This document shows, piece after piece, positions 1 through 64,000 of a DNA stretch of 64,000 nucleotides (within the stretch, counting starts at the first letter, position 1; each line of letters starts with the position of its first letter). The DNA is taken from positions 1 to 64,000 of the forward strand of contig NZ_BJYS01000044.1 in the NCBI RefSeq assembly GCF_007991635.1, in the 5' to 3' direction. The notes beneath the pieces are model-generated. The model saw only the letters and a program-made list of their open reading frames with translations, had not been told where the DNA came from and searched no databases. The stretch comes from Adhaeribacter aerolatus. GTDB taxonomy: Bacteria > Bacteroidota > Bacteroidia > Cytophagales > Hymenobacteraceae. The position numbers and the translations under genes are program-made.

Positions 1-145
1 CACCGAAGTCGCTAAAACTTCTGGTGCCTAAATCGTCATTACCGACCGTAATGATATCTGCTTTTTTCCGGTTGTTTAACCCTGATAGGCCAACCCTTTT
101 AACTGCTGAAACTTTCTTATAAAGCTTTACTTCGTTTTGGGAGTG

Positions 146-175
146 CAAAGGTAAAAAGAATCTTTGTACTTGCAA
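146..175 (-). promoter_or_regulatory. Leftward promoter (proximal)
   Basis: On the minus strand, TTG (175-173), a 19-base spacer and TACCTTTG (153-146) give a full match to the Bacteroidota promoter pattern. The start region reads CACTCCC shortly after the -7 box. Together with the distal promoter at 561-591 it forms a tandem pair driving a transcript whose body lies left of the window. Confidence 0.6.
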
Positions 176-560
176 AAATAAAGAAGAATATTTTCTTCTT
201 TTCTCCTTAACCCCGCTCTTCGCTTTATCCTTTCCCGCTCCTCACCAGCTGGCAACCACTATTCAGATTGCCTTGGAAAAGAACACCAGAACCAAACACT
301 TTTAAGCACGTTCTTAGTTCCATGCTATTTGCAACTTTTTTAAAGAAAAACCTGCCGTTTTTCTGACCTGATTGGGAGGACAAAGTTCAGTATTCTTTTC
401 CGTCTCTGCAACTTCTAATCAGTATTTATTTTATTATTGTCGCTGCATGACTAAGCCATAAAGAATAAAACTTAACTATGTTAAAAACTTTATAAAGGCT
501 AAACCCTCCTATTCTTACAACTTTCTTCCACTTTACAGACCGGTTGTCTGTTTGGGTTTG

Positions 561-591
561 CAAAAGTAGTAATCTTTCCATCTTTTCACAA
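561..591 (-). promoter_or_regulatory. Leftward promoter (distal)
   Basis: Read on the minus strand, TTG (591-589), a 20-base spacer and TACTTTTG (568-561) match the Bacteroidota promoter pattern TTG-N about 19-TAnnTTTG. Transcription would run to the left, out of the window. It lies downstream of the rpsA terminator, so it is not an rpsA promoter. Confidence 0.55.
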
Positions 592-845
592 CAATAGAAG
601 ATAAATATTTTTTTTAAGATTGACTTTATACGCTACCAGTTATATCTGCGCATTTATAATAAGCTAATAATGTCTTCTTTAATTATAGGATTACTAATTA
701 TAAAACATAATCCTACTTTGTCTTGCTATTACTAATATCTTAAAAAGGCACCTCCGGTACAAAGATATTTTGCCATTTAAAGCTACTAAAACCTTGGTTA
801 ATGCTTGAATAAATCTATCAATGTCTACTATCGTATATAAAAGAA

Positions 846-873
846 GAAGCCTTGGATAATAATCCAAGGCTTC
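846..873 (-). terminator. rpsA terminator
   Basis: GAAGCCTTGGAT (846-857) pairs perfectly with ATCCAAGGCTTC (862-873) around a 4-base loop. On the minus strand it is followed by a T-rich tract. It lies about 40 bases past the rpsA stop codon and looks like an intrinsic terminator. Confidence 0.85.
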
Positions 874-909
874 ACTTAAAATTTATTTTTATCAGAATAG
901 ATAAAACAA

Positions 910-2742
910 CTATTCCGCTGCTTCATCAGTAGATTTACCGGCATTTGCTTCATTGCTCATCATTCTGTCTTTCAAAGCAGAAAGGGCATCTAAATCACCA
1001 AGGGTAGAACGCTCAGAATCTTTAGGCTTCTTATTGTCACCTGGTTTAGCTGCTTTTGGAGCTTCGCCTGGCTTTCTCTTTGTGAATTTATCTGCTTTAG
1101 CTGCTTCTTCCTTCGGATCGGTATAAACGTTGGTATGTGATAAAACAATCTTGCGATCATCTTTAGAGAACTCCATTACTTTAAAGTCTAAGCTTTCGCC
1201 GGCTTCAGCAGTGGTGCCATCTTCTTTTACCAGGTTCTTTGGATAAGCAAAACCTTCAATACCGTAAGGTAATTCCAATACTGCTCCTTTATCTGATTTT
1301 TCCAGAATAGTAGCTTTATGAACAGAACCTACACTGAATAAAGTAGCGAAGGTATCCCATGGGTTTTCTTCCAGTTGCTTATGGCCTAAAGCCAGACGAC
1401 GGTTAGGAGCATCCAGCTCCAGAACAACTACATCCAGGTTCTCACCTACTTTCACAAACTCCGAAGGATGTTTAATCTTCTTAGTCCAGGAAAGGTCAGA
1501 AACGTGTACTAAACCATCAACACCTTCTTCCAGCTCAATGAATAAACCAAAGTTAGTTAAGTTACGCACCACACCAGAGTGACGCGTTCCTACAGCATAT
1601 TTGGTTAAAACATCTTGCTTAGTCCAAGGATCTTCGGTTAATTGCTTAATGCCTAAAGACATTTTGCGCTCATCACGATCCAATGTCAATACAACAGCTT
1701 CAATTTCATCACCTTGTTTAATGAAGTCCTGTGGGTTACGCAGGTGCTGCGACCAAGACATTTCAGAAACGTGAATCAGACCTTCCACACCAGGTAGAAT
1801 TTCTAAGAAAGCGCCGTAATCAGCAACATTTACAATTTTACCTTTAACGCGTGAACCAACCGCAATTTCAGGAGAAAGTGCATCCCAAGGGTGAGGCGTT
1901 AATTGCTTCATACCTAAAGAAATCCGCTTCTTATCTTCGTCGAAGTCCAGAACAACTACGTTAACTTTCTGGTCTAACTGTAATACTTCCTGCGGATGGT
2001 TGATACGACCCCAAGAAATATCGGTAATGTGTAACAATCCATCTACACCACCCAGGTCAATAAACACCCCGAAGTTGGTCATGTTCTTGATAACACCTTC
2101 CAGTACCTGGCCTTTCTCCAGGTTATTCAGAATGGCAAAACGCTGTTGCTCCAGATCTTTCTCAATCAGGACTTTATGCGAAACTACCACGTTATCGAAA
2201 GCAGCATTAATTTTAACTACTTTCACTTCCATTTTCTTACCAACAAATACATCGAAATCCCGGATAGGCTTCACATCGATTTGTGAACCAGGTAAGAAAG
2301 CTTCTACCCCATTCAGGTCGATGATTAAACCACCCTTAGTCCGACGTCTAACCATACCTTCCAGTATAGTGTCATGCTCTAAGGCTTTATAAATATTATC
2401 CCAGGCTTTAACAATTTTCGCTTTCTTACGCGATAATATTAACTGGCCATTTGGATCTTCCTGGTCTTCAATGAAAACTTCTACTTCATCACCGATTTTC
2501 AGGTCGGGCTGATCCCGGAATTCAGAAATAGGCACTAACCCATCTGATTTGAAGCCGATGTTCAGGATAACATCACGATCGGTAATACCTACTACTGTTC
2601 CTTTGATTACTTCTTCTTCCTGAACAGTGTTAAGGGTATCACCATACATTTTTTCTAACTCGGCACGCTCAGACTTGGAGTAATTGCCACCGAATTTCTG
2701 AGACTCAAATTCGTCCCAGTTAAAATCGTCATTTGCACTCAT
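910..2742 (-). CDS. rpsA: 30S ribosomal protein S1
   Basis: This is ribosomal protein S1, which binds mRNA on the 30S subunit and helps initiation. The 610-residue protein contains a series of S1 RNA-binding domains from about residue 40 to 535, recognisable by repeats such as GVFIDLGGVDGLLHITDISW, GAFLEILPGVEGLIHVSEMSW and GLFIELEEGVDGLVHVSDLSW. The N-terminal 40 residues and the lysine-rich C-terminal tail (about 545-610) are typical of the longer Bacteroidota form. The ATG start is directly followed by an acidic N-terminus (MSANDDFNWDEFESQKFGG). The gene stands alone, with a leader holding two palindromes upstream and a strong terminator downstream. Confidence 0.97.
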   Translation of the reverse strand: MSANDDFNWDEFESQKFGGNYSKSERAELEKMYGDTLNTVQEEEVIKGTVVGITDRDVILNIGFKSDGLVPISEFRDQPDLKIGDEVEVFIEDQEDPNGQLILSRKKAKIVKAWDNIYKALEHDTILEGMVRRRTKGGLIIDLNGVEAFLPGSQIDVKPIRDFDVFVGKKMEVKVVKINAAFDNVVVSHKVLIEKDLEQQRFAILNNLEKGQVLEGVIKNMTNFGVFIDLGGVDGLLHITDISWGRINHPQEVLQLDQKVNVVVLDFDEDKKRISLGMKQLTPHPWDALSPEIAVGSRVKGKIVNVADYGAFLEILPGVEGLIHVSEMSWSQHLRNPQDFIKQGDEIEAVVLTLDRDERKMSLGIKQLTEDPWTKQDVLTKYAVGTRHSGVVRNLTNFGLFIELEEGVDGLVHVSDLSWTKKIKHPSEFVKVGENLDVVVLELDAPNRRLALGHKQLEENPWDTFATLFSVGSVHKATILEKSDKGAVLELPYGIEGFAYPKNLVKEDGTTAEAGESLDFKVMEFSKDDRKIVLSHTNVYTDPKEEAAKADKFTKRKPGEAPKAAKPGDNKKPKDSERSTLGDLDALSALKDRMMSNEANAGKSTDEAAE

Positions 2743-2809
2743 GCGTTATTTTGCTCTGGTAATAAAACCGGAAGCCGAGCATACCACCGGCCGGTTTGGT
2801 TAGACAAAT

Positions 2810-2855
2810 CTTTGCACCTGCAAAGCCCATTCATTTTGAATGAGCGGCAAAGATA
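2810..2855 (-). promoter_or_regulatory. rpsA promoter -7 box and structured leader
   Basis: On the minus strand TATCTTTG (2855-2848) matches the TAnnTTTG -7 box; no clear TTG is seen at -33. Just downstream the transcript would begin with a hairpin, GCTCATTC pairing with GAATGGGC (2845-2825, one G-U pair), followed immediately by the palindrome CTTTGCAGGTGCAAAG (2825-2810). Two adjoining palindromes at the 5' end of an S1 mRNA suggest feedback control of translation, as is known for S1 in other bacteria. The regulatory role is an inference. Confidence 0.45.
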
Positions 2856-3046
2856 GCTGATTATCAATAATAAAAAAATATATTAGGCAGGAAGGTAATA
2901 GGAAATGGACTAAAAACTTATAAATTTTAAGCTTTATTAGGGGTTTAAAGGTAGTTTTAATTTTGCGAAGACAATTTTTAAGGTGTTTTAAAGCTATATA
3001 CTAAGAGAGCTTAAAAACGAACACTAACCGAAATATAAAACCAGCT

Positions 3047-3553
3047 TTATTTTTCTTTCACCCGGAGGTATACTTCCCAGTTCTGATCAAAATTACCTGC
3101 GTGAGCCGCCAGGAATGCGGTAAGCGAGGGCTTCTTAGGCTTTTGCTTCAAGGTTAAACCCGCTTCTTCGGGTGTGCGGTCGCCTTTTTTAGTATTACAA
3201 CGCATGCAGGCAGTAGCCAGATTGGTCCAGCTGGAATTGCCACCTCTGGATTTAGGAACCAGGTGATCGAGCGTAAGATTTTTGGTAGAGCCGCAATACA
3301 GGCATTGATACTGATCGCGCTTCATAACATTATGCCGGCTTAAAGAAATACCTTTATAAGGCACATGCACATAACGCTGTAACCGGATGATTGAGGGTGC
3401 TGGATAAATCTTGCTGATGGTGCGTAAAATAGCTGATTCAGACTTATGAACTAATTCAGCCTTTTCTAAATATAACAGCACAAAAGCTTTTTGTATACTA
3501 CAAAGAGCTAGCGCCGTAAAATCCTGATTTAATATTAATACCTTCTGATCCAT
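3047..3553 (-). CDS. HNH endonuclease family protein
   Basis: This 168-residue protein has an HNH nuclease domain in its second half (about residues 75-130). Two zinc-type CxxC pairs (CLYCG and CMRC) flank the metal-binding LDHLVPKSRGG motif, followed by NLATACMRCNTKKGDRTP. The N-terminal 70 residues (VLILNQDFTAL...) are typical of a widespread bacterial HNH family usually found as a single chromosomal gene rather than in restriction systems. No methyltransferase or phage gene is nearby. Its biological substrate is unknown. It is separated by about 300 bases from rpsA and looks like its own transcript. Confidence 0.88.
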   Translation of the reverse strand: MDQKVLILNQDFTALALCSIQKAFVLLYLEKAELVHKSESAILRTISKIYPAPSIIRLQRYVHVPYKGISLSRHNVMKRDQYQCLYCGSTKNLTLDHLVPKSRGGNSSWTNLATACMRCNTKKGDRTPEEAGLTLKQKPKKPSLTAFLAAHAGNFDQNWEVYLRVKEK

Positions 3554-3749
3554 AACTAATTAAACTCTTCTAACTTACAAAAAGAATCTAAAAGTACAAG
3601 TCAGTTCAGGGGTAAATTGAAAAAAAAATTACATTAACAACCCGGTACAAAACCAAATCTGCTTTCCTCCTGATAGGTTGGCATTATTGTGAATTTATAC
3701 GAAAACTAAAGCGTAGATTGCAGGGAAGCTTAAATTATTGGAGGCGTAA

Positions 3750-4532
3750 TTATAAATTAGGAAAAATACGCTTAATTATTCGTAACCGATGCGTATACCG
3801 CTGGCGGTTGGCGTTGTAAATACCCTGGTGGTCAAGTGTATCAATACGAACTTCGCCGTGCGCATGAATAATTTGGTTTCCTTCCAGCATTAAACCAACG
3901 TGCACAATGCGTTCTTCTGCATTATCAAAAAAGGCCAAATCGCCGGGTTTGGTTTGAGAAGCAAAATGAACCTCTTCACCGTGCGCTACCTGCTGCCAGG
4001 CATCGCGGGGCAACTGATAATTACAAATGCCATAAACCTGCTGTACAAAACCGGAGCAATCTAAGCCAAATACGGTACGGCCTCCCCAAACATAAGGTGC
4101 CTTTAGAAAAGTCCGGGCAATATTTAAAAGGAATCGTGCATCTGCCACTGAATTAACATCACCGCTCCGACCATTAAATATTAGGCTCTGGTGGCCCAAT
4201 TTAATATTATTACCATCGAAAAAAGGTAAAATACTCCCTATTAATATAGGTATACCTAATTCATTATCAGTAACTAATCCTACCATATCCAACGAACGGG
4301 GATGCGGCTGTTTTTGCCATTCTGAAAAATAATTGGCAGAGACCGGAAAGTTTTGCTTGAAATCAATCCATCCTTCGTAGCTATCAGCCGCGTTTTGTAC
4401 CCGCAACCAATTTCCTTCCCGGTTTAAAATAGTGTAACATTCACCAAAAAGAAGTTCTGTTATTAATTCGCTTTTGTCACTGGGGTCATTCCTAACAGGC
4501 ACATGGCTTAAAGCACAAATTCCGTAATCCAC
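3750..4532 (-). CDS. SH3 / NlpC-P60 (C40) cell-wall hydrolase
   Basis: A 260-residue C40 family peptidase predicted to cut peptidoglycan stem peptides. The N-terminal part (about 10-120) resembles bacterial SH3 domains (LLFGECYTILNREGNWLRVQ), and the NlpC/P60 catalytic domain occupies about 130-250. The catalytic Cys is in LDCSGFVQQVYG, the His in RIVHVGLML, and IIHAHGEVRID supplies the third polar residue. No signal peptide or lipobox is visible from this start; the protein begins MDYGICALSHVPVRNDPSDKSELITELLFG as in related Bacteroidota proteins, which are also often annotated without an export signal. It is transcribed alone, with AT-rich gaps either side. Confidence 0.9.
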   Translation of the reverse strand: MDYGICALSHVPVRNDPSDKSELITELLFGECYTILNREGNWLRVQNAADSYEGWIDFKQNFPVSANYFSEWQKQPHPRSLDMVGLVTDNELGIPILIGSILPFFDGNNIKLGHQSLIFNGRSGDVNSVADARFLLNIARTFLKAPYVWGGRTVFGLDCSGFVQQVYGICNYQLPRDAWQQVAHGEEVHFASQTKPGDLAFFDNAEERIVHVGLMLEGNQIIHAHGEVRIDTLDHQGIYNANRQRYTHRLRIIKRIFPNL

Positions 4533-4657
4533 TGGTTGAGATATTAAATGTTGGATATAAAATATTAGGTTATATTTGTTGAAAATATTTACCTAAAAAC
4601 CTGATATCGGGCTTACAATTTTAATTATTTAATTAGTTAAAAGTAAAAAAAAAGTCG

Positions 4658-5125
4658 CTAAAAGCGTTCGCGCTGCATTTCGCGTTTTACATCCCGCTCT
4701 TTAATATCTTCGCGCTTATCAAACAGTTTCTTTCCTTTGGCTAAGGCAATATCAACTTTGGCAAAACCGCGGTCATTAATAAAAAGCCGCGTTGGAATTA
4801 TTGTGGTCCCCTGTTCTTCCGATTTCTTGCGGAGCTGGTTCAGTTCCTTTTTATTTAACAGCAATTTGCGTGCTCGTGTTGGTTCGTGGTTGTTGTAGGT
4901 GCCTTCGGTAAATTTAGCAATATGCACCTGGTTCAGCCAAAGCTCGCCGCTCAAAAACGCGCAGAAACCATCGGTTAAGTTCACGTTTCCCTCGCGCACC
5001 GATTTTATTTCGGTACCGGTAAGCATTATTCCAGCCGTATATTTATTTAAAAAGTGGTATTCGTACGAAGCCCGGCGATTTTGAATATTTACCGTTTTCT
5101 TAATTCTTTCTTTATCTGTTGCCAT
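4658..5125 (-). CDS. smpB: SsrA-binding protein SmpB
   Basis: SmpB carries tmRNA to stalled ribosomes for trans-translation. The 155-residue length and motifs are canonical: an oligonucleotide-binding barrel with YEYHFLNKYTAGIMLTGTEIKSVREG, the segment FTEGTYNNHEPTRARKLLLNKKEL, and the basic tail KGKKLFDKREDIKERDVKREM that enters the decoding site. The ATG directly abuts the old stop codon (5126-5128) of the upstream thioesterase pseudogene, which suggests the two were once co-transcribed. No tmRNA gene is seen in the window. Confidence 0.97.
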   Translation of the reverse strand: MATDKERIKKTVNIQNRRASYEYHFLNKYTAGIMLTGTEIKSVREGNVNLTDGFCAFLSGELWLNQVHIAKFTEGTYNNHEPTRARKLLLNKKELNQLRKKSEEQGTTIIPTRLFINDRGFAKVDIALAKGKKLFDKREDIKERDVKREMQRERF

Positions 5126-5514
5126 TTATGCCCGCTTTGGGTTCAAAAGTTTAGCTAATTTTTCTTTTTTCAAAATTTTCTACCTGGTTTCACCTTCAGC
5201 AATAACGCTGGTCCCTACAGTAGCTCCTACCGAACATACCAATTCGTTCCTATTTATTTTCTGCACGGTAGCCGTAACTGTAATCTGGTCGCCGGGGATT
5301 TCCGGATGTTTATGGTTGATTATTAAGCCAGTACCTGTGCCTTCCTCATCCGTATCTTTTATATCCAAAATAAATAATCTGGAAGCCCACTCCAGCGCCA
5401 GCGCAAACGTAGAACAAACCGCCTCAATAACTTCCCCATTAACCGGGTAAAGTCTTCTTCTGTTACGATTTTCTGAAAAATACTGGTGTCGCCAAATAAC
5501 AGATTTTGCTTCAT
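5126..5514 (-). pseudogene. Broken hotdog thioesterase (fluoroacetyl-CoA thioesterase-like)
   Basis: Read on the minus strand from the ATG at 5514, the first 25 codons (ending TEEDFTRL) run in one frame. The family signature then continues in another frame from about 5438 (GEVIEAVCSTFALALEWASR, then LFILDIKDTDEEGTG), consistent with loss of one base near 5438. The second frame covers most of the hotdog fold (HPEIPGDQITVTATV, then GTSVIAEGETR) until an in-frame TAG at 5180-5182, where relatives have Gln (GETGQK). The reading frame then continues sensibly (KILKKEKLAKLLNPKRA) to a TAA at 5126-5128 that touches the smpB ATG. Two independent lesions in a single-domain protein make this a pseudogene rather than a sequencing slip. 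A 62-codon TTG-started fragment (5368-5180) is the longest intact piece. Confidence 0.8.
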
Positions 5515-5662
5515 TAAAGAAGTTTGTAATGTATTGGTAAAGCTTTACAGTTAAGCTTTACTTAAAATAAAAATAATACGGCCAATATTAAATAAAAAAG
5601 GATTAATTTTAATTAAAGCTATTTCATCAACAGAGTCTGCTATCGGCCTTTAATACAAATAG

Positions 5663-6673
5663 TTATAAGGCGATTCTAAGCCGGGGATCCGGACTGGCGT
5701 ATTGGTCTGCAAATTCGCCGGCCAAATACTTAAAATGTGCCGTCATAACAACCATAGCCGCATTATCGGTGCAATACTGAAAGGCCGGGATGTACGTATT
5801 CCACTTATATTTATTTGCATATTCCTGCATGGTTTGCCGTAAACCCGAGTTAGCCGATACCCCACCAGCAATAGCAATCTCTTTGATACCCGTTTCTTTG
5901 GCCGCTAAAACTAGTTTTTTCATTAACGTCTGAATCAAAGCTTGCTGAATGCTGGCGCAAATATCCGGCAAATGCGCCTGAATGAAGTTTGGATTAGCTT
6001 GGGTATTATTTTTAATAAAATTTAAAATAGAGGTTTTAATGCCGCTAAAAGAAAAATTGAAATCAGGCATATTTACCACCGGAAAAGAATAGGCATTGGG
6101 GTTACCGGTTTGCGCCAGTTTATCCAGCATAGGCCCGCCGGGGTACGGTAGCCCCAACAGTTTGGCTGATTTATCGAAGGCTTCGCCTACGGCATCGTCG
6201 GTGGTTTGGCCCAATACCTGCATCTCCAAATAATTTTTTACCAATACAATCTGGGTATGGCCACCGCTTACCGTCAGGCAAAGAAAAGGGAATTGGGGCT
6301 TGGGCTCCTCTATAAAATGTGCCAGAATATGCGCCTGCATGTGGTTTACCTCTATAATTGGAATATTTAAACCCAGCGCAAACGATTTGGCAAAAGAACA
6401 GCCTACTAACAAGGCTCCCAATAGGCCGGGGCCGCGGGTAAATGCCACCGCGTTTAACTCACTTTTTGTTATATTTGCCGTAAGCAAAGCCTGAGAAACA
6501 ACGGGAATAATATTTTGTTCGTGGGCCCGCGAAGCCAGTTCGGGCACTACACCACCGTATTTTTCGTGAACAGCTTGCGTTGCTACAATATTGGCCAGTA
6601 TTTTGCCGTCTTTAAATACAGCGGCCGAGGTATCGTCGCAGGAAGATTCAATTGCTAAAATAGTAGGACTCAT
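5663..6673 (-). CDS. tsaD: tRNA N6-adenosine threonylcarbamoyltransferase
   Basis: TsaD transfers the threonylcarbamoyl group to A37 of ANN-decoding tRNAs (t6A). The 336-residue protein shows the ASKHA fold motifs ILAIESSCDDTSAAVF at the N-terminus, VPELASRAHEQNI, the metal-binding NHMQAHILAHF, SGGHTQIVLV, and GGVSANSGLRQ near the C-terminus. I chose the ATG at 6673 (MSPTILAIESS); an upstream in-frame ATG at 6709 would add 12 residues unlike the family and overlap tamB. The gene is divergent from tamB, with only 6 bases between the two start codons, so each promoter must lie inside or across the other gene. Confidence 0.96.
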   Translation of the reverse strand: MSPTILAIESSCDDTSAAVFKDGKILANIVATQAVHEKYGGVVPELASRAHEQNIIPVVSQALLTANITKSELNAVAFTRGPGLLGALLVGCSFAKSFALGLNIPIIEVNHMQAHILAHFIEEPKPQFPFLCLTVSGGHTQIVLVKNYLEMQVLGQTTDDAVGEAFDKSAKLLGLPYPGGPMLDKLAQTGNPNAYSFPVVNMPDFNFSFSGIKTSILNFIKNNTQANPNFIQAHLPDICASIQQALIQTLMKKLVLAAKETGIKEIAIAGGVSANSGLRQTMQEYANKYKWNTYIPAFQYCTDNAAMVVMTAHFKYLAGEFADQYASPDPRLRIAL

Positions 6674-6679
6674 ATTTAA

Positions 6680-9600
6680 TTGGAAAACCAGCATAACAGG
6701 TGGCAGCAAGCCGGAAAACTTTTTCTGAAAATTATTTTCGGACTAATACTGTTTTTGCTGTTGTTGGCCGGTATTATATTAATCGCCATTCGCATCCCGT
6801 CTGTACAAACCAAACTGGTCCACGAGGCTTCCGAAATATTATCTGAAAAACTCGGGCACGAGGTAAGCATCGAACGGGTGGATGTGCAGTTTTTCAACCG
6901 GGTAATTTTAGACAAAGTTAAGGTACTCGATTATAAGAACGAAGCATTATTTTACGTAGGTCAACTACAAGCCGACATCAGCTTCTTTAATATTTTCGAA
7001 CCAAACCGGTTACATATTTCTACTCTAACTTTGCAAAAGCCCCAGGCCAACCTGGTTCGCTACAAAGGCACCGATTCTTTTAACCTTAGTTCGTTTCTGA
7101 AAGCCATTAATAATTTAATGGTAAAAAAAGATAACACCACTACCAAGAAACCTTTCGAGTTTAACATTGATGCTGTTGCCATTAATAATGGCCGCTTTAC
7201 GTACTACGACCAAAACAAAACCACTGCCCCGGCCGCCGGCGAAGTTGATTACAAATATTTAATTGCCGATAGTATTTCGGGGCGCTTCTCCGAAATAAAG
7301 TTGGGCGATACCCTTCGGGTGAAGATAGATGATTTGCAAACCACCGAAACCCGCAGCAATACCCGGCTACACGAGTTAAGCGCCCGAATGGCCTTTGCTC
7401 CTACTTTCTGGGAGTTTGATAAGGTACTGTTACGCTTAGGAAAAAGCCATTTAAAAGATTACATCCGGTTTGATTACCGCACTTTTGGCAATTTTACCCA
7501 ATTCAACGATAGTGTAAAAGTTACCGCCAATTTAAAAGCCGCCCAGGTTTATGCCAGAGATGTGGCCCGCTTTGTGCCGCAGGCGAAAAATTTAAACGAC
7601 AGCATCCTTTTTACCGGTGAACTGGAAGGAAAACTAAAACGGTTTCACGCCAATAAACTCGATGTGCACTATGGCCGGAACACGCATATTGTGGGCAACC
7701 TGAATGCTAGCGGCTTGCCCAACATCCGGGAAGCTTTTATTGAACTGCAACTAAAACCCTCGGTGGTAAACGCCCGCGATCTGCAAAAATATATTCCTAA
7801 AAAATCTTATGACATTGCGCAGCGGCTCGGCACTGTAAAGTTATCCGGCAACTTCCTGGGTTTTTACAACGACTTTGTAGCCAATGGCACCTTCCAGACG
7901 GCTTTGGGCAATGTAGTATCCGACATTAACCTGAAAATTAATCCGAAAACCCAACTTTCTTCTTACAGTGGATATTTGCGCACGAATAATTTTGACGTGG
8001 GCAAGCTCATTGGCAACAGCCGGTTAATTTCTAATATTTCGATAGATGGGCGGGTAAAAGGGGTTGGCTTTGATGTAAATACCGCCCGGGTGCAACTCGA
8101 TGCCACAATTAATGGTGTTAATCTGTACGGCTATAATTACCGCAACATTAAAACCAAGGCTACCCTAAGCCGCCAGAATTTTTCCGGTAACATTACCATC
8201 CGCGACCCAAATATTAACCTCACCGCCACCGGCGATGTAAACTTAAACCAGCAAAGCCCTTCTTTTGATTTAGTCGCTGATATTCAACACCTAGACTTAA
8301 GAGCGCTGAAGTTTACCAAAGAAGCCATTAGTCTGCAAACCAAGGCTACCGTAGATTTTAGTGGCCTGAAGCTGGATAATATAACCGGGCGGGCTTACTT
8401 TGCCAATACTATTTTAAAGCTTAACGATTACGTGGTACCGACTGATTCGGTAGTGCTCATCTCCCAACTGCAAAATAACCAGCGTAGCCTACAAATATTA
8501 TCCGATGTAGCCGATATTAACGCCACCGGCACCTGGGATTATACCGTTCTGTTCCGCGATTTGAGCACTTTAATTCACGAGTACCGGCTTAATTTCGAAA
8601 GTAACCCCACGGCATTGGCCGCTTACTACCAGCATAAAAAGCGCACTATTTTACCGGAATACGAATTAACGTACAAAATAAACCTGAAAGATTTTAACGG
8701 CATTATCAAGGCATTTGTACCCAACCTGGGTATTTCCGATAACGCTAACCTGGAAGGAAGCTTTCGCCAGGGCTCTAATGCTATTTTTAGCTTTTATGCC
8801 CACACCGATACTTTGTACTATGGCAAAAACCAGTTCCTACTCAACGATCTGGAACTAAATACTTCTAAGCTGCCTTACTCGCCCGACGTACTGGCCAACG
8901 TTATCATAAATTCGCGGCAGCAAATATTAAAGCCCGGCGGCAACACCGAAAATCTTTACCTGGAAGGCGTTTGGAGTGAAAGAGCCATTCAGTTTACCTC
9001 TAACATTGCCCAGGTAAACTCTACCAATCAGGCCAATATCAGCGGCAATCTAACCTTCTTAAATAATAAGCTCCAAATTGTTTTTAACACTTCTAACGTA
9101 AATGTATTGGGCAAGGCCTGGCATATCACGCCCAATAATACTATTGAAATCTCCGGATTGGGCAAAGAAATAAATTTCGAGGATTTTGTGATTTCCCACG
9201 AAAACCAACGGATTAGCATAGCAGGAATGCTTTCGCAAAATCCGGAAAAGACTTTGCAGGTTCAGATAGATAATTTCCGGCTAGAAAACCTTAACCCGCT
9301 CTTCACCAGCCGCTTCAAAGGTATATTAAATGCGCAGCTTTCGGCCCGCGATGTTTACCGGCAAGCCATTCTGACGAGCAACTTAACCGCCGATTCAGTT
9401 TACCTGAACGATTATTTTGTGGGACAAATTGCCGGTACCTCCGAGTGGGATAACCCCGGCAACCGCCTGGGCGTGGATGTGGGCATTTCCCGTGAAAATT
9501 TAAAAGTGCTGCACGTAACCGGCTACTACTATCCGAAAGAAGAAAACAACCAGATTGATTTGCTGGCCATCATGGATGATGCCCCGGTAAAACTGGTGGA

Positions 9601-11269
9601 ACCTTTATTAAATACCTTATTTGCCGATCTGTCGGGTACCATGGATGGCCGGTTACAAATTACCGGGCGTTTAGCCGGCCCTAATCTTTCGGGCTCAGCT
9701 TTGGTTTCGAATGGCCGGTTCACGTTTAAATACCTGAACACAACTTATACTTTCTCGGACCGGATTTATTTTACCCAAAACGATATTACTTTCCGGGATG
9801 TTAAATTGTACGACCCCCTAAACAATGTGGGCACGGTTAGCGGCAGTATAATTCACCAGGGTTTCAAAAATATGATTCTGGATTTGCGCGGTGAATTCCG
9901 GCGGTTTATGGTACTTAACACCACCCGCGAACAAAACCAGTTATACTACGGCACGGCCGTTGCCACCGGGTCTGCTACGGTTTTAGGTGCGCCTTCTAAC
10001 CTGCAAATAAATATTGATGCCCGCAGCGAGGCCGGTACCCGTCTTTCTATTCCGCTTGATAACAACAGCACCGTTTCCCGCCAAAACTTTATCCGGTTTA
10101 TAAACCGCAATGTTCCCGATTCTTCGTCGGCAGTGCCCATCGCGGTGTCTAACCAAGTAGATTTATCGGGCATTAACCTGAACTTTAATTTGCAGATTAC
10201 CCCCGATGCTTACATGGAAATTATTCTGGACCAAACATCCGGCGACATGGTAAGGGGTTCGGGTAACGGCCGCATCCGCATGAATATTGATACCCGCGGC
10301 GAGTTTACCATGGATGGGCAGGTAGAAATTACCCGGGGCGCTTATAACTTTACGCTTTATAATATTATAAACAAGGAATTTACCATTCGGCCCGGCGGCA
10401 CTATTACCTGGAACGGCGACCCTTATGCCGGTATTATGAATATTACCGCCACTTACACCCAAAACGTTACCATACCGCAAAGCTTGGTAAACAATGACGA
10501 GACTTTATCTAATGTGCGGATTCCGGTTACGGCTGTTATGAACTTGACTGGCAATATTTTAACCCCGGAAATCAGATTAGACTTGGAATTTCAGAATGCA
10601 CCTAACGATGTAGAAACCCAACTCGCCCGCGTGCTAGCCGATCTTCGGAACGACCAGGACGAACTGAACCGGCAGGTATTTAGCTTACTTATTTTAAAAA
10701 GACTATCGGATAGAAACAACTTTGGCAGTAACGCCCTGGAAGCCGGTATTACCGGTAGTTTAAGCGAACTGGTAACAAACCAACTCGGCAACTTTTTGTC
10801 GCAGGTAGATTCTAATCTGGAGGTTGATATTGGCATTAATTCGTCGGACCCGAACGCCAGCGCCTTAGACCAGGTAGCCTTGCGCAACCTGCAGGTTAGG
10901 TTAAGTTATAGCTTACTCGAAGGACGGCTGCGGGTTACCCGCGAAGGCGGCCTCAACAATGGCAACTATAACAATACTACCTCCGATAATTTTTATGGCA
11001 CCACCAGCACCCTGGCCGGCGACTGGCGGGTAGAATATTACCTGGGCCAGAACGGGAAGCTGCGCCTGCGGATGGAATATATTACCTCGCAGCGCCGTTT
11101 TGCCAGCACCACCAACACGGCCACCACTAACATCAGTTTGCTGCATACCGAACAATTTAACCGGTTCAGCGAATTATTTGCCCGCAAAAGAGTACGCCGG
11201 CGCTATTTACAGCATGAGCGGGAAAAAATAATTTTAGACTCCGATATCCGTTACGATGATATTAAATAA
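6680..11269 (+). CDS. tamB: TamB-like translocation and assembly module protein
   Basis: A 1529-residue AsmA/TamB-family protein, predicted to be anchored in the inner membrane by one N-terminal helix (about residues 15-38, IIFGLILFLLLLAGIILIAI) and to span the periplasm as a long beta groove of repeated strands towards an Omp85 partner. The C-terminal DUF490/TamB domain (about 1080-1500) includes GSGNGRIRMNIDTRGEFTMD, YNFTLYNIINKEFTIRPGGT and VRLSYSLLEGRLRVTREGG. The start is TTG at 6680: the codon before is TAA and no ATG occurs before about residue 148, well after the membrane anchor. Its likely partner is the TamL-type protein at 42232-44709. It may supply lipid or assist outer-membrane protein assembly. 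Confidence 0.92.
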   Translation: MENQHNRWQQAGKLFLKIIFGLILFLLLLAGIILIAIRIPSVQTKLVHEASEILSEKLGHEVSIERVDVQFFNRVILDKVKVLDYKNEALFYVGQLQADISFFNIFEPNRLHISTLTLQKPQANLVRYKGTDSFNLSSFLKAINNLMVKKDNTTTKKPFEFNIDAVAINNGRFTYYDQNKTTAPAAGEVDYKYLIADSISGRFSEIKLGDTLRVKIDDLQTTETRSNTRLHELSARMAFAPTFWEFDKVLLRLGKSHLKDYIRFDYRTFGNFTQFNDSVKVTANLKAAQVYARDVARFVPQAKNLNDSILFTGELEGKLKRFHANKLDVHYGRNTHIVGNLNASGLPNIREAFIELQLKPSVVNARDLQKYIPKKSYDIAQRLGTVKLSGNFLGFYNDFVANGTFQTALGNVVSDINLKINPKTQLSSYSGYLRTNNFDVGKLIGNSRLISNISIDGRVKGVGFDVNTARVQLDATINGVNLYGYNYRNIKTKATLSRQNFSGNITIRDPNINLTATGDVNLNQQSPSFDLVADIQHLDLRALKFTKEAISLQTKATVDFSGLKLDNITGRAYFANTILKLNDYVVPTDSVVLISQLQNNQRSLQILSDVADINATGTWDYTVLFRDLSTLIHEYRLNFESNPTALAAYYQHKKRTILPEYELTYKINLKDFNGIIKAFVPNLGISDNANLEGSFRQGSNAIFSFYAHTDTLYYGKNQFLLNDLELNTSKLPYSPDVLANVIINSRQQILKPGGNTENLYLEGVWSERAIQFTSNIAQVNSTNQANISGNLTFLNNKLQIVFNTSNVNVLGKAWHITPNNTIEISGLGKEINFEDFVISHENQRISIAGMLSQNPEKTLQVQIDNFRLENLNPLFTSRFKGILNAQLSARDVYRQAILTSNLTADSVYLNDYFVGQIAGTSEWDNPGNRLGVDVGISRENLKVLHVTGYYYPKEENNQIDLLAIMDDAPVKLVEPLLNTLFADLSGTMDGRLQITGRLAGPNLSGSALVSNGRFTFKYLNTTYTFSDRIYFTQNDITFRDVKLYDPLNNVGTVSGSIIHQGFKNMILDLRGEFRRFMVLNTTREQNQLYYGTAVATGSATVLGAPSNLQINIDARSEAGTRLSIPLDNNSTVSRQNFIRFINRNVPDSSSAVPIAVSNQVDLSGINLNFNLQITPDAYMEIILDQTSGDMVRGSGNGRIRMNIDTRGEFTMDGQVEITRGAYNFTLYNIINKEFTIRPGGTITWNGDPYAGIMNITATYTQNVTIPQSLVNNDETLSNVRIPVTAVMNLTGNILTPEIRLDLEFQNAPNDVETQLARVLADLRNDQDELNRQVFSLLILKRLSDRNNFGSNALEAGITGSLSELVTNQLGNFLSQVDSNLEVDIGINSSDPNASALDQVALRNLQVRLSYSLLEGRLRVTREGGLNNGNYNNTTSDNFYGTTSTLAGDWRVEYYLGQNGKLRLRMEYITSQRRFASTTNTATTNISLLHTEQFNRFSELFARKRVRRRYLQHEREKIILDSDIRYDDIK

Positions 11270-11292
11270 TTGCAAAGAATTATAAAGCGGTT

Positions 11293-11320
11293 TTGGTTGT
11301 GGTATTTATTCTTAATTTTG
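11293..11320 (+). promoter_or_regulatory. ftsX promoter
   Basis: TTG (11293-11295) and TAATTTTG (11313-11320) are separated by 17 bases, slightly shorter than the usual 19-20. The start would lie only about 10 bases before the ftsX ATG at 11337, giving a very short leader. It would drive the ftsX to ribF cluster. Confidence 0.5.
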
Positions 11321-11336
11321 CAGCACCGCGGAAAAT

Positions 11337-12236
11337 ATGGCAAGAGATCAGTTAAAACCCACTCGTAAAAAAAAATTAGGCAGCTACCCGTATGCAATGG
11401 TAATATTTAGCATAACGCTGGCTTTATTTGTTATTGGGTTGTTTGGCATTCTGCTGATTCATGCGGGCAGGCTCTCAAATATTGTAAAACAAAGCATCGA
11501 GGTGCAGGTTTACCTGGAACGTAACCTAACCGAAACCCAACTGGTGGCGGTGCAGAACCGCCTGGCTAAGAAAGAATTTATTGCTTACGAAGGCAGTAAA
11601 GCCCAAATCAAGTTCTTTTCCAAAGAAGAAGGCGCCAAGGAATTTATAAAGGAAACCGGCGAAGATTTCCTCAACTTTTTAGGGGAAAATCCTTTACGCG
11701 ATGCGTATATTTTAAATATCGGAGCAGATTTTGCCACTTCGACCAGCCTCAAAAAAATTAAAACCGAGTTAGAAAATATTCCGGGGGTGTACGAGGTGCA
11801 GTACGTAGAAAGCCTCATCGACTCCATTAACAGTAATATTCAGAAATTAAGCATAATTTTGCTGAGCTTTGCCGCTATTCTGGTGCTAGCCGTTATTATC
11901 CTGATTAATAACACCTTAAAATTGGCTTTGTTTTCGCAGCGGTTTTTAATCCGAAGCATGCAATTGGTGGGCGCCACGCCAGGTTTTATTCAGCGGCCTT
12001 TCCTGAACCGGGCTACCTGGCAAGGCTTGGTTAGTGGTTTGCTGGCTTCTATTATGCTGCTGGGGCTGCTACAATATGCCTATTACCAGATTAACGAATT
12101 GTACGTATTACGCGACGAAATTCAGATTGGTATTTTACTGTTATTTCTGGTAGTATTGGGAAGCATTTTAGGCTTTATCAGCTCATACCGGGCCATCAAA
12201 AAATACCTGGGCATGTCGTTAGATGAGCTATATTAA
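11337..12236 (+). CDS. ftsX: Cell division ABC-transporter-like protein FtsX
   Basis: FtsX is the membrane half of the FtsEX complex that activates peptidoglycan hydrolases at the division site. The 299-residue protein has the expected four-helix layout: one helix at about 20-45, a periplasmic domain at about 50-165 (IEVQVYLERNLTETQL ... NIPGVYEVQYVE), and three helices at about 175-295. ISIQ-like SNIQKLSIILLSFAAILVLAV starts the second helix. The cytoplasmic ATPase gene ftsE is not nearby. It leads the conserved Bacteroidota cluster ftsX-DUF3098-uppP-truB-ribF. Confidence 0.93.
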   Translation: MARDQLKPTRKKKLGSYPYAMVIFSITLALFVIGLFGILLIHAGRLSNIVKQSIEVQVYLERNLTETQLVAVQNRLAKKEFIAYEGSKAQIKFFSKEEGAKEFIKETGEDFLNFLGENPLRDAYILNIGADFATSTSLKKIKTELENIPGVYEVQYVESLIDSINSNIQKLSIILLSFAAILVLAVIILINNTLKLALFSQRFLIRSMQLVGATPGFIQRPFLNRATWQGLVSGLLASIMLLGLLQYAYYQINELYVLRDEIQIGILLLFLVVLGSILGFISSYRAIKKYLGMSLDELY

Positions 12237-12267
12237 GTTACGATTGTTTGGTGTTTGATTATTCAAA

Positions 12268-12349
12268 GTTCGATAATGGATTTTATATTTTGTTTCACAT
12301 AAAATTATTATTTCTTCTCTCGACCTTTAAATTACTTTTATTATCGAAC
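12268..12349. repeat. Inverted repeat between ftsX and DUF3098
   Basis: GTTCGATAAT (12268-12277) and its exact complement ATTATCGAAC (12340-12349) bracket 62 AT-rich bases in the 149-base gap between ftsX and the DUF3098 gene. The loop is too long for a terminator. It may be a small dispersed repeat or the ends of a degraded insertion. Confidence 0.35.
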
Positions 12350-12385
12350 ATCGAACAAGCTAATATCGAATATCTATTAAAATAA

Positions 12386-12601
12386 ATGGAAGATAAAAAC
12401 AACTTTGCTTTCGGTAGAAAAAATTATTTATTGATGTTTCTGGGCCTCGCCTTCCTGGCTGTTGGTTTTTTTATCATGACTTTAGATAAAGAGGCGTATG
12501 GCTTGGGCTTTATGGGACTAACCCTGGGCCCCATTGTAGTTTTTATTGGCTTCATCATCGAGTTTTTTGCCATTATGGTAAAAGATCGCAAAGACGCATA
12601 A
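12386..12601 (+). CDS. DUF3098 small membrane protein
   Basis: This 71-residue protein has two predicted transmembrane helices (about 14-32 and 42-62) with a short connecting segment, DKEAYGLGFMGLTLGP. It starts MEDKNNFAFGRKNY and ends with a charged KDRKDA. It matches the DUF3098 family, which is restricted to Bacteroidota and usually sits between ftsX and uppP as here. Its stop codon TAA is directly followed by the uppP ATG, suggesting translational coupling. The function is unknown; the location suggests envelope or division work. Confidence 0.85.
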   Translation: MEDKNNFAFGRKNYLLMFLGLAFLAVGFFIMTLDKEAYGLGFMGLTLGPIVVFIGFIIEFFAIMVKDRKDA

Positions 12602-13444
12602 ATGACCTGGTGGCATGCTTTTGTGTTGGCCATCGTGGAGGGCTTAACCGAATTTTTGCCTGTTTCTTCTACCGGGCACATGATAATTGCTTCCAGCCTG
12701 ATGGGCATCAGCAAGTTAGAATATACAAAAATGTTTACCGTAAATATTCAGTTCGGTGCTATTTTATCCGTGCTGGTTCTTTACTGGAAACGCTTTTTCC
12801 AATCTTTTGCTTTTTACAAGAAGCTGTTAATAGCCTGTATTCCGGCATTATTAATTGGTTTTTTGTTAAGCAGCATCATCGACCAGATGCTTGAAAGTGT
12901 TTTAACCGTGGCCATTTCTTTGGTAGTAGGCGGGGTTATTTTGCTTTTTGTTGACGACTGGTTTAAAAACGATCCTACCCATTCCACCCCTTCTACCAAA
13001 CAAGCCTTTATAATTGGTTTAGCCCAGTGTATTGCCATGATTCCAGGAGTATCCCGCTCGGCTGCTTCTATTATCGGCGGTTTGGCCCAGGGTATTTCGC
13101 GCAAAGCATCGGCCGAATTTTCTTTCTTCCTGGCCATTCCCACCATGCTGGCCGCTGCTTCCTATAAATTTATCACCGATTTTCTGCACCTCGATATAAA
13201 AGACGACCTATTAAAATTTAACCGACCTAAGATAGAAGCCGCTTTAAGCCAGCTTACCGTAGAAGATTTAAAAGTTCTATTATTTGGCAATGCCGTGGCT
13301 TTTGTGGTGGCCATGCTGGCGATTAAATTTTTTATCGGCTTTTTAACCAAATATGGGTTTAAAGTTTTTGGGTATTACCGTATTATCGTGGGAGTTTTAA
13401 TATTGGTGTTGCTGGCGATGGGTGTGAAACTGGAGGTTGTTTAA
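12602..13444 (+). CDS. uppP: Undecaprenyl-diphosphatase
   Basis: UppP (BacA) dephosphorylates undecaprenyl pyrophosphate to recycle the lipid carrier for peptidoglycan and other envelope polymers. The 280-residue polytopic membrane protein carries both signature motifs: [16 protein letters not shown] near the N-terminus (about residues 13-28) and [13 protein letters not shown] around residue 153. It starts immediately after the DUF3098 stop codon and its own stop overlaps the truB start (TAATG), so translation of the three genes is probably coupled. Confidence 0.96.
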
Positions 13445-14136
13445 TGGAAATAGATTACGAAAACGGACAAATATTATTAGTTAACAAGCCCCTCACCTGG
13501 ACTTCTTTTGATGTGGTGAAAAAGGTGCGGAACATTCTCCGGATAAAAAAAATCGGTCACGCCGGCACTTTAGACCCGCTCGCCGAAGGCTTACTGATAC
13601 TTTGCACTGGTAAATTCACCAAAAAAATAGAAGAAATTCAGGCCCAGGAAAAAGAATATACCGGCCATTTTACGCTGGGCCAAACTACGCCCTCTTTCGA
13701 TCTGGAAACCGAAGTAGATCAAACCCGGGATATTGGTAACTTGACGAAAGAGCAGATACAGGCGGCTGCCCAAAGTTTTGAAGGAATAATTGAGCAAACG
13801 CCCCCCCTTTATTCAGCGGTAAAAATAAACGGCGAACGGGCTTATACCCTGGCCCGTCGGGGCGATAGTGCCGAAATAAAAGCCAAACAAATTGAGATAA
13901 AAGCGTTTGAAATTACCGGGGTCGAATTACCACTGGTTTCGTTTCGGGTAGTTTGCTCTAAAGGCACGTACATCCGCAGCCTGGCCCGCGACTTTGGCGA
14001 AAAGCTGGACTGCGGCGCGCATTTATCTAAACTGGTTCGTACCCGTATTGGTCCTTACGAGTTAAGCCACGCCCTTACCGTGGATGATATTTTTCAGCTT
14101 CGGAAAAAACAATTAGAAGATGAAAGTCATTCGTGA
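13444..14136 (+). CDS. truB: tRNA pseudouridine(55) synthase
   Basis: TruB converts U55 in the T-loop of tRNAs to pseudouridine. The 230-residue protein shows the catalytic motif GHAGTLDPLAEGLLILC, with the active Asp in LDPLAEG at about residue 43, the motif TPPLYSAVKINGERAY, and CSKGTYIRSLARDFGE. The C-terminal PUA domain found in longer TruB proteins is absent, as is usual for the shorter Bacteroidota form. The ATG overlaps the uppP stop by one base, and the 3' end overlaps ribF by 17 bases. Confidence 0.96.
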   Translation: MEIDYENGQILLVNKPLTWTSFDVVKKVRNILRIKKIGHAGTLDPLAEGLLILCTGKFTKKIEEIQAQEKEYTGHFTLGQTTPSFDLETEVDQTRDIGNLTKEQIQAAAQSFEGIIEQTPPLYSAVKINGERAYTLARRGDSAEIKAKQIEIKAFEITGVELPLVSFRVVCSKGTYIRSLARDFGEKLDCGAHLSKLVRTRIGPYELSHALTVDDIFQLRKKQLEDESHS

Positions 14137-15058
14137 TTTGGCCGATTTTCCGGTGCTGCCGCAGGCGGTGGTTACCAGCGGCACCTTCGACGGGGTACAC
14201 CTGGGCCACCAGAAAATAATAGAACGGCTCCTGGAAATTACCCGCGCGACCAACGGGCAGAGTGTGGTGGTAACGTACTGGCCGCATCCCCGGCTGGTGT
14301 TACAAGCCCAGGACCAATCCTCGCTCCAATTACTTTCCACCATTGAGGAACGCATAGAGCAACTTGCCGCCTTCCCCATCGATTACCTCCTGATAATTCC
14401 ATTTACAAAAGAGTTTGCTAACTTAACTTCCGAAGAATATATCCGGAAAATATTGCTGGATTTTATTCGGACCAAAATATTTGTAATCGGTTATGACCAC
14501 CGGTTTGGCAGAGGCCGCGAAGGCAACTTTGCCTATTTGCAGCAACACGCACCATTATTTGGCTTCCAGGTAGAAGAAATTCCGGCCCGTGATATTGATC
14601 ATGTGGCGGTGAGTTCAACTAAAATCCGGAAAGCCTTGGAAAGTGGCAATATTGCTATGGCCAACGCTTACCTGGGCCGGCCTTACGCTTTAACCGGCAA
14701 AGTTGACCGGGGCCGTCAGTTGGGCCGCACCATTGGCTACCCTACTGCCAACATCGCTGTTAACGATCCGCATAAACAAATTCCGGGTCAGGGTATTTAT
14801 GCCGTTCGGGTAAAAGTAGAAGGCCAGCTATACGGAGGTATGCTGAGTATCGGCACCAACCCAACCGTAGGTGGCACCGAACAAACCATAGAAGTCAATA
14901 TTTTTAATTTCAGCCAGGATATTTACGAACAGGAAATAACTATTTATATTATAGCGTACATCCGGGAAGAAAGAAACTTACCGGGCCTGGAAGCGTTAAA
15001 AGAACAACTCCACCAGGATCAGGAAGCAGCCTTAGCGTTGTTAAATCAGAAATTATAA
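14120..15058 (+). CDS. ribF: Bifunctional riboflavin kinase / FAD synthetase
   Basis: RibF converts riboflavin to FMN and then FAD. The 312-residue protein has an N-terminal nucleotidyltransferase domain (about 15-175) with [16 protein letters not shown] and the later [13 protein letters not shown], and a C-terminal flavokinase domain (about 185-310) with [11 protein letters not shown] and [25 protein letters not shown]. The ATG lies 17 bases inside the end of truB. This is the last gene of the ftsX cluster; the riboflavin synthase gene ribE is about 34 kb away at 49057. Confidence 0.96.
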
Positions 15059-15087
15059 ACTATATTACTTTTTTAATCTTCTTTAGT

Positions 15088-15789
15088 ATGATTAATAAAG
15101 TAGTGCCTTCCGTTCAGGCTGCCCTTCACGATTTATTTGATGGCGCCACCATCATGTTAGGTGGTTTTGGCTTGTGTGGTATTCCCGAAAACGCCATTGC
15201 TGAATTAATCCGGCTTGATGTTAAAAATCTAACCTGCATTTCTAATAACGCCGGCGTTGATGATTTTGGCTTGGGCTTGCTCCTGAAAAAAAGGCAGGTT
15301 AAGAAAATGATTGCCTCCTATGTCGGCGAAAATGCGGAGTTTGAAAGACAATTATTATCAGGTGAATTAGAAGTTGATTTAATTCCGCAGGGTACATTGG
15401 CCGAACGCATCCGGGCGGGAGGCGCAGGTATTCCCGCTTTTTTTACCCCGGCCGGCTTCGGTACCGAAGTGGGCGAAGGCAAAGAAGCCCGTGAGTTTAA
15501 CGGCAAAATGTATTTACTTGAATCGTGGCTAAAAGCAGACTTTGCTTTAATTAAAGCCTGGAAGGGTGACACGGCCGGCAACCTTATTTATAAAGGAACC
15601 GCCCGCAACTTCAATCCCCTGATGGCCACCGCCGGTAAAATTACCATTGCCGAGGTTGAAGAACTACTGCCCGCCGGTTCTCTCGACCCTAACCAAATTC
15701 ATACGCCCGGAATTTTTGTCCAACGCATTTTCCAGGGCCAGCACTACGAAAAACGCATTGAGCAACGAACGATCCGAAGGATGGAGTAA
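15088..15789 (+). CDS. scoA: 3-oxoacid CoA-transferase subunit A
   Basis: The alpha subunit of a succinyl-CoA:3-ketoacid CoA-transferase, which moves CoA from succinyl-CoA to acetoacetate (ketone body use) or a related 3-oxoacid. The 233-residue protein shows the family signatures [47 protein letters not shown] and [13 protein letters not shown]. It follows ribF by 29 bases. Subunit B normally starts right after subunit A, but here a roughly 300-base repeat element separates them, so co-transcription may be affected. Confidence 0.93.
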
Positions 15790-16091
15790 TGTGCTAATTG
15801 TTTAATGTGCTGATGTGCTAATTAGGTAATGGGCTGACATTTGAACAAATAGGTAAATATATATCTAAGAATGAATGGTTCTTTAAAGCTAAATATCTGA
15901 TTTTATACCTAGGTTAAAAATGAGGTTTAAGGAACTCACTTGTGTCGTTCAGGAGGAAACTTATCCGTGATCGGCTAACGAGTTTCCTCCTGAATGACAC
16001 GAGTGGATTTCTTGAACGCTACCTGTTAAATTTTCTTTAAGATTAGACGGTTATTCGTTTGTAAATCAGTACATTAAAAAATTAGCATATT
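15788..16091. mobile_element. MITE-like element with 27-bp terminal inverted repeats
   Basis: The 308-base gap between scoA and scoB is almost entirely taken up by a non-coding element. Its ends, 15788-15814 (starting AATGTGCTAATTG) and 16065-16091 (ending AATTAGCATATT), are inverted copies matching at 24 of 27 positions. Inside lies a strong palindrome (15937-16005). The left end also contains short repeats of GTGCTAAT/GTGCTGAT. No transposase is encoded, so it would need one from elsewhere. The left repeat overlaps the last two bases of scoA. That it moved in between the two genes is inferred from the usual tight spacing of scoA and scoB. Confidence 0.6.
15937..16005. repeat. Imperfect palindrome, copy 1 of the TGTCATTCAGGAGG family
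   Basis: Arms 15937-15961 (CACTTGTGTCGTTCAGGAGG...) and 15981-16005 pair at 23 of 25 positions around a 19-base loop. The arm core, GTCRTTCAGGAGGAAACT, recurs at 41302-41404 and, more diverged, at 63939-63997. It lies inside the MITE-like element between scoA and scoB. Confidence 0.75.
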
Positions 16092-16097
16092 AAAAAC

Positions 16098-16754
16098 ATG
16101 GCTTTAGATAAAAACGGAATTGCTAAACGGATTGCGCAGGAACTGAAAGATGGTTATTATGTAAACCTCGGCATTGGCATCCCGACCTTAGTTGCTAATT
16201 ATATTCCGGCCGAAATGAATGTAGTACTGCAGTCGGAAAATGGTTTGCTGGGCATGGGGCCTTTCCCGACGGAAGAAGAAGTGGATGCTGATTTGATAAA
16301 TGCCGGCAAGCAAACCGTTACCACATTACCCGGTTCTTCGCTGTTTAACTCGGCCGAAAGCTTTGGCATGATTCGCGGCGAACACATAGATTTAACCGTA
16401 CTGGGGGCTATGGAAGTGTCGGAGAAGGGAGATATTGCCAATTGGAAAATACCCGGTAAAATGGTAAAAGGCATGGGCGGCGCTATGGATTTGGTAGCAT
16501 CGGCCCGCAATATTATTGTGGCCATGCAGCATACGTCTAAAGACGGCCAAAGCAAATTGTTGCCGGAATGTACCCTACCGATTACGGGTCTGCGGTGCGT
16601 AAAAAAAATTATAACCGATTTAGCGGTGCTGGATGTTACGCCAAATGGCTTTAAACTCCTGGAAAGAGCGCCCGGCGTAACGGTAGAAGAAATACAAAAA
16701 GCTACGGCCGGACAGTTAATTGTGGAAGGTGAAATTCCAGAAATTACGTTTTAA
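16098..16754 (+). CDS. scoB: 3-oxoacid CoA-transferase subunit B
   Basis: The beta subunit of the same CoA-transferase as scoA. The 218-residue protein carries the catalytic glutamate in the motif [14 protein letters not shown], plus [38 protein letters not shown] (family core at about residues 80-105) and [18 protein letters not shown]. Length and motifs are complete, so the enzyme should be functional if expressed. The ATG lies 6 bases after the right end of the MITE-like element, so its upstream control region is now the element itself. Confidence 0.94.
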
Positions 16755-16832
16755 AAAATATCCTTTATTAAAAGTCTTTATGTCAAAGCCAAATCCCGTT
16801 TTGGCTTTAAGAACTTTATTTGTCTTATCCGC

Positions 16833-16862
16833 TGTTACACAATAATCAAAATCCTACTTTTG
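16833..16862 (+). promoter_or_regulatory. Promoter of the GNAT-nitrilase gene
   Basis: TACTTTTG at 16855-16862 matches the TAnnTTTG -7 box. A TG at 16833-16834 lies 20 bases upstream; a full TTG is not present. The start would be about 15 bases before the ATG at 16884. Confidence 0.5.
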
Positions 16863-16883
16863 TAAAAATTCTATCCCTTTCAT

Positions 16884-18446
16884 ATGGCTGATAAGATAAA
16901 AGATACTGAACATAAATTAACCCTCCGCCAACTCCGTCTCGCTGATTTTAAAGCCGTTAAGTCTATCATGGATACGGTTTACTCGAACCTGGGCGGTTCC
17001 TGGACGAAGAAAGAATTTGAAAATTTATTAAATGCTTTTCCGGAAGGACAGATCTGTATTACCGATAAAGGCAAAGTAGTAGCCGGCGCTTTAAGTATTA
17101 TTGTAAAATATTCCGACTACGGTGATAAACATACCTACGACGAAATCGTAGGCAAAGGCGAATTTAACACGCATAACCCCGATGGCGATACGCTTTACGG
17201 CGTAGATGTGTTTGTGCATCCTGATTACCGCAATTTGCGGCTAGGTCGGCGGTTGTACGATGCCCGGAAAGAAATTTGCGAAAACCTAAACCTGCGGGCC
17301 ATTATTGCCGGCGGCCGGATACCCGGTTACCAGGAAAACGCTGAGAAAATGTCGCCGAAGAAATACATTGAGCTGGTGCGTAACAAAGAAATTTACGATC
17401 CCATCCTCACTTTCCAGCTGAGTAACGATTTCCACGTGCGCAAAATATTAAAAGGCTATATGCCGAGCGACCAGGAGTCTAAAGCTTATGCGACGCTACT
17501 GGAATGGATAAACGTATATTACGAACCCAGCGAAGACATTATTGGTGTTCAGAAAAAAGTGGTGCGCATAGGTATTGTGCAATGGCAAATGCGCAGCCTG
17601 ACTTCAATTGAGGACTTATTGCAGCAGATTGAATTCTACGTAGATACAGTTAGTAGCTACAAAGCCGATATTATCATGTTTCCGGAATTCTTTAATGCAC
17701 CGCTGATGGCTTTATCGAACGATCCGTCCCCCTCCGCTGCCATCCGGACACTGGCTGATTATACCGATGAAGTACGCGAGAAAGTTATTCATATGGCGCT
17801 CTCCTACAACATTAATATTATTGCCGGCAGTATGCCCGAATATAATAATAAGCAGTTGCACAATGTGAGCTACCTCTGCCGTCGGGATGGTACCTGGGAT
17901 AAGCAATATAAATTGCACGTTACACCCGACGAAGCGCATTACTGGGGCCTCCGGGGCGGTAATAAATTACAGGTTTTTGATACGGACATTGGAAAAATTG
18001 GTATTCTGATTTGCTACGACGTAGAATTCCCGGAACTGGCCCGGATGCTTTCGGACATGGACATGAAAATATTATTTGTGCCGTACTGGACCGATACCAA
18101 AAATGCTTACCTCCGGGTACGGCGTTGTGCCCAGGCGCGGGCTATCGAAAACGAATGCTATGTAGCTATAACGGGCAGCGTGGGTAACTTACCGCGTGTC
18201 GAAAACATGGATATTCAGTACTCGCAATCAGCGGTGTTTTCGCCTTCTGATTTTGCTTTCCCGCACGATGCCGTGGTAGCTGAAGCTACGCCCAATACCG
18301 AGATGACACTAATTGCTGATTTGGACCTGGATTTATTGAAAGATCTAAATACCGGCGGCAGCGTCCGGAACCTCCGTGATCGTCGGAAAGACCTTTACAG
18401 CCTGAGTTGGTTGTTGAAAAAGGAAATTACCGATACGGTATTTTAA
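16884..18446 (+). CDS. GNAT acetyltransferase-nitrilase fusion protein
   Basis: A 520-residue two-domain protein. The N-terminal part (about 10-205) is a GNAT-type N-acetyltransferase, with the acetyl-CoA loop near VHPDYRNLRLGRRLYDAR. The C-terminal part (about 228-510) is a carbon-nitrogen hydrolase with the Glu-Lys-Cys triad in FPEFFNAPLM, DKQYKLHVTPDE and ILICYDVEFPE. This fusion is a known family of unknown substrate, with relatives in many bacteria. Its acetyltransferase and amidase activities may act on the same metabolite. It has its own -7 box upstream and an intrinsic terminator downstream, so it looks monocistronic. Confidence 0.93.
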   Translation: MADKIKDTEHKLTLRQLRLADFKAVKSIMDTVYSNLGGSWTKKEFENLLNAFPEGQICITDKGKVVAGALSIIVKYSDYGDKHTYDEIVGKGEFNTHNPDGDTLYGVDVFVHPDYRNLRLGRRLYDARKEICENLNLRAIIAGGRIPGYQENAEKMSPKKYIELVRNKEIYDPILTFQLSNDFHVRKILKGYMPSDQESKAYATLLEWINVYYEPSEDIIGVQKKVVRIGIVQWQMRSLTSIEDLLQQIEFYVDTVSSYKADIIMFPEFFNAPLMALSNDPSPSAAIRTLADYTDEVREKVIHMALSYNINIIAGSMPEYNNKQLHNVSYLCRRDGTWDKQYKLHVTPDEAHYWGLRGGNKLQVFDTDIGKIGILICYDVEFPELARMLSDMDMKILFVPYWTDTKNAYLRVRRCAQARAIENECYVAITGSVGNLPRVENMDIQYSQSAVFSPSDFAFPHDAVVAEATPNTEMTLIADLDLDLLKDLNTGGSVRNLRDRRKDLYSLSWLLKKEITDTVF

Positions 18447-18481
18447 TATTCAATTCTGAGTTCCAAAACAATATTACAGCT

Positions 18482-18512
18482 AAAAGCACCGGGCAGAACC
18501 TGGTGCTTTTTT
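18482..18512 (+). terminator. Intrinsic terminator after the GNAT-nitrilase gene
   Basis: AAAAGCACCGGG (18482-18493) pairs with CCTGGTGCTTTT (18499-18510), with one G-T wobble, around a 5-base loop, followed by further T residues. It lies 35 bases after the stop codon. Confidence 0.85.
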
Positions 18513-18693
18513 ATTGTATTAACAATTTATACAAACATCTATAATTTATTTATAATCAATACAATATTCAACTTTACTGTTTAAAGTAATTTCTTTTATA
18601 TTTTTTAGAACTGCTCTATTATATTTTTACACCTTAACTTAAATCTAAAAAATTAAGACTTATACTTAACTTTACGGCCAATTCAGGCTAACC

Positions 18694-20067
18694 ATGAGTA
18701 AAGATAAACCCGCTATTCCGAAAGGAACCCGTGATTTTGGCCCGCAGGTGGTAGTAAAACGAAATTATATATTTTCGACCATCCGGAAAACCTTTGAAAA
18801 ATTTGGCTATCAGCCGCTGGAAACGCCCGCCATGGAAAATTTATCGGTACTAACCGGCAAATACGGCGAGGAAGGCGACCAGCTTATATTTAAAATATTA
18901 AATTCCGGCGACTACCTGGCCAAAACTTCTGCATCCGATTTTGAACAGGGCAGCAAAAGTATGCTGCGCAAAATATCCGAAAAAGCTTTACGCTACGATT
19001 TAACCGTGCCGTTTGCCCGTTTTGTGGTGATGAACCGGAACGAAATTACCTTTCCGTTTAAGCGCTACCAGATTCAGCCGGTTTGGCGCGCCGACCGGCC
19101 GCAGCGGGGCCGTTACCGAGAGTTTTACCAGTGCGATGCCGATGTGGTAGGCACCAAATCGCTGCTCTGCGAAGCCGAAATTGTGCTGATGATGGATGAA
19201 GTGCTGAGTAATTTAGGGATTACCGATTTCACTATAAAAATTAATCACCGGAGCATTCTGGCCGGCATAGCCGAGGCAATCGGACAAAAAGGCCGGGAAG
19301 CCGAAATCTGCGTAGCCATCGATAAGCTTGATAAAATCGGACAAGAAGGAGTAAATACAGAATTATCTGAACGGGGCATCAGCGCTGAATCGATTTCTGC
19401 CTTACAACCTATTCTTGATATACAAGGAAATAACCAACACGTTATTAATAGCTTAAAAACCATTTTAAAAATTTCTATAGAAGGCCAGCGCGGCTTAGCC
19501 GAGATAGAGGAAGTGTTTAATTACCTCTCCCGGTTCCAAGTGAGAAATGCCCAGGTAAACTTAGATATTGCGCTGGCACGAGGCCTCTCCTATTATACCG
19601 GCTGCATTTTTGAAGTGAAGGTTAACAATGCATCCATGGGCAGCATCAGCGGCGGCGGGCGCTACGACAACCTGACCGGCATGTTCGGGTTGCCGGATGT
19701 ATCAGGCGTGGGATTTTCCTTTGGCGTGGACCGGATTTACGATGTAATGGAAGAGTTAAACTTGTTCCAGGCATCCAGCCAAACCATCACCCAATTATTA
19801 ATCTGTAACTTCGATAAAGCTTCGGAAGAATATTCGCTGCCGCTGTTACAACAGTTTCGGAATGCGGGTATTGCTACCGAATTATACCCCGAGGCAACCA
19901 AGCTGAAAAAACAAATGACCTACGCCGATCAGAAAAAAATTCCTTTTGTGTTATTAGTGGGCTCTGAAGAAATGCAAACCGGCTTGCTGCAACTGAAAAA
20001 CATGCAGACCGGCGAGCAAATGGCTGTTTCTGCTGAAGGTGTTATCTCCAAACTCCTGGAAATATAA
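18694..20067 (+). CDS. hisS: Histidine--tRNA ligase
   Basis: A class II aminoacyl-tRNA synthetase that charges tRNA-His. The 457-residue protein shows motif 1/2 regions [25 protein letters not shown] and [19 protein letters not shown], and the histidine-binding loop [15 protein letters not shown]. The C-terminal anticodon-binding domain (about 365-457) contains [10 protein letters not shown] 2-base gap separates it from the following histidine-ammonia-lyase-like gene, so the two are certainly co-transcribed. The preceding 180 bases are AT-rich with no full promoter match. Confidence 0.97.
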
Positions 20068-20069
20068 GT

Positions 20070-21230
20070 ATGGCCTACACCTTAGCTGCCGAACCGCTGT
20101 CGCTGGAAAACCTGGAGAAGATCTACGAAGAAAAATCTTTGTTAGAGATTTCACCGGAACTATTGGCAAAATTACGCCCCAAAGAAGGTAGTCTTAAATC
20201 CGACTCTGCCACGGCCGAAGCCTTTTTGCTCTCTCATGGTTTAAGCTTCGGTCCGGCGGTGCCCGAAGGCGTTATCCGGCTAACGCTGGTTTTGCAACTC
20301 GCTACGCTCCTGCAGCAGTCGCAGCCGGTTCAACCTGATGTTTTGCAGCGATTACTGGCTTTTCACAACCGCGAAGTTTGGCCGGTAGTACACGAACATG
20401 GGTTGCCCACCAGCCAGCTAACGCAATTAGGTTTGCCCCTGCTTGGGTTAGGCAAAGTAAGCTTCCAGGGATATGAGCTAAATGCCGCTGACGTGATGGA
20501 TATTTTCAGTTGGCAACCGCTCACTTTAACCGCTCCGGAAGTAGATAATTTTATCAATCAAAATACATTTACCTACGCTAACCTGCTCTATTATTTATTC
20601 CGGTTTCAGCCTTTGGTAAACTGGCTGGAATATTTAATCGGCGTATTCGATGGCATTGCCTCGGATCAACCTGCCTCTTTGCCGGCAAACTGGCAAAAGC
20701 TGAAGGCTGCGCTGGAAAATACGCGGGGCATTATTCAGGAAAATTATGCCAGACCAGTCGAAAAGCAGGATTTAGCCCAAGTGCGCGATTCTGTTTTGGG
20801 TTTGCTGAATTTCTTGATTAAAGTGATGGCGGCTCTTACCGATTTAACTTCCGAAACTTACGATAACTTGGTTTCTACTTCGGAACCGCCCGCAACAACC
20901 AGTTTTGCCAAGGCTTCGGACTTGGTACAATCGCTGCAAAAACAGCTTAACCTCACCGGCCTGAACCCCACCGATACCATTATTTTAAACAAAGATATGC
21001 GGCTGCTGCACCATGAGTTATCTGAAGCAATTAACCTCACGGAGCAAATTATGGCCTTGGCTTTCTGGTCGGTAACGCAGGTAGGCAAAGTTTTCAGCTT
21101 AACACCCGGAAATTTAACTCTAAGCGCATATTACCACTCGGCTTTCTTCGTTCCTAAAAAAATGGCTTCGGACCAGCTACAAAAAATAGTAGACTTTACC
21201 CGGATAACAACTCCTGCGCCCTTAACTTGA
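20070..21230 (+). CDS. Degenerate histidine/aromatic ammonia-lyase-like protein
   Basis: This 386-residue protein aligns by eye with histidine ammonia-lyase (HutH) over about residues 10-180. FLLSHGLSFGPAVPEGVIRL matches the LSHAAGIGAPLxxxxVRL block, NREVWPVV matches NAEVYPHI, GLPLLGLGKVSFQGYEL matches SLVLLGEGKARYKGQWL, and WQPLTLTAPEVDNFINQNTF matches LEPLTLAAKEGLALLNGTQ. The MIO-forming GSVGASGDLAPLA is replaced by HGLPTSQLTQ, with no Ala-Ser-Gly. The about 50 residues carrying YGxNTGFG are missing, and the protein is about 120 residues shorter than HutH. It cannot be a normal MIO enzyme and is probably a pseudoenzyme. The helical C-terminal half is hard to align. It is co-transcribed with hisS (2-base gap) and its TGA overlaps the TTG of the next gene. 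Confidence 0.7.
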   Translation: MAYTLAAEPLSLENLEKIYEEKSLLEISPELLAKLRPKEGSLKSDSATAEAFLLSHGLSFGPAVPEGVIRLTLVLQLATLLQQSQPVQPDVLQRLLAFHNREVWPVVHEHGLPTSQLTQLGLPLLGLGKVSFQGYELNAADVMDIFSWQPLTLTAPEVDNFINQNTFTYANLLYYLFRFQPLVNWLEYLIGVFDGIASDQPASLPANWQKLKAALENTRGIIQENYARPVEKQDLAQVRDSVLGLLNFLIKVMAALTDLTSETYDNLVSTSEPPATTSFAKASDLVQSLQKQLNLTGLNPTDTIILNKDMRLLHHELSEAINLTEQIMALAFWSVTQVGKVFSLTPGNLTLSAYYHSAFFVPKKMASDQLQKIVDFTRITTPAPLT

Positions 21231-23137
21231 AAAAGTTAGTTTCTTTGGTATTCCTGCTCACTTGGTCGCCTATGTTATGGGCGCAGGTTAATTCCTGCCC
21301 TGAGAAGTTTAAAGCGTATAACGCCGCCGGGCAAGAAGTAACCCAATTTTGCGTAGGTCAGCCCATACGGTTTAAATCATGCTTGCCCAATACCCAACCA
21401 GACAAAGAGTATTACGACTTTGATAAAAGCAACAATGTTTCTTTTTCGACGGACACAACCAAAATATTCACTTATAACCGGGCCGGCACTTACACAATAA
21501 CCCAGTTAATTAACACCGGGCAAATTTTTCAGAATGAAAGAACCTTTGTGGTGGTAGATACGCCACCGCCGGTTTTTACCGTTACAGCCTGTGCCCAGAA
21601 CCAGGTGCGGGTTACCATTATCGATTCCAATTACAATAATTTTCTGGTTGATTTCGGCGACGGCACCAAACAGAACCTGATCAGAGGCGCTTCTATTAGC
21701 CACCAATACAGCCCGGGTACGGCTCTAAAAGTAGTAGTAATCGGTTCTTATACCGGGGCTACCTGCACCCGCCAGGCCGAAACCACGGTGCAGCCCTTGC
21801 CCGCTCCTGCGGCCCCGGTTCTGGAAAGCATCCGGATTACTACACCGGGCACAGCCGGCACCTTAGCTTTAAGCATTAAAAACCTGCAACCGGAATATTT
21901 TTATATTCTGGAGCGCGTAGTTGGGTCCAGTACCACTTTAATAGATACTTTAAAAAACCCGGCTAATACCACTCTTAATTATACTATTAAAGATATTAAT
22001 ACGGCCAATCCAGCTTGTTTCCGGTTGCGTACCACCGACCGTTGCGGTAGTAATTTAAACGTAACGCTGGCCAATATTTGCAGTCAGCCCTTAACCGCTA
22101 CGCCGGGCAATAACCAGGTAGTTTTATCCTGGCCTTTTTACCGGGAAGGGGGCAACCTGGAAAATTATAAAGTATACCGCAATGGCACTTTACTGCAAAC
22201 TTTGCCGGCTAATATTACTACTTACACCGATACCGACGTGGTTTGCGGCACTAATTATTGTTACCAACTGACAGCCGCTTTAAAAAGTAATTTTAGTTCC
22301 GTCTCGATTGAAAGCTGTGCATTGGTAACCACCACCAACGCTCCGCAAGCAGGTTTTTTAAGCAGTACATTTACCCCTAATAATCAGGTGGAACTAAATT
22401 TCAAACCTGCCGGCAATAATCTACCTAAAACCATTACTTACCAGAAAAGCCAGAACAATTCACCGTTTACGAATTTAGCCACTTCCGATAAAACCACCTT
22501 AACTGATGCCAACAGCAGCACCAATAATGGGCAACTATGCTACCAGGCTTTTTTTGAAGATAATTGCGGTAAAGCCTCCGCGGCCAGCAATACTACCTGC
22601 CCCGTATTAATACAGTCTACTTTAAACCACGATGGTACTTTAAACCTGAATTGGACAGATTACCTGGGGTTCGCTGGTCCGGTACAATATTTTTTGGAGC
22701 AGGTAGATACCAATGGTAGCGTTTTAAGCAGCTCCCCAGTCACTGGCAATACCTTCAGCCAGAAAATGAACACCACCAACCAGCGGCAATATTTCCGGAT
22801 AAAAGCTACGGGGGTTAACCCAACCGAAATTTCTTTCTCCAACACGGTGCTGGTGCAGCTGGAAAGTAAATTTGCCTTGCCCACGGCTTTTTCGCCGAAT
22901 GGCGACGGCCTGAACGACCGCTTCGAAGTAAAAGGCCAGATATACGGTAACTTCCGGCTGCAAATTTTAAACCGCTGGGGACAAATAATTTTTGAAAGTA
23001 CCAATCAGCAGCAAGGCTGGGACGGAAAGATTAAAGGCCAGGATGCTCCCGTTGGCGTTTACGTGTATTCCCTTACGGCCACCGATGGTACCGGCAAAAA
23101 TATTACCCAAACCGGAACCCTTACGTTAGTAAAATAA
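21227..23137 (+). CDS. Secreted protein with PKD/fibronectin-type domains and T9SS type B C-terminal domain
   Basis: A 636-residue exported protein. A signal peptide (KKLVSLVFLLTWSPMLWAQV, about 1-20) is followed by an Ig/PKD-like part (about 25-200), fibronectin-type III-like repeats (about 200-545), and a gliding-motility/type IX secretion C-terminal domain (about 550-636) with LPTAFSPNGDGLNDRFEVKG and VGVYVYSLTATD. It should leave the cell through the type IX system and be attached at the surface. The many Cys residues are spread through the repeats. The start is TTG at 21227, overlapping the previous stop as TTGA; a Lys-rich signal peptide follows directly. No T9SS machinery genes are in the window. 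Confidence 0.88.
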   Translation: MKKLVSLVFLLTWSPMLWAQVNSCPEKFKAYNAAGQEVTQFCVGQPIRFKSCLPNTQPDKEYYDFDKSNNVSFSTDTTKIFTYNRAGTYTITQLINTGQIFQNERTFVVVDTPPPVFTVTACAQNQVRVTIIDSNYNNFLVDFGDGTKQNLIRGASISHQYSPGTALKVVVIGSYTGATCTRQAETTVQPLPAPAAPVLESIRITTPGTAGTLALSIKNLQPEYFYILERVVGSSTTLIDTLKNPANTTLNYTIKDINTANPACFRLRTTDRCGSNLNVTLANICSQPLTATPGNNQVVLSWPFYREGGNLENYKVYRNGTLLQTLPANITTYTDTDVVCGTNYCYQLTAALKSNFSSVSIESCALVTTTNAPQAGFLSSTFTPNNQVELNFKPAGNNLPKTITYQKSQNNSPFTNLATSDKTTLTDANSSTNNGQLCYQAFFEDNCGKASAASNTTCPVLIQSTLNHDGTLNLNWTDYLGFAGPVQYFLEQVDTNGSVLSSSPVTGNTFSQKMNTTNQRQYFRIKATGVNPTEISFSNTVLVQLESKFALPTAFSPNGDGLNDRFEVKGQIYGNFRLQILNRWGQIIFESTNQQQGWDGKIKGQDAPVGVYVYSLTATDGTGKNITQTGTLTLVK

Positions 23138-23155
23138 GCAAGTCCGTTTTTATTT

Positions 23156-23185
23156 TTGGTGAATAGGCGGCCTTGCTTAATTTTG
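23156..23185 (+). promoter_or_regulatory. ybaB promoter
   Basis: TTG (23156-23158), a 19-base spacer and TAATTTTG (23178-23185) match the Bacteroidota promoter pattern exactly. It lies just after the stop codon of the T9SS cargo gene and about 28 bases before the ybaB ATG. Confidence 0.75.
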
Positions 23186-23212
23186 TATGTTCAATATTTT
23201 AAAAAGAGCTTT

Positions 23213-23548
23213 ATGTTTGATATGTTTAGCATGATGGGCAAGCTGAAAGAGGTGCAGGCCAAGATGAAGGAAGCCCAGGATAACCTGCAGTTTATTACGG
23301 TTACGGCCGAATCGGGTGCCGGCCTGGTAAAAGCCAAGGTAAATGGCCAGCGTAAGCTCATCAGCTTAGAGATAGACGATTCCCTTCTAAATAAAGAGGA
23401 CAAAGAAATGATTTCGGATTTGGTAGTAGCGGCTGTGAACAAAGCCATGGACGAGGCCGGCGAAAAGGCCAAAGACGAAATGAAACGCCATACCGAAGGT
23501 TTGCTGCCAAATATTCCGGGATTAGATTTAAACAATCTTGGTCTCTGA
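23213..23548 (+). CDS. YbaB/EbfC family nucleoid-associated protein
   Basis: A 111-residue DNA-binding protein of the YbaB/EbfC family, which forms dimers on DNA and affects nucleoid structure. The N-terminal helix MFDMFSMMGKLKEVQAKMKEAQDNL and the beta region AESGAGLVKAKVNGQRKLISLEIDDSLL are diagnostic, as is the C-terminal LLPNIPGLDL. I chose the ATG at 23213; an upstream in-frame GTG at 23156 would fall inside the -33 promoter box. Its 3' end overlaps the next gene by 11 bases. The usual dnaX and recR neighbours are not here. Confidence 0.92.
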   Translation: MFDMFSMMGKLKEVQAKMKEAQDNLQFITVTAESGAGLVKAKVNGQRKLISLEIDDSLLNKEDKEMISDLVVAAVNKAMDEAGEKAKDEMKRHTEGLLPNIPGLDLNNLGL

Positions 23549-24590
23549 TTCTGCCGCGCGTGTTGCCATTGTTATTTTGAATTGGAACGGGCAGAAATTT
23601 TTACAGAAATTTCTGCCCGTTGTTATTGCGTATTCGCCAGGTTGCCAGGTGGTGGTAGCCGACAATGCCTCCTCGGACGATTCAGTTCTATTTTTGCAGA
23701 AAGAATTTCCGGCGGTAAAATTAATATTGCATTCGGAAAATTACGGATTTTGCGAAGGTTATAACCGTGCCCTCGGGCAGGTAAATGCCGAATATTATGT
23801 GTTGCTGAATTCGGATGTGGAAGTTACCCCCAACTGGCTGGACCCCATCATTTCCTTATTGGATTCAGATGCGCGTATAGCCGCCTGCCAGCCCAAAATA
23901 AAATCTTACTATAAACGTAATTGTTTTGAATACGCCGGAGCGGCCGGTGGTTTAATAGATTATTTAGGCTATCCGTTCTGCCGCGGCCGTTTATTCGAAA
24001 CCATTGAAGAAGATAAAGGGCAGTATAACGATGTCCGGCCGATATTCTGGGCAACCGGGGCTTGCTTGTTTATACGGGCAACGGCTTACTGGGAGGCGCA
24101 GGGGCTGGAACCCGCCTTTTTTGCCCACATGGAAGAAATAGATTTATGCTGGCGCTTGCAGTTGATGGGTTATAAAATAATGTATTGCGGCCACAGCGAA
24201 ATATTTCATGTAGGCGGCGGCACCTTACCCAAGAACAGTCCGCGCAAAACGTATTTAAACTTCCGGAACGGGCTGGCCTTGTTATACAAAAACATCGGAC
24301 CGGAAAACCTATATAAAATATTAATAACCCGGATTGTGCTGGATTGGGTAGCGGCCTTTAAATTTTTAATAACCGGTTTCCGGCACGATGCCCTGGCTGT
24401 TCTCCGGGCTCACTGGCACTTATGGCAAAACCGTAAATATTGGCAAAAGCGGCGAGCGCAAATACAACACCAGGCAGTAATTAGCCCGGAGTTGATTTAC
24501 CCGAAAAGTTTGGTTGGGGAATATTTTTTAAATGGTATAAAAACCTACCCGCAATTAAACATCCCAAACCGTGCTGCGCTGCCGGCGTAG
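23538..24590 (+). CDS. Family 2 glycosyltransferase
   Basis: A 350-residue GT-A glycosyltransferase. The nucleotide-sugar-binding strand is AIVILNWNGQKFLQKFLP, followed by VVVADNASSDDSV, the DxD-type LLNSDVEVTPNWLD, and acceptor-side motifs EEIDLCWRLQLMGYKI and SEIFHVGGGTLPKNSPRKT. This is the rhamnosyltransferase/WbbL-like subgroup. The start appears to be TTG at 23538, overlapping ybaB by 11 bases; the GT core begins 8 residues later. It likely adds a sugar to a cell-surface glycan, but no other polysaccharide genes are adjacent. Its 3' end overlaps the convergent PspC gene by 36 bases. Confidence 0.9.
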   Translation: MVSDSAARVAIVILNWNGQKFLQKFLPVVIAYSPGCQVVVADNASSDDSVLFLQKEFPAVKLILHSENYGFCEGYNRALGQVNAEYYVLLNSDVEVTPNWLDPIISLLDSDARIAACQPKIKSYYKRNCFEYAGAAGGLIDYLGYPFCRGRLFETIEEDKGQYNDVRPIFWATGACLFIRATAYWEAQGLEPAFFAHMEEIDLCWRLQLMGYKIMYCGHSEIFHVGGGTLPKNSPRKTYLNFRNGLALLYKNIGPENLYKILITRIVLDWVAAFKFLITGFRHDALAVLRAHWHLWQNRKYWQKRRAQIQHQAVISPELIYPKSLVGEYFLNGIKTYPQLNIPNRAALPA

Positions 24591-24773
24591 GCATTTACGA
24601 ATATTCATCCAGAAAGCCAACATCAGGTAAATAATTACCGGCGAGCCGAAAGTAAGGAAAGAAAGGTAAATAAAAGAAAAACGGATACTACTGGTAGCAA
24701 AACCTAGTTTTTCACCGATTTTTGTGCAGACGCCAAAAGCTTGGGACTCCAGGAAGAATTGCAAACGTTCCAT
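24555..24773 (-). CDS. PspC domain protein
   Basis: A 72-residue protein with a PspC-type segment: AFGVCTKIGEKLGFATSSIR followed by one or two hydrophobic helices (about 33-56). PspC proteins sit in the inner membrane and, in other bacteria, help control the phage-shock envelope stress response. This one is a minimal version without extra domains, common in Bacteroidota. It is convergent with the family 2 glycosyltransferase, sharing 36 bases of coding sequence at the 3' ends. Confidence 0.85.
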   Translation of the reverse strand: MERLQFFLESQAFGVCTKIGEKLGFATSSIRFSFIYLSFLTFGSPVIIYLMLAFWMNIRKCLRRQRSTVWDV

Positions 24774-24906
24774 AATACGGTGTAAAAATAATATTTAAAA
24801 AAGTATTAACGTAAATTCAGGCTTTCAATTATTTAAGAAGTAAACAGAAATATACTATTAAATATTTAAACCTGTGTGCGGTATACGAATATTTTTTAAT
24901 CAGGAT

Positions 24907-26688
24907 ATGAAATTAAGCAGTGTAAATTTTTATTTTTTCTTTCTCATCTGCAGTATTTTAGCCTCCGGCTGCACCCTCCCACGGCTCATAAAAATGAGCC
25001 ATAAACAACAGGTTACCGTAATTCCGAACAAACTGGAAGTGAGCGGCGACAACGTTTTGTTTGAAGTAAAAGCCCAAGTACCCTTGAAAATGGTTCAGAA
25101 AAAAGCTGTCTACGGCCTGGAACTAACTTATCACTATGGTGAAGATAAAATAGAACCCATTGGCCGCATAGCCTTTAACCCCGGCGAATTTATTTACGAA
25201 AACAAATTGCCTACCATCACCCGGCAATTTTCCTTCCCGTACACACCCGAAAAAAATCCCGGTCGTTTGATGATGGAGGGCGTAGCCATGAACAAAAAAC
25301 GGCACGAAAAGCGAACCAAGCCGCAGGAACTAGCCACCGGCCTTATTACCACCTCTAAATTGGTAGCGCGCAACAACGAAGTATCGTACGAGCTCGATAA
25401 TTACCAACCGGAAGCCGAAAGTGTAAATACCTTAACTTTTTACTTTGATAAAGGGCAAACGGCACTGCGCGATTTTTTAGGCACCAACGTAACCGTACTG
25501 AACGATTTTATTGAATCGAATTACAAGACCGAAGCCATAGAAATTGTAGCCGGCACTTCGCCGGAGAAAGAAGAAATTCAAAAGCCCCGGCTGGCCGCCC
25601 AGCGGGCCCAGGCCTTACAGAAGTTTTACAAACATAAACTCGATATCAGCGATTATGTTAATAACACCAAAGCTATCCGGTTTAAAACCAATCCTCAACA
25701 ACCGGGGTGGGATGCTTTTACCAAAAAAGTAAAATCTTCGGCGCTGCCCAAAGAGGAGACAGAAAAAATTATGGCTATTGTGAACGGCGAAGGCAGCTTC
25801 CTCGAAAAAGAAGAGAAACTGCAGCAACTGGAATCTTATGAATATTTGGAATTGTATGTATATCCCGTTCTTCGTTTTGCCGAAGTAAAAATTGCCTATA
25901 CGCCGGTTCCTAAAAAAGATTACGAAATATACCTGCTCTCCAAGAAAATAGCCGAAAAAGCTGCTGATAAATCGGCGCTAACCGAACAGGAACTCCGCTA
26001 CGCTGCCACTTTAACGCCGTTGCTGGCCGAAAAAAGAAAAATTTACGAGGCGGCTATTCGTACCACCGATAATTGGCAGGCCTACCATAATTTGGGCGTG
26101 GTCTACTTATTAATGGCCAAACAGGAACACCGTCCGCAACTGAAAAGCGAGTTGTTAAAAAAATCAGCGCAAAACTTAATATATGCCAGCCACCGGAACC
26201 CTGCCGCTAACACTTTTTACCACGCTGCTTCGGCGCACCATTTACGAGGTAATGCCTTGGAGGCCCTGCAAGCTTACGATTACGCTATAAAATTGGGCGG
26301 TAACAAAGCTTTGCTGGAAAAAGTATTTGCCGACAAAGCCGCTTTGGAAATAGAAATAGGCCAAGTAGATGATGCCCTAAACAGCCTGCATTATGCCGGA
26401 ACCAGCTACCAGAACTATATTAACACCGGGTTGTGCTACATGCTGAAAGAAAATTATGAGGACGCTCCTAAATTTTACGAAGCCGCCCTTAAGATAAAGC
26501 CGAATGATGCCCTGGCCTATTACAGTTTAGCCATTATTGCGGCCCGGACCAAAGACGAAAACTTAATGGCGGCGCACCTGAAACGAGCGGTACAAGCCGA
26601 TAAATCTTTTGTGCAGCGGGCCATCGACGACCTGGAGTTCCGCCCTTATCTTAAAACAGCCGTATTTCAGTCCGCTTTAAAAGGTTAA
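24907..26688 (+). CDS. OmpA-like / TPR lipoprotein
   Basis: A 593-residue predicted lipoprotein. The signal peptide ends in a lipobox (SILASGC, Cys at about residue 22), placing it on an outer or inner membrane surface. A segment at about 175-265 (LTFYFDKGQTALRDFLG, then IEIVAGTSPEKEE and AQRAQALQKFY) resembles an OmpA-like peptidoglycan-binding domain. The C-terminal third (about 365-590) holds several TPR units, such as AYHNLGVVYLLMAKQEHRPQ, AASAHHLRGNALEALQAYDY and NEALAYYSLAII-like repeats. I chose the ATG at 24907 because a GTG at 24874 would put 11 residues before the signal peptide. OmpA plus TPR lipoproteins often scaffold envelope complexes, but I do not recognise this one. Confidence 0.8.
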   Translation: MKLSSVNFYFFFLICSILASGCTLPRLIKMSHKQQVTVIPNKLEVSGDNVLFEVKAQVPLKMVQKKAVYGLELTYHYGEDKIEPIGRIAFNPGEFIYENKLPTITRQFSFPYTPEKNPGRLMMEGVAMNKKRHEKRTKPQELATGLITTSKLVARNNEVSYELDNYQPEAESVNTLTFYFDKGQTALRDFLGTNVTVLNDFIESNYKTEAIEIVAGTSPEKEEIQKPRLAAQRAQALQKFYKHKLDISDYVNNTKAIRFKTNPQQPGWDAFTKKVKSSALPKEETEKIMAIVNGEGSFLEKEEKLQQLESYEYLELYVYPVLRFAEVKIAYTPVPKKDYEIYLLSKKIAEKAADKSALTEQELRYAATLTPLLAEKRKIYEAAIRTTDNWQAYHNLGVVYLLMAKQEHRPQLKSELLKKSAQNLIYASHRNPAANTFYHAASAHHLRGNALEALQAYDYAIKLGGNKALLEKVFADKAALEIEIGQVDDALNSLHYAGTSYQNYINTGLCYMLKENYEDAPKFYEAALKIKPNDALAYYSLAIIAARTKDENLMAAHLKRAVQADKSFVQRAIDDLEFRPYLKTAVFQSALKG

Positions 26689-26887
26689 GGCTTTATACCC
26701 AATCATCTAAATACGATTCCTTCAAAGTATTAGACCTATAACAATGCACAATACTCACAGGTCTTGAATCTCGGTTAGGTTTTAATTTATAGCACTTGGT
26801 AATTGTAATTGGCTATAGAATTTAATTACCTAGAAAAGACTTTGTCAAGTTAAGTTGCCCGGACAATGAAATAGACAATTACAAAGA

Positions 26888-27487
26888 TTATCGCTTTACC
26901 TGCAGCATAGTTGTTAAATCTTTTTCCTCGTCTACATCGGTCAGGGTGGGCAGTAAGGTTACGGTTAAGCCTTTAGCTTTTAAATCCCAGAGGGTATCCC
27001 GCAACACGGTATCGGTGCTCCAGTGCTTGTTCAGGAATAAAGCGGGTTGTGGTTGCGTCAGTCCGAGTAAATAATAGCCACCGTCCGCCGATGGCCCTAT
27101 TACTGCATCATGCGCTTCGAGTTTTTGAAAGGCTTGCTGAATGATGGCGGCATTCAGTTCGAAACAATCGCTGCCGATGATGCAAATGCGGTTATACTGC
27201 CGGGTAAACCCATCCTGAAAAGCCTGGCTCATGCGGTCGCCTAAATCACCATCAACCTGTAAATACTTGGTGTAAACCGTACTGTCCCAATCATCTTCCG
27301 CGGGTAAAAAATCGGCATAATAGAGTGCTTTGTCGCAGGACAAATCATAAGTAATTTCCCGGGTATGCGCCAGCAACTGCTGGTAAATGGCCAAGGCTTT
27401 TTCCGGGCCAATGGTAGCGGCCAAACGGGTTTTAACTTTACCTATTACCGGATTTTTAACAAATATTATCAGGAGATTCTTACTCAT
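26888..27487 (-). CDS. TIGR04282/DUF2064 family glycosyltransferase
   Basis: A 199-residue nucleotidyl/glycosyl-transferase-like protein of the TIGR04282 family, often annotated as an arsenosugar biosynthesis glycosyltransferase. The motifs are complete: IIFVKNPVIGKVKTRLA, GDLGDRMSQAF, IIGSDCFELN, IGPSADGGYYLLGL and HWSTDTVLRDT. The ATG at 27487 lies 8 bases inside the rhodanese gene; an upstream ATG at 27544 would add an unrelated 19 residues. It ends the arsenosugar-like cluster, whose first gene (29493) encodes a second, more diverged member of the same family. Its true acceptor is not proven. Confidence 0.85.
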   Translation of the reverse strand: MSKNLLIIFVKNPVIGKVKTRLAATIGPEKALAIYQQLLAHTREITYDLSCDKALYYADFLPAEDDWDSTVYTKYLQVDGDLGDRMSQAFQDGFTRQYNRICIIGSDCFELNAAIIQQAFQKLEAHDAVIGPSADGGYYLLGLTQPQPALFLNKHWSTDTVLRDTLWDLKAKGLTVTLLPTLTDVDEEKDLTTMLQVKR

Positions 27488-27980
27488 ATACTTTAATGCC
27501 CTTGCGGAGCCAAACCGACCAATATTTGTTATAAGTATGTACACTGTCGGTTGGCTGTTGCCGGGCGTTTACCACCAGAAAACCTTCGTTTTTCCAGCTA
27601 AATATACCGCCGTACAAATTGTGCACCTGCTTATAACCGGCCTTTTTCAACTTTTCGCCGGCTTCCTCACTCCGCACCCCTACCGCGCAATAAACCACTA
27701 CCCGGGCATTTTTAGGAATATTTTTTACCTGCGCAGGTTCGAAAGTATCGTAATTAAAAAAGCGGGCACCCGGCAAATGGCTTACGGCGTACTCGCGTGG
27801 CGAACGGATATCCAGCAGGTAAACCGGGGCCTTCTGCGCAACCAAATGGTTGAGAGTGGCGGCCGAAATTACCGGAACCGTATTTTTATACAAAAGCTTT
27901 AGCTTCTGGTCGTATAAAAACTGGCCAAAGCTTTGGTGACTTAAGAACATACATAAACCTATTAATACCCTGCTTAACAT
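27480..27980 (-). CDS. Exported rhodanese-like protein
   Basis: A 166-residue single-domain rhodanese with a short signal peptide (about 1-19, VLIGLCMFLSHQSFG). The sulfur-carrying Cys is in VVYCAVGVRSEEAG at about residue 100, and the approach motif LLDIRSPREYAVSHLPGA is intact. It is predicted to act in the periplasm, unlike its neighbour ArsS, whose radical-SAM chemistry is cytoplasmic. It lies 12 bases after arsS and overlaps the following transferase gene by 8 bases, so the cluster is one operon. Related rhodanese genes are known next to arsS in other bacteria. Confidence 0.85.
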   Translation of the reverse strand: MLSRVLIGLCMFLSHQSFGQFLYDQKLKLLYKNTVPVISAATLNHLVAQKAPVYLLDIRSPREYAVSHLPGARFFNYDTFEPAQVKNIPKNARVVVYCAVGVRSEEAGEKLKKAGYKQVHNLYGGIFSWKNEGFLVVNARQQPTDSVHTYNKYWSVWLRKGIKVYE

Positions 27981-27992
27981 AAATATTTGCCT

Positions 27993-29045
27993 TTAGGCAG
28001 TAGTGCCGCCGCAACTGGAACCTGCCCCGGCGGTACACCCGTAACAATGCTGGTTTAACACAATGTTCCGATTATTAAGCGCCGCTTCGTTAAAGGCACT
28101 AATATGCTGTGGGGCCGACGGCGATACTTTTAACTCCAGCATCTGGTTAAAATCACAATCGTATAAATAACCGTCCCAACCTACCGACAAAGTATTGCGG
28201 CACATAACATTAGCCGCTGCCGCCGGATTAAACGCCATTACCAGTTTTTCCATATAAGTTTCGTAATTATTGCTTTGGATTAAATAATCCAGAAACCGGC
28301 TGATGGGCAGGTTGGTGATGGCGAATAAATTATTAAAATCTACGCCGAACCCGGCTTTTAACTTTTTCTTAAACTCTAACTCCAGTCCGGCCTGTCTTGC
28401 GGGTAAAAAGGCGCCGGAGGGATTGTAAACCAAATCTAATATTAAGTCGCTTCCCTCCTGCCCGTACCCCACGGCATTCAGCATTTTTAGGGCTTTAATT
28501 GAATCTTCAAAAACGCCCTGCCCCCGCTGCGCATCGGTGCGCATGGCCGAAAAATAAGGCAACGAAGATATTACGTGCACGTTATGCGTCTTGTAAAACG
28601 CCGGTAAGTCGTGGTATTTTTTGTTTGCGACAATAATGGTGAGATTACACCGCACAATAATTTCCCGGCCCAGTTTACTTATTTCTTCTACAAACCACCT
28701 AAAATCCGGATTCATCTCAGGGGCGCCGCCGGTTATATCAACCGTACGTACCGAACTGGCCGCAATGGCCGTTAAACACTGCTGCATGGTAGCGCGGGTC
28801 ATTATTTCTTTGCGATCCGGACCGGCATCTACGTGGCAGTGCTTGCAAACCTGGTTACACATTTTACCTACGTTCACCTGGAAAATATCCAGGTGCGTAG
28901 GTTTTAACGGAAACAAGTTAAGGCCGCGCAATTTTTGGGTGAAAGCCGGAAACTGGCTGCCTTGTTGGGTAGCCTGGTTTAATACCTCCAGTTGAATCAG
29001 TGTATCGGCCAGTTGGTGATTACTCTTTTTTAAAGACTGCTGCAT
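27993..29045 (-). CDS. arsS: Arsenosugar biosynthesis radical SAM protein ArsS
   Basis: A 350-residue radical-SAM enzyme of the ArsS family (TIGR04167), thought to transfer the 5'-deoxyadenosyl group to dimethylarsenite. The 4Fe-4S motif is CNQVCKHCHVDAGPDR (CxxxCxxC) at about residue 63. The SAM-binding GGE-like segment is TVDITGGAPEMNPDFRW. The Cys-rich C-terminus HCYGCTAGAGSSCGGTTA is diagnostic of the family. Some relatives use selenocysteine, but all key positions here are Cys and no in-frame TGA is present. It lies 3 bases after the peroxidase-like gene. The methyltransferase ArsM, expected upstream in the pathway, is not in the window. Confidence 0.9.
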   Translation of the reverse strand: MQQSLKKSNHQLADTLIQLEVLNQATQQGSQFPAFTQKLRGLNLFPLKPTHLDIFQVNVGKMCNQVCKHCHVDAGPDRKEIMTRATMQQCLTAIAASSVRTVDITGGAPEMNPDFRWFVEEISKLGREIIVRCNLTIIVANKKYHDLPAFYKTHNVHVISSLPYFSAMRTDAQRGQGVFEDSIKALKMLNAVGYGQEGSDLILDLVYNPSGAFLPARQAGLELEFKKKLKAGFGVDFNNLFAITNLPISRFLDYLIQSNNYETYMEKLVMAFNPAAAANVMCRNTLSVGWDGYLYDCDFNQMLELKVSPSAPQHISAFNEAALNNRNIVLNQHCYGCTAGAGSSCGGTTA

Positions 29046-29048
29046 TCC

Positions 29049-29384
29049 TTACATCACAATTTCTTTTACTTTATTCATCATCTGCACGCCGTGTACCAAA
29101 GATGCCCCGCCCCGGATAGCCGCCGCCACGTGAATGGCTTCCATCATCTGGCCTTCGGTAGAACCTTTTTCCAAAGAATCTACGGTATAGGCATCAATGC
29201 AGTACGGGCACTGCACCGTATGCGCTACGGCCAGCGCTATTAAAGATTTTTCGCGGGCTGTCAGCTCGCCTTCGGCAAAAACCTCGCCGTAATAGCTAAA
29301 AAACTTCTCAGCCAATCCCGGCGAAAACTCACTGATATTGCCAAATTTCTTTAAGTCTTGTGGGTTATAATAAGTCTTTTCCAT
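29049..29384 (-). CDS. Arsenosugar-associated peroxidase-like (AhpD/CMD) protein
   Basis: A 111-residue carboxymuconolactone-decarboxylase/AhpD-fold protein of the type found next to arsS (TIGR04169). The redox motif is VQCPYCIDAYTVDSLEKG: both Cys of CxxC are present, but the His two residues beyond it in AhpD is a Tyr. I chose the ATG at 29384 (MEKTYYNPQDL); an upstream start at 29450 would add 22 unrelated hydrophobic residues. It may handle peroxide or act as a thiol partner in arsenosugar synthesis. It sits 3 bases upstream of arsS. Confidence 0.85.
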   Translation of the reverse strand: MEKTYYNPQDLKKFGNISEFSPGLAEKFFSYYGEVFAEGELTAREKSLIALAVAHTVQCPYCIDAYTVDSLEKGSTEGQMMEAIHVAAAIRGGASLVHGVQMMNKVKEIVM

Positions 29385-29492
29385 ATTTAATTTTGTATAG
29401 ATATTTTTTAGGTAAATAAATAGATACAACCAGTGTTGCCGCCAAAGCAAACGACACCGGAAATCTGAATAAAAAAGCAGTCTTAAAAAAGT

Positions 29493-30200
29493 TTAATAAA
29501 GAAAGGGAGGACCGCGGAAGCACAAGCTGCGGGTGTAAAAAAAAGGAAGACGAAAAGTTTCCGGATAGTTAAACCGGGTTGTTATTAGGCCTAGCAGTTG
29601 GCGGAAAAACCGGCGTAAGCCAGACCGGAATAATTTTTGCCGGAAAGCTTTGGCAAAAGCCCGGCTGTTGTTGAGGTCGGTATACTTGGCTAAAAAGTTT
29701 AAATCTGCCGCAGCAATGTCAAAAGCAGCCGCAATATCGGTTAGTACCCGGGCGGAATTCCAACGAATATGTTCAAAAGATGATTTACGCGTGAAGCTTG
29801 CTTGGGTTAAACCCAGCAGGTAAACGCCGCCCGAAGTATCCGGCCCCACCACAACCCCCTGTTCTTGGAGCTTGCTGGCCGCTCGCAAAATATCAGTTGG
29901 GGTAAGTTGCGGACAATCATTGCCGATGATTATTACTCGCTTAAAGCCAAGTGCGAAAAAATTGGCAAAGGCATTCTGTAACCGCTCACCAAAATTATTT
30001 CCTTTCTGCTCCGCCGACGAATAAATAAAGTAGGGTAAACCGGTACAGGCCAGTAGCTTATGACTATTCTGGATAAGCTTTTCGGCCACAGCCAATTGCT
30101 GGGCCGGGCTACCCTGCGGCAAAAAGTTTTTTTCCCGAACCTCTTCTGCAGCGGTACGGGTAAATAAAACCAGGGCAATATCAGAAAAGCGATGTGGCAA
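29493..30200 (-). CDS. Diverged DUF2064 family transferase
   Basis: A 235-residue protein with the DUF2064 core at about 1-165: an N-terminal ALVLFTRTAAEE, NFGERLQNAF, IIIGNDCPQLTP, VVGPDTSGGVYLLGL and IRWNSARVLTD. The KTRLA motif that follows the first strand in TIGR04282 proteins is lost. The last 60 residues are a basic, aromatic-rich extension (FRSGLRRFFRQLLG) without a known domain. It is the first gene of the arsenosugar-type operon and a distant paralogue of the last one (26888). It may have changed substrate or lost activity. The 108-base gap to the peroxidase-like gene holds no terminator. Confidence 0.75.
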   Translation of the reverse strand: MPHRFSDIALVLFTRTAAEEVREKNFLPQGSPAQQLAVAEKLIQNSHKLLACTGLPYFIYSSAEQKGNNFGERLQNAFANFFALGFKRVIIIGNDCPQLTPTDILRAASKLQEQGVVVGPDTSGGVYLLGLTQASFTRKSSFEHIRWNSARVLTDIAAAFDIAAADLNFLAKYTDLNNSRAFAKAFRQKLFRSGLRRFFRQLLGLITTRFNYPETFRLPFFYTRSLCFRGPPFLY

Positions 30201-30318
30201 AGAGATTTTAACGGAGAAATTATTTAAAGAAAGATACGTAAATCCAGGCTAAGTAACCGGTTTTATCCAGATTATTTACCACCATGTGTGTTCAGTAGTG
30301 CCGAAATTAAGTTTACGC

Positions 30319-31308
30319 CTATCTGAATTTCTCTTTTAAAATCTGGATTTCTACGGTAGGCGCTACTTTTTCGTACAAAATGCGGTGTACGGCTTCTGTT
30401 ATGGGCATACTTATCTTTAACTTCTGGTTAAGGGCATAGATGCTTTCTACCGCGTAATAACCTTCGGCTACCATGTTCATTTCGAACTGCGCCGATTTTA
30501 CGGTATAGCCCCGGCCAATCATGTTGCCAAAAGTCCGGTTGCGGCTAAACTGCGAATAAGCGGTTACGAGCAAGTCGCCGAGGTAAGCCGAGCCATTTAA
30601 GTCGCGGTTAACGGGCATTACGGCGTGCAGGAAACGGCCTATTTCCTGCATGGCATTCGACACCATAACGGCCTGGAAATTATCGCCGTAACCCAAGCCG
30701 TGGGCAATGCCGCACGCCAGGGCAATAATATTTTTCATGATAGCGGCGTACTCAATACCATCCAGATCATCGAGCGGCGATGCTTTTACGTAGCGGTTGC
30801 GCAGCAGGCCACAAAATTCCTCGGCGTGCGCCAAATCGTGGGAGCCAATGGTCAGGTACGATTGTTTTTCCAAAGCTACCTCTTCAGCGTGGCAAGGCCC
30901 CGCGATAATGCACTGGTGCGTAGCCGGCACACCAAAGGTATTTTCGAGGTAATCGGTAATTAACAAGTTTTGGTGCGGAATCATACCTTTTACGGCCGAC
31001 ACCAATATTTTGCCGGTAAATGCGTCGGCTGGTAATGGGGCTAAAGCGCTTTGAATAAAAGCTGCCGGCACGGCCAAAATAACCCAACGCACCTTTTCTA
31101 AACAGTTAATTAAATCGGTGGTAGGTTTAACGTAAGTTAGGTCGAAGTTTACGCCGCTTATATACCGGGGATTGTGATGGTACTTCAGTAAATGGACTAC
31201 ATCGTTCGGGTTTCGCAGCCACCAATTAACAGTTGATTTATTTTCGGATAATATTTTAACCAAAGCGGTGGCCCAGCTGCCACCGCCAATTACTGCTATT
31301 TTTTCCAA
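30319..31308 (-). CDS. gpsA: NAD(P)H-dependent glycerol-3-phosphate dehydrogenase
   Basis: GpsA reduces dihydroxyacetone phosphate to sn-glycerol-3-phosphate for phospholipid synthesis. The 329-residue protein begins with the Rossmann motif IAVIGGGSWATALVKIL, followed by VNWWLRN, AVKGMIP, IIAGPCHAEEVALEKQS and EYAAIMKNIIALACGIAHGLGYGDN (family core at about 190-215, with the catalytic Lys in MKN). It is the last gene of the sdaAB-tolC-adaptor-gpsA run; the gap to the adaptor gene is 14 bases. Confidence 0.95.
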   Translation of the reverse strand: MEKIAVIGGGSWATALVKILSENKSTVNWWLRNPNDVVHLLKYHHNPRYISGVNFDLTYVKPTTDLINCLEKVRWVILAVPAAFIQSALAPLPADAFTGKILVSAVKGMIPHQNLLITDYLENTFGVPATHQCIIAGPCHAEEVALEKQSYLTIGSHDLAHAEEFCGLLRNRYVKASPLDDLDGIEYAAIMKNIIALACGIAHGLGYGDNFQAVMVSNAMQEIGRFLHAVMPVNRDLNGSAYLGDLLVTAYSQFSRNRTFGNMIGRGYTVKSAQFEMNMVAEGYYAVESIYALNQKLKISMPITEAVHRILYEKVAPTVEIQILKEKFR

Positions 31309-31322
31309 ACCTGATTCTTTTC

Positions 31323-32717
31323 TTAATCTTCTTGTTCTTCTGATTCTTCGGTGCCACCGGTTTTGGCCAGGGAAGCTTCGTCTTTTACCACCACAAAACT
31401 ACCATCTTTTAATTGCCGCGACACCGCCCGGAATGGCCCTGAGATAACTTCATCGCCCTCTTTTAACCCACTTAAGATTTGAATATTATCGAAATCGCTG
31501 ATACCGGTTTTAACTTTTACCGCCTGGGCTTTACCATCGCGGTGTACAAATACAATTTCGTCAATCGGTTCATTTTCGTTAGGCCGTTCGGCTTCGGCGG
31601 CATTGTTGTTGCTCGTGTTCCGTATCTTGGTGCCGGCTTTGCCTTCCTCGGCCGTGCGCGTGGTTACGGCCGAAAGCGGCACCGACAAAACATTATTCCG
31701 CTTTTCGGTTATTATATCTACGGAAGCCGTCATGCCGGGACGGAATGGAGTAACCTGACGTTTGGCATCCATTAAATGTTTGTACGAATCGTTCAGCAAG
31801 CGGATGCGTACTTCAAATTCCGTTACAGCTTCCAGGGTAACCGCATCTTTGGCCGTGTTGGCAATCTGGGTGACCACACCCCGGAATTTCTCGTCCTTAC
31901 CCGAATAAGAATCTACTTCTACAATGGCCGAATCGCCGACGTTTACCCGGATAATATCGTTCTCGTTTACGTTTACCCGCACTTCCATCGAGTTCAGGTT
32001 GGCAATGCGCAATAATTCGGTACCGGCCATTTGCGAGGTACCCACCACCCGCTCGCCTACTTCTATGCTGAGTTTTGAAATGGTACCGCTTACCGGGGCG
32101 TAAATGGTAGTTTTGTTTAAATTTTTGCGCGATTCTTCTAAGCTCGCCAAGGCGCTTTGCAAATTATACTCGGCGGCGCGCACCCGTTGCCGGGCAGCTT
32201 CAATTTCCTGGCGGCTTACATCGTAAGAGGCCTTACTGGCTTCAAAATCGGCCTGCGAAATAACCTTTTGTTTAAATAAATCGGTGTTGCGCTTGTGGGT
32301 TAAGGCGGTTTGGGCGCTGTTGGCAATGGTCTGGGAAAGTTGCGCTTTGGCCTGGGCCAGGTTAGCCCGCTGGGTATTTACCTGAGCCTGCTGCATCTGT
32401 ACCACCGATACATAATTATCAGCCCGAATTTTTAATAGTAACTTTCCTTTCACCACCGAGTCGCCTTCTTCTACGTGTAATTCGGTTATCTCACCGGGTA
32501 CATCGGGGCTGATTTTTACTTCTACCTCGGGCTGCACTTTACCCGAAGCGCTTACCTTTTCAACAATATTCGTTTTTTTAACTTTAGCTACGGTTACTTC
32601 GGTACCTACCTTTTTACCTATCCAGCCGTTTTTCTTAGCCACAAAAGCTCCCAGCAACAGCAGGATTAATACAGCGCCTATTATATAAAATTTACGATTT
32701 GAGTTTTTGATAGCCAT
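31323..32717 (-). CDS. Efflux periplasmic adaptor (HlyD/MacA type)
   Basis: A 464-residue membrane-fusion protein. One N-terminal helix (about 10-27, FYIIGAVLILLLLGAF) anchors it in the inner membrane. Then come a barrel-sandwich half (ISPDVPGEITELHVEEGDSV), a coiled-coil hairpin at about 105-195 rich in Gln, Ala and Arg, the second barrel half (IYAPVSGTISKLSIEVGERV), and a beta-barrel domain with PFRPGMTASVDIIT. The C-terminal tail is acidic (EESEEQED). It most resembles MacA-type adaptors that work with ABC transporters. The TolC gene is 14 bases upstream, but no inner-membrane pump gene is in this operon or window. Confidence 0.9.
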   Translation of the reverse strand: MAIKNSNRKFYIIGAVLILLLLGAFVAKKNGWIGKKVGTEVTVAKVKKTNIVEKVSASGKVQPEVEVKISPDVPGEITELHVEEGDSVVKGKLLLKIRADNYVSVVQMQQAQVNTQRANLAQAKAQLSQTIANSAQTALTHKRNTDLFKQKVISQADFEASKASYDVSRQEIEAARQRVRAAEYNLQSALASLEESRKNLNKTTIYAPVSGTISKLSIEVGERVVGTSQMAGTELLRIANLNSMEVRVNVNENDIIRVNVGDSAIVEVDSYSGKDEKFRGVVTQIANTAKDAVTLEAVTEFEVRIRLLNDSYKHLMDAKRQVTPFRPGMTASVDIITEKRNNVLSVPLSAVTTRTAEEGKAGTKIRNTSNNNAAEAERPNENEPIDEIVFVHRDGKAQAVKVKTGISDFDNIQILSGLKEGDEVISGPFRAVSRQLKDGSFVVVKDEASLAKTGGTEESEEQED

Positions 32718-32731
32718 GTAGGTTAGTAATA

Positions 32732-34201
32732 TTAAAGCGACAAGGATTTACCCTGGTAAAAATCTAAAACCTTTAGTTTAAAGGTGTAATCGTATCTAGC
32801 TTGTATTAAATCGGTTTGGGCCCGAATAAAATTATTGCGGGCCACGTTAAACTCCGTTGGGTTTAATACGCCGTTGTTAAACCGGATCTCGGCATTTTTA
32901 AAAGTTTGCTCCAAAGCTTCCAGTTGGCGGCTGGTGGCGGCAAATTTCTTTTGCGCTGCCAGCGCATCGGCATAAGCTTGCTGAATATTCTGGCGCAACT
33001 GGTTGCGTACGATTTCGGTGTTCAGCACTGCGCTTTCATGATTGAGCCTCGCCCTGGCCACATTATTCCGGGTCTGCAAACCGTTTAAAATGGGTATGTT
33101 CAGGCTCAGGAAAAGGCTCTTCCCCTGGTTATCGGTAAGCTGATCCAGGAACGGGTATTTTTGGGCAACCTGATTAGGAACGTAAACAAACAACGGTTGC
33201 GTGCCGGCAGCATCGGAAAATCCCAGCGCCCTTTGGACAAAGGTATTGCTACCTAAATATAACGATCGAGCACTCGAATATTGGGTATTTAAATTGCCCC
33301 CCAAAGCCAGCCGCGGAAAGTACGCTCCCCGGGAAATTTCAATACCTTTCAAAGCACTGTTCACCCTTAATTCGGCGCTCCGCACTTCGGGCATATTCTG
33401 CTGGGCAATGCCGTAAACTTCTTCCGGATCAAAATTAATTATTTCTTGTCCCGGATCTTTAATATCGGGTTTTACCACTTCAAAATCCGTCACCTTCTTT
33501 AAATCCAGCAACTGCATTAACCGAAGTTCGGCAATATCTTTCTGATTTTGCGCATTAATAATAGCCAGTTCATCGGTAGCTACCTGCGACTGAATCTCCA
33601 GCACGTTGCTGCCGGCTACACTGCCGGCCCGAAATAATTTCTGTGTCCGTTCGGCCTGCTGCTGCGAACTGCTTAACTGTACCTTCGCGTTTTCGAGCAA
33701 AGCATCGCTGTATATAATTTGTAAATAAGCCGCTACTACATCCAAAATCAGGTTATTCTGCGCCGTCGTAATATCGGTTTCGGCAGCTTCCTTATTCAGG
33801 CGGTTTTGTTTAATAGTATTCTGAATCTGAAACCCGTTAAATAAAGGCACGCTGGAAGAAACTGAGAAATTAGCCGATTGAATTTGCTGCGTGGTAAAGG
33901 TATTTTCGGTCGGGTCGATGGAGCGCCCAAAGTTAAATCCGTAGTTAGTCGAACCATTTAAGGAGGGCAACATATTGGCGCGGGCTCCTTTCAGGTTAAT
34001 ATCTGTTAACCGGGCATCGAGCTGTCGCTGCTTTACCTGTAGGTTGTTTTTTAGGGCGTAATCAATACACTCAGGCAAAGTCCAGGTGGTTTTGGTTACC
34101 TGCTGCGTCTGGGGCTGATTTTGGGCCAGTACCGGCCGGGTAAACAGCAGGCCCGCCGAAAGCAGCCACAGCGGCATGATTTTTTTGGTATAGGTTAACA
34201 T
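32732..34201 (-). CDS. TolC family outer membrane protein
   Basis: A 489-residue outer-membrane efflux channel. The signal peptide (about 1-26, LLSAGLLFTRPVLA) is followed by WTLPECIDYALKNNLQVKQR, the usual TolC N-terminus, and two repeated outer-membrane efflux domains (about 40-225 and 265-485), each with long helices and barrel strands (SLNGSTNYGFNFGRS; RLALGGNLNTQYSS). It pairs with the adaptor gene 14 bases downstream. Upstream it is only 3 bases from sdaAB, so a metabolic gene and an efflux pair share one transcript. Confidence 0.93.
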   Translation of the reverse strand: MLTYTKKIMPLWLLSAGLLFTRPVLAQNQPQTQQVTKTTWTLPECIDYALKNNLQVKQRQLDARLTDINLKGARANMLPSLNGSTNYGFNFGRSIDPTENTFTTQQIQSANFSVSSSVPLFNGFQIQNTIKQNRLNKEAAETDITTAQNNLILDVVAAYLQIIYSDALLENAKVQLSSSQQQAERTQKLFRAGSVAGSNVLEIQSQVATDELAIINAQNQKDIAELRLMQLLDLKKVTDFEVVKPDIKDPGQEIINFDPEEVYGIAQQNMPEVRSAELRVNSALKGIEISRGAYFPRLALGGNLNTQYSSARSLYLGSNTFVQRALGFSDAAGTQPLFVYVPNQVAQKYPFLDQLTDNQGKSLFLSLNIPILNGLQTRNNVARARLNHESAVLNTEIVRNQLRQNIQQAYADALAAQKKFAATSRQLEALEQTFKNAEIRFNNGVLNPTEFNVARNNFIRAQTDLIQARYDYTFKLKVLDFYQGKSLSL

Positions 34202-34204
34202 GGG

Positions 34205-34879
34205 TTATTCTATATTAGGGATGTAGGTAATATTTTTGATCCAGCTTAAATGCCGGATATATTCGAGCGTTAAAGGTTTCAGGGCGGTATCCATTTCGAT
34301 AAACTGGCGGGCTTCCTGGTTCCTGCCGCGCCGCGAAACGGTCATGGTGGCAATATTACAATCGTCGTGAGCAATTACATCGGCTATAAAAGCAATGCTG
34401 CCTTTTACATCGTTGGCCTGAATTATTATGGTATGTAAATTGGCCGAGAAATCCGAAGGAAAACCATCTACTTCTACAATCCGGATAACGCCGCCGCCCC
34501 GGCTCTGGCCCACTACTTCTACCTGCCGGTTGCCACTGCTTAGGTTTAGTTTTAAAGTATTGGGGTGCATAGCCGAAGCATTGCCTACCGATTTAAATGT
34601 ATATTTTAATTTGGCTTCGTCTGCGTAACGAAATGATTCTTTTATCCGAAGGTCGTCGGTTTTAAAATCGAGTAAACCCGCAATTACAGCCCGGTCAGAG
34701 CCGTGGCCTTCGTAAGTTCGGGCAAAAGAGTTATAGAAAGTAATTTCGGCCGTTTCGGGCTGGCAACCCAATATCCGGATGGCAGCCCGCGCAATGCGCA
34801 CCACCCCCGCCGTGTGGGAACTGGATGGCCCAATCATGATTGGACCAATCATATCGAATATGCTGCTTTTTTCAGCCAT
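34205..34879 (-). CDS. sdaAB: L-serine ammonia-lyase, iron-sulfur type, beta subunit
   Basis: The beta subunit of the two-subunit Fe-S L-serine dehydratase, which deaminates serine to pyruvate. The 224-residue protein starts with the family signature IFDMIGPIMIGPSSSHTAG and continues with FYNSFARTYEGHGSDRAV. An ACT-like regulatory domain occupies about residues 148-222 (TIIIQANDVKGSIAFIADV, then CNIATMTVSRRGRNQEA). The alpha subunit, which binds the cluster, is not nearby. It is the first gene of the operon with tolC, the adaptor and gpsA, and is divergent from the tryptophan dioxygenase gene. Confidence 0.92.
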   Translation of the reverse strand: MAEKSSIFDMIGPIMIGPSSSHTAGVVRIARAAIRILGCQPETAEITFYNSFARTYEGHGSDRAVIAGLLDFKTDDLRIKESFRYADEAKLKYTFKSVGNASAMHPNTLKLNLSSGNRQVEVVGQSRGGGVIRIVEVDGFPSDFSANLHTIIIQANDVKGSIAFIADVIAHDDCNIATMTVSRRGRNQEARQFIEMDTALKPLTLEYIRHLSWIKNITYIPNIE

Positions 34880-35151
34880 GTCCCATTTATATATAACTCT
34901 ACAATATTCAGAAAATTATGGTAAATATTTAGCATGAATCTGTTTTTTGTAGCTAAACGGCGATTTTTTGCCGGTAAATGGCGCCATTGCTAAAGATGCA
35001 GCTCTCTTATTAATACCGTTTATACCATTTGGTTAACACCATATCCCGGAAAGATGCTTAAAAATATACAAAGGTTGCCTGCCACTTCTTAAACTAAATA
35101 TTATTTTGTTAGTATGTTTACAGCAAAATAAGCCTAAAACCCAAATAGCAC

Positions 35152-36114
35152 ATGGAACAGGAGTTTAAACCGGAGGTGTTGGAGCATCTTAGAAGATTGG
35201 AGAAAAAATATAATGCCCTCGGCCAGGATTTGGCACACTACCTGGAAGGCTTGTATTACGCCGATTTTACGAACTATTGGGACTATATTCATTTGGATAC
35301 CTTACTAAGTCTGCAAACACCGCGCACGAATATTCCGGACGAAAAGGTATTTATTGTTTATCACCAGATTACCGAACTTTACTTTAAGCTTTGCTTAAAC
35401 GAATACGAGCTCATTGGCAAAGACACGCACCTAACGGCCAGCACCTTAATTATGCGCCTGCAACGCATCAACCGTTACTTCGAGAACCTGATTGATTCTT
35501 TTGATGTGATGGTAGACGGCATGGATCCGAAGCAATTTCTGCAATTCCGGATGTCGCTGATGCCGGCCAGCGGTTTTCAATCAGTACAGTTCCGGATGAT
35601 AGAAATTTGCGCCACCGATTTGCGTAACCTCGTTGATAAGGAAAAACGCAAAGCCATGGGCTTACAAACCACCCACGACGAATTAATGGGCTGCATTTAC
35701 TGGAAAGCCGGCGCCACCCAGGAGGAAGACAATACCAAAACGTTAACCCTGCTGCAATTTGAAGAAAAATATACCGACTTTTTAATGCATCATGCCCTGG
35801 CCTACGAAAATAAAAATGTATGGGCCAAATTTAAAGAATTACCCCTGGAAGACCAGGAAAACCCTAAGCTAATCAGGATTTTAAAAGAAAACGACGCCAA
35901 CATAAATGTAAACTGGCCCTTAATGCATTATAAATCGGCGGTGCGGTATTTGCAGCGGCAAGCCGGCGCTTTACCGGCCACCGGCGGCACCAATTGGCGG
36001 CAATATTTACCCCCCAAATTTCAAAAAAGAATATTCTATCCCGAAATATGGACCGAACAGGAAATAGACGATTGGGGTAAAGGCTGGGTAGAAAAGGTGT
36101 TGGAAGATTTGTAG
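35152..36114 (+). CDS. Tryptophan 2,3-dioxygenase family protein
   Basis: A 320-residue heme enzyme opening the indole ring of tryptophan to N-formylkynurenine, first step of the kynurenine pathway. Motifs include YYADFTNYWDYIHLDTLLSL, FIVYHQITELYFKLCLNE (substrate-pocket helix), MPASGFQSVQFRMIE and, near the C-terminus, YLQRQAGALPATGGTNW with the GGT loop that binds the amino acid. The protein is slightly longer than short bacterial forms. No other kynurenine genes are adjacent. The 272-base gap shared with divergent sdaAB has no full promoter match. Confidence 0.9.
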   Translation: MEQEFKPEVLEHLRRLEKKYNALGQDLAHYLEGLYYADFTNYWDYIHLDTLLSLQTPRTNIPDEKVFIVYHQITELYFKLCLNEYELIGKDTHLTASTLIMRLQRINRYFENLIDSFDVMVDGMDPKQFLQFRMSLMPASGFQSVQFRMIEICATDLRNLVDKEKRKAMGLQTTHDELMGCIYWKAGATQEEDNTKTLTLLQFEEKYTDFLMHHALAYENKNVWAKFKELPLEDQENPKLIRILKENDANINVNWPLMHYKSAVRYLQRQAGALPATGGTNWRQYLPPKFQKRIFYPEIWTEQEIDDWGKGWVEKVLEDL

Positions 36115-36355
36115 CTAATTCTTCGTTCCCTTCTAAAGTTTTATGTTTACTGTATTATTGTGTAAAGCTAGGCATTTGAGGTTTAGCTGGCTTTGAATTT
36201 ATTCCTGGCCCTTTACGTTTATGAGAAATATCCCAGCTGTCGTTTTTTAAATATTTATATACTCATTTGCCCTGCCCATTTAGAAGAAAAAACAGCAGGA
36301 TTTTAAGTTTAATAAAATAATCAATTTAAGGTTAACTGCCTTACACGATTAACCC

Positions 36356-37924
36356 ATGAAAAAAGAAATAGAACTGGTGGTAACACCAGAAGTAGCTTAT
36401 AATGCCGAGCTGTTAGACCAGGAAATACTAAAAGCGGCTCGTATTCCCCAGACCGGTGCCACCGCTATTCATAAATTAAAACGTTCGATTGATGCCCGCG
36501 GCCAGCAAGTGGTCATGCGCATTAAAGCCGATGTTTATACCGCTACCCCTCCCACTGATATTCTGAGTCCCGTTTACCGCTACCCCAATGTGCGCCATGC
36601 CCGCCCGGTAATTATTGTGGGTGCCGGTCCGGCTGGTTTGTTCGCCGCCTTGCGTTGTGTGGAACTAGGCTTGAAACCCATTATTTTGGAGCGCGGTAAA
36701 GACGTTCGGACCCGCCGCCGCGATTTAGCCGCCATCAACAAAGAACATATAGTTAATCCAGACTCTAATTATTGTTTTGGGGAAGGCGGTGCCGGTACGT
36801 ATTCGGATGGTAAATTATATACCCGCTCTAAAAAGCGTGGCGATATCAACCGGGTATTGCAAATTTTTGTTCAGCACGGTGCTACCTCCGAAATATTATT
36901 TGATGCGCATCCACACATCGGCACGAATAAATTGCCGGTAATTATCGCCAACATCCGCGAAACAATTTTGCAGGCCGGCGGCGAAATCTATTTTGATACC
37001 CGCGTTACTGATTTCATTTTAAAAGGTGATACCATGACTGGTGTTGTAACGGCAGCCGGCAATAAGTTAGAGGGTGAAGCCGTAATTCTGGCAACCGGCC
37101 ATTCGGCCCGCGATATTTACGAGTTGCTGCACGCCAAAAATATTCTGATTGAAGCCAAGCCATTTGCCATGGGCGTACGCGTAGAGCACCAGCAAGCCTT
37201 AATCGATCAGGTGCAGTACAAATGTGCCGACCGTGGGCCATATTTGCCGGCTTCGTCGTATGCCCTGGTGCACCAGGTAACTCTGGACAACAAGCAGCGG
37301 GGAATATTCTCTTTCTGTATGTGTCCGGGCGGATTTATTGTACCGGCTGCCACCGCTCCCGGCGAAGTGGTGGTAAACGGCATGTCGCCGAGTCGCCGCG
37401 ACTCTAAATTTGCCAACTCCGGCATTGTAGTAGCCATCGACCTGGAAGATTTAAATCTGTCAAAATATGGCCCTTTGGCTGGCCTGCGGATGCAACAGGA
37501 TTTGGAAAGAAAAGCCTGGATTTTTGGGGGCGGTACCCAAACGGCTCCGGCCCAACGCTTACTTGATTTTACCCGGCGCAAAACATCCGATAGTTTGTTA
37601 GAGACTTCTTACCAGCCTGGTTTGGCATCCGTAGATATGCACGAATTGTTGCCTAAGCACATAAGCTACCGGTTGCAGGAAGGATTTAAGCACTTTGGCT
37701 CGAAGATGAAAGGCTATTTAACCAACGATGCCCAGATAATTGGCGTAGAAAGCAGAACTTCATCGCCGGTGCGCATACCCCGGGATAAAGAAACACTGGA
37801 ACACGTACACATTAAAAACCTCTATCCCTGTGCCGAAGGAGCCGGCTACGCCGGCGGTATTGTTTCGGCAGCCATGGACGGCGAACGCTGCGCCGAAAAG
37901 GTTTTTGAGAAAATACGTAAATAA
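36356..37924 (+). CDS. FAD-dependent dehydrogenase of unknown substrate (COG2509 type)
   Basis: A 522-residue flavoprotein. After an N-terminal 80-residue cap (IELVVTPEVAYN...) comes the FAD-binding motif PVIIVGAGPAGLFAALRC with ILERGKDVRTRRRD, then the signature GEGGAGTYSDGKLYTRSKKRG, and the second dinucleotide contact VILATGHSARDIYELL. The C-terminal LYPCAEGAGYAGGIVSAAMDG is typical of the family. Homologues are widespread and uncharacterised. It is flanked by gaps of 241 and 116 bases and seems to be transcribed with the following CoA-binding protein or alone. Confidence 0.88.
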   Translation: MKKEIELVVTPEVAYNAELLDQEILKAARIPQTGATAIHKLKRSIDARGQQVVMRIKADVYTATPPTDILSPVYRYPNVRHARPVIIVGAGPAGLFAALRCVELGLKPIILERGKDVRTRRRDLAAINKEHIVNPDSNYCFGEGGAGTYSDGKLYTRSKKRGDINRVLQIFVQHGATSEILFDAHPHIGTNKLPVIIANIRETILQAGGEIYFDTRVTDFILKGDTMTGVVTAAGNKLEGEAVILATGHSARDIYELLHAKNILIEAKPFAMGVRVEHQQALIDQVQYKCADRGPYLPASSYALVHQVTLDNKQRGIFSFCMCPGGFIVPAATAPGEVVVNGMSPSRRDSKFANSGIVVAIDLEDLNLSKYGPLAGLRMQQDLERKAWIFGGGTQTAPAQRLLDFTRRKTSDSLLETSYQPGLASVDMHELLPKHISYRLQEGFKHFGSKMKGYLTNDAQIIGVESRTSSPVRIPRDKETLEHVHIKNLYPCAEGAGYAGGIVSAAMDGERCAEKVFEKIRK

Positions 37925-38040
37925 GTTAAGAGTTAAAATTTATACTGAATGGTTGATATAAAGTGGTTTTAGGTTCTAATTAATTACCCTTAATTTATTT
38001 AGAACTAACTACTAATTACTAACCCCTAAAAACCTAAACC

Positions 38041-38400
38041 ATGAAGAAAACTGTTGTATTAGGAGCTTCCGATAACCCTTCGCGGTACGCTTACCTGGCG
38101 GCCAATAAACTAAAGCGGTATGGCCACCCGGTGGTGCCGGTGGGTATCCGGAAGGGCGAAGTAGCCGGCGAGCAAATTATTACGGAGAAGAAACCGATTG
38201 AAGACGTAGATACGGTAACCTTGTACGTGGGCACCAATAATTTACCGAGCTGGTACGATTATATTTTATCTTTAAAGCCGAAGCGTATTATTTTTAATCC
38301 CGGGACCGAAAACCACGAACTCGAAAAAATGGCCCGGGAAGCCAATATTAAAACAGTACATGGTTGTACCTTAATTATGTTATCAGTAGGGGATTATTAA
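38041..38400 (+). CDS. CoA-binding domain protein
   Basis: A 119-residue single-domain protein with a Rossmann-like CoA-binding fold (CoA_binding_2). The glycine-rich strand TVVLGASDNPSRYAYLAANK is followed by YGHPVVPVGIRKGEV, VTLYVGTNNLPSWYDYIL and RIIFNPGTENHELE. These proteins bind CoA and may sense its redox state or act as sulfur-disulfide regulators; the role is unknown. The stop codon lies inside the stem of the terminator at 38389-38408. Confidence 0.85.
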   Translation: MKKTVVLGASDNPSRYAYLAANKLKRYGHPVVPVGIRKGEVAGEQIITEKKPIEDVDTVTLYVGTNNLPSWYDYILSLKPKRIIFNPGTENHELEKMAREANIKTVHGCTLIMLSVGDY

Positions 38401-38416
38401 TAATCCCCTTTTTTTA
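38389..38416 (+). terminator. Terminator overlapping a stop codon
   Basis: GGGGATTATTAATAATCCCC (38389-38408) is a perfect 20-base palindrome followed by eight T residues. The TAA stop of the CoA-binding protein gene falls at its centre, so the last codons of the gene form the 5' half of the stem. Confidence 0.9.
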
Positions 38417-38718
38417 TTCTCTTATTTCGAAAAAATTCAACAATTAAATATATTCTTTTTGCCTTCACTTTATTCTCCGCTGCATCAGCAAAAGCCCGCT
38501 TCAATAATTAATGGATATTCTTAGCTAAAAAGATTAATTTCGAATATTCACCTAAAATATTCATACTGAAAATATTAAGTTCTGATTTTAGTACATTTTA
38601 CCCGGAGCAGTAATTTATTCGAATAATTTTTTAATCTTCAGGCAACCATCTTACCCCGGTTTACATCTACCTAGACAAATAGCAATACTTATAATATCGA
38701 AATACATTTACCACCACC
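38417..38718. other. AT-rich gap upstream of the sigma-factor operon
   Basis: About 300 non-coding bases between the terminator at 38389-38416 and the ECF sigma gene. No full TTG-N19-TAnnTTTG promoter, tRNA or repeat is seen. Because ECF factors often activate their own genes, the promoter here may follow a different, sigma-specific pattern; I cannot point to it. Confidence 0.4.
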
Positions 38719-39252
38719 GTGAGCGAACCCGAAATAATTAAAGGACTGCTGAAAGGCGAAGGTAAAGCACAAAAGTTTGTGTACGAAAAGTATGCGGCCA
38801 TTATGCTGGGTATTTGTATCCGGTACCTCAAAAACCAAATGGATGCCGAAGAAATAATGCTGAACGGCTTTGTGAGGATTTTTGGGAATATTGGGCAATT
38901 TGAAAATAAAGGCAGTTTTGAGGGGTGGATGAAACGGATTGTGATTAACGAAGCGTTGGGCTTTCTGCGGAAGAAAGAGCCCTTGCACCTGGCCATTGAG
39001 AAAGAACACATACAAGTGGCCGCAGATGCCAATGCCGAAATGGATTTAGCAGTAGAAGATTTATTGAACCTGCTGCACGATTTACCGGCCGGTTACCGCA
39101 CCGTTTTCAACCTGTACGCCATAGAAGGATACTCGCACAAAGAAATTGCCGAGATGCTGGATATAACCGAAGGCACCTCAAAATCGCAATTAAGTAAAGC
39201 CCGGGCCCTTTTGCAAAAAAGACTTACCGGACAGGAAATATCAACTTATTAG
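38719..39252 (+). CDS. ECF-type RNA polymerase sigma factor
   Basis: A 177-residue sigma-70 family factor. Region 2 spans about 8-80 (KFVYEKYAAIMLGICIRYL, then AEEIMLNGFVRIFGNIGQFE and GSFEGWMKRIVINEAL), and region 4 about 110-170 (LHDLPAGYRTVFNLYAIEGY, then HKEIAEMLDITEGTSKSQLS). The start appears to be GTG. It is followed after 3 bases by a single-membrane-pass protein with the layout of an anti-sigma factor, and then by an outer-membrane protein gene. The three form an operon that ends in a terminator at 41241-41271. Confidence 0.92.
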   Translation: MSEPEIIKGLLKGEGKAQKFVYEKYAAIMLGICIRYLKNQMDAEEIMLNGFVRIFGNIGQFENKGSFEGWMKRIVINEALGFLRKKEPLHLAIEKEHIQVAADANAEMDLAVEDLLNLLHDLPAGYRTVFNLYAIEGYSHKEIAEMLDITEGTSKSQLSKARALLQKRLTGQEISTY

Positions 39253-39255
39253 TTT

Positions 39256-40086
39256 ATGGAACCAGAAGAAATAGATAAATTATTTAAGAACCGCCTCGGC
39301 AATTTGCCGGTGCCGCCCTCGGCAGATGCCTGGATGCGGCTGCAACAGAAAATGGAGCCGCCCAAAAAGGAGCGCACCATGTGGATTTATTATGCGGCGG
39401 CCAGTGTGGTTATTTTGCTGATATCGGGTTTGTTGCTTTTACGGAATTATAACCCGGAACCAACCGCAACCGTGGCGCAAACTGAAGTTACGATGCCGAC
39501 TGAAAAGAATAATTCAAAAAATCCGATAACCCAGGCAACCACACCGCCCGAAACGACATCTACTTCGGAAACAGCGGTAATTGCACAAGTAGATAAAAAA
39601 GCAGAGGTAGTTAACCGGGAGCCCAAACTTGAAATTAGGAAAGAAACTACCAGAAAGAACACAGATGCAAAATTGGCTCAGGTAAAACCGAAAGGCGCTG
39701 GTAAGAAATCCGGAAGTGAACTGCCTGCTACGCCAACGGTAGATACTAAAAAAGATAATGCACCAGCCTTGGCCCTGGAAAACAAAACAATAATTGCACC
39801 GGATAACCAAAGCGTTGCTGCTAATAAGGAGATAAACAACCAGGTGGTGCAGGTGCTGGTAAAACAAGATAATACCGATGAAGCGGCACTTGCCTATAAC
39901 ACAGAAACCGACCTCCGGGAAAACATCAGCAAGAAAGGGGCGCTGCTGAAAAATATTTACAAACAGGCCCGCAATCTTAAAAACGGCGAACCGGTAGAGC
40001 TGGCGGCTTTGGGCCTGACCCCTGAAAAGATTAACTCTGAAAAAGAAAATATTAAACAAAAATTAAACAAAGTTATCTCACTCTAA
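39256..40086 (+). CDS. Putative anti-sigma factor (single-pass membrane protein)
   Basis: A 276-residue protein I do not recognise as a named family. The N-terminal 40 residues (EEIDKLFKNRLGNLPVPPSADAW, cytoplasmic) precede a transmembrane helix at about 44-61 (IYYAAASVVILLISGLLLL). The rest is a low-complexity, Thr/Ala/Lys-rich periplasmic stretch ending in a more ordered C-terminus (about 215-276). The FKxxL...P...W N-terminus followed by one membrane helix is typical of Bacteroidota anti-sigma-like proteins encoded right after ECF factors. The 3-base gap to the sigma gene supports that role. A zinc-binding HxxxCxxC motif is absent. Confidence 0.65.
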   Translation: MEPEEIDKLFKNRLGNLPVPPSADAWMRLQQKMEPPKKERTMWIYYAAASVVILLISGLLLLRNYNPEPTATVAQTEVTMPTEKNNSKNPITQATTPPETTSTSETAVIAQVDKKAEVVNREPKLEIRKETTRKNTDAKLAQVKPKGAGKKSGSELPATPTVDTKKDNAPALALENKTIIAPDNQSVAANKEINNQVVQVLVKQDNTDEAALAYNTETDLRENISKKGALLKNIYKQARNLKNGEPVELAALGLTPEKINSEKENIKQKLNKVISL

Positions 40087-40099
40087 TCTTTAAATAATT

Positions 40100-41215
40100 A
40101 TGAAACCCCTGACGTTTATACTGGCCATTTTAATGGTCGCGGCTACCGGTTTGCCTTTACGCGCCGAAATGCTTAAAACCCCTACCCCTAACCCAAAGGA
40201 CACCATTTTTATAAAATTACCCAACGGGGCCGGCATGAACCTGATTGTGAAAAATACCGATGAACTAAAATCACTGAAAGACTACAAACTAGATTCATTA
40301 ATACAGATGCTGGGCAAATATGTGGAGCAAATTGAAAACATGGAAAAAGCCAACCGGTACCAGGAAGGCAAAGAACTAACCATGACATTTTACCCAGCCA
40401 AAGACCAGAAAGACCCGAGTGCCCCGGAAAAAATTACCATTACCTTATCGGCATCATCAGTTAGTACCATGCACGACAAAGCCAAAAGCAAAGGTTTTAT
40501 AGAAGGCATTAAAATATTTGTGGAGCACCAGGAGAATAAAAAGAATAACAGCACCGTCGATAAAGATTCAGTTAAAGTAGCGGCAAAAAAAGAGAAAGCG
40601 AACCGCCGGATAACCAGCCAGTCGTTTGCGGATGTTGGTCTGAATACCTTCGTAAATGTCCCCAAGAACAGTGGCGATACGTATGATTTACGATCAACGG
40701 GATCGCGGTTCGTAAATCTGGTACAATATTACCGTATCCGGATTGGTAGCCAGGGCAGCCCATTTTACCTGAAGCCGGGTTTAGAGTTAACCTTCAACAA
40801 TTATATGTTTGATAAAAACAATTATTTGATAGACGATAATGGTGTTTCCCGGATAGTGAAAGAAACCACCCGCTCTTTTGAAAAAAGCAAACTGGCCACT
40901 TCTTCTATTAATGCGTCTTTAATGCCCGAGTTAAGGTTCCGGGAGAAGAGCGGCAAAGATGGTTTTAAAATTGGAATGGGCGGTTTTGTAGGTTATCGGC
41001 TGGGTAGCCACACCAAACTAAAATACCAACTGGAAGGCGACACCGAAAAAGACAAGGAACGCAGCAGTTACAACCTGGAGGATTTTCAGTACGGCGTTAA
41101 CTTTGCCATCGGCTATCGCAAATTTGAAGTATATACCAAGTATAACCTGAATAATTTATTCAAAGAAAACCGCGGTCCGCAAATGAATGTTATCAGCTTC
41201 GGTTTTAGAATTTAA
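40100..41215 (+). CDS. Putative outer-membrane beta-barrel protein of the sigma operon
   Basis: A 371-residue exported protein with a signal peptide (about 1-22, LTFILAILMVAATGLPLRA). The first half (about 25-175) is a charged periplasmic region with LKDYKLDSLIQMLGKYVEQI. The second half looks like a small beta barrel, with alternating strands such as PFYLKPGLELTFNNYMF, FKIGMGGFVGYRLGS and VNFAIGYRKFEVYTKYNLN, and ends in a hydrophobic-aromatic strand, MNVISFGFRI, typical of outer-membrane barrels. It lies 13 bases after the anti-sigma-like gene. It may be the surface target or sensor of the sigma system. No specific family was recognised. Confidence 0.65.
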   Translation: MKPLTFILAILMVAATGLPLRAEMLKTPTPNPKDTIFIKLPNGAGMNLIVKNTDELKSLKDYKLDSLIQMLGKYVEQIENMEKANRYQEGKELTMTFYPAKDQKDPSAPEKITITLSASSVSTMHDKAKSKGFIEGIKIFVEHQENKKNNSTVDKDSVKVAAKKEKANRRITSQSFADVGLNTFVNVPKNSGDTYDLRSTGSRFVNLVQYYRIRIGSQGSPFYLKPGLELTFNNYMFDKNNYLIDDNGVSRIVKETTRSFEKSKLATSSINASLMPELRFREKSGKDGFKIGMGGFVGYRLGSHTKLKYQLEGDTEKDKERSSYNLEDFQYGVNFAIGYRKFEVYTKYNLNNLFKENRGPQMNVISFGFRI

Positions 41216-41240
41216 AACCTGTTGTATTGTGAAATAAAAC

Positions 41241-41271
41241 AAAAAAGGAGCTGTTTAAAGCTCCTTTTTTG
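41241..41271 (+). terminator. Terminator of the sigma operon
   Basis: AAAAAAGGAGCT (41241-41252) pairs with AGCTCCTTTTTT (41259-41270) around a short loop, with the T tract in the descending arm. It lies about 25 bases after the stop codon. Confidence 0.9.
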
Positions 41272-41301
41272 TTTCATGAATTAACCATTTTTAATTAAAG
41301 A

Positions 41302-41404
41302 TTAAAGTTCAAGTAACCCATCTTTGCCATTCAAGAGGAATCTTTATTGCAACCTGCTAAATAGGTTTCTCCTGAATGACAAAGATGGGAACAACAACTT
41401 TAAA
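41302..41404. repeat. Imperfect palindrome, copy 2 of the TGTCATTCAGGAGG family
   Basis: Arms near 41318-41343 (CCATCTTTGCCATTCAAGAG...) and 41364-41388 pair at 22 of 26 positions around a loop of about 20 bases. An outer TTAAAGTT/AACTTTAA pair extends it to 41302-41404. The core is the same as in the palindrome at 15937-16005. Confidence 0.7.
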
Positions 41405-41464
41405 AGTTAACTGTAAGCTTCCAACTCACATTTACAAGTATAAGATTGTGTAGATAAATTTATT

Positions 41465-42217
41465 CTATTCACCCACATTCCTATAAAAATTATCAACCAG
41501 AATAGCCGTAGCGGTGGCCACATTCAACGATTCGGCCTGGCCGAAACCAGGTATTTTTATTAAACTTTTTACTTTATCTGCTACGGCCGGGCTTAGGCCA
41601 TTAGCTTCGTTGCCCATCACTAATATTCCTTCGGGTAACAATTGCAGCCGGTGAATATTCTGGCCATTGAGAGCGGCACCATAAATATTAAACTGGCTGG
41701 AATATTGGTTTAAAAATTCCGGTAAATTTACGTAGGTTGCAGAAACGCGGCAAAAAGAACCCATGGTGGCTGCAATAACTTTGGGGTTATAAAAATCGGC
41801 GCAAGTATGGGAGCAAATAATATTTTTAATGCCGTACCAATCGGCCACCCGGCTAATAGTTCCTAAATTACCCGGGTCCCGAATATCATCCAAAGCAATG
41901 GTAAAAGGATTTTCGGAAGGGTTAAACGGAGCTGGTTTTTTAATTTTGGCAATAGCCAGCGCAGCGTTGTTAGAAGCATACGTACCGGCTTTTACCAAAT
42001 CTTCTTCGGTAATAATTTCATAAGCATAACCTTTGTGCAGGATTTTGGTATTTGATTGGTAAAAGGCTTCGGTTATAAAAAGCTTTTCAATGGCAAAATC
42101 CGAATGCAGCAATTCCCGCACACTTTTTGCGCCTTCTACCAGGAAGGCTTGGTGAATAAGCCGATATTTTTTTATTTGCAGGGAGTTAATATACTTAATT
42201 AAGGCTTTCGATAACAT
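41465..42217 (-). CDS. TrmH-family RNA 2'-O-methyltransferase
   Basis: A 250-residue SpoU/TrmH-class methyltransferase acting on rRNA or tRNA ribose. The N-terminal substrate-binding part contains YRLIHQAFLVEGAKSVRELL. The trefoil-knot SAM site carries the three motifs ALDDIRDPGNLGTISRVADW, ILVMGNEANGLSP and IPGFGQAESLNVATATAIL. I chose the ATG at 42217 (MLSKALIKYIN). It is divergent from tamL, with 14 bases between the start codons, so the promoters overlap the partner genes. Confidence 0.92.
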   Translation of the reverse strand: MLSKALIKYINSLQIKKYRLIHQAFLVEGAKSVRELLHSDFAIEKLFITEAFYQSNTKILHKGYAYEIITEEDLVKAGTYASNNAALAIAKIKKPAPFNPSENPFTIALDDIRDPGNLGTISRVADWYGIKNIICSHTCADFYNPKVIAATMGSFCRVSATYVNLPEFLNQYSSQFNIYGAALNGQNIHRLQLLPEGILVMGNEANGLSPAVADKVKSLIKIPGFGQAESLNVATATAILVDNFYRNVGE

Positions 42218-42231
42218 AGCGGCAACTGCAT

Positions 42232-44709
42232 TTGAAACTTCGATTTTACATATTTGTATTTTCAATCACAATATTATTTTTAGGTAGCTGCGTTCCCACC
42301 CAGCATTTAGCCGAAAACGAAAGGCTTTTGTACAAAATAAAGCTACGGGGTGTAGAAGAAAACGACCCGAACCGGATTATGGCCTTGTATCAGCAGCGCC
42401 CCAACCGAAAAGTACTGGGCGCTACGCCATATCTATCTATTTATTATTTTGGCAAAAAATTCTTTAACCCCAAAAAAATTGAGCAGCGCCTGGTAGAGAA
42501 ACGGGCCGAGTTTGACCGGCGAATTCAGCGGGCAGGAACCGATTCAAATAAAATTGAGAACCTACTGCGCAAACGCGAAAAAAAGATTACGCGCCTAACC
42601 AGCCACCTGGAAGAAGGCAACGCCATTATGCAGATTGGCGAGCCGCCCGTAATTTATGATTCGCTCAAGGCCCAGGCCACGCTCCAGCAAATTCATAATT
42701 ACCTCAACTCCAAAGGTTATTTTAAACACCAGGCTTCTTTTACCACCGATTCCCAAAACAAAAAATTAACCCTGAACTACAACATTCAGGAAAACGTGCC
42801 TTATACCTACTCCCAGGTTAATTACAACATAAAAGATACCGCTGTGGCGGCCATTATTGATTCTACCCGTGCAGAATCGTTGGTAAAAGTAAACCAGCAC
42901 TACGACGAAGAGGTACTTGTAAACGAGCGCGACCGGATTGAATTGCTCCTGAAAAACCTGGGCTACTACCAATTTAAAAAACAATTTATTGTGGCCGATG
43001 TAGATACCAGTTTCGAACAGAACCAGGTAAGGCTGCAGATTACTATTAACAACGATAATGATACCATCCCCCACCAGGTATTCCGGTTGGGGCGGGTAAA
43101 TTTTAAAGCCGATGCCAACCTGGAACGGTTCGGCCTGGAGCGCGACACCATTTTGTTTAACCGTATTTATTATCTGGCCTATAACCACCGCATATCGCCC
43201 CGCATTATTGATAAAAAAATAACCATCCGGCCGGGCCAGCGGTACAGTTTACGCCGCACATCTATTACTAACCGCCTCCTCACCAACCTGGATATGTTCC
43301 GGTTTTTGAGTATTAATTACCAGGTTGATACCCTAAACTCAACTTTGCTGACGGCCAATATTAACGCGAACCCCAGCCGCCGGTTCCAGGAAACTACCGA
43401 AGCCGGCGTAAGTTACAGCGCTTACCTGCCCGGCCCTTTCGGCAATTTACGCCTTACGGTTCGTAATATATTTGGCGGCGCCGAGTTGTTCGAAATTGGT
43501 TTTCGGGGCGGTTTAGAAGGTCAGTTTGCCTTAAACGGGCGCAGTGGTAATACCCAGCGCCCGGGTTCGGTTTATACCACCGAACTGGGAGCTAATACGG
43601 CCATTATTTTTCCGCAATTTCTGGTGCCTTTTAATGCCAACCGGTATTTTATCCGGTACAGTCCCCGCACCCGCGTGAATTTAAATTATACCTATATCGA
43701 CCGCCAGGAATTTACCCGTACGAACCAGCAAACCACCTTCGACTATATCTGGCAGATGTCGAACCGCTTGCAGCACGTTTTTACGCCGTTTGATTTAAGC
43801 ATCAACTCCACCCATAACATTGATCCAGGTTTTAAGCAACGCCTGATAAATGCGCGACCCGAGCAGAACCGGGAGGTAGCCACTACCTACGAGAAAAGCT
43901 TTGCTTCGTCGTTTATTTCCAGCATGAACTATACCCGCGTCTTCAACACAAATAATTATAACCATACCCTGGATGCTATATTCACGAGGTTATTTGTGGA
44001 AGAGTCGGGTTTGTTAGGCAGCATGGTTTTCCGGGGCCGCGACTCGATTCCGCTGGGGAATGATTATTTAAAAATATTCAAATATTACCGCGTTAACACC
44101 GATGTCCGTCGTTACTTTAAATTAGCCCCGACTACTTTTTTAGTGTCCCGGTTAAATATTGGTTTGGCCCGTGCTTTCGATAAAAACGATTACTTGCCCT
44201 ACGACCGGTATTATTATGCGGGGGGCGGTACCAGTGTGCGGGCTTTCCGGCCGCGCCGCTTAGGTCCTGGCTCTTATTTCCCCGTCAGCCGCGATTCTTT
44301 AGGCCGGTTTGAATATGAAACGGATGGCACTTACCGCCGCGATATCCAGAGCGAGCAACAGGGCGAATTGCTGTTAGAAGCAAATATGGAATATCGGTTT
44401 AACCTGTTTAGTTTTGTCAACGGGGCTGTATTTCTGGATGCCGGCAACATCTGGATGCTCACCAATGATCCGGCGCGGCCCGGCTCTCAGTTTGAGTTTA
44501 AAGATTTCTGGAAGGAATTTGCCGTTGGAACCGGGTTTGGTTTCCGGTTCGATTTTACTTTCCTGATTGCCCGGATAGACCTTTCGGCCAAAGTATACGA
44601 CCCTTCCCTGCCCCTGGGCAAACGGTTTGTACTGGATAAAACGGTCCTTTTTAACTCTGATAATTACTACAACCTGGCTTTTAACCTGGGCATTGGTTAT
44701 CCATTTTAA
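42232..44709 (+). CDS. tamL: TamL-type Omp85 lipoprotein (BamA/TamA family)
   Basis: An 825-residue Omp85-family protein. The signal peptide ends in a lipobox (ITILFLGSC, Cys at about residue 20), so the N-terminus is lipid-modified, as in Bacteroidota TamL proteins. POTRA-like periplasmic domains lie at about 90-420 (YKIKLRGVEENDPNRI, then GYFKHQASFTTDSQNKKL). The C-terminal barrel (about 430-825) ends in NLAFNLGIGYPF, the outer-membrane signature. It contains YYAGGGTSVRAFRPRRLGPG, the VRGF-like motif of the barrel loop. The start is TTG at 42232. Its partner should be TamB at 6680. Confidence 0.92.
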   Translation: MKLRFYIFVFSITILFLGSCVPTQHLAENERLLYKIKLRGVEENDPNRIMALYQQRPNRKVLGATPYLSIYYFGKKFFNPKKIEQRLVEKRAEFDRRIQRAGTDSNKIENLLRKREKKITRLTSHLEEGNAIMQIGEPPVIYDSLKAQATLQQIHNYLNSKGYFKHQASFTTDSQNKKLTLNYNIQENVPYTYSQVNYNIKDTAVAAIIDSTRAESLVKVNQHYDEEVLVNERDRIELLLKNLGYYQFKKQFIVADVDTSFEQNQVRLQITINNDNDTIPHQVFRLGRVNFKADANLERFGLERDTILFNRIYYLAYNHRISPRIIDKKITIRPGQRYSLRRTSITNRLLTNLDMFRFLSINYQVDTLNSTLLTANINANPSRRFQETTEAGVSYSAYLPGPFGNLRLTVRNIFGGAELFEIGFRGGLEGQFALNGRSGNTQRPGSVYTTELGANTAIIFPQFLVPFNANRYFIRYSPRTRVNLNYTYIDRQEFTRTNQQTTFDYIWQMSNRLQHVFTPFDLSINSTHNIDPGFKQRLINARPEQNREVATTYEKSFASSFISSMNYTRVFNTNNYNHTLDAIFTRLFVEESGLLGSMVFRGRDSIPLGNDYLKIFKYYRVNTDVRRYFKLAPTTFLVSRLNIGLARAFDKNDYLPYDRYYYAGGGTSVRAFRPRRLGPGSYFPVSRDSLGRFEYETDGTYRRDIQSEQQGELLLEANMEYRFNLFSFVNGAVFLDAGNIWMLTNDPARPGSQFEFKDFWKEFAVGTGFGFRFDFTFLIARIDLSAKVYDPSLPLGKRFVLDKTVLFNSDNYYNLAFNLGIGYPF

Positions 44710-44775
44710 AATTTCATCTTAATACGCTAAACCGCTGCCCTTGCTGCGTGTATTTACCATAGCCGTCCGGCTAAG

Positions 44776-44843
44776 AAAAAATATCGCTTTCAATCTCTTG
44801 GCTTGTCTCCTGGCAAGCCAAGAGATTGAAAGCGATATTTTTT
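44776..44843. terminator. 30-bp perfect hairpin between convergent genes
   Basis: Positions 44776-44805 and 44814-44843 are perfect inverted copies (30 bp each) around an 8-base loop. The outer ends are A and T runs, so the structure ends in a T tract on both strands and can stop tamL (+) and the E1 gene (-). It is much longer than usual terminators. The core includes CAATCTCTTGGCTTG. Confidence 0.85.
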
Positions 44844-44947
44844 TATTTTTGCCACAAAGTTTGGCCTTATCTTCCGGCCGGTGAGGGCACAGGCCGGGGA
44901 ACAAGTATTCATGGTATTGACTGGCTTATTGTTCAAATAAAAGAATA

Positions 44948-47002
44948 TTATTCTGCAAGTAATTGGCCGATGGCAACTGCTACTTTTTCGGGGTTAGGTA
45001 GCATCATCTTCTCTAACGCAATATTTAACGGAACGGCCGGCAGATCAGCGGCTCCCAACACCCGAATGGGCGCATCTAAATACTGAAAACAGCTTTGGGA
45101 TAAGCGGCCGGCCAGGGCTTCGGCAAAGGAGTTAGTGGCGGGCTCTTCGGTTAATATTAAAGCTTTACCGTGCTTTTGTACCGATTGCTGTAGCAGCGAA
45201 TAGTCCAGGGGAAATAAAGTTCTTAAATCAATAATTTCAATCTGTCCGGGAAAACGATTAGCCGCAGCTTTGGCCCAGTAAACGCCCATGCCGTAAGTAA
45301 TAATTACCAGCGTATCGCCGGCACTTAATTTTTCTGGATTGGCGGGTAAGTCTATTCGGGCTTTGCCTAAAGGCAGCATATAATCTTCGGCGGGTTCTAC
45401 GGTTTTGGCCTCTTTGGTGCCGGGCAACTTAGACCAGTACAACCCTTTGTGCTCCAGAATAATTACTGGGTTGGGGTCCAGAAAGGCCGCTTTCATCAAA
45501 CCTTTTATATCGGCAGCGTTAGAAGGGTAAGCTATTTTAATTCCTTTAATGGTTAACAACGTAGATTCGATGCTGCCGGAATGGTAAGGACCACCCCCAC
45601 CGTAAGCGCCAATCGGTACCCGGATTAAGGTTTGTACCGGAAACTTGCCTTGCGTCAGGTAACAGGACTTGGAAATTTCTTCTACCAATTGGTTCAAACC
45701 GGGCCAAATGTAGTCGGCAAACTGAATTTCCACAATCGGTTGGGCACCCACCGCCGACATACCGGCCGTAGAACCAATAATATAGGCCTCCTGAATGGGC
45801 GTATTAAAAACCCGCTCATCGCCGAACTTGGTTGCCAGTAAGGCCGCTTCCCGAAACACCCCGCCCAGTTGCCGGCCCACGTCCTGTCCGTATAGCAAGG
45901 CGGCAGGGTACTGCTTTAATATTTCTTCTACGGCGTGCAAAGCCGCATCTACCATTGTTATTTTCTCCGCATTGGGCGGGGTTCTCTCACCCGTTTCTGC
46001 TGTAACCGGTGTAGGGGCAAATACGTGTTCGGCAAATGTATCGGGGTCCGGGTTGGGTGCGTCCAGTGCTTTCTGGTATTGATCCTGCACAAAAACCTGT
46101 ACTTGTTGGTTCAGTTCTAATAATTCTTCCGGTTTTAAGCCGGCCTTAATTAAAAACTTTTGCAGAATAGGTAATGGGTCATGGTGTGATTGCTGTTCCA
46201 GGTCATCGCCGCGGTACCACTCCCGCCGCACGCCCGATGTATGGTGGCCGAGCAGCGGGCACTTAGCATGCACCAGCACCGGGCTTCTTTTATCCCGGCA
46301 ATATTTAAAAGCTTCCTGCATGGTTTCGTAGGAGGCCCGGAAATCGGAGCCGTTTACCCGCAGGCGGTGCAAGCCTTTAAAACCGGCGGCAAATTCGTAC
46401 GCATCCATGGCCCGCATTTCCGAAGCCTTCGCCGAAATGCCCCACCCGTTGTCCTGCACCAGGTACACAATAGGCAATTTTTTCAGTACCGACATTTGCA
46501 GCGCTTCGGCCACCTCCCCTTCGGTAACCGAGCCGTCGCCTAACGAACACAGCACAACCCGTTTTTCCGCAGGGTTAAGGATACCTTGTTTTTCGAGGTA
46601 TAATATAGCGTGGGCCATGCCGGTAGCCGGAATAGACTGCATGCCCGTAGCTGAGCTTTGGTGCGGAATTATGGGGAAACCTTCGCGCTTTAACGAAGGA
46701 TGGCCGTAATACAAGCGCCCCCCGGAAAAAGGATCGCCGGCTTTGGCAAATAACTGGTACATGAGTTCCGAAGGACTTAACCCTAACCCCAGCAAGATAG
46801 ATTCGTCGCGGTAATAAAGAGCGGCATAATCGTGGGGTTTCAACCCAAAAGCCGCTGCCAGCTGAATGGCCTCGTGACCCCGGGAAGTGCTATGCACGTA
46901 TTTAGAGCAAATCTGTTTGTTTTCTTCGTAAATATCCGACATACAGCGGGCTGTTAACATAAGCCGGTATGCCTTTAATAAAAGCGCAGGGTCGATCTTC
47001 AC
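44948..47002 (-). CDS. 2-oxo acid dehydrogenase E1, fused alpha-beta subunit
   Basis: A 684-residue thiamine-diphosphate enzyme joining both E1 subunits in one chain. The alpha half (about 1-320) binds TPP through GDGSVTEGEVAEALQMS and VYLVQDNGWGISAKA. The beta half (about 345-680) contains ALLYGQDVGRQLGGVFREA, TPIQEAYIIGSTAGMSAVG and GGGGPYHSGSIESTL. It resembles branched-chain or 2-oxoisovalerate-type E1 proteins of Bacteroidota. The E2 and E3 genes are not here, so the complex must draw on other loci. It is divergent from hemF. Confidence 0.9.
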   Translation of the reverse strand: MKIDPALLLKAYRLMLTARCMSDIYEENKQICSKYVHSTSRGHEAIQLAAAFGLKPHDYAALYYRDESILLGLGLSPSELMYQLFAKAGDPFSGGRLYYGHPSLKREGFPIIPHQSSATGMQSIPATGMAHAILYLEKQGILNPAEKRVVLCSLGDGSVTEGEVAEALQMSVLKKLPIVYLVQDNGWGISAKASEMRAMDAYEFAAGFKGLHRLRVNGSDFRASYETMQEAFKYCRDKRSPVLVHAKCPLLGHHTSGVRREWYRGDDLEQQSHHDPLPILQKFLIKAGLKPEELLELNQQVQVFVQDQYQKALDAPNPDPDTFAEHVFAPTPVTAETGERTPPNAEKITMVDAALHAVEEILKQYPAALLYGQDVGRQLGGVFREAALLATKFGDERVFNTPIQEAYIIGSTAGMSAVGAQPIVEIQFADYIWPGLNQLVEEISKSCYLTQGKFPVQTLIRVPIGAYGGGGPYHSGSIESTLLTIKGIKIAYPSNAADIKGLMKAAFLDPNPVIILEHKGLYWSKLPGTKEAKTVEPAEDYMLPLGKARIDLPANPEKLSAGDTLVIITYGMGVYWAKAAANRFPGQIEIIDLRTLFPLDYSLLQQSVQKHGKALILTEEPATNSFAEALAGRLSQSCFQYLDAPIRVLGAADLPAVPLNIALEKMMLPNPEKVAVAIGQLLAE

Positions 47003-47100
47003 AGAGAAACGGTTGTTTGTTGTTGGGTTAGGGTCAGGTTTGGTATATTGGTTTACGAAAAATAAATCCGGAAGATTAAGGCAATCCTGGACGCCGAAAA

Positions 47101-47130
47101 TTGCGAACCGTCGTTTATCCTATAAATTTG
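47101..47130 (+). promoter_or_regulatory. hemF promoter
   Basis: TTG (47101-47103), a 19-base spacer and TAAATTTG (47123-47130) match the Bacteroidota promoter pattern. The start lies about 20 bases before the hemF ATG at 47155. Confidence 0.75.
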
Positions 47131-47154
47131 CCCTTTAGATATTATTTGTAAACG

Positions 47155-48051
47155 ATGAAAGAAGAAGTAGAAGCTTTTTTTAAATCATTTCAGGACAATT
47201 TATGCAGCGCACTGGAAAGCTGCGATGGCGGGGCTCTTTTTACCGAAGATTTGTGGTATAAAGGCGAAGGAGAAGGCGGCGGTCGCACCCGCATTTTTCA
47301 GAACGGTCAGGTGCTGGAAAAAGGCGGGGTATTATTTTCGGCGGTTACCGGCACCTTGCCCGAAGCGGCGGCTAAAGCCTTGTTATTGCCCGACCCTCAT
47401 TTTTTTGCCACTGGCGTTTCGGTGGTGCTGCACCCAATCAGCCCCATGGTGCCTATTACCCACATGAACGTGCGGTATTTTGAAGCGGGCAACGGCGAGG
47501 CCTGGTTTGGCGGCGGCATTGATTTAACCCCGATTTATTTAGATAAAGCCCAAGCCGTAAACTTTCATAAAGCTCTTAAAAAAGCCTGCGACCAGCACCA
47601 CGTGGGCTATTACGACGAATTTAAGAAATGGGCAGATGATTATTTCTACTTGACCCACCGGCAGGAGACCCGGGGCGTAGGCGGTATCTTCTTCGATCGG
47701 TTATTGGCCACGTCCGAAATCAGCCTACCCGAAAGGTTTGCCTTTGTACAATCCGTAGCTAATACCTTTGCGCCAGTATATACGGATATCATGAACCAAA
47801 ACCGGGATTTACCTTACACGCCGGAACAAAAGCAATGGCAATTGCTACGCCGGGGCCGGTACGTTGAATTTAACCTGGCGCTAGACCGGGGTACCCGTTT
47901 TGGCCTGGAAACCGGCGGCCGGACCGAGTCTATCCTGATGAGTTTACCGCCGCTGGCGGGTTGGGAATATAATTACCAGCCTGAGGCCAACAGCCCGGAA
48001 GCCGATACATTAAAGTATTTGAAAAAAGATATTGACTGGATTAACCTGTAA
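47155..48051 (+). CDS. hemF: Oxygen-dependent coproporphyrinogen III oxidase
   Basis: HemF converts coproporphyrinogen III to protoporphyrinogen IX with O2, a late heme step. The 298-residue protein has the signature blocks PITHMNVRYFEAG, WFGGGIDLTPIYLDK, RGVGGIFFDRLL, RRGRYVEFNLALDRGTRFGL and GGRTESILMSLPP. The presence of this enzyme means an aerobic or microaerobic lifestyle. The PAP2 gene follows after 5 bases. Confidence 0.97.
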   Translation: MKEEVEAFFKSFQDNLCSALESCDGGALFTEDLWYKGEGEGGGRTRIFQNGQVLEKGGVLFSAVTGTLPEAAAKALLLPDPHFFATGVSVVLHPISPMVPITHMNVRYFEAGNGEAWFGGGIDLTPIYLDKAQAVNFHKALKKACDQHHVGYYDEFKKWADDYFYLTHRQETRGVGGIFFDRLLATSEISLPERFAFVQSVANTFAPVYTDIMNQNRDLPYTPEQKQWQLLRRGRYVEFNLALDRGTRFGLETGGRTESILMSLPPLAGWEYNYQPEANSPEADTLKYLKKDIDWINL

Positions 48052-48056
48052 CGCCT

Positions 48057-48641
48057 GTGCTGGAATACCTGAAAGAACTAGACCTGCAATTATTTGACTA
48101 CCTCAACGGCTATACCCATACCTTCTGGGATGCTTTTATGATTCAGATTTCGGACCGGAAATTCTGGTTTCCGCTGTATGCTTTTTTGCTCTTTTACCTG
48201 ATATATACCTTCCGGAACCAGAGCATCCTGAAATTAGTAGCCATTGGCCTGACTATAGCTGCTGCTGATGGCATTTCGGCCCAAATTATTAAACCCTTGG
48301 TTGGTCGTTTAAGGCCATGCCACGATGCCGCCTTGGCCGATATAGTGGTAATTATAGACCGCTGTGGCGGGCAGTATGGGTTTGTTTCCTCGCATGCCGC
48401 TAATACTTTTGGCTTGGCTATGATTGCGGCTATGTTGCTCGACAAAAGGTATTTTTATCTTAAATTATTCCTGTTTGTCTGGGCCACTTTTATCTCGTAC
48501 AGCCGCATATATTTGGGGGTACATTATCCGGGCGATGTGTTATTTGGAGCGCTCCTCGGAATTTTACTAGGCTATATTATTGGTAAATTGTACTGGTGGA
48601 CCCGGAATCGTTATTACCCCGAGAAACCCGCTGAATTATAG
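48057..48641 (+). CDS. PAP2 family membrane phosphatase
   Basis: A 194-residue membrane phosphatase related to undecaprenyl-pyrophosphate and lipid phosphatases. The three catalytic motifs are in order: KPLVGRLRPCHD (about residues 80-91), SSHAANTFGLA, and SRIYLGVHYPGDVLFG with the second His. About five or six hydrophobic helices are visible. The start is GTG at 48057, 5 bases after hemF, suggesting co-transcription. It may overlap in function with uppP. Confidence 0.92.
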   Translation: MLEYLKELDLQLFDYLNGYTHTFWDAFMIQISDRKFWFPLYAFLLFYLIYTFRNQSILKLVAIGLTIAAADGISAQIIKPLVGRLRPCHDAALADIVVIIDRCGGQYGFVSSHAANTFGLAMIAAMLLDKRYFYLKLFLFVWATFISYSRIYLGVHYPGDVLFGALLGILLGYIIGKLYWWTRNRYYPEKPAEL

Positions 48642-48737
48642 AACTACTAATCTTTTCGAGCTTTACTTAGTACAAAAGGGTTTATCTTGTTAGCTTGTTC
48701 CTGCGTATAGCTTATTCTGAAATCAAATATTAAAACG

Positions 48738-49004
48738 ATGAGCGAAGCGAAGAAAACAACGAACCGAAAAGAAATTCAGGAATGGGCCGAAAAGCACGGC
48801 GGCGTGCCTGCCATTATTAAAGGTACCGATAAAAAAGGTAAAGGCGAAGGTTTACTGCGGATTCATTTTCCGGACAAAAGCGACCAGGACGATAATTTTG
48901 AAGAAATCAGTTGGGAAGAATTTTTTAAAGAATTTGAGCACAGCAAACTGGCGCTGCTCCACGACCCCAAAGGCAACTTTAACAAACTGGTTAACCGCGA
49001 TTAA
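48738..49004 (+). CDS. Small conserved protein of unknown function
   Basis: An 88-residue soluble protein beginning TTNRKEIQEWAEKHGGVPAI and containing GLLRIHFPDKSDQDDNFEEISWEEFFKEFE, then LALLHDPKGNFNKLVNRD. I recall this family in many bacteria as a hypothetical protein, sometimes misnamed 1,4-alpha-glucan branching enzyme. It has no known fold. The acidic central part and the FNKLV end are the conserved features. It ends at a terminator shared with convergent ribE. Confidence 0.75.
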   Translation: MSEAKKTTNRKEIQEWAEKHGGVPAIIKGTDKKGKGEGLLRIHFPDKSDQDDNFEEISWEEFFKEFEHSKLALLHDPKGNFNKLVNRD

Positions 49005-49011
49005 TATTTCG

Positions 49012-49035
49012 AAGGCCGCCCCCAAGGGCGGCCTT
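49012..49035. terminator. Bidirectional terminator
   Basis: AAGGCCGCCC (49012-49021) and GGGCGGCCTT (49026-49035) form a perfect GC-rich stem around a 4-base loop between the convergent small-protein gene and ribE. The downstream T tract is short (TTTAATATTTG). Confidence 0.8.
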
Positions 49036-49056
49036 TAATATTTGTCTACCTCCTAA

Positions 49057-49644
49057 TTATTTATCCTTTAAAATTCGGGCAATATATTTCCCGATGATGT
49101 CGAACTCCAGGTTTACGCGGGTACCGGGCTGCACCTGATTCAGGTTGGTGTGTTCGTACGTATACGGAATAATAGCCACCGAAAAATAATTAGGTCCGGA
49201 ATTTACGACCGTTAAACTGATGCCGTTTACACAAACCGAACCTTTCTCCACCGAAATATTGCCCGGAGCCGGATCATATTCAAAAGTAAAAAGCCAACTT
49301 CCATCCTGATTTTTAACCTCGGTGCATACGGCAGTCTGGTCTACGTGGCCTTGCACAATGTGCCCGTCAAACCGCCCGTTGGCGGCCATACAACGCTCCA
49401 GATTTACTTTATCGCCAATATTTAAATCATTCAGGTTGGTTTTTTGCAGCGTTTCGTCTATGGCCGTTACGGTGTAGTTTTCCGGCTGCAAATCTACTAC
49501 AGTCAGGCACACCCCATTATGCGCCACGCTTTGATCTATTTTTAATTCTGATAAAAAAGGGCAAGTCAGCGTAAAATGTTTATTCGTTCCTTCTTCCCGA
49601 ATATTTACTACCTGCGCCTGCGCTTCTATAATGCCTGTAAACAT
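49057..49644 (-). CDS. ribE: Riboflavin synthase
   Basis: Riboflavin synthase joins two molecules of 6,7-dimethyl-8-ribityllumazine to make riboflavin. The 195-residue chain shows the two lumazine-synthase-fold repeats: MFTGIIEAQAQVVNI and NGVCLTVVDLQPENYTV in the first, GHIVQGHVDQTAVC and GSVCVNGISLTVVNSGPNYF in the second. Its product feeds RibF (14120). It is separated by 262 bases from pcm. Confidence 0.95.
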   Translation of the reverse strand: MFTGIIEAQAQVVNIREEGTNKHFTLTCPFLSELKIDQSVAHNGVCLTVVDLQPENYTVTAIDETLQKTNLNDLNIGDKVNLERCMAANGRFDGHIVQGHVDQTAVCTEVKNQDGSWLFTFEYDPAPGNISVEKGSVCVNGISLTVVNSGPNYFSVAIIPYTYEHTNLNQVQPGTRVNLEFDIIGKYIARILKDK

Positions 49645-49906
49645 TTATTTTAAATTATAATTAATCTCTGGTTTAACGTAAATTTTAAAACTAACCCTGC
49701 CAAAAACAGTTGTCTTAATGCTTTAAAAAAGGGTATAACTTCGGTTAAATTTCACTGGCAACCTAGAATTTAGGTTTCTAAATGCTAATTTCGCAATTCG
49801 TTGGATTAAAAACGCTGGCATTACGTAAATTAACTTAATGGCCATTAAAACCCGAAAGGTTCAGGATGCCTGTTTTTGCCAAATATACCATTATTAAATA
49901 TTATTC

Positions 49907-50560
49907 ATGTTTACCGATAGCTACAAACACAAAGGCATGCGTAACGGGTTGGTCCGGTTAATCCGGGAAAAAGGAATCCGGGACGAGCGGGTGTTGCAGG
50001 CTATAGCCGACGTGCCCCGGCATTTCTTTTTTGAAAAAGCCTTTCTGGAACATGCGTACCAGGACAAAGCTTTTCCGATTGGCGAAGGCCAAACTATTTC
50101 GCAACCTTACACTGTAGCGTATCAAACCGAACTGCTGGAGGTGCAGCCTACTGATAAGGTCCTGGAAATTGGTACCGGGTCGGGTTACCAATGCTGGATT
50201 CTGCTGAAATTAACTCCCAACGTTTATACCATCGAATACAATAAAATTCTGTACCAGAAAGCCGTAAACTTTTTTAAAGCCATGAACCTGAAACCGAATA
50301 CATTTTTGGGTGACGGCTCTTTGGGGTTACCCGCCTATGCACCTTATGATAAAATATTGGTTACAGCTGGTGCTCCCGTGGTACCTAAAACTTTACTATC
50401 GCAGTTAAAGGTTGGCGGCATTCTGGTAATACCGGTAGGCGATACGAACAACCAAAAAATGATACGGATTACCCGGGTAGGCGAAGACGAGTTTACCCGC
50501 GAAGAATTAGATAACTTTAAATTTGTACCGCTATTAGGTAAATCCGGCTGGAATTTATAA
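49907..50560 (+). CDS. pcm: Protein-L-isoaspartate O-methyltransferase
   Basis: Pcm methylates isoaspartyl residues in aged proteins so they can be repaired. The 217-residue protein has the family N-terminus MFTDSYKHKGMRNGLVRLIR, the motif VPRHFFFEKAFLEHAYQDKA, the SAM loop VLEIGTGSGYQCWIL, and LVTAGAPVVPKTLLSQLK. The first residues lack the longer N-terminus of some enzymes. An acyl-CoA thioesterase follows after 69 bases. Confidence 0.94.
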   Translation: MFTDSYKHKGMRNGLVRLIREKGIRDERVLQAIADVPRHFFFEKAFLEHAYQDKAFPIGEGQTISQPYTVAYQTELLEVQPTDKVLEIGTGSGYQCWILLKLTPNVYTIEYNKILYQKAVNFFKAMNLKPNTFLGDGSLGLPAYAPYDKILVTAGAPVVPKTLLSQLKVGGILVIPVGDTNNQKMIRITRVGEDEFTREELDNFKFVPLLGKSGWNL

Positions 50561-50629
50561 AGAACCTATTTTAAGACACTTGGTTTACCCCTTCGCGCAA
50601 GCGCACTTTTCCGATACATAAAAACATTC

Positions 50630-51154
50630 ATGAAAAAACAAAAAAGTGTAAAAGCCTCTTTCACCACCATGACGGAACTGGTTTTACCTAACGATACCAA
50701 TACCCTGAATAACCTGATGGGCGGCCGCATGATGCACTGGCTGGATATTGTTTCGGCCATTTCGGCGCAGAAACATTCCAACCGCATGGTAGTTACCGCC
50801 TCTGTAGATAATGTTTCTTTTAAAAACAGCATTAAATTGGGCAGCGTGGTTACCTTAGAAGCGCAGGTTACCCGGGCCTTTAATTCTTCTATAGAAGTAC
50901 ACGTAAATGTGTACGCCGAAGATATTCCCTCCGGAACCAAAGTAAAATCGAACGAAGCTTTCTTAACTTTTGTGGCCGTAGATCAATCGGGCAACCCGAT
51001 AGATGTGCCCGATGCCATACCAGAAACGGAAGAGGATATGCGGCTTTACGAAGGGGCCTTGCGGCGGCGGCAGTTACGCCTGGTGTTGGCCGGCCGCATG
51101 AAACCCGAAGAAGCCGTAGAATTAAAATCTATTTTCAATTTGCAGCAAGGATAA
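50630..51154 (+). CDS. Acyl-CoA thioesterase (hotdog fold)
   Basis: A 174-residue acyl-CoA hydrolase of the YciA/BFIT-like hotdog family. The catalytic loop is NTLNNLMGGRMMHWLDIVS, followed by VTASVDNVSFKNSIKLGSVVTLEAQV. The C-terminal 45 residues (EETEEDMRLYEGALRRRQ-like) form a helical tail. It hydrolyses acyl-CoA with uncertain chain-length preference. The next gene starts 2 bases after its stop, so the two are co-transcribed. Confidence 0.88.
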   Translation: MKKQKSVKASFTTMTELVLPNDTNTLNNLMGGRMMHWLDIVSAISAQKHSNRMVVTASVDNVSFKNSIKLGSVVTLEAQVTRAFNSSIEVHVNVYAEDIPSGTKVKSNEAFLTFVAVDQSGNPIDVPDAIPETEEDMRLYEGALRRRQLRLVLAGRMKPEEAVELKSIFNLQQG

Positions 51155-51156
51155 AA

Positions 51157-51705
51157 ATGGCGGAGCCAGACTTATTACCATTTTACCAGCATTTTTACTC
51201 GGAGCACTTGTTTGTAGTACCCGAAACCGGTTCGGCCAATGCTAATATTCCGGCGCAACCGGCAGTTCCGCCGCGGCCCGAAGTGGTAAGCGGCGATACG
51301 CCTTTAACAAAAAAGTTTTATGTATCCGGCGAAAATAAAAAAGGATTGGTTTTGCTGTTTTCATTACCCGCCGCAGAGTTTGCCACCTTGCCGCAAAATG
51401 TTTTCCTCACGAAGGTGTTAGCGGCTATTCAGCATATGCCCGCCGATGTGGCTTACGTAAATCTGGAGCCTGGTTATAAAATTAATATTTTCGATTTATC
51501 GAAAGAAACAAAGTTGGAGCAAGTAGTAGCCTTTGGTAAAGATTTAGTTGATTTGGCGATTGGCTTTCAGATACACCTATATAAACCGGCCGCCGTTGGC
51601 CAAGTTCCATTACTCCTGGCCGATCCTTTAGAATACATTGAGAATGATGTAAACCGGAAAAAAAATTTATGGAGCGGCTTACAGGCAATATTTTTAAATA
51701 AATAA
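51157..51705 (+). CDS. Conserved protein of unknown function
   Basis: A 182-residue soluble protein not matched to a named family. The N-terminus EPDLLPFYQHFYSEHLFVV is followed by a Pro-rich linker (about 30-50), then an alpha-beta part with ENKKGLVLLFSLPAAEFATL, VFLTKVLAAIQHMPADVAYV and VVAFGKDLVDLAIGFQIHLY, and a final HLYKPAAVGQVPLLLADPLE. The layout suggests a small Rossmann-like or psi-subunit-type fold, but no catalytic motif is seen. It is coupled to the thioesterase gene (2-base gap). Confidence 0.6.
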   Translation: MAEPDLLPFYQHFYSEHLFVVPETGSANANIPAQPAVPPRPEVVSGDTPLTKKFYVSGENKKGLVLLFSLPAAEFATLPQNVFLTKVLAAIQHMPADVAYVNLEPGYKINIFDLSKETKLEQVVAFGKDLVDLAIGFQIHLYKPAAVGQVPLLLADPLEYIENDVNRKKNLWSGLQAIFLNK

Positions 51706-51926
51706 AAGAATAGCCTTAAACAACTACCATTTAATAAAAACCCACCAAGTTTGCTATCCTGAAAGGAAGTTAGAAAGTAATACAGGAAGTTTCCGCCCTA
51801 CTGGTTTTACCTGTAATACTTTCAAATATTAGATATTTTAAAGAAAAAAAAGGTAACAGTTTTAAAAGATGGTTTACACGATTAATTATCACCTTGTATA
51901 TACTGTTAGCAGATTGGTTTAAAATA

Positions 51927-51955
51927 AAAATGCCTTCCATTTCAGAAGGCATTTT
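51927..51955 (-). terminator. Terminator of the TlpA-like lipoprotein gene
   Basis: AAAATGCCTTC (51927-51937) and GAAGGCATTTT (51945-51955) form an 11-bp stem with a 7-base loop. On the minus strand it is followed by a T-rich tract. It lies just beyond the stop codon at 51978. Confidence 0.85.
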
Positions 51956-51977
51956 CGTTATTTATAAAGCTTAGGTT

Positions 51978-53105
51978 TTATTTCATTAACGAAGCTAATT
52001 TTTCTTCCAGAGAAGGGCCTCTTAGGTTTTTGGCAATAATTTTTCCTTCCTTATCCAGCAGCAGGGTTTGCGGAATAGCCTGGATGTTATACAATTTGGC
52101 AGCACTGCTCTCCCACCCTTTCAGGTCCGAAACGTGCGGCCAGGTAAGCTTATCTGCGTCAATCGCCTTCAGCCATTTATCCCGCGATTCGTCCAGCGAT
52201 ACGCCAAAAATCTCGAAGCCTTTGTCTTTGTACTGGTTGTACATCCGCACCACATTCGGGTTTTCCTGGCGGCATGGGCCGCACCAACTGGCCCAAAAAT
52301 CGACTAACACGTATTTGCCACGCAGCGAAGACAGCGAAACGGATTTGCCATCGGGAGCCGGTAAGCTAATATCCGGCGCCTGTTGGCCAACTGCTACAGT
52401 TCGAAGGGTACTTAATTTGGTGGTTAGCGCCCGGGTAAATTTTGAATCCGGAATAGTTTTGTTAAAGGCAGTTGCCATGCTATCGGCAAAAGCAAACTCT
52501 TCGTCGGGGTTAATCAGGCTAAGTGTGGCAAAAGCCGATACCACCGAATTAGATTTGGAGCGGATAATATTTTTAAGGCGTTGATTATTTGCCTTTTGCA
52601 AATCCATAAACTTTTGCTGCAAACCCGCGAGCGAATCTTCCTGACCAGCCGTTTGGGCAGCAACAAAACGTTTTTCCAGTTTAGCGCCGGCTTCCTGCAT
52701 ACTGGTTAACACTGCCTCAATGCGCTTCAGGTTTTCCGATTCTTTAGAGCCTTGAACCGTATTGGTTTTACGTAAATCTTTGGCATCGGCAGTCACTTCA
52801 ATTCGCTGGGTATCTACCACCAGTAACATCATGTTCTGGTCGTTCAGCGAAATCCGGTAAATGCCCGGGTCATCGGCCTTGCCGGTAAATTCAAAAGAAC
52901 CGTCGCTTTTTACTTCGGCGGTATCGCGGAAAACAAATTGCTGCTCGCCTAACTCGCTCAGGTAAATATTACCCGAAGTCTGGTTTTGCAGTTTCCCTTT
53001 AATGGTAAAAGAATCTTCCTGCGTACCATTTTTGGAGCCTATTTTATTACAACCGCTAAAAGCTGCGGTTAAGAATAAAAAAGCCACTAAAACATTTTTT
53101 TTCAT
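51978..53105 (-). CDS. TlpA-like thioredoxin lipoprotein with DUF4369
   Basis: A 375-residue exported thiol-disulfide protein. The lipobox is TAAFSGC (Cys at about residue 19). A DUF4369 beta domain occupies about 33-110 (FTIKGKLQNQTSGNIYLSEL, then ADDPGIYRISL), a helical middle region about 115-235, and a thioredoxin fold about 238-375, with the active site WASWCGPCRQENPNVVRMY around residue 275 and the cis-Pro loop IQAIPQTLLLDKEGKI. It probably reduces periplasmic disulfides or delivers electrons to cytochrome maturation or the envelope. Confidence 0.92.
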   Translation of the reverse strand: MKKNVLVAFLFLTAAFSGCNKIGSKNGTQEDSFTIKGKLQNQTSGNIYLSELGEQQFVFRDTAEVKSDGSFEFTGKADDPGIYRISLNDQNMMLLVVDTQRIEVTADAKDLRKTNTVQGSKESENLKRIEAVLTSMQEAGAKLEKRFVAAQTAGQEDSLAGLQQKFMDLQKANNQRLKNIIRSKSNSVVSAFATLSLINPDEEFAFADSMATAFNKTIPDSKFTRALTTKLSTLRTVAVGQQAPDISLPAPDGKSVSLSSLRGKYVLVDFWASWCGPCRQENPNVVRMYNQYKDKGFEIFGVSLDESRDKWLKAIDADKLTWPHVSDLKGWESSAAKLYNIQAIPQTLLLDKEGKIIAKNLRGPSLEEKLASLMK

Positions 53106-53225
53106 TTCTGATTATTTAAACTCTCACCAGGTAAACTCCTTCCAGGCTGATTTAGTATGAATTACCCTAAGCGCAATACATTAAATTTGCCGCACCCAAA
53201 GCAGCCCGCCAATGAATTACATATT

Positions 53226-54686
53226 TTACAGGGCTTTTAGTTTCTCCTGCAATAATTTATTCGTTGTTTTGGGGTCGGCTTTGCCCTTGGTCAGCTTCAT
53301 AATCTCGCCCATAAACATACCCACCAATGCCGTTTTACCAGCTTTGTATTCGGCTACTTTTTTCGGATTATTTTGCAGCACCTGGTCAATAAAGCCCACC
53401 AAAGCATTATCATCCGATTCCTGAATCAGGTTTAACTCTTCGGCTGTGGCCAGTGCCGATTTGTCCGGGTTTTTAACCAGGTGCGGAAAAATATTGCGGG
53501 TGGCGGCCGTGTGGTTTACTTTATTTGCTTCTACTAAAGAGATTATCTCGGCAATTTGAGCCGGTTGCAGCGGAAACTCCGAAACATGCAGTGCCAGCTC
53601 GTTAAGGTGCGATTTTACCGGACCCATAACCCAGTTAGAAGCCGCTTTGTAATTGGTAGTATGCTTACAAACGGCATCAAAATATTCCGCAATCTCTTTT
53701 GTATCAGTCAGTACATTCGCATCGTACTCCGGTAAGCCAAACTCCTTGGTGAACTTGGCATAAAGCTCGTGCGGCAAACTCGGCATCTGGCGGTGAATAC
53801 GGTCGAGCCACTCCTCCGAAATAACCAGCGGCGTTAAATCCGGTTCCGGGAAATACCGGTAGTCGTTCATCGATTCTTTTGAGCGCTGACCGGAAGTTAA
53901 ACCGGTATTCGCATCAAAGCCCCGGGTTTCCGATTCAATCGTTTCGCCGGCTTCCAGCATCGCAATCTGACGTTCTATTTCGTGGTCGATGGCCCGCTGC
54001 ACATTCCGGAATGAGTTCATATTTTTAACCTCTACCTTGGTACCAAATTTTTCGGCACCTTTCAGCATCACCGAAACGTTGGCATCGCAGCGCAAAGAAC
54101 CTTCTTCCATGTTACCGTCGCAAATATCGAGGTACCGCACCAGTTTCTTAATTTCTACCAGGTAGGCATAAGCTTCGTCGGAATTATGAATATCCGGTTC
54201 CGATACAATCTCAATCAGCGGCACACCGGCGCGGTTAAAATCAACCAAAGTTTCAGTTTCACCGGCCAGGTGCATCGATTTACCGGCATCTTCTTCCATG
54301 TGGATGCGGGTAATATGAATATTTTTCTCCTGCCCATCGGCTAACTGAATAGCTACATAACCTTTCTGGCAAATCGGGGTTTTATCCTGGGTAATCTGGT
54401 AGCCTTTTGGCAAATCCGGATAAAAATAATTTTTACGCGCAAAAATATTGGTGCGGGTTATTTCACAATTAGTGGCCAGACCCATTTTAATGGCAAAGTC
54501 TACGGCTTGCTTGTTCAGGCGCGGCAAAGTACCCGGATGCCCCAGCGTAATAGCGCTAATATTGGTATTGGGCAGCGAACCATACTCCGTAGTATCGGCG
54601 GTAAAAGCTTTGCTGTTGGTAAGTAACTGGGCGTGTACTTCTAAACCGATAATGGGCTGGTATTTGTCTAATATTTCTTTATCCAT
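53226..54686 (-). CDS. gatB: Asp/Glu-tRNA amidotransferase subunit B
   Basis: GatB recognises misacylated Glu-tRNA-Gln or Asp-tRNA-Asn in the GatCAB complex. The 486-residue protein begins YQPIIGLEVHAQLLTNSKAF and has NRAGVPLIEIVSEPDI, EGSLRCDANVSVMLKG and RSKESMNDYRYFPEPDL. The C-terminal helical (YqeY-like) domain at about 395-486 ends TTNKLLQEKLKAL. gatA and gatC are elsewhere. It is downstream of alaS on the same strand, with an 80-base AT-rich gap. Confidence 0.95.
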   Translation of the reverse strand: MDKEILDKYQPIIGLEVHAQLLTNSKAFTADTTEYGSLPNTNISAITLGHPGTLPRLNKQAVDFAIKMGLATNCEITRTNIFARKNYFYPDLPKGYQITQDKTPICQKGYVAIQLADGQEKNIHITRIHMEEDAGKSMHLAGETETLVDFNRAGVPLIEIVSEPDIHNSDEAYAYLVEIKKLVRYLDICDGNMEEGSLRCDANVSVMLKGAEKFGTKVEVKNMNSFRNVQRAIDHEIERQIAMLEAGETIESETRGFDANTGLTSGQRSKESMNDYRYFPEPDLTPLVISEEWLDRIHRQMPSLPHELYAKFTKEFGLPEYDANVLTDTKEIAEYFDAVCKHTTNYKAASNWVMGPVKSHLNELALHVSEFPLQPAQIAEIISLVEANKVNHTAATRNIFPHLVKNPDKSALATAEELNLIQESDDNALVGFIDQVLQNNPKKVAEYKAGKTALVGMFMGEIMKLTKGKADPKTTNKLLQEKLKAL

Positions 54687-54766
54687 GGATGAGGATAATA
54701 TTTATACGTTTTAAATAAATTATTTTAAACAGGTAAAAGCCAGCTAGCTAAATGGCTTTGGTTTAA

Positions 54767-57409
54767 TTAAACGGCAACCGCTTTGGCAATCAGCTCTTCG
54801 GCTTTGGCCGGAATGGCTGCTAAACCGCTAACGTCTTTACCGCCGGCCGTGGCGTAAAACGGCTGACCACCGCCCCCGCCTTTAATTTCTTTCGCCAGCT
54901 CTTTTACCAAAGCTACGGCATTCAAACTTTTATCGGCAACTAAATTATCCGACAGCATTACGGCTAACTGGGGCTTGCCGTCTATTTCGGCAGTTAACAC
55001 CAGCACCAGGTTTTCCGGCACTACATTCCGGATATCGTAAGCCAGTTTCTTCAAATAATCCGCAGAGCTCACATCCGCTTTTTCGGCGATGAGGCTAATC
55101 TGGTCAATTTTCTTAGCCTGGCTTATAAGGGTATATTTCTGGCTGGCCAGTTGCTTTAATTCAAACTGCTCCAGTTGCTTTTTCAGCAGATTATTTTCTT
55201 CGAGCAGGCGCTCCACGTTTTTGGTTAAGCTGCCTTGTTGGCCAACTAATTCCTTTATTGCTTCGAGTTGCTGCAATTGCTCCTGCACGTATTGTTCTGC
55301 CGAAACAGCTGTTACAGCTTCTATGCGGCGCACGCCCGCGGCTACGGAGCTTTCCGAAACAATTTTAAAATAACCAATTTCGCCGGTGCTGGGCACGTGA
55401 ATACCACCGCACAACTCCACCGAAAAATCTTTATCAAAGGTAATTACCCGCACAAAATCGCCGTACTTTTCGCCGAACAAGGCCATAGCGCCCATGGCTT
55501 TGGCTTCTTCAATCGGTACATTGCGCTGCTCGTTGAGCGGAATATTTTTCCGGATATGCTCGTTTACAATACTTTCTACATCGCGCAACTGGTCTTCGGT
55601 TACTTTGGTAAAGTGCGAAAAGTCGAAACGCAATAATTTCTCGTTTACCAAAGATCCTTTCTGGTTTACGTGGTCGCCCAGCACTTCTTTTAAAGCAGCG
55701 TGCAGCAAGTGCGTAGCCGAGTGGTTTTTCTGAATAAGCGAACGACGGCCGGTATCTACCAGACAAGTTAAAGAAGAATTAAGGTCTTCCGGTAAATCGT
55801 GGGTAACGTGAATAATCAGGTCGTTTTCTTTTTTCGTATCCAGCACGCGCACCTGGCTCAATTCGGATTCCAGAAAACCGGTATCGCCCACCTGACCACC
55901 ACTCTCGGCGTAGAAGGGCGTTTTATCCAGCACCAGGTGGTATTCGGTTTTACTTTTGGTTTTCACTTGGCGGTATTTCACCAGGCGGGCTTCGGCGGTT
56001 AAATTGTCGTAACCAATAAAAGCAGTTTCGGCCTCGTCGTTCAGGATAACCCAATCGCTTTGCTCGGCCTGAGCCGCATTGCGGGAACGGTTTTTCTGCT
56101 CCTGCATTTCTTTTTCAAAGCCGGCTTCGTCAACGCTAAAGCCGTTTTCTTTGGCAATTAACGCTGTTAAATCGGCTGGAAAACCAAAAGTATCATATAA
56201 TTCAAAGGCTGTCTTGCCGTCAATAATATTCTGGTTGGAAGTAAATTTATCCCGCAGGCTATCAATCCGCTTTAAGCCGTTTTCCAGCGTACGCAGAAAA
56301 GCCAATTCTTCTTCTTCAATTACCCGTACCACAAAATTCTGCTGGGCCTTCAACTCAGGGAATATTCCCAAGGTCTGATCAGCTAATACTGGTACCAGTT
56401 TGTACAGGAACGGCTTTTTAAAGCCCAGGAAAGTAAAGGCATAACGCACCGCCCGGCGCAAAATCCGGCGGATTACATAACCAGCTTTGTTATTCGAGGG
56501 CAACTGTCCGTCGGCAATGGCAAAAGCAATGGCCCGGATGTGGTCGGCTAATACGCGGGTAGCAATATCTTTCTTTTCGTCGGTGCCGTAGGTGTAGCCC
56601 GCTTCGCCGGCAATAAACTGGATCAGCGGCTGAAATACATCAGTATCGTAGTTCGATTGCTTGCCCTGGATAGCCATGCACAAACGCTCAAAACCCATTC
56701 CGGTATCTACGTGCTGCGCAGGCAGTTTCACCAATGAGCCATCGGCTAACCGGTTAAACTCCATAAACACGTTGTTCCAGATTTCTACCACCTGCGGGTG
56801 GTCGTTATTAACTAAATCATAACCCGATTGCCGGGCTACTTCTTCGTCGGAACGTAAGTCGATGTGAATTTCGGAGCAAGGGCCACAAGGGCCGGTTTCG
56901 CCCATTTCCCAGAAATTATCTTTCTTGGAGCCAAACAAAATTCGCTCTTCGCTGCCTAATATTTTTTTCCAGATCCCGAAAGCTTCCTCGTCTTTGGGTA
57001 AATTATCTTTTTCGTCGCCGCCAAAAACACTCACATACATGCGTTCTTTGGGCAGGTTGTAAACTTCCGTAAGCAGTTCCCAGGCCCAGGGCAGCGCTTC
57101 TTTTTTAAAATAGTTGCCAAAGCTCCAGTTACCCAGCATCTCGAACATGGTGTGGTGGTAAGTATCGTAACCTACCTCTTCCAAATCGTTGTGCTTACCT
57201 GATACCCGCAAACATTTTTGCGTGTTGGCTACCCGGGCATACGGCGCAGGTTTATTGCCCAGAAAATAATCTTTAAACTGGTTCATACCGGCATTCGTGA
57301 ACATCAGCGTCGGGTCGTCTTTAACCACAATGGGGGCCGACGAAACAATATGATGATCTTTTGAAGCGAAAAAATCTAAAAATTTCTGCCGGATATCTGC
57401 TGCGTTCAT
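54767..57409 (-). CDS. alaS: Alanine--tRNA ligase
   Basis: AlaS charges tRNA-Ala. The 880-residue protein has the class II motifs SAPIVVKDDPTLMFTNAGMN and YHHTMFEMLGNWSFGNYF, the helical tRNA-binding middle, the editing domain with the zinc-type HSATHLLHAAL (around residue 563) and CGGIHVPSTGEIG (around 667), and the C-terminal oligomerisation domain with GGGGGQPFYATAGG. The usual CGGTHV is CGGIHV here; the Cys and His ligands are kept, so activity is probably normal. A -7 box lies about 110 bases upstream. Confidence 0.97.
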   Translation of the reverse strand: MNAADIRQKFLDFFASKDHHIVSSAPIVVKDDPTLMFTNAGMNQFKDYFLGNKPAPYARVANTQKCLRVSGKHNDLEEVGYDTYHHTMFEMLGNWSFGNYFKKEALPWAWELLTEVYNLPKERMYVSVFGGDEKDNLPKDEEAFGIWKKILGSEERILFGSKKDNFWEMGETGPCGPCSEIHIDLRSDEEVARQSGYDLVNNDHPQVVEIWNNVFMEFNRLADGSLVKLPAQHVDTGMGFERLCMAIQGKQSNYDTDVFQPLIQFIAGEAGYTYGTDEKKDIATRVLADHIRAIAFAIADGQLPSNNKAGYVIRRILRRAVRYAFTFLGFKKPFLYKLVPVLADQTLGIFPELKAQQNFVVRVIEEEELAFLRTLENGLKRIDSLRDKFTSNQNIIDGKTAFELYDTFGFPADLTALIAKENGFSVDEAGFEKEMQEQKNRSRNAAQAEQSDWVILNDEAETAFIGYDNLTAEARLVKYRQVKTKSKTEYHLVLDKTPFYAESGGQVGDTGFLESELSQVRVLDTKKENDLIIHVTHDLPEDLNSSLTCLVDTGRRSLIQKNHSATHLLHAALKEVLGDHVNQKGSLVNEKLLRFDFSHFTKVTEDQLRDVESIVNEHIRKNIPLNEQRNVPIEEAKAMGAMALFGEKYGDFVRVITFDKDFSVELCGGIHVPSTGEIGYFKIVSESSVAAGVRRIEAVTAVSAEQYVQEQLQQLEAIKELVGQQGSLTKNVERLLEENNLLKKQLEQFELKQLASQKYTLISQAKKIDQISLIAEKADVSSADYLKKLAYDIRNVVPENLVLVLTAEIDGKPQLAVMLSDNLVADKSLNAVALVKELAKEIKGGGGGQPFYATAGGKDVSGLAAIPAKAEELIAKAVAV

Positions 57410-57520
57410 AAATACTGAATTAACTTAATATTACCAGAACAGCTTTATTGTATATCTGAAAAAATAAGCTAATTTTTGCACCTTACTTTCTCTCCTGTAT
57501 TGCCTGTTTCTGATTGGGGG

Positions 57521-57528
57521 CAAAAGTA
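57521..57528 (-). promoter_or_regulatory. alaS -7 box
   Basis: On the minus strand TACTTTTG (57528-57521) matches TAnnTTTG; the -33 region reads TTTC rather than TTG. The transcript would have a leader of about 105 bases before the alaS ATG. Confidence 0.45.
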
Positions 57529-57627
57529 GTATATTTTAAAAAGAAACGGTAATAACTCCTTAATTTATATACAGGGACAACCCAAATGCCGGGCTACTGG
57601 TAAATAAATTACATTACACAAACACTT

Positions 57628-57966
57628 ATGCCTTTTAAGGAAAAAGATATAGAAAAACAATATTACAGCATTGGCGAGGTTGCGGCTATGTTTGAGGTAG
57701 CGCCATCGCTGATAAGATTCTGGGAAACCGAATTTGAGGTACTGAAGCCCAAGAAGAGCAAAAAAGGCAACCGCCTGTTTACGCCCAAAGATATCGAAAA
57801 CCTGCGCATTGTGTACCACCTGGTAAAAGAAAGGGGCTTTACCATTCAAGGAGCCCGCGAGGTTTTAAAAAACAAAGGGGTGCAAACCAGAGATAAATAC
57901 GAAATAATTCAATCGCTGGAAAAAGTTCGCGACTTCTTAACTCATATTAAAAATCAGTTAGGGTAA
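57628..57966 (+). CDS. MerR-family transcriptional regulator
   Basis: A 112-residue regulator with a winged-helix DNA-binding domain at about 12-80: YYSIGEVAAMFEVAPSLIRF, then WETEFEVLKPKKSKKGNRLF and TPKDIENLRIVYHLVKERGF. The short C-terminal helix (ILQSLEKVRDFLTHIKNQL-like) is for dimerisation. No effector domain or metal-binding Cys pair is present. It is a Bacteroidota-common MerR protein of unknown target. It precedes a lipoprotein gene by 63 bases and may or may not control it. Confidence 0.88.
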   Translation: MPFKEKDIEKQYYSIGEVAAMFEVAPSLIRFWETEFEVLKPKKSKKGNRLFTPKDIENLRIVYHLVKERGFTIQGAREVLKNKGVQTRDKYEIIQSLEKVRDFLTHIKNQLG

Positions 57967-58029
57967 TATTTTAGGTTGCAAGTTAAAAGTTTTCGTTAAT
58001 ACCCATCTGTTTGTTTCCTGAAGGTTCTT

Positions 58030-58482
58030 ATGAATTATAAAATACACGTTACGTTTTTCCTGCTGGGATTATTCTTGTGGAATTGTAATTCGCCGGAAAA
58101 GCCGGCCGCTGCTCCTACAGCCCTGGACCCGAAAATATTCATAGCAATAATGGATTCATCGGCTACGGCCTGGAACGAGGGTAGTCTGGACGGGCACCTT
58201 TCCATTTACGATTCGGCGGCTACTTTTATGGGCGCTAATGGCTTAATTAGTATACCTACGGTAAAAGAGAATTTTCAGAAAAAATATTTTAACGGTTCTA
58301 AACCGGTACAGCAACTAGCTTTCGAAGAAATTCAGGTGAAGCCTTTGGGTACTGATTTTGCCCTGTTAACCGGTAAATTTATTTTAAGCGGCGGTGATCA
58401 GCCCGAAAGAAGCGGCCGTTATTCTTTGGTTTTTACTAAAACCAAAACCGGCTGGAAAGTTTTACACGATCATTCAAGCTAA
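58030..58482 (+). CDS. SnoaL-like / DUF4440 lipoprotein
   Basis: A 150-residue protein with a lipoprotein signal (FFLLGLFLWNC, Cys at about residue 20) and a Pro/Ala-rich linker. The rest (about 38-150) fits the NTF2-like cone fold: IMDSSATAWNEGSLDGHLSIY, DSAATFMGANGLISI and DFALLTGKFILSGG, ending GWKVLHDHSS. Such domains often bind small molecules or act as enzymes of unknown type. The cellular role is unclear. Confidence 0.8.
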   Translation: MNYKIHVTFFLLGLFLWNCNSPEKPAAAPTALDPKIFIAIMDSSATAWNEGSLDGHLSIYDSAATFMGANGLISIPTVKENFQKKYFNGSKPVQQLAFEEIQVKPLGTDFALLTGKFILSGGDQPERSGRYSLVFTKTKTGWKVLHDHSS

Positions 58483-58519
58483 TTTTTGCGTTTAAGCTAC
58501 CAGAGCAAAATTGGATAGT

Positions 58520-59635
58520 ATGGGCGAAGAGTTAGTTTATGAAGTAGGCATAGGTTTATTACCCGGCATCGGCAATTATTTAACCCGTACGCTTATTAGT
58601 TATTGCGGCTCCGCTAAACAGGTTTGGCATTCGCCACCAGGTAAAATAGAAAAAATTCCTGGCATTGGTCCCACGGCCCTGAACTCGCTTAAACATGGCA
58701 AAAGTGTTTTAAAACAAGCCGAAATCATCTTAGCACAAGCCCAGAAAGAAGAGGTTCAGCTATTATTTTACACCCACAAAAATTACCCCGACCGCCTAAA
58801 GCAAATTGCCGACGCACCTACCCTTTTATATTATAAAGGAAATTGCAGGTTAAATCAACGTAAAATCGTGAGCATTGTGGGCACGCGCAAATGCACGCCC
58901 TACGGCAAAGAAATTACCGAGCAAATTGTAAAAGACTTAACCAAGCACCAAGCGCTTATTGTTAGCGGACTCGCCTACGGTATTGATATTGCCGCCCACC
59001 GGGCTGCTACCCAATATAACTTGCCAACGGTGGGCGTGATGGCCAACGGTTTAGACACCATCTACCCGGCGGTGCACCGTAAAATTGCCGAAAAAATGCT
59101 GGATAATGGCGGCCTACTTTCCGAAAACACCTTTGGTACCAAACCCGATGCCCATTTTTTCCCGGCCCGTAACCGCATTATTGCAGGCATGGCCGATGTT
59201 ACCATAATTGTGGAGTCGGCTATAAAAGGCGGCACCCTGATTACCGCTGATATTGCCCACAGCTACAACAAAGATATTATGGCCGTACCGGGCGCCATCA
59301 CCAGCCCGGTTTCGGCGGGATGCAACTACCTGATTAAGTCGCTTAAGGCCGCGGTTTATACCGAGTTAAAAGATTTAGAGGAGCTGCTGAACTGGGATTT
59401 GGAGAATGGAAATTCCTCAACGAGTAAACATGACTTGCACAAATACCAGGCAGAAGATTTTACTCCGGAGGAATTTAAAATTATTCGGGTGCTGCAGGAA
59501 ATAAAAGAAGAACAAATTGACACGTTGAGCTGGAAAACCCAAATTCCGATAAACCAGATTTCTTCTTTGTTGTTGGGCTTGGAGTTTAAAGGCGTGGTAA
59601 AAGCATTGCCGGGCAAAAAATTCAGCTTAATCTAA
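58520..59635 (+). CDS. dprA: DNA-processing protein DprA
   Basis: DprA loads RecA on incoming single-stranded DNA during natural transformation. The 371-residue protein has an N-terminal helix-hairpin-helix-like part (about 1-65, LLPGIGNYLTRTLISYC and IPGIGPTALNSLKHG), the Rossmann-type core (VSIVGTRKCTPYGKEITEQI, VSGLAYGIDIAAHRAA, AHFFPARNRIIAGMADVTII), and a C-terminal winged-helix domain (about 310-371). The ATG at 58520 is preferred; a TTG at 58511 would add three residues. The next gene begins 1 base after its stop. Confidence 0.95.
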   Translation: MGEELVYEVGIGLLPGIGNYLTRTLISYCGSAKQVWHSPPGKIEKIPGIGPTALNSLKHGKSVLKQAEIILAQAQKEEVQLLFYTHKNYPDRLKQIADAPTLLYYKGNCRLNQRKIVSIVGTRKCTPYGKEITEQIVKDLTKHQALIVSGLAYGIDIAAHRAATQYNLPTVGVMANGLDTIYPAVHRKIAEKMLDNGGLLSENTFGTKPDAHFFPARNRIIAGMADVTIIVESAIKGGTLITADIAHSYNKDIMAVPGAITSPVSAGCNYLIKSLKAAVYTELKDLEELLNWDLENGNSSTSKHDLHKYQAEDFTPEEFKIIRVLQEIKEEQIDTLSWKTQIPINQISSLLLGLEFKGVVKALPGKKFSLI

Positions 59636-59636
59636 C

Positions 59637-60458
59637 ATGTTTGTTTCCTATAATTTCAGAATAATTGCCGAACACGATTTTGGGCTTTCTTATGCAAACC
59701 GGGGCTTTCAGTACAACGATGGCTTTTTCGAAACCTTAATATGGCACCAGGGAAAGATTCGCTTCCTGGACGATCACCTGGACCGCATCAAGCGGGCCAT
59801 GCAGGTTTTAAGCTTAACCCAGCTCCCGCAATTAACGGCCAGTTTTCTCCAAACCGAAGCAAATGCTCTTATCCGGCAAAATACCTTGGATACCGAGAGC
59901 ATCCGAATAAAAATTAATATCTGGCGGGAATCTGGCGGCTTGTTTACCCCCGAATCGGAAGAAGCAGAAATATTGATAACCGTAGCGCCGCAGCAACCTT
60001 TTCCGGCGGTAATCGGCCAAGCTGATTTTTATACTGGCCTGCCGAACCGCTTTACGCCTTTTTCTTTTTTTAAAGGCCCTTATGCCTTGCATTATGTGCA
60101 GGCAAGTTTAGCTAAAAAGAAGGCCGGTTTAGATGAACTCATATTGTTGGACGAGCAGAAAAATATTTCGGAGTGCCTGGTATCTAATATATTTTGGATA
60201 AAAAATAACCAGGTATTTACCCCTAGTTTGGAATCAGGTTGTATTGCAGGCATTATGCGGTTAAATGTTTTACGTGCCTGTCAAATGCTAAAAATAGAAG
60301 TTTGGGAAGGTTTTTACACCAAATCCGATTTATACGCAGCCGAAGCTGTTTTTACCTCTAATGTAACGGGCTTGCGGCCCATTTTGTATATTGGTCAAAA
60401 ACAATTCGCAACCAATCACCCGTTGGTAATGCAAATCGAACAATTAGTATTGGCTTGA
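59637..60458 (+). CDS. Class IV aminotransferase (ADC-lyase/BCAT-like)
   Basis: A 273-residue PLP-dependent fold-type IV protein. Motifs: NRGFQYNDGFFETLIWHQGK near the N-terminus, the PLP lysine region FFKGPYALHYVQASLAKKKA, DELILLDEQKNISECLVSNI and AGIMRLNVLRACQML, and FTSNVTGLRPILYIGQKQF at the end. It may be a branched-chain aminotransferase, D-amino-acid aminotransferase or aminodeoxychorismate lyase; the sequence does not decide. It begins 1 base after the dprA stop codon, so the two are in one operon. Confidence 0.88.
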   Translation: MFVSYNFRIIAEHDFGLSYANRGFQYNDGFFETLIWHQGKIRFLDDHLDRIKRAMQVLSLTQLPQLTASFLQTEANALIRQNTLDTESIRIKINIWRESGGLFTPESEEAEILITVAPQQPFPAVIGQADFYTGLPNRFTPFSFFKGPYALHYVQASLAKKKAGLDELILLDEQKNISECLVSNIFWIKNNQVFTPSLESGCIAGIMRLNVLRACQMLKIEVWEGFYTKSDLYAAEAVFTSNVTGLRPILYIGQKQFATNHPLVMQIEQLVLA

Positions 60459-60508
60459 TTAATTTCCCTTTAAAGGTCATTGTTCGTTCAAACTTTATTA
60501 AGATCCCC

Positions 60509-60745
60509 TATTTTTGTAGCATCCGCAAGAACCCAAAAGGTGCAGTTTTGAATAAAATGTTCTTTCTTTACACCACCGTTTGCAGTGGTAAAAAAGTAAA
60601 AGGTACCCTGGCGCTATCCGCTTTCGATAAATAAAATATTTAAAGGAGAATGCGGAAAAAAATCTTAGAACTAAATGTTTAGCGCATTAAATGGTACGAA
60701 AACAGAACACGTTTTTTCCTGCTGAAAGGGTGAGGAACAACCAAC
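60509..60745 (+). promoter_or_regulatory. Promoter -7 box and long leader before the FAD/Fe-S dehydrogenase
   Basis: TATTTTTG (60509-60516) matches the -7 consensus, though the -33 box is poor. The leader of about 225 bases contains a 25-codon ORF (ATG at 60557, MFFLYTTVCSGKKVKGTLAL then SAFDK) and a small stem CACCAC/GTGGT-like near 60575. No known riboswitch is recognised. Control by the small ORF is a guess. Confidence 0.35.
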
Positions 60746-63688
60746 ATGAATACGGAATTATTACAAAAATTAGCCGGTGAACTCGAAGGAGAATTGCACT
60801 TCGATACCACCATGCGAACCTTATATGCCACCGATGCCTCGGCTTACCGCGAAATGCCGCTGGCGGTAGCTTTTCCCAAAAATATTGCCGATATAAAGAA
60901 ATTAATCGCCTTTGCCCGACGCCAAAAAACGTCGCTGATTCCGCGCACGGCCGGTACTTCGCTGGCCGGGCAGGTAGTGGGCAATGGCATTGTGGTAGAC
61001 GTATCGCGCACGTTTACGCAAATTCTGGAACTGAATAAAGAAGAAGGTTGGGTACGGGTACAACCTGGGGTTATTCGGGATGAGCTGAATTTCTTTCTGA
61101 AACCGCACGGGCTGTATTTTGGCCCTGAAACCTCTACGGCTAATCGGGCTATGATTGGCGGCATGGTGGGTAATAATTCCTGCGGCTCTAACTCGGTTGT
61201 ATACCGCAGCACCCGCGAGCACGTGTTGTCGGTGAAAGCAATTTTGAGCGATGGTTCCGAAACGGAATTTGCCAGCTTATCCCCCGCCGAGTTTGAAGCC
61301 AAATGTCAGGGCGAAGGCACTGCTTCGGACTTGGAAACCCGTGTGTACCAGGCCGTAAAAGCCATGTTGTCGCATCCCGAGACCCAAACCGAAATCCGCA
61401 AGGAGTTTCCAAAGAAAACCGTGGAACGCCGGAACACCGGTTATGCGGTTGATTTACTGCTGGAAACCAACCCCTTCACGACCGGCTCTGAAGATTTTAA
61501 TTTCTGCAAATTAATTGCCGGTTCCGAAGGTACGTTGGCTATCCTGACCGAAATAAAATTAAACGTTGTACCGCTGCCACCAAAAGAAATTGGGTTGCTT
61601 TGCGTACATACCAATACCATAGACGAGTCGCTGCGGGCTAACCTGGTGGCGTTGAAACACCACCCCAGTGCCTGCGAGCTCATGGACCATTACGTGCTGG
61701 AGTGCACCAAAGCCAATATTGAGCAGCGGCAGAACCGCTTTTTTGTGCAGGGCGACCCAGGGGCCATCCTGGTTGTAGAAATTGCCAAACATATACCGGC
61801 TGAAGTACAGGAAACAGCCGCCGCCCTCATTGCCGATTTAAAAGCAGCTGGCCTGGGCTACCATTACCCGCTCGTAACCGGCCCCGATACCAAAAAAGTC
61901 TGGACGTTGCGTAAAGCAGGTTTGGGTTTGCTGTCTAATATTCCGGGCGATGCCAAGCCCGTGGCCGTGATAGAAGATACGGCGGTAGATGTGAACGACT
62001 TGCCCGATTTTATTCAGGAGTTTAATTTAATTCTGAAGCAGCAGGATTTATATTGTGTGCATTATGCCCACGCCGGTTCCGGCGAGCTGCACCTCCGCCC
62101 GATCATCAACTTAAAAACCGTAGAAGGCAACCGCTTGTTCCGGACCATCGCCGAAGAAATTGCGCGCCTTGTAAAAAAATACGGGGGCTCTCTAAGCGGC
62201 GAGCACGGCGACGGCCGTTTGCGCGGCGAATTTATTCCCTGGATGATCGGCGAAAAAAATTACCGCCTGCTCGAAGATATCAAACGCACCTGGGACCCCG
62301 ACAATATTTTTAATCCGGGCAAAATTGTGAAGACGCCGGCCATGGACACGAATTTACGCTACCAGCCCGGGCAGGAAACGCCGGAGTTTGATACCGTATT
62401 TAAGTTCCGGAACGAACAAGGCATTTTGCGGGCGGCTGAGTTGTGCAATGGCTCCGGCGACTGCCGCAAAACCCAGCTTACAGGCGGCACCATGTGCCCC
62501 AGCTACATGGCCACCCGGCACGAAAAAGATACCACCCGCGGCCGCGCCAATATGCTCCGGGAGTTTCTTACCAATTCCCCGAAAGCCAACCGCTTCGACC
62601 ACCAGGAAATAATGGACACCATGGATTTGTGCTTGTCCTGCAAAGGCTGCAAATCCGAGTGTCCTTCCAACGTTGATGTGGCCAAACTGAAAGCCGAATT
62701 TCTGCAGCATTATTACGATGCCAATGGCATTTCGCTACGCACCCGTATGGTTGGCAATTATACCAAGGCGTACCAACTGGGTTCGGTAGCGCCGGGTATT
62801 TTTAACTTTTTCGCAACTAATAATTTAACCAGCAATATTACCAAAAAAGTATTATCCTTTGCCCCGCAACGGCCCCTGCCAACCTTGCAAAAAACCACCC
62901 TGCGGAGCTGGTTTAAAAAGCACCGGCAACAAAACAACGTGCCAGCTCCTGCCAAAGGTGTAGTTAATATTTTCTGCGATGAGTTTACCGATTTCAACGA
63001 TACCGATATTGGTATTAAAGCCGTTTTGCTCCTAGAAAAATTAGGCTACGACGTGCGGTTGCCGAAACACTATGAAAGTGGCCGGACTTTCTTATCGAAA
63101 GGTTTGATGCGCGATGCCAAAAAACTGGCGCAACGCAACGTAGCCTTATTAAAAGATGCAGTGAATGCAGATGCGCCCTTAATCGGCATTGAGCCATCGG
63201 CTATTCTGACTTTACGCGATGAATATTTAGATTTGGTAGAGGACGAACAATTATCGGCGGCTAAGCAGATAGCGGCCAATAGCTGGCTGATAGATGAATT
63301 TATTGCCATGGAGCGGTTCAAAGGCAATATTTCGCCGGAAGCTTTTACGCAGGAAAAGAGGCATATTAAACTCCACGGCCATTGCCACCAAAAGGCCCTT
63401 TCAACGCTGGTACATACCCAGAAGATGCTTACTTTACCCGCTAATTACTCGATCGATATTATTCCGTCGGGTTGCTGTGGTATGGCGGGTTCTTTTGGCT
63501 ACGAAGCCGAGCACTACGAGGTATCAATGCAGATTGGCGAACTGGTATTATTCCCGACGGTGCGTAAAACGCCCGAAGACGTAATAATTGCCGCCCCCGG
63601 CACCAGTTGCCGCCACCAGATAAAAGATGGTACCGGCCGTAAAGCGTTGCATACGTTGGAGGTGTTGTGGGATGCTTTAATAAAGTAA
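60746..63688 (+). CDS. FAD- and Fe-S-containing D-2-hydroxyacid dehydrogenase (YdiJ type)
   Basis: A 980-residue two-part enzyme. The N-terminal half (about 1-540) is a FAD-linked oxidase: SLIPRTAGTSLAGQVVGNG, GGMVGNNSCGSNSVVYRST, LVTGPDTKKVWTLRKAG and SGEHGDGRLRGEFIP. The second half (about 560-980) has a ferredoxin part with CKGCKSECPSNVDV and upstream Cys residues (NGSGDCRKTQL, TMCPSY), then the CCG domain with HGHCHQKAL and SGCCGMAGSFGYEAEHYEVS. It is related to D-2-hydroxyglutarate or D-lactate dehydrogenases that feed the quinone pool. The leader (60509-60745) is long; a strong hairpin follows. Confidence 0.9.
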   Translation: MNTELLQKLAGELEGELHFDTTMRTLYATDASAYREMPLAVAFPKNIADIKKLIAFARRQKTSLIPRTAGTSLAGQVVGNGIVVDVSRTFTQILELNKEEGWVRVQPGVIRDELNFFLKPHGLYFGPETSTANRAMIGGMVGNNSCGSNSVVYRSTREHVLSVKAILSDGSETEFASLSPAEFEAKCQGEGTASDLETRVYQAVKAMLSHPETQTEIRKEFPKKTVERRNTGYAVDLLLETNPFTTGSEDFNFCKLIAGSEGTLAILTEIKLNVVPLPPKEIGLLCVHTNTIDESLRANLVALKHHPSACELMDHYVLECTKANIEQRQNRFFVQGDPGAILVVEIAKHIPAEVQETAAALIADLKAAGLGYHYPLVTGPDTKKVWTLRKAGLGLLSNIPGDAKPVAVIEDTAVDVNDLPDFIQEFNLILKQQDLYCVHYAHAGSGELHLRPIINLKTVEGNRLFRTIAEEIARLVKKYGGSLSGEHGDGRLRGEFIPWMIGEKNYRLLEDIKRTWDPDNIFNPGKIVKTPAMDTNLRYQPGQETPEFDTVFKFRNEQGILRAAELCNGSGDCRKTQLTGGTMCPSYMATRHEKDTTRGRANMLREFLTNSPKANRFDHQEIMDTMDLCLSCKGCKSECPSNVDVAKLKAEFLQHYYDANGISLRTRMVGNYTKAYQLGSVAPGIFNFFATNNLTSNITKKVLSFAPQRPLPTLQKTTLRSWFKKHRQQNNVPAPAKGVVNIFCDEFTDFNDTDIGIKAVLLLEKLGYDVRLPKHYESGRTFLSKGLMRDAKKLAQRNVALLKDAVNADAPLIGIEPSAILTLRDEYLDLVEDEQLSAAKQIAANSWLIDEFIAMERFKGNISPEAFTQEKRHIKLHGHCHQKALSTLVHTQKMLTLPANYSIDIIPSGCCGMAGSFGYEAEHYEVSMQIGELVLFPTVRKTPEDVIIAAPGTSCRHQIKDGTGRKALHTLEVLWDALIK

Positions 63689-63762
63689 ATGCAAAATCTT
63701 TAAGGTATTATTGTAAGCTGATTTCTTTTAATATCATCTAAAACTTTAAATAGTTATAATTT

Positions 63763-63822
63763 AAAATTCCGGTACCCCTTCCGAAACATTAGGTCAAGTT
63801 TCGGAAAGGGCACCGGAATTTT
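63763..63822 (+). terminator. Long hairpin terminator of the dehydrogenase gene
   Basis: Arms 63763-63787 and 63798-63822 are inverted copies matching at 23 of 25 positions around a 10-base loop, ending in a short T run. It lies about 75 bases after the stop codon. Confidence 0.8.
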
Positions 63823-63938
63823 CAGCAGGTTGAAAACCACCTATTAAATTGGGCAGCCTTTACCCGTTAAAACCGAAACAACTAATACAAAATCACAGGA
63901 ACGCTATTCCATAGAAGATAAATTAATTCTACCCAACC

Positions 63939-63997
63939 CTGTCATGCTGGAAGAATCTATTGCCTTACCTAATCAGAAGGTTCTTTCAAAGTGACAG
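63939..63997. repeat. Imperfect palindrome, diverged copy 3 of the TGTCATTCAGGAGG family
   Basis: CTGTCATGCTGGAAGAATCT (from 63939) and the complement of AGGTTCTTTCAAAGTGACAG (ending 63996) agree at most positions. The core matches the palindromes at 15937-16005 and 41302-41404 more loosely. The repeat may continue past the window end. Confidence 0.55.
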
Positions 63998-64000
63998 ATA

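Follow-up and report, generated by a model that had tools for sequence, protein, structure and literature searches.

Histidine ammonia-lyase (HAL, HutH; TIGR01225, PF00221) belongs to the MIO family, and ergothionase (PDB 6s7j) is an enzyme with a fold of the same PF00221 type that works without MIO. Pseudoenzymes kept for binding or scaffolding are a known general class, and HisZ, a paralogue of histidyl-tRNA synthetase (HisRS), acts together with HisG. In searches of the open-licence literature, the broader ones judged from their top listings, we found no report of a pseudoenzyme in the MIO ammonia-lyase family, and nothing that links HAL with Adhaeribacter or describes an operon of HisRS and HAL.

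The gene described here is found in Adhaeribacter aerolatus, on contig NZ_BJYS01000044.1, of which positions 1 to 64,000 were analysed; this whole stretch of 64,000 nucleotides is called the window. From its sequence and position, the gene is a hutH that has decayed in place. An earlier note on this DNA, made from the sequence only, had called the product an ammonia-lyase pseudoenzyme, and this seems to be right, the catalytic residues being lost and the protein being under purifying selection.

Locus and neighbouring genes

The features of the locus are as follows, in window coordinates, with the basis of each in brackets.

18694..20067, + strand: hisS, histidyl-tRNA synthetase, 5' neighbour of the HAL relic (PF13393, E 3.7e-41; PF03129, E 1.8e-16)
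20070..21230, + strand: HutH-derived, MIO-less, shortened histidine ammonia-lyase, 386 aa (PF00221, active-site residues absent, Foldseek HAL/PAL fold)
20349..20513, + strand: conserved core, residues 94-148 (RLLAFHNREVWPVV...FSW), which flanks the former MIO loop (pooled pN/pS)
20400..20426, + strand: shortened loop replacing the MIO triad, residues 111-119, GLPTSQLTQ (alignments with intact relatives)
20454..20513, + strand: hairpin and helix, residues 129-148 (KVSFQGYELNAADVMDIFSW), the best conserved element (pairwise identity)
21227..23137, + strand: CHU_C (type IX secretion signal) gene (PF13585, E 1.8e-19)

The ORF of the HAL relic begins 2 bases past the stop codon of hisS, as the earlier note had it, but it is a separate ORF and not fused to the synthetase gene; a Pfam search of the protein found PF00221 and no tRNA synthetase domain. 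The reading frame is open, not broken as in a pseudogene, and its stop codon overlaps the TTG start of the CHU_C gene (TTGA, 4 bases). The same TTGA overlap is present in L148, L149 and L150, and a GTGA overlap in the intact Rufibacter loci L151 and L152; this arrangement is found with dead and intact HAL copies alike. Elsewhere in the window, the ORF at 16884-18446 encodes a GNAT acetyltransferase domain at the N-terminus, followed by a carbon-nitrogen hydrolase domain.

The homology to HAL that had been claimed for the protein is borne out by PF00221, which aligns with residues 47-190 (77 bits against a cut-off of 27.3; E 1.6e-21), and by HAL 1b8f in a sequence search of the PDB (E 3.2e-10); ergothionase 6s7j gives a phmmer E of 0.33. 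The relic is about 110 residues shorter than HutH, and its 50.1 bits with the curated hutH model (TIGR01225) are below the cut-off of 539.15. The window genome has no second PF00221 match at E ≤ 10, which rules out that the protein is the regulatory subunit of an active HAL there, and no urocanase or hutI match was found in this genome.

All eight Adhaeribacter genomes examined have the relic, at 377-390 aa, each as its only PF00221 match and with a gap of -4 to 2 bp to hisS. Close relatives of the window protein are those of A. rhizoryzae (76%), an Adhaeribacter MAG (63%) and A. aquaticus (40%). Two subgroups of the genus diverge strongly in the relic, most of all in the C-terminal half, the identity to the window protein being 41-76% for L002-L005 as against 22-25% for L006-L009.

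The lost active site

Alignment with intact relatives shows that the Ala-Ser-Gly (ASG) triad and the YGxNTGFG segment are both absent from the window protein, as had been noticed earlier, and that the region with Q277, Y280, R283 and F329 is not recognisable. Active-site positions are given here in the numbering of P. putida HAL. There are gaps at the Tyr53, Gln277, Tyr280, Arg283, Phe329 and Glu414 columns, with an uncertain alignment in the C-terminal half, and the H83 and N195 columns alone keep their letters. At the equivalent positions of a Geobacillus HAL, Y52F, H82L, N194D and E411D each abolish the activity (PMC11432326). Both the alignment and the intact orthologues at the same locus show that catalytic residues have been lost from the homologue of an enzyme. 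The existence of homologues with an intact ASG triad had been named in the earlier note as a point against the idea; the orthologues do have it; this shows that the relic descends from a working HutH, and it is no argument against a pseudoenzyme. In the shortened loop S115 is invariant in all eight Adhaeribacter proteins and is followed by Gln, Pro or Leu, never by Gly; judging from the alignment, it may be what is left of the MIO serine.

As a correction to the earlier note, direct matches to HAL stop near residue 190-206 of the window protein. The C-terminal half is linked to HAL solely through the predicted structure and through dead homologues of the sister genus g5, which we take to be Hymenobacter. 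The hhalign match of the Adhaeribacter proteins to intact HALs covers 200 columns at the N-terminus (99.9%, E 1.7e-32). For the dead g5 proteins, profile comparison extends the match to intact HALs along almost the whole protein (E 3.6e-66), and between the dead sets of Adhaeribacter and g5 it gives a match of 349 columns (E 3.8e-36).

The structure search that had been suggested also points to the HAL/PAL fold. The better AlphaFold model of the window protein (pLDDT 66.7, pTM 0.70), whose alignment had the two Rufibacter HALs as N-terminal pieces only, gave seven best Foldseek matches in the PDB that were all of this fold, six of them at E ≤ 0.001, with 7tqr at the top (E 6.5e-7, TM 0.61 by query). 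For the first model (pLDDT 55), with an alignment that had a doubtful C-terminus and contained two intact HALs, all 47 matches at E ≤ 0.001 were of the HAL/PAL fold. Ergothionase 6s7j is among the best matches of the models. The hairpin-helix is predicted, with low confidence, as strands at 130-132 and 135-137 and a helix at 139-145, and model confidence is lowest in the core, where pLDDT is below 50 over most of residues 102-154. Perhaps the conserved core is modelled poorly because the alignment is thin, or because a partner is needed.

Intact and dead forms in the family and the order

We surveyed 200 genomes of the family, all of which have a PF00221 match, and fetched the locus for 105 of them. 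CHU_C lies 3' of HAL in every fetched locus, and hisS is upstream in 98. Recurrence of the hisS neighbourhood, which the earlier note had wanted checked, is thus seen within the family but in only 3 of 10 loci from other families. As for the seven loci where hisS was not found, it was not seen in about 7 kb upstream in G089, G160 and G148, in G197 and G192 it would lie off the end of the contig, and there was no upstream extension for G067 and G046.

In related genera the same hisS-HAL-CHU_C order holds a full-length HutH whose active site is intact. The three intact relatives tested exceed the hutH cut-off of 539 bits (L151 614, L016 622, L086 617), and the five dead copies tested fall below it, at 129-460 bits. 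Among the urocanase-positive rows, 35 of 36 have all twelve active-site positions, the exception being L045 (Tyr53 missing, N-terminus in another frame); among the full-length rows without urocanase 18 of 20 have them, the exceptions being L078 (Tyr to His) and L046 (N-terminal frame problem). The out-of-frame N-terminus of these otherwise intact HALs, L045 (G193) and L046 (G196), is either real or an assembly error. The positions are also intact in all 27 further rows, made up of 15 new urocanase-positive ones from the family, 10 from other families and 2 repeats of genomes in the first set. By residue, 51 of the 146 urocanase-positive genomes were checked; 94 were judged intact from Pfam scores, and the remaining one, G187, has a dead copy here. 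Away from hisS, a further full-length aromatic lyase in a frame of about 530-565 aa is present in G148 (L068), G071 (L069) and G079 (L047, a full-length PF00221 copy), and also in G157 and G159.

Loss of the MIO triad recurs in relatives, a point that the earlier note had wanted checked, with 35 dead copies in the 200 genomes. Twelve of these are full-length-like, with open frames of 438-575 aa, ten from g5 and two from g3, and in all twelve the MIO serine has been lost, by substitution with Tyr or Phe, by deletion of the serine or by deletion of the loop. Another 22 are short (353-441 aa; 8 from Adhaeribacter and 14 from g5, G187 included), and the triad as well as Q277, Y280, R283 and E414 are gone from every one of them. 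The copy in G190 is broken into pieces of 217 and 194 aa, with the triad missing before the break. All triad-less forms are presumed to be dead; MIO loss alone is no proof of inactivity, as the example of ergothionase illustrates, and L048, L081 and L085, among the dead full-length forms, retain several active-site residues.

In 291 genomes drawn elsewhere in the order, PF00221 was matched in 206. The ten loci from other families were all intact by residue; two have the order hisS-HAL-CHU_C, one has hisS-HAL and seven have neither neighbour within the flanks. The hisS-HAL-CHU_C order is not order-wide. No short MIO-less form was seen outside the family among six low-scoring or split matches whose locus layout was inspected again: G228 and G317 sit where a contig ends, G349 is divided between two contigs, in G265 both stretches belong to a single 620-aa frame, the pieces in G300 are separated by stops, and G291 is a partial match.

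Loss of the hut pathway

Urocanase (hutU) is present in 146 of the 200 family genomes. hutI is matched in 147 at E 1e-30, with 144 above its cut-off, and the 147 are the same 146 urocanase-positive genomes plus G139. The hutI of G139 is a relic with a stop codon, and in G129 and G131 the hutI matches are below the cut-off, in 229-aa frames, and the urocanase frames are of 306 and 442 aa; in these three genomes the pathway has apparently been caught in mid-decay.

A triad-less HAL was found in 34 of the 54 urocanase-less genomes, as compared to one of the 146 urocanase-positive ones (Fisher p 3e-23, a statistic that ignores shared ancestry). HAL-derived sequence is still there in all 54, broken in G190, with hutU absent from all 54 and hutI from 53. 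The triad is retained in 20 of them, which implies that death is not immediate on loss of the pathway. Where such triad-bearing HALs occur without an intact hutI, for instance in G040, G052 and G074, urocanate might be the end product. The sole urocanase-positive genome with a dead HAL, G187, has its relic near CHU_C and a separate urocanase-hutI-HAL cluster on contig C142 (contigs C142 and C9; L044, L084, L111), apparently a pathway regained beside the relic.

The lesions differ from clade to clade. On a hisS tree (98 rows, single gene, quick method, with G089, G160, G192 and G197 left out), and assuming that death is irreversible, the lower bound on independent deaths is 6 at SH-aLRT ≥95, 9 at 90, 10 at 80 and 11 with the full tree. 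An independent-pairs test on the hisS tree, of low power, had 6 usable pairs with agreement in 2.4 on average and a median p of 0.5.

Selection on the dead copies

No frame break was seen in 34 of the 35 dead copies, that of G192 reaching the contig end, and G190 is the sole break. When neutral substitution was simulated for three genes, none of 300 frames was open at 0.4 substitutions per site for any of them; dS among the dead pairs is 0.26-2.2, the highest value being saturated. The dN/dS (Nei-Gojobori) of 13 intact pairs is 0.02-0.12. For pairs sharing a lesion it is 0.09-0.20 when dead and full-length (6 pairs) and 0.12-0.42 when dead and short (10 pairs); hisS from these genomes, as far as it was available, gives 0.01-0.14. 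As each pair shares its lesion in kind and place, the differences within it most likely post-date the catalytic death, and the values over the 16 pairs (0.09-0.42), well below 1, point to purifying selection after the loss.

This selection is not evenly spread. In the core, a stretch of 55-60 residues that runs from the helix preceding the MIO loop up to the FSW motif, the pooled pN/pS of intact copies is 0.047 with urocanase and 0.036 without; for dead copies it is 0.055 in the full-length forms, 0.11 in the short g5 forms (5 pairs) and 0.18 in Adhaeribacter (4 pairs, two of which have 0.28 and 0.31). The flanks have 0.09-0.23 in intact, 0.25-0.26 in dead full-length and 0.42-0.47 in dead short forms. 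Synonymous change in the core is at ordinary levels in the dead pairs. The hairpin-helix, residues 129-148 of the window protein and 166-185 of L016, has a mean pairwise identity of 0.84 in intact g5 (31), 0.78 in dead full-length g5, 0.79 in dead short g5 (14) and 0.80 in Adhaeribacter (8); for the former catalytic centre (L016 241-430) the corresponding values are 0.86, 0.63, 0.37 and 0.27. The same short element is retained in separate lineages. Because the core is the most constrained part of intact HALs too, this is an old constraint that has been retained and not a new one. The two dead short lineages do not agree at several of the conserved polar positions.

Possible function of the relic

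We believe that the window protein is a retained pseudoenzyme with a non-catalytic role, likely the binding of a partner at the hairpin-helix (129-148), and would give this a probability of roughly 0.58. The ancestor would have been a working histidine ammonia-lyase encoded between hisS and the CHU_C gene. Once hutU and hutI were lost, its activity would have been useless and maybe a waste of histidine, with urocanate as a dead end, and the MIO triad would then have been lost repeatedly in different lineages. The protein itself would have been kept for a second, non-catalytic role, most likely partner binding around the former MIO loop, and the constraint on it would reflect that function. In the window genome the partner would not be another HAL, as none was found, and HisS is not favoured. 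It is conceivable that the HAL of this family always had a second function at the hairpin-helix, independent of catalysis, so that the enzyme half was lost with the pathway and the other half was kept, giving rise to pseudoenzymes in parallel; we hold this tentatively, at a little short of even odds.

Compared with hisS, the dead short forms evolve faster, and the G190 copy is frame-broken, which means that slow decay is possible. The relic would then have no function as a protein, and its frame would be held open by translational coupling: ribosomes finishing the relic start on CHU_C, stops and frameshifts are purged, and what remains of constraint is avoidance of misfolding. The stop/start overlap in the window and in L148-L152 could alone select for an open frame, CHU_C follows HAL in 105 of 105 fetched family loci, and the constraint is relaxed outside the core. 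What slow decay leaves unexplained is the low core pN/pS (0.03-0.31 by pair, pooled 0.06-0.18) at the same stretch in separate lineages, and for coupling a deletion would do equally well. Coupling may help to hold the frame open, but it does not explain the local amino-acid constraint, and decay as the whole explanation seems rather unlikely to us.

The earlier note had proposed a regulator that binds histidine or HisS. The short distance to hisS in all eight Adhaeribacter genomes (-4 to 2 bp) would suit a partner of HisS or a histidine sensor, but most of the histidine-binding residues are gone. Of the 14 dead short loci in g5, six have hisS at a distance of 868-5305 bp or none that was found within some 7 kb on the upstream side; in G089 a GH31 glycosidase gene lies directly upstream of the relic. 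CHU_C, by contrast, follows in 14 of 14. Long gaps occur with some intact copies too, so the distance to hisS is no mark of death. On these grounds the proposal seems very unlikely. A new enzymatic activity in the HAL fold, independent of MIO as in ergothionase, would agree with the sequence constraint, with the invariant loop serine S115 and with the presence of 6s7j among the best structural matches. It seems the least plausible of all, since most former active-site positions have no counterpart in the window protein, the best conserved residues are those of the hairpin-helix, and the conserved polar positions are not the same in the dead short lineages.

The family seems to have run the same natural experiment six times or more: the pathway was lost, then the chemistry, and the protein was still selected. 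Relatives carry the intact form, recently dead forms and strongly shortened ones side by side, which makes a hidden function of a textbook enzyme testable, and the conserved element of 20 residues shows where to look for it. The label hutH, or 'aromatic amino acid lyase', need not mean histidine degradation in this family.

Comparison with known systems

To HutH the window protein is linked by direct descent, with the same locus, a recognisable fold and a recognisable N-terminal half, and it differs in being without ASG, YGxNTGFG and a recognisable central substrate-binding region. A HAL fold without MIO chemistry is common to the window protein and ergothionase, but the latter is an active lyase of full length, with 497 residues in 6s7j, and the sequence search showed no close relation to the shortened protein. 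HisZ, the analogue chosen in the earlier note, is likewise a non-catalytic relative of a histidine enzyme; it derives from HisRS, whereas the window protein derives from HutH. With the pseudoenzymes that are kept for binding or scaffolding it shares the loss of catalytic residues and purifying selection on the rest. Unlike these, it has no active paralogue to regulate in its genome, and the HAL relics have arisen repeatedly in place, not by duplication.
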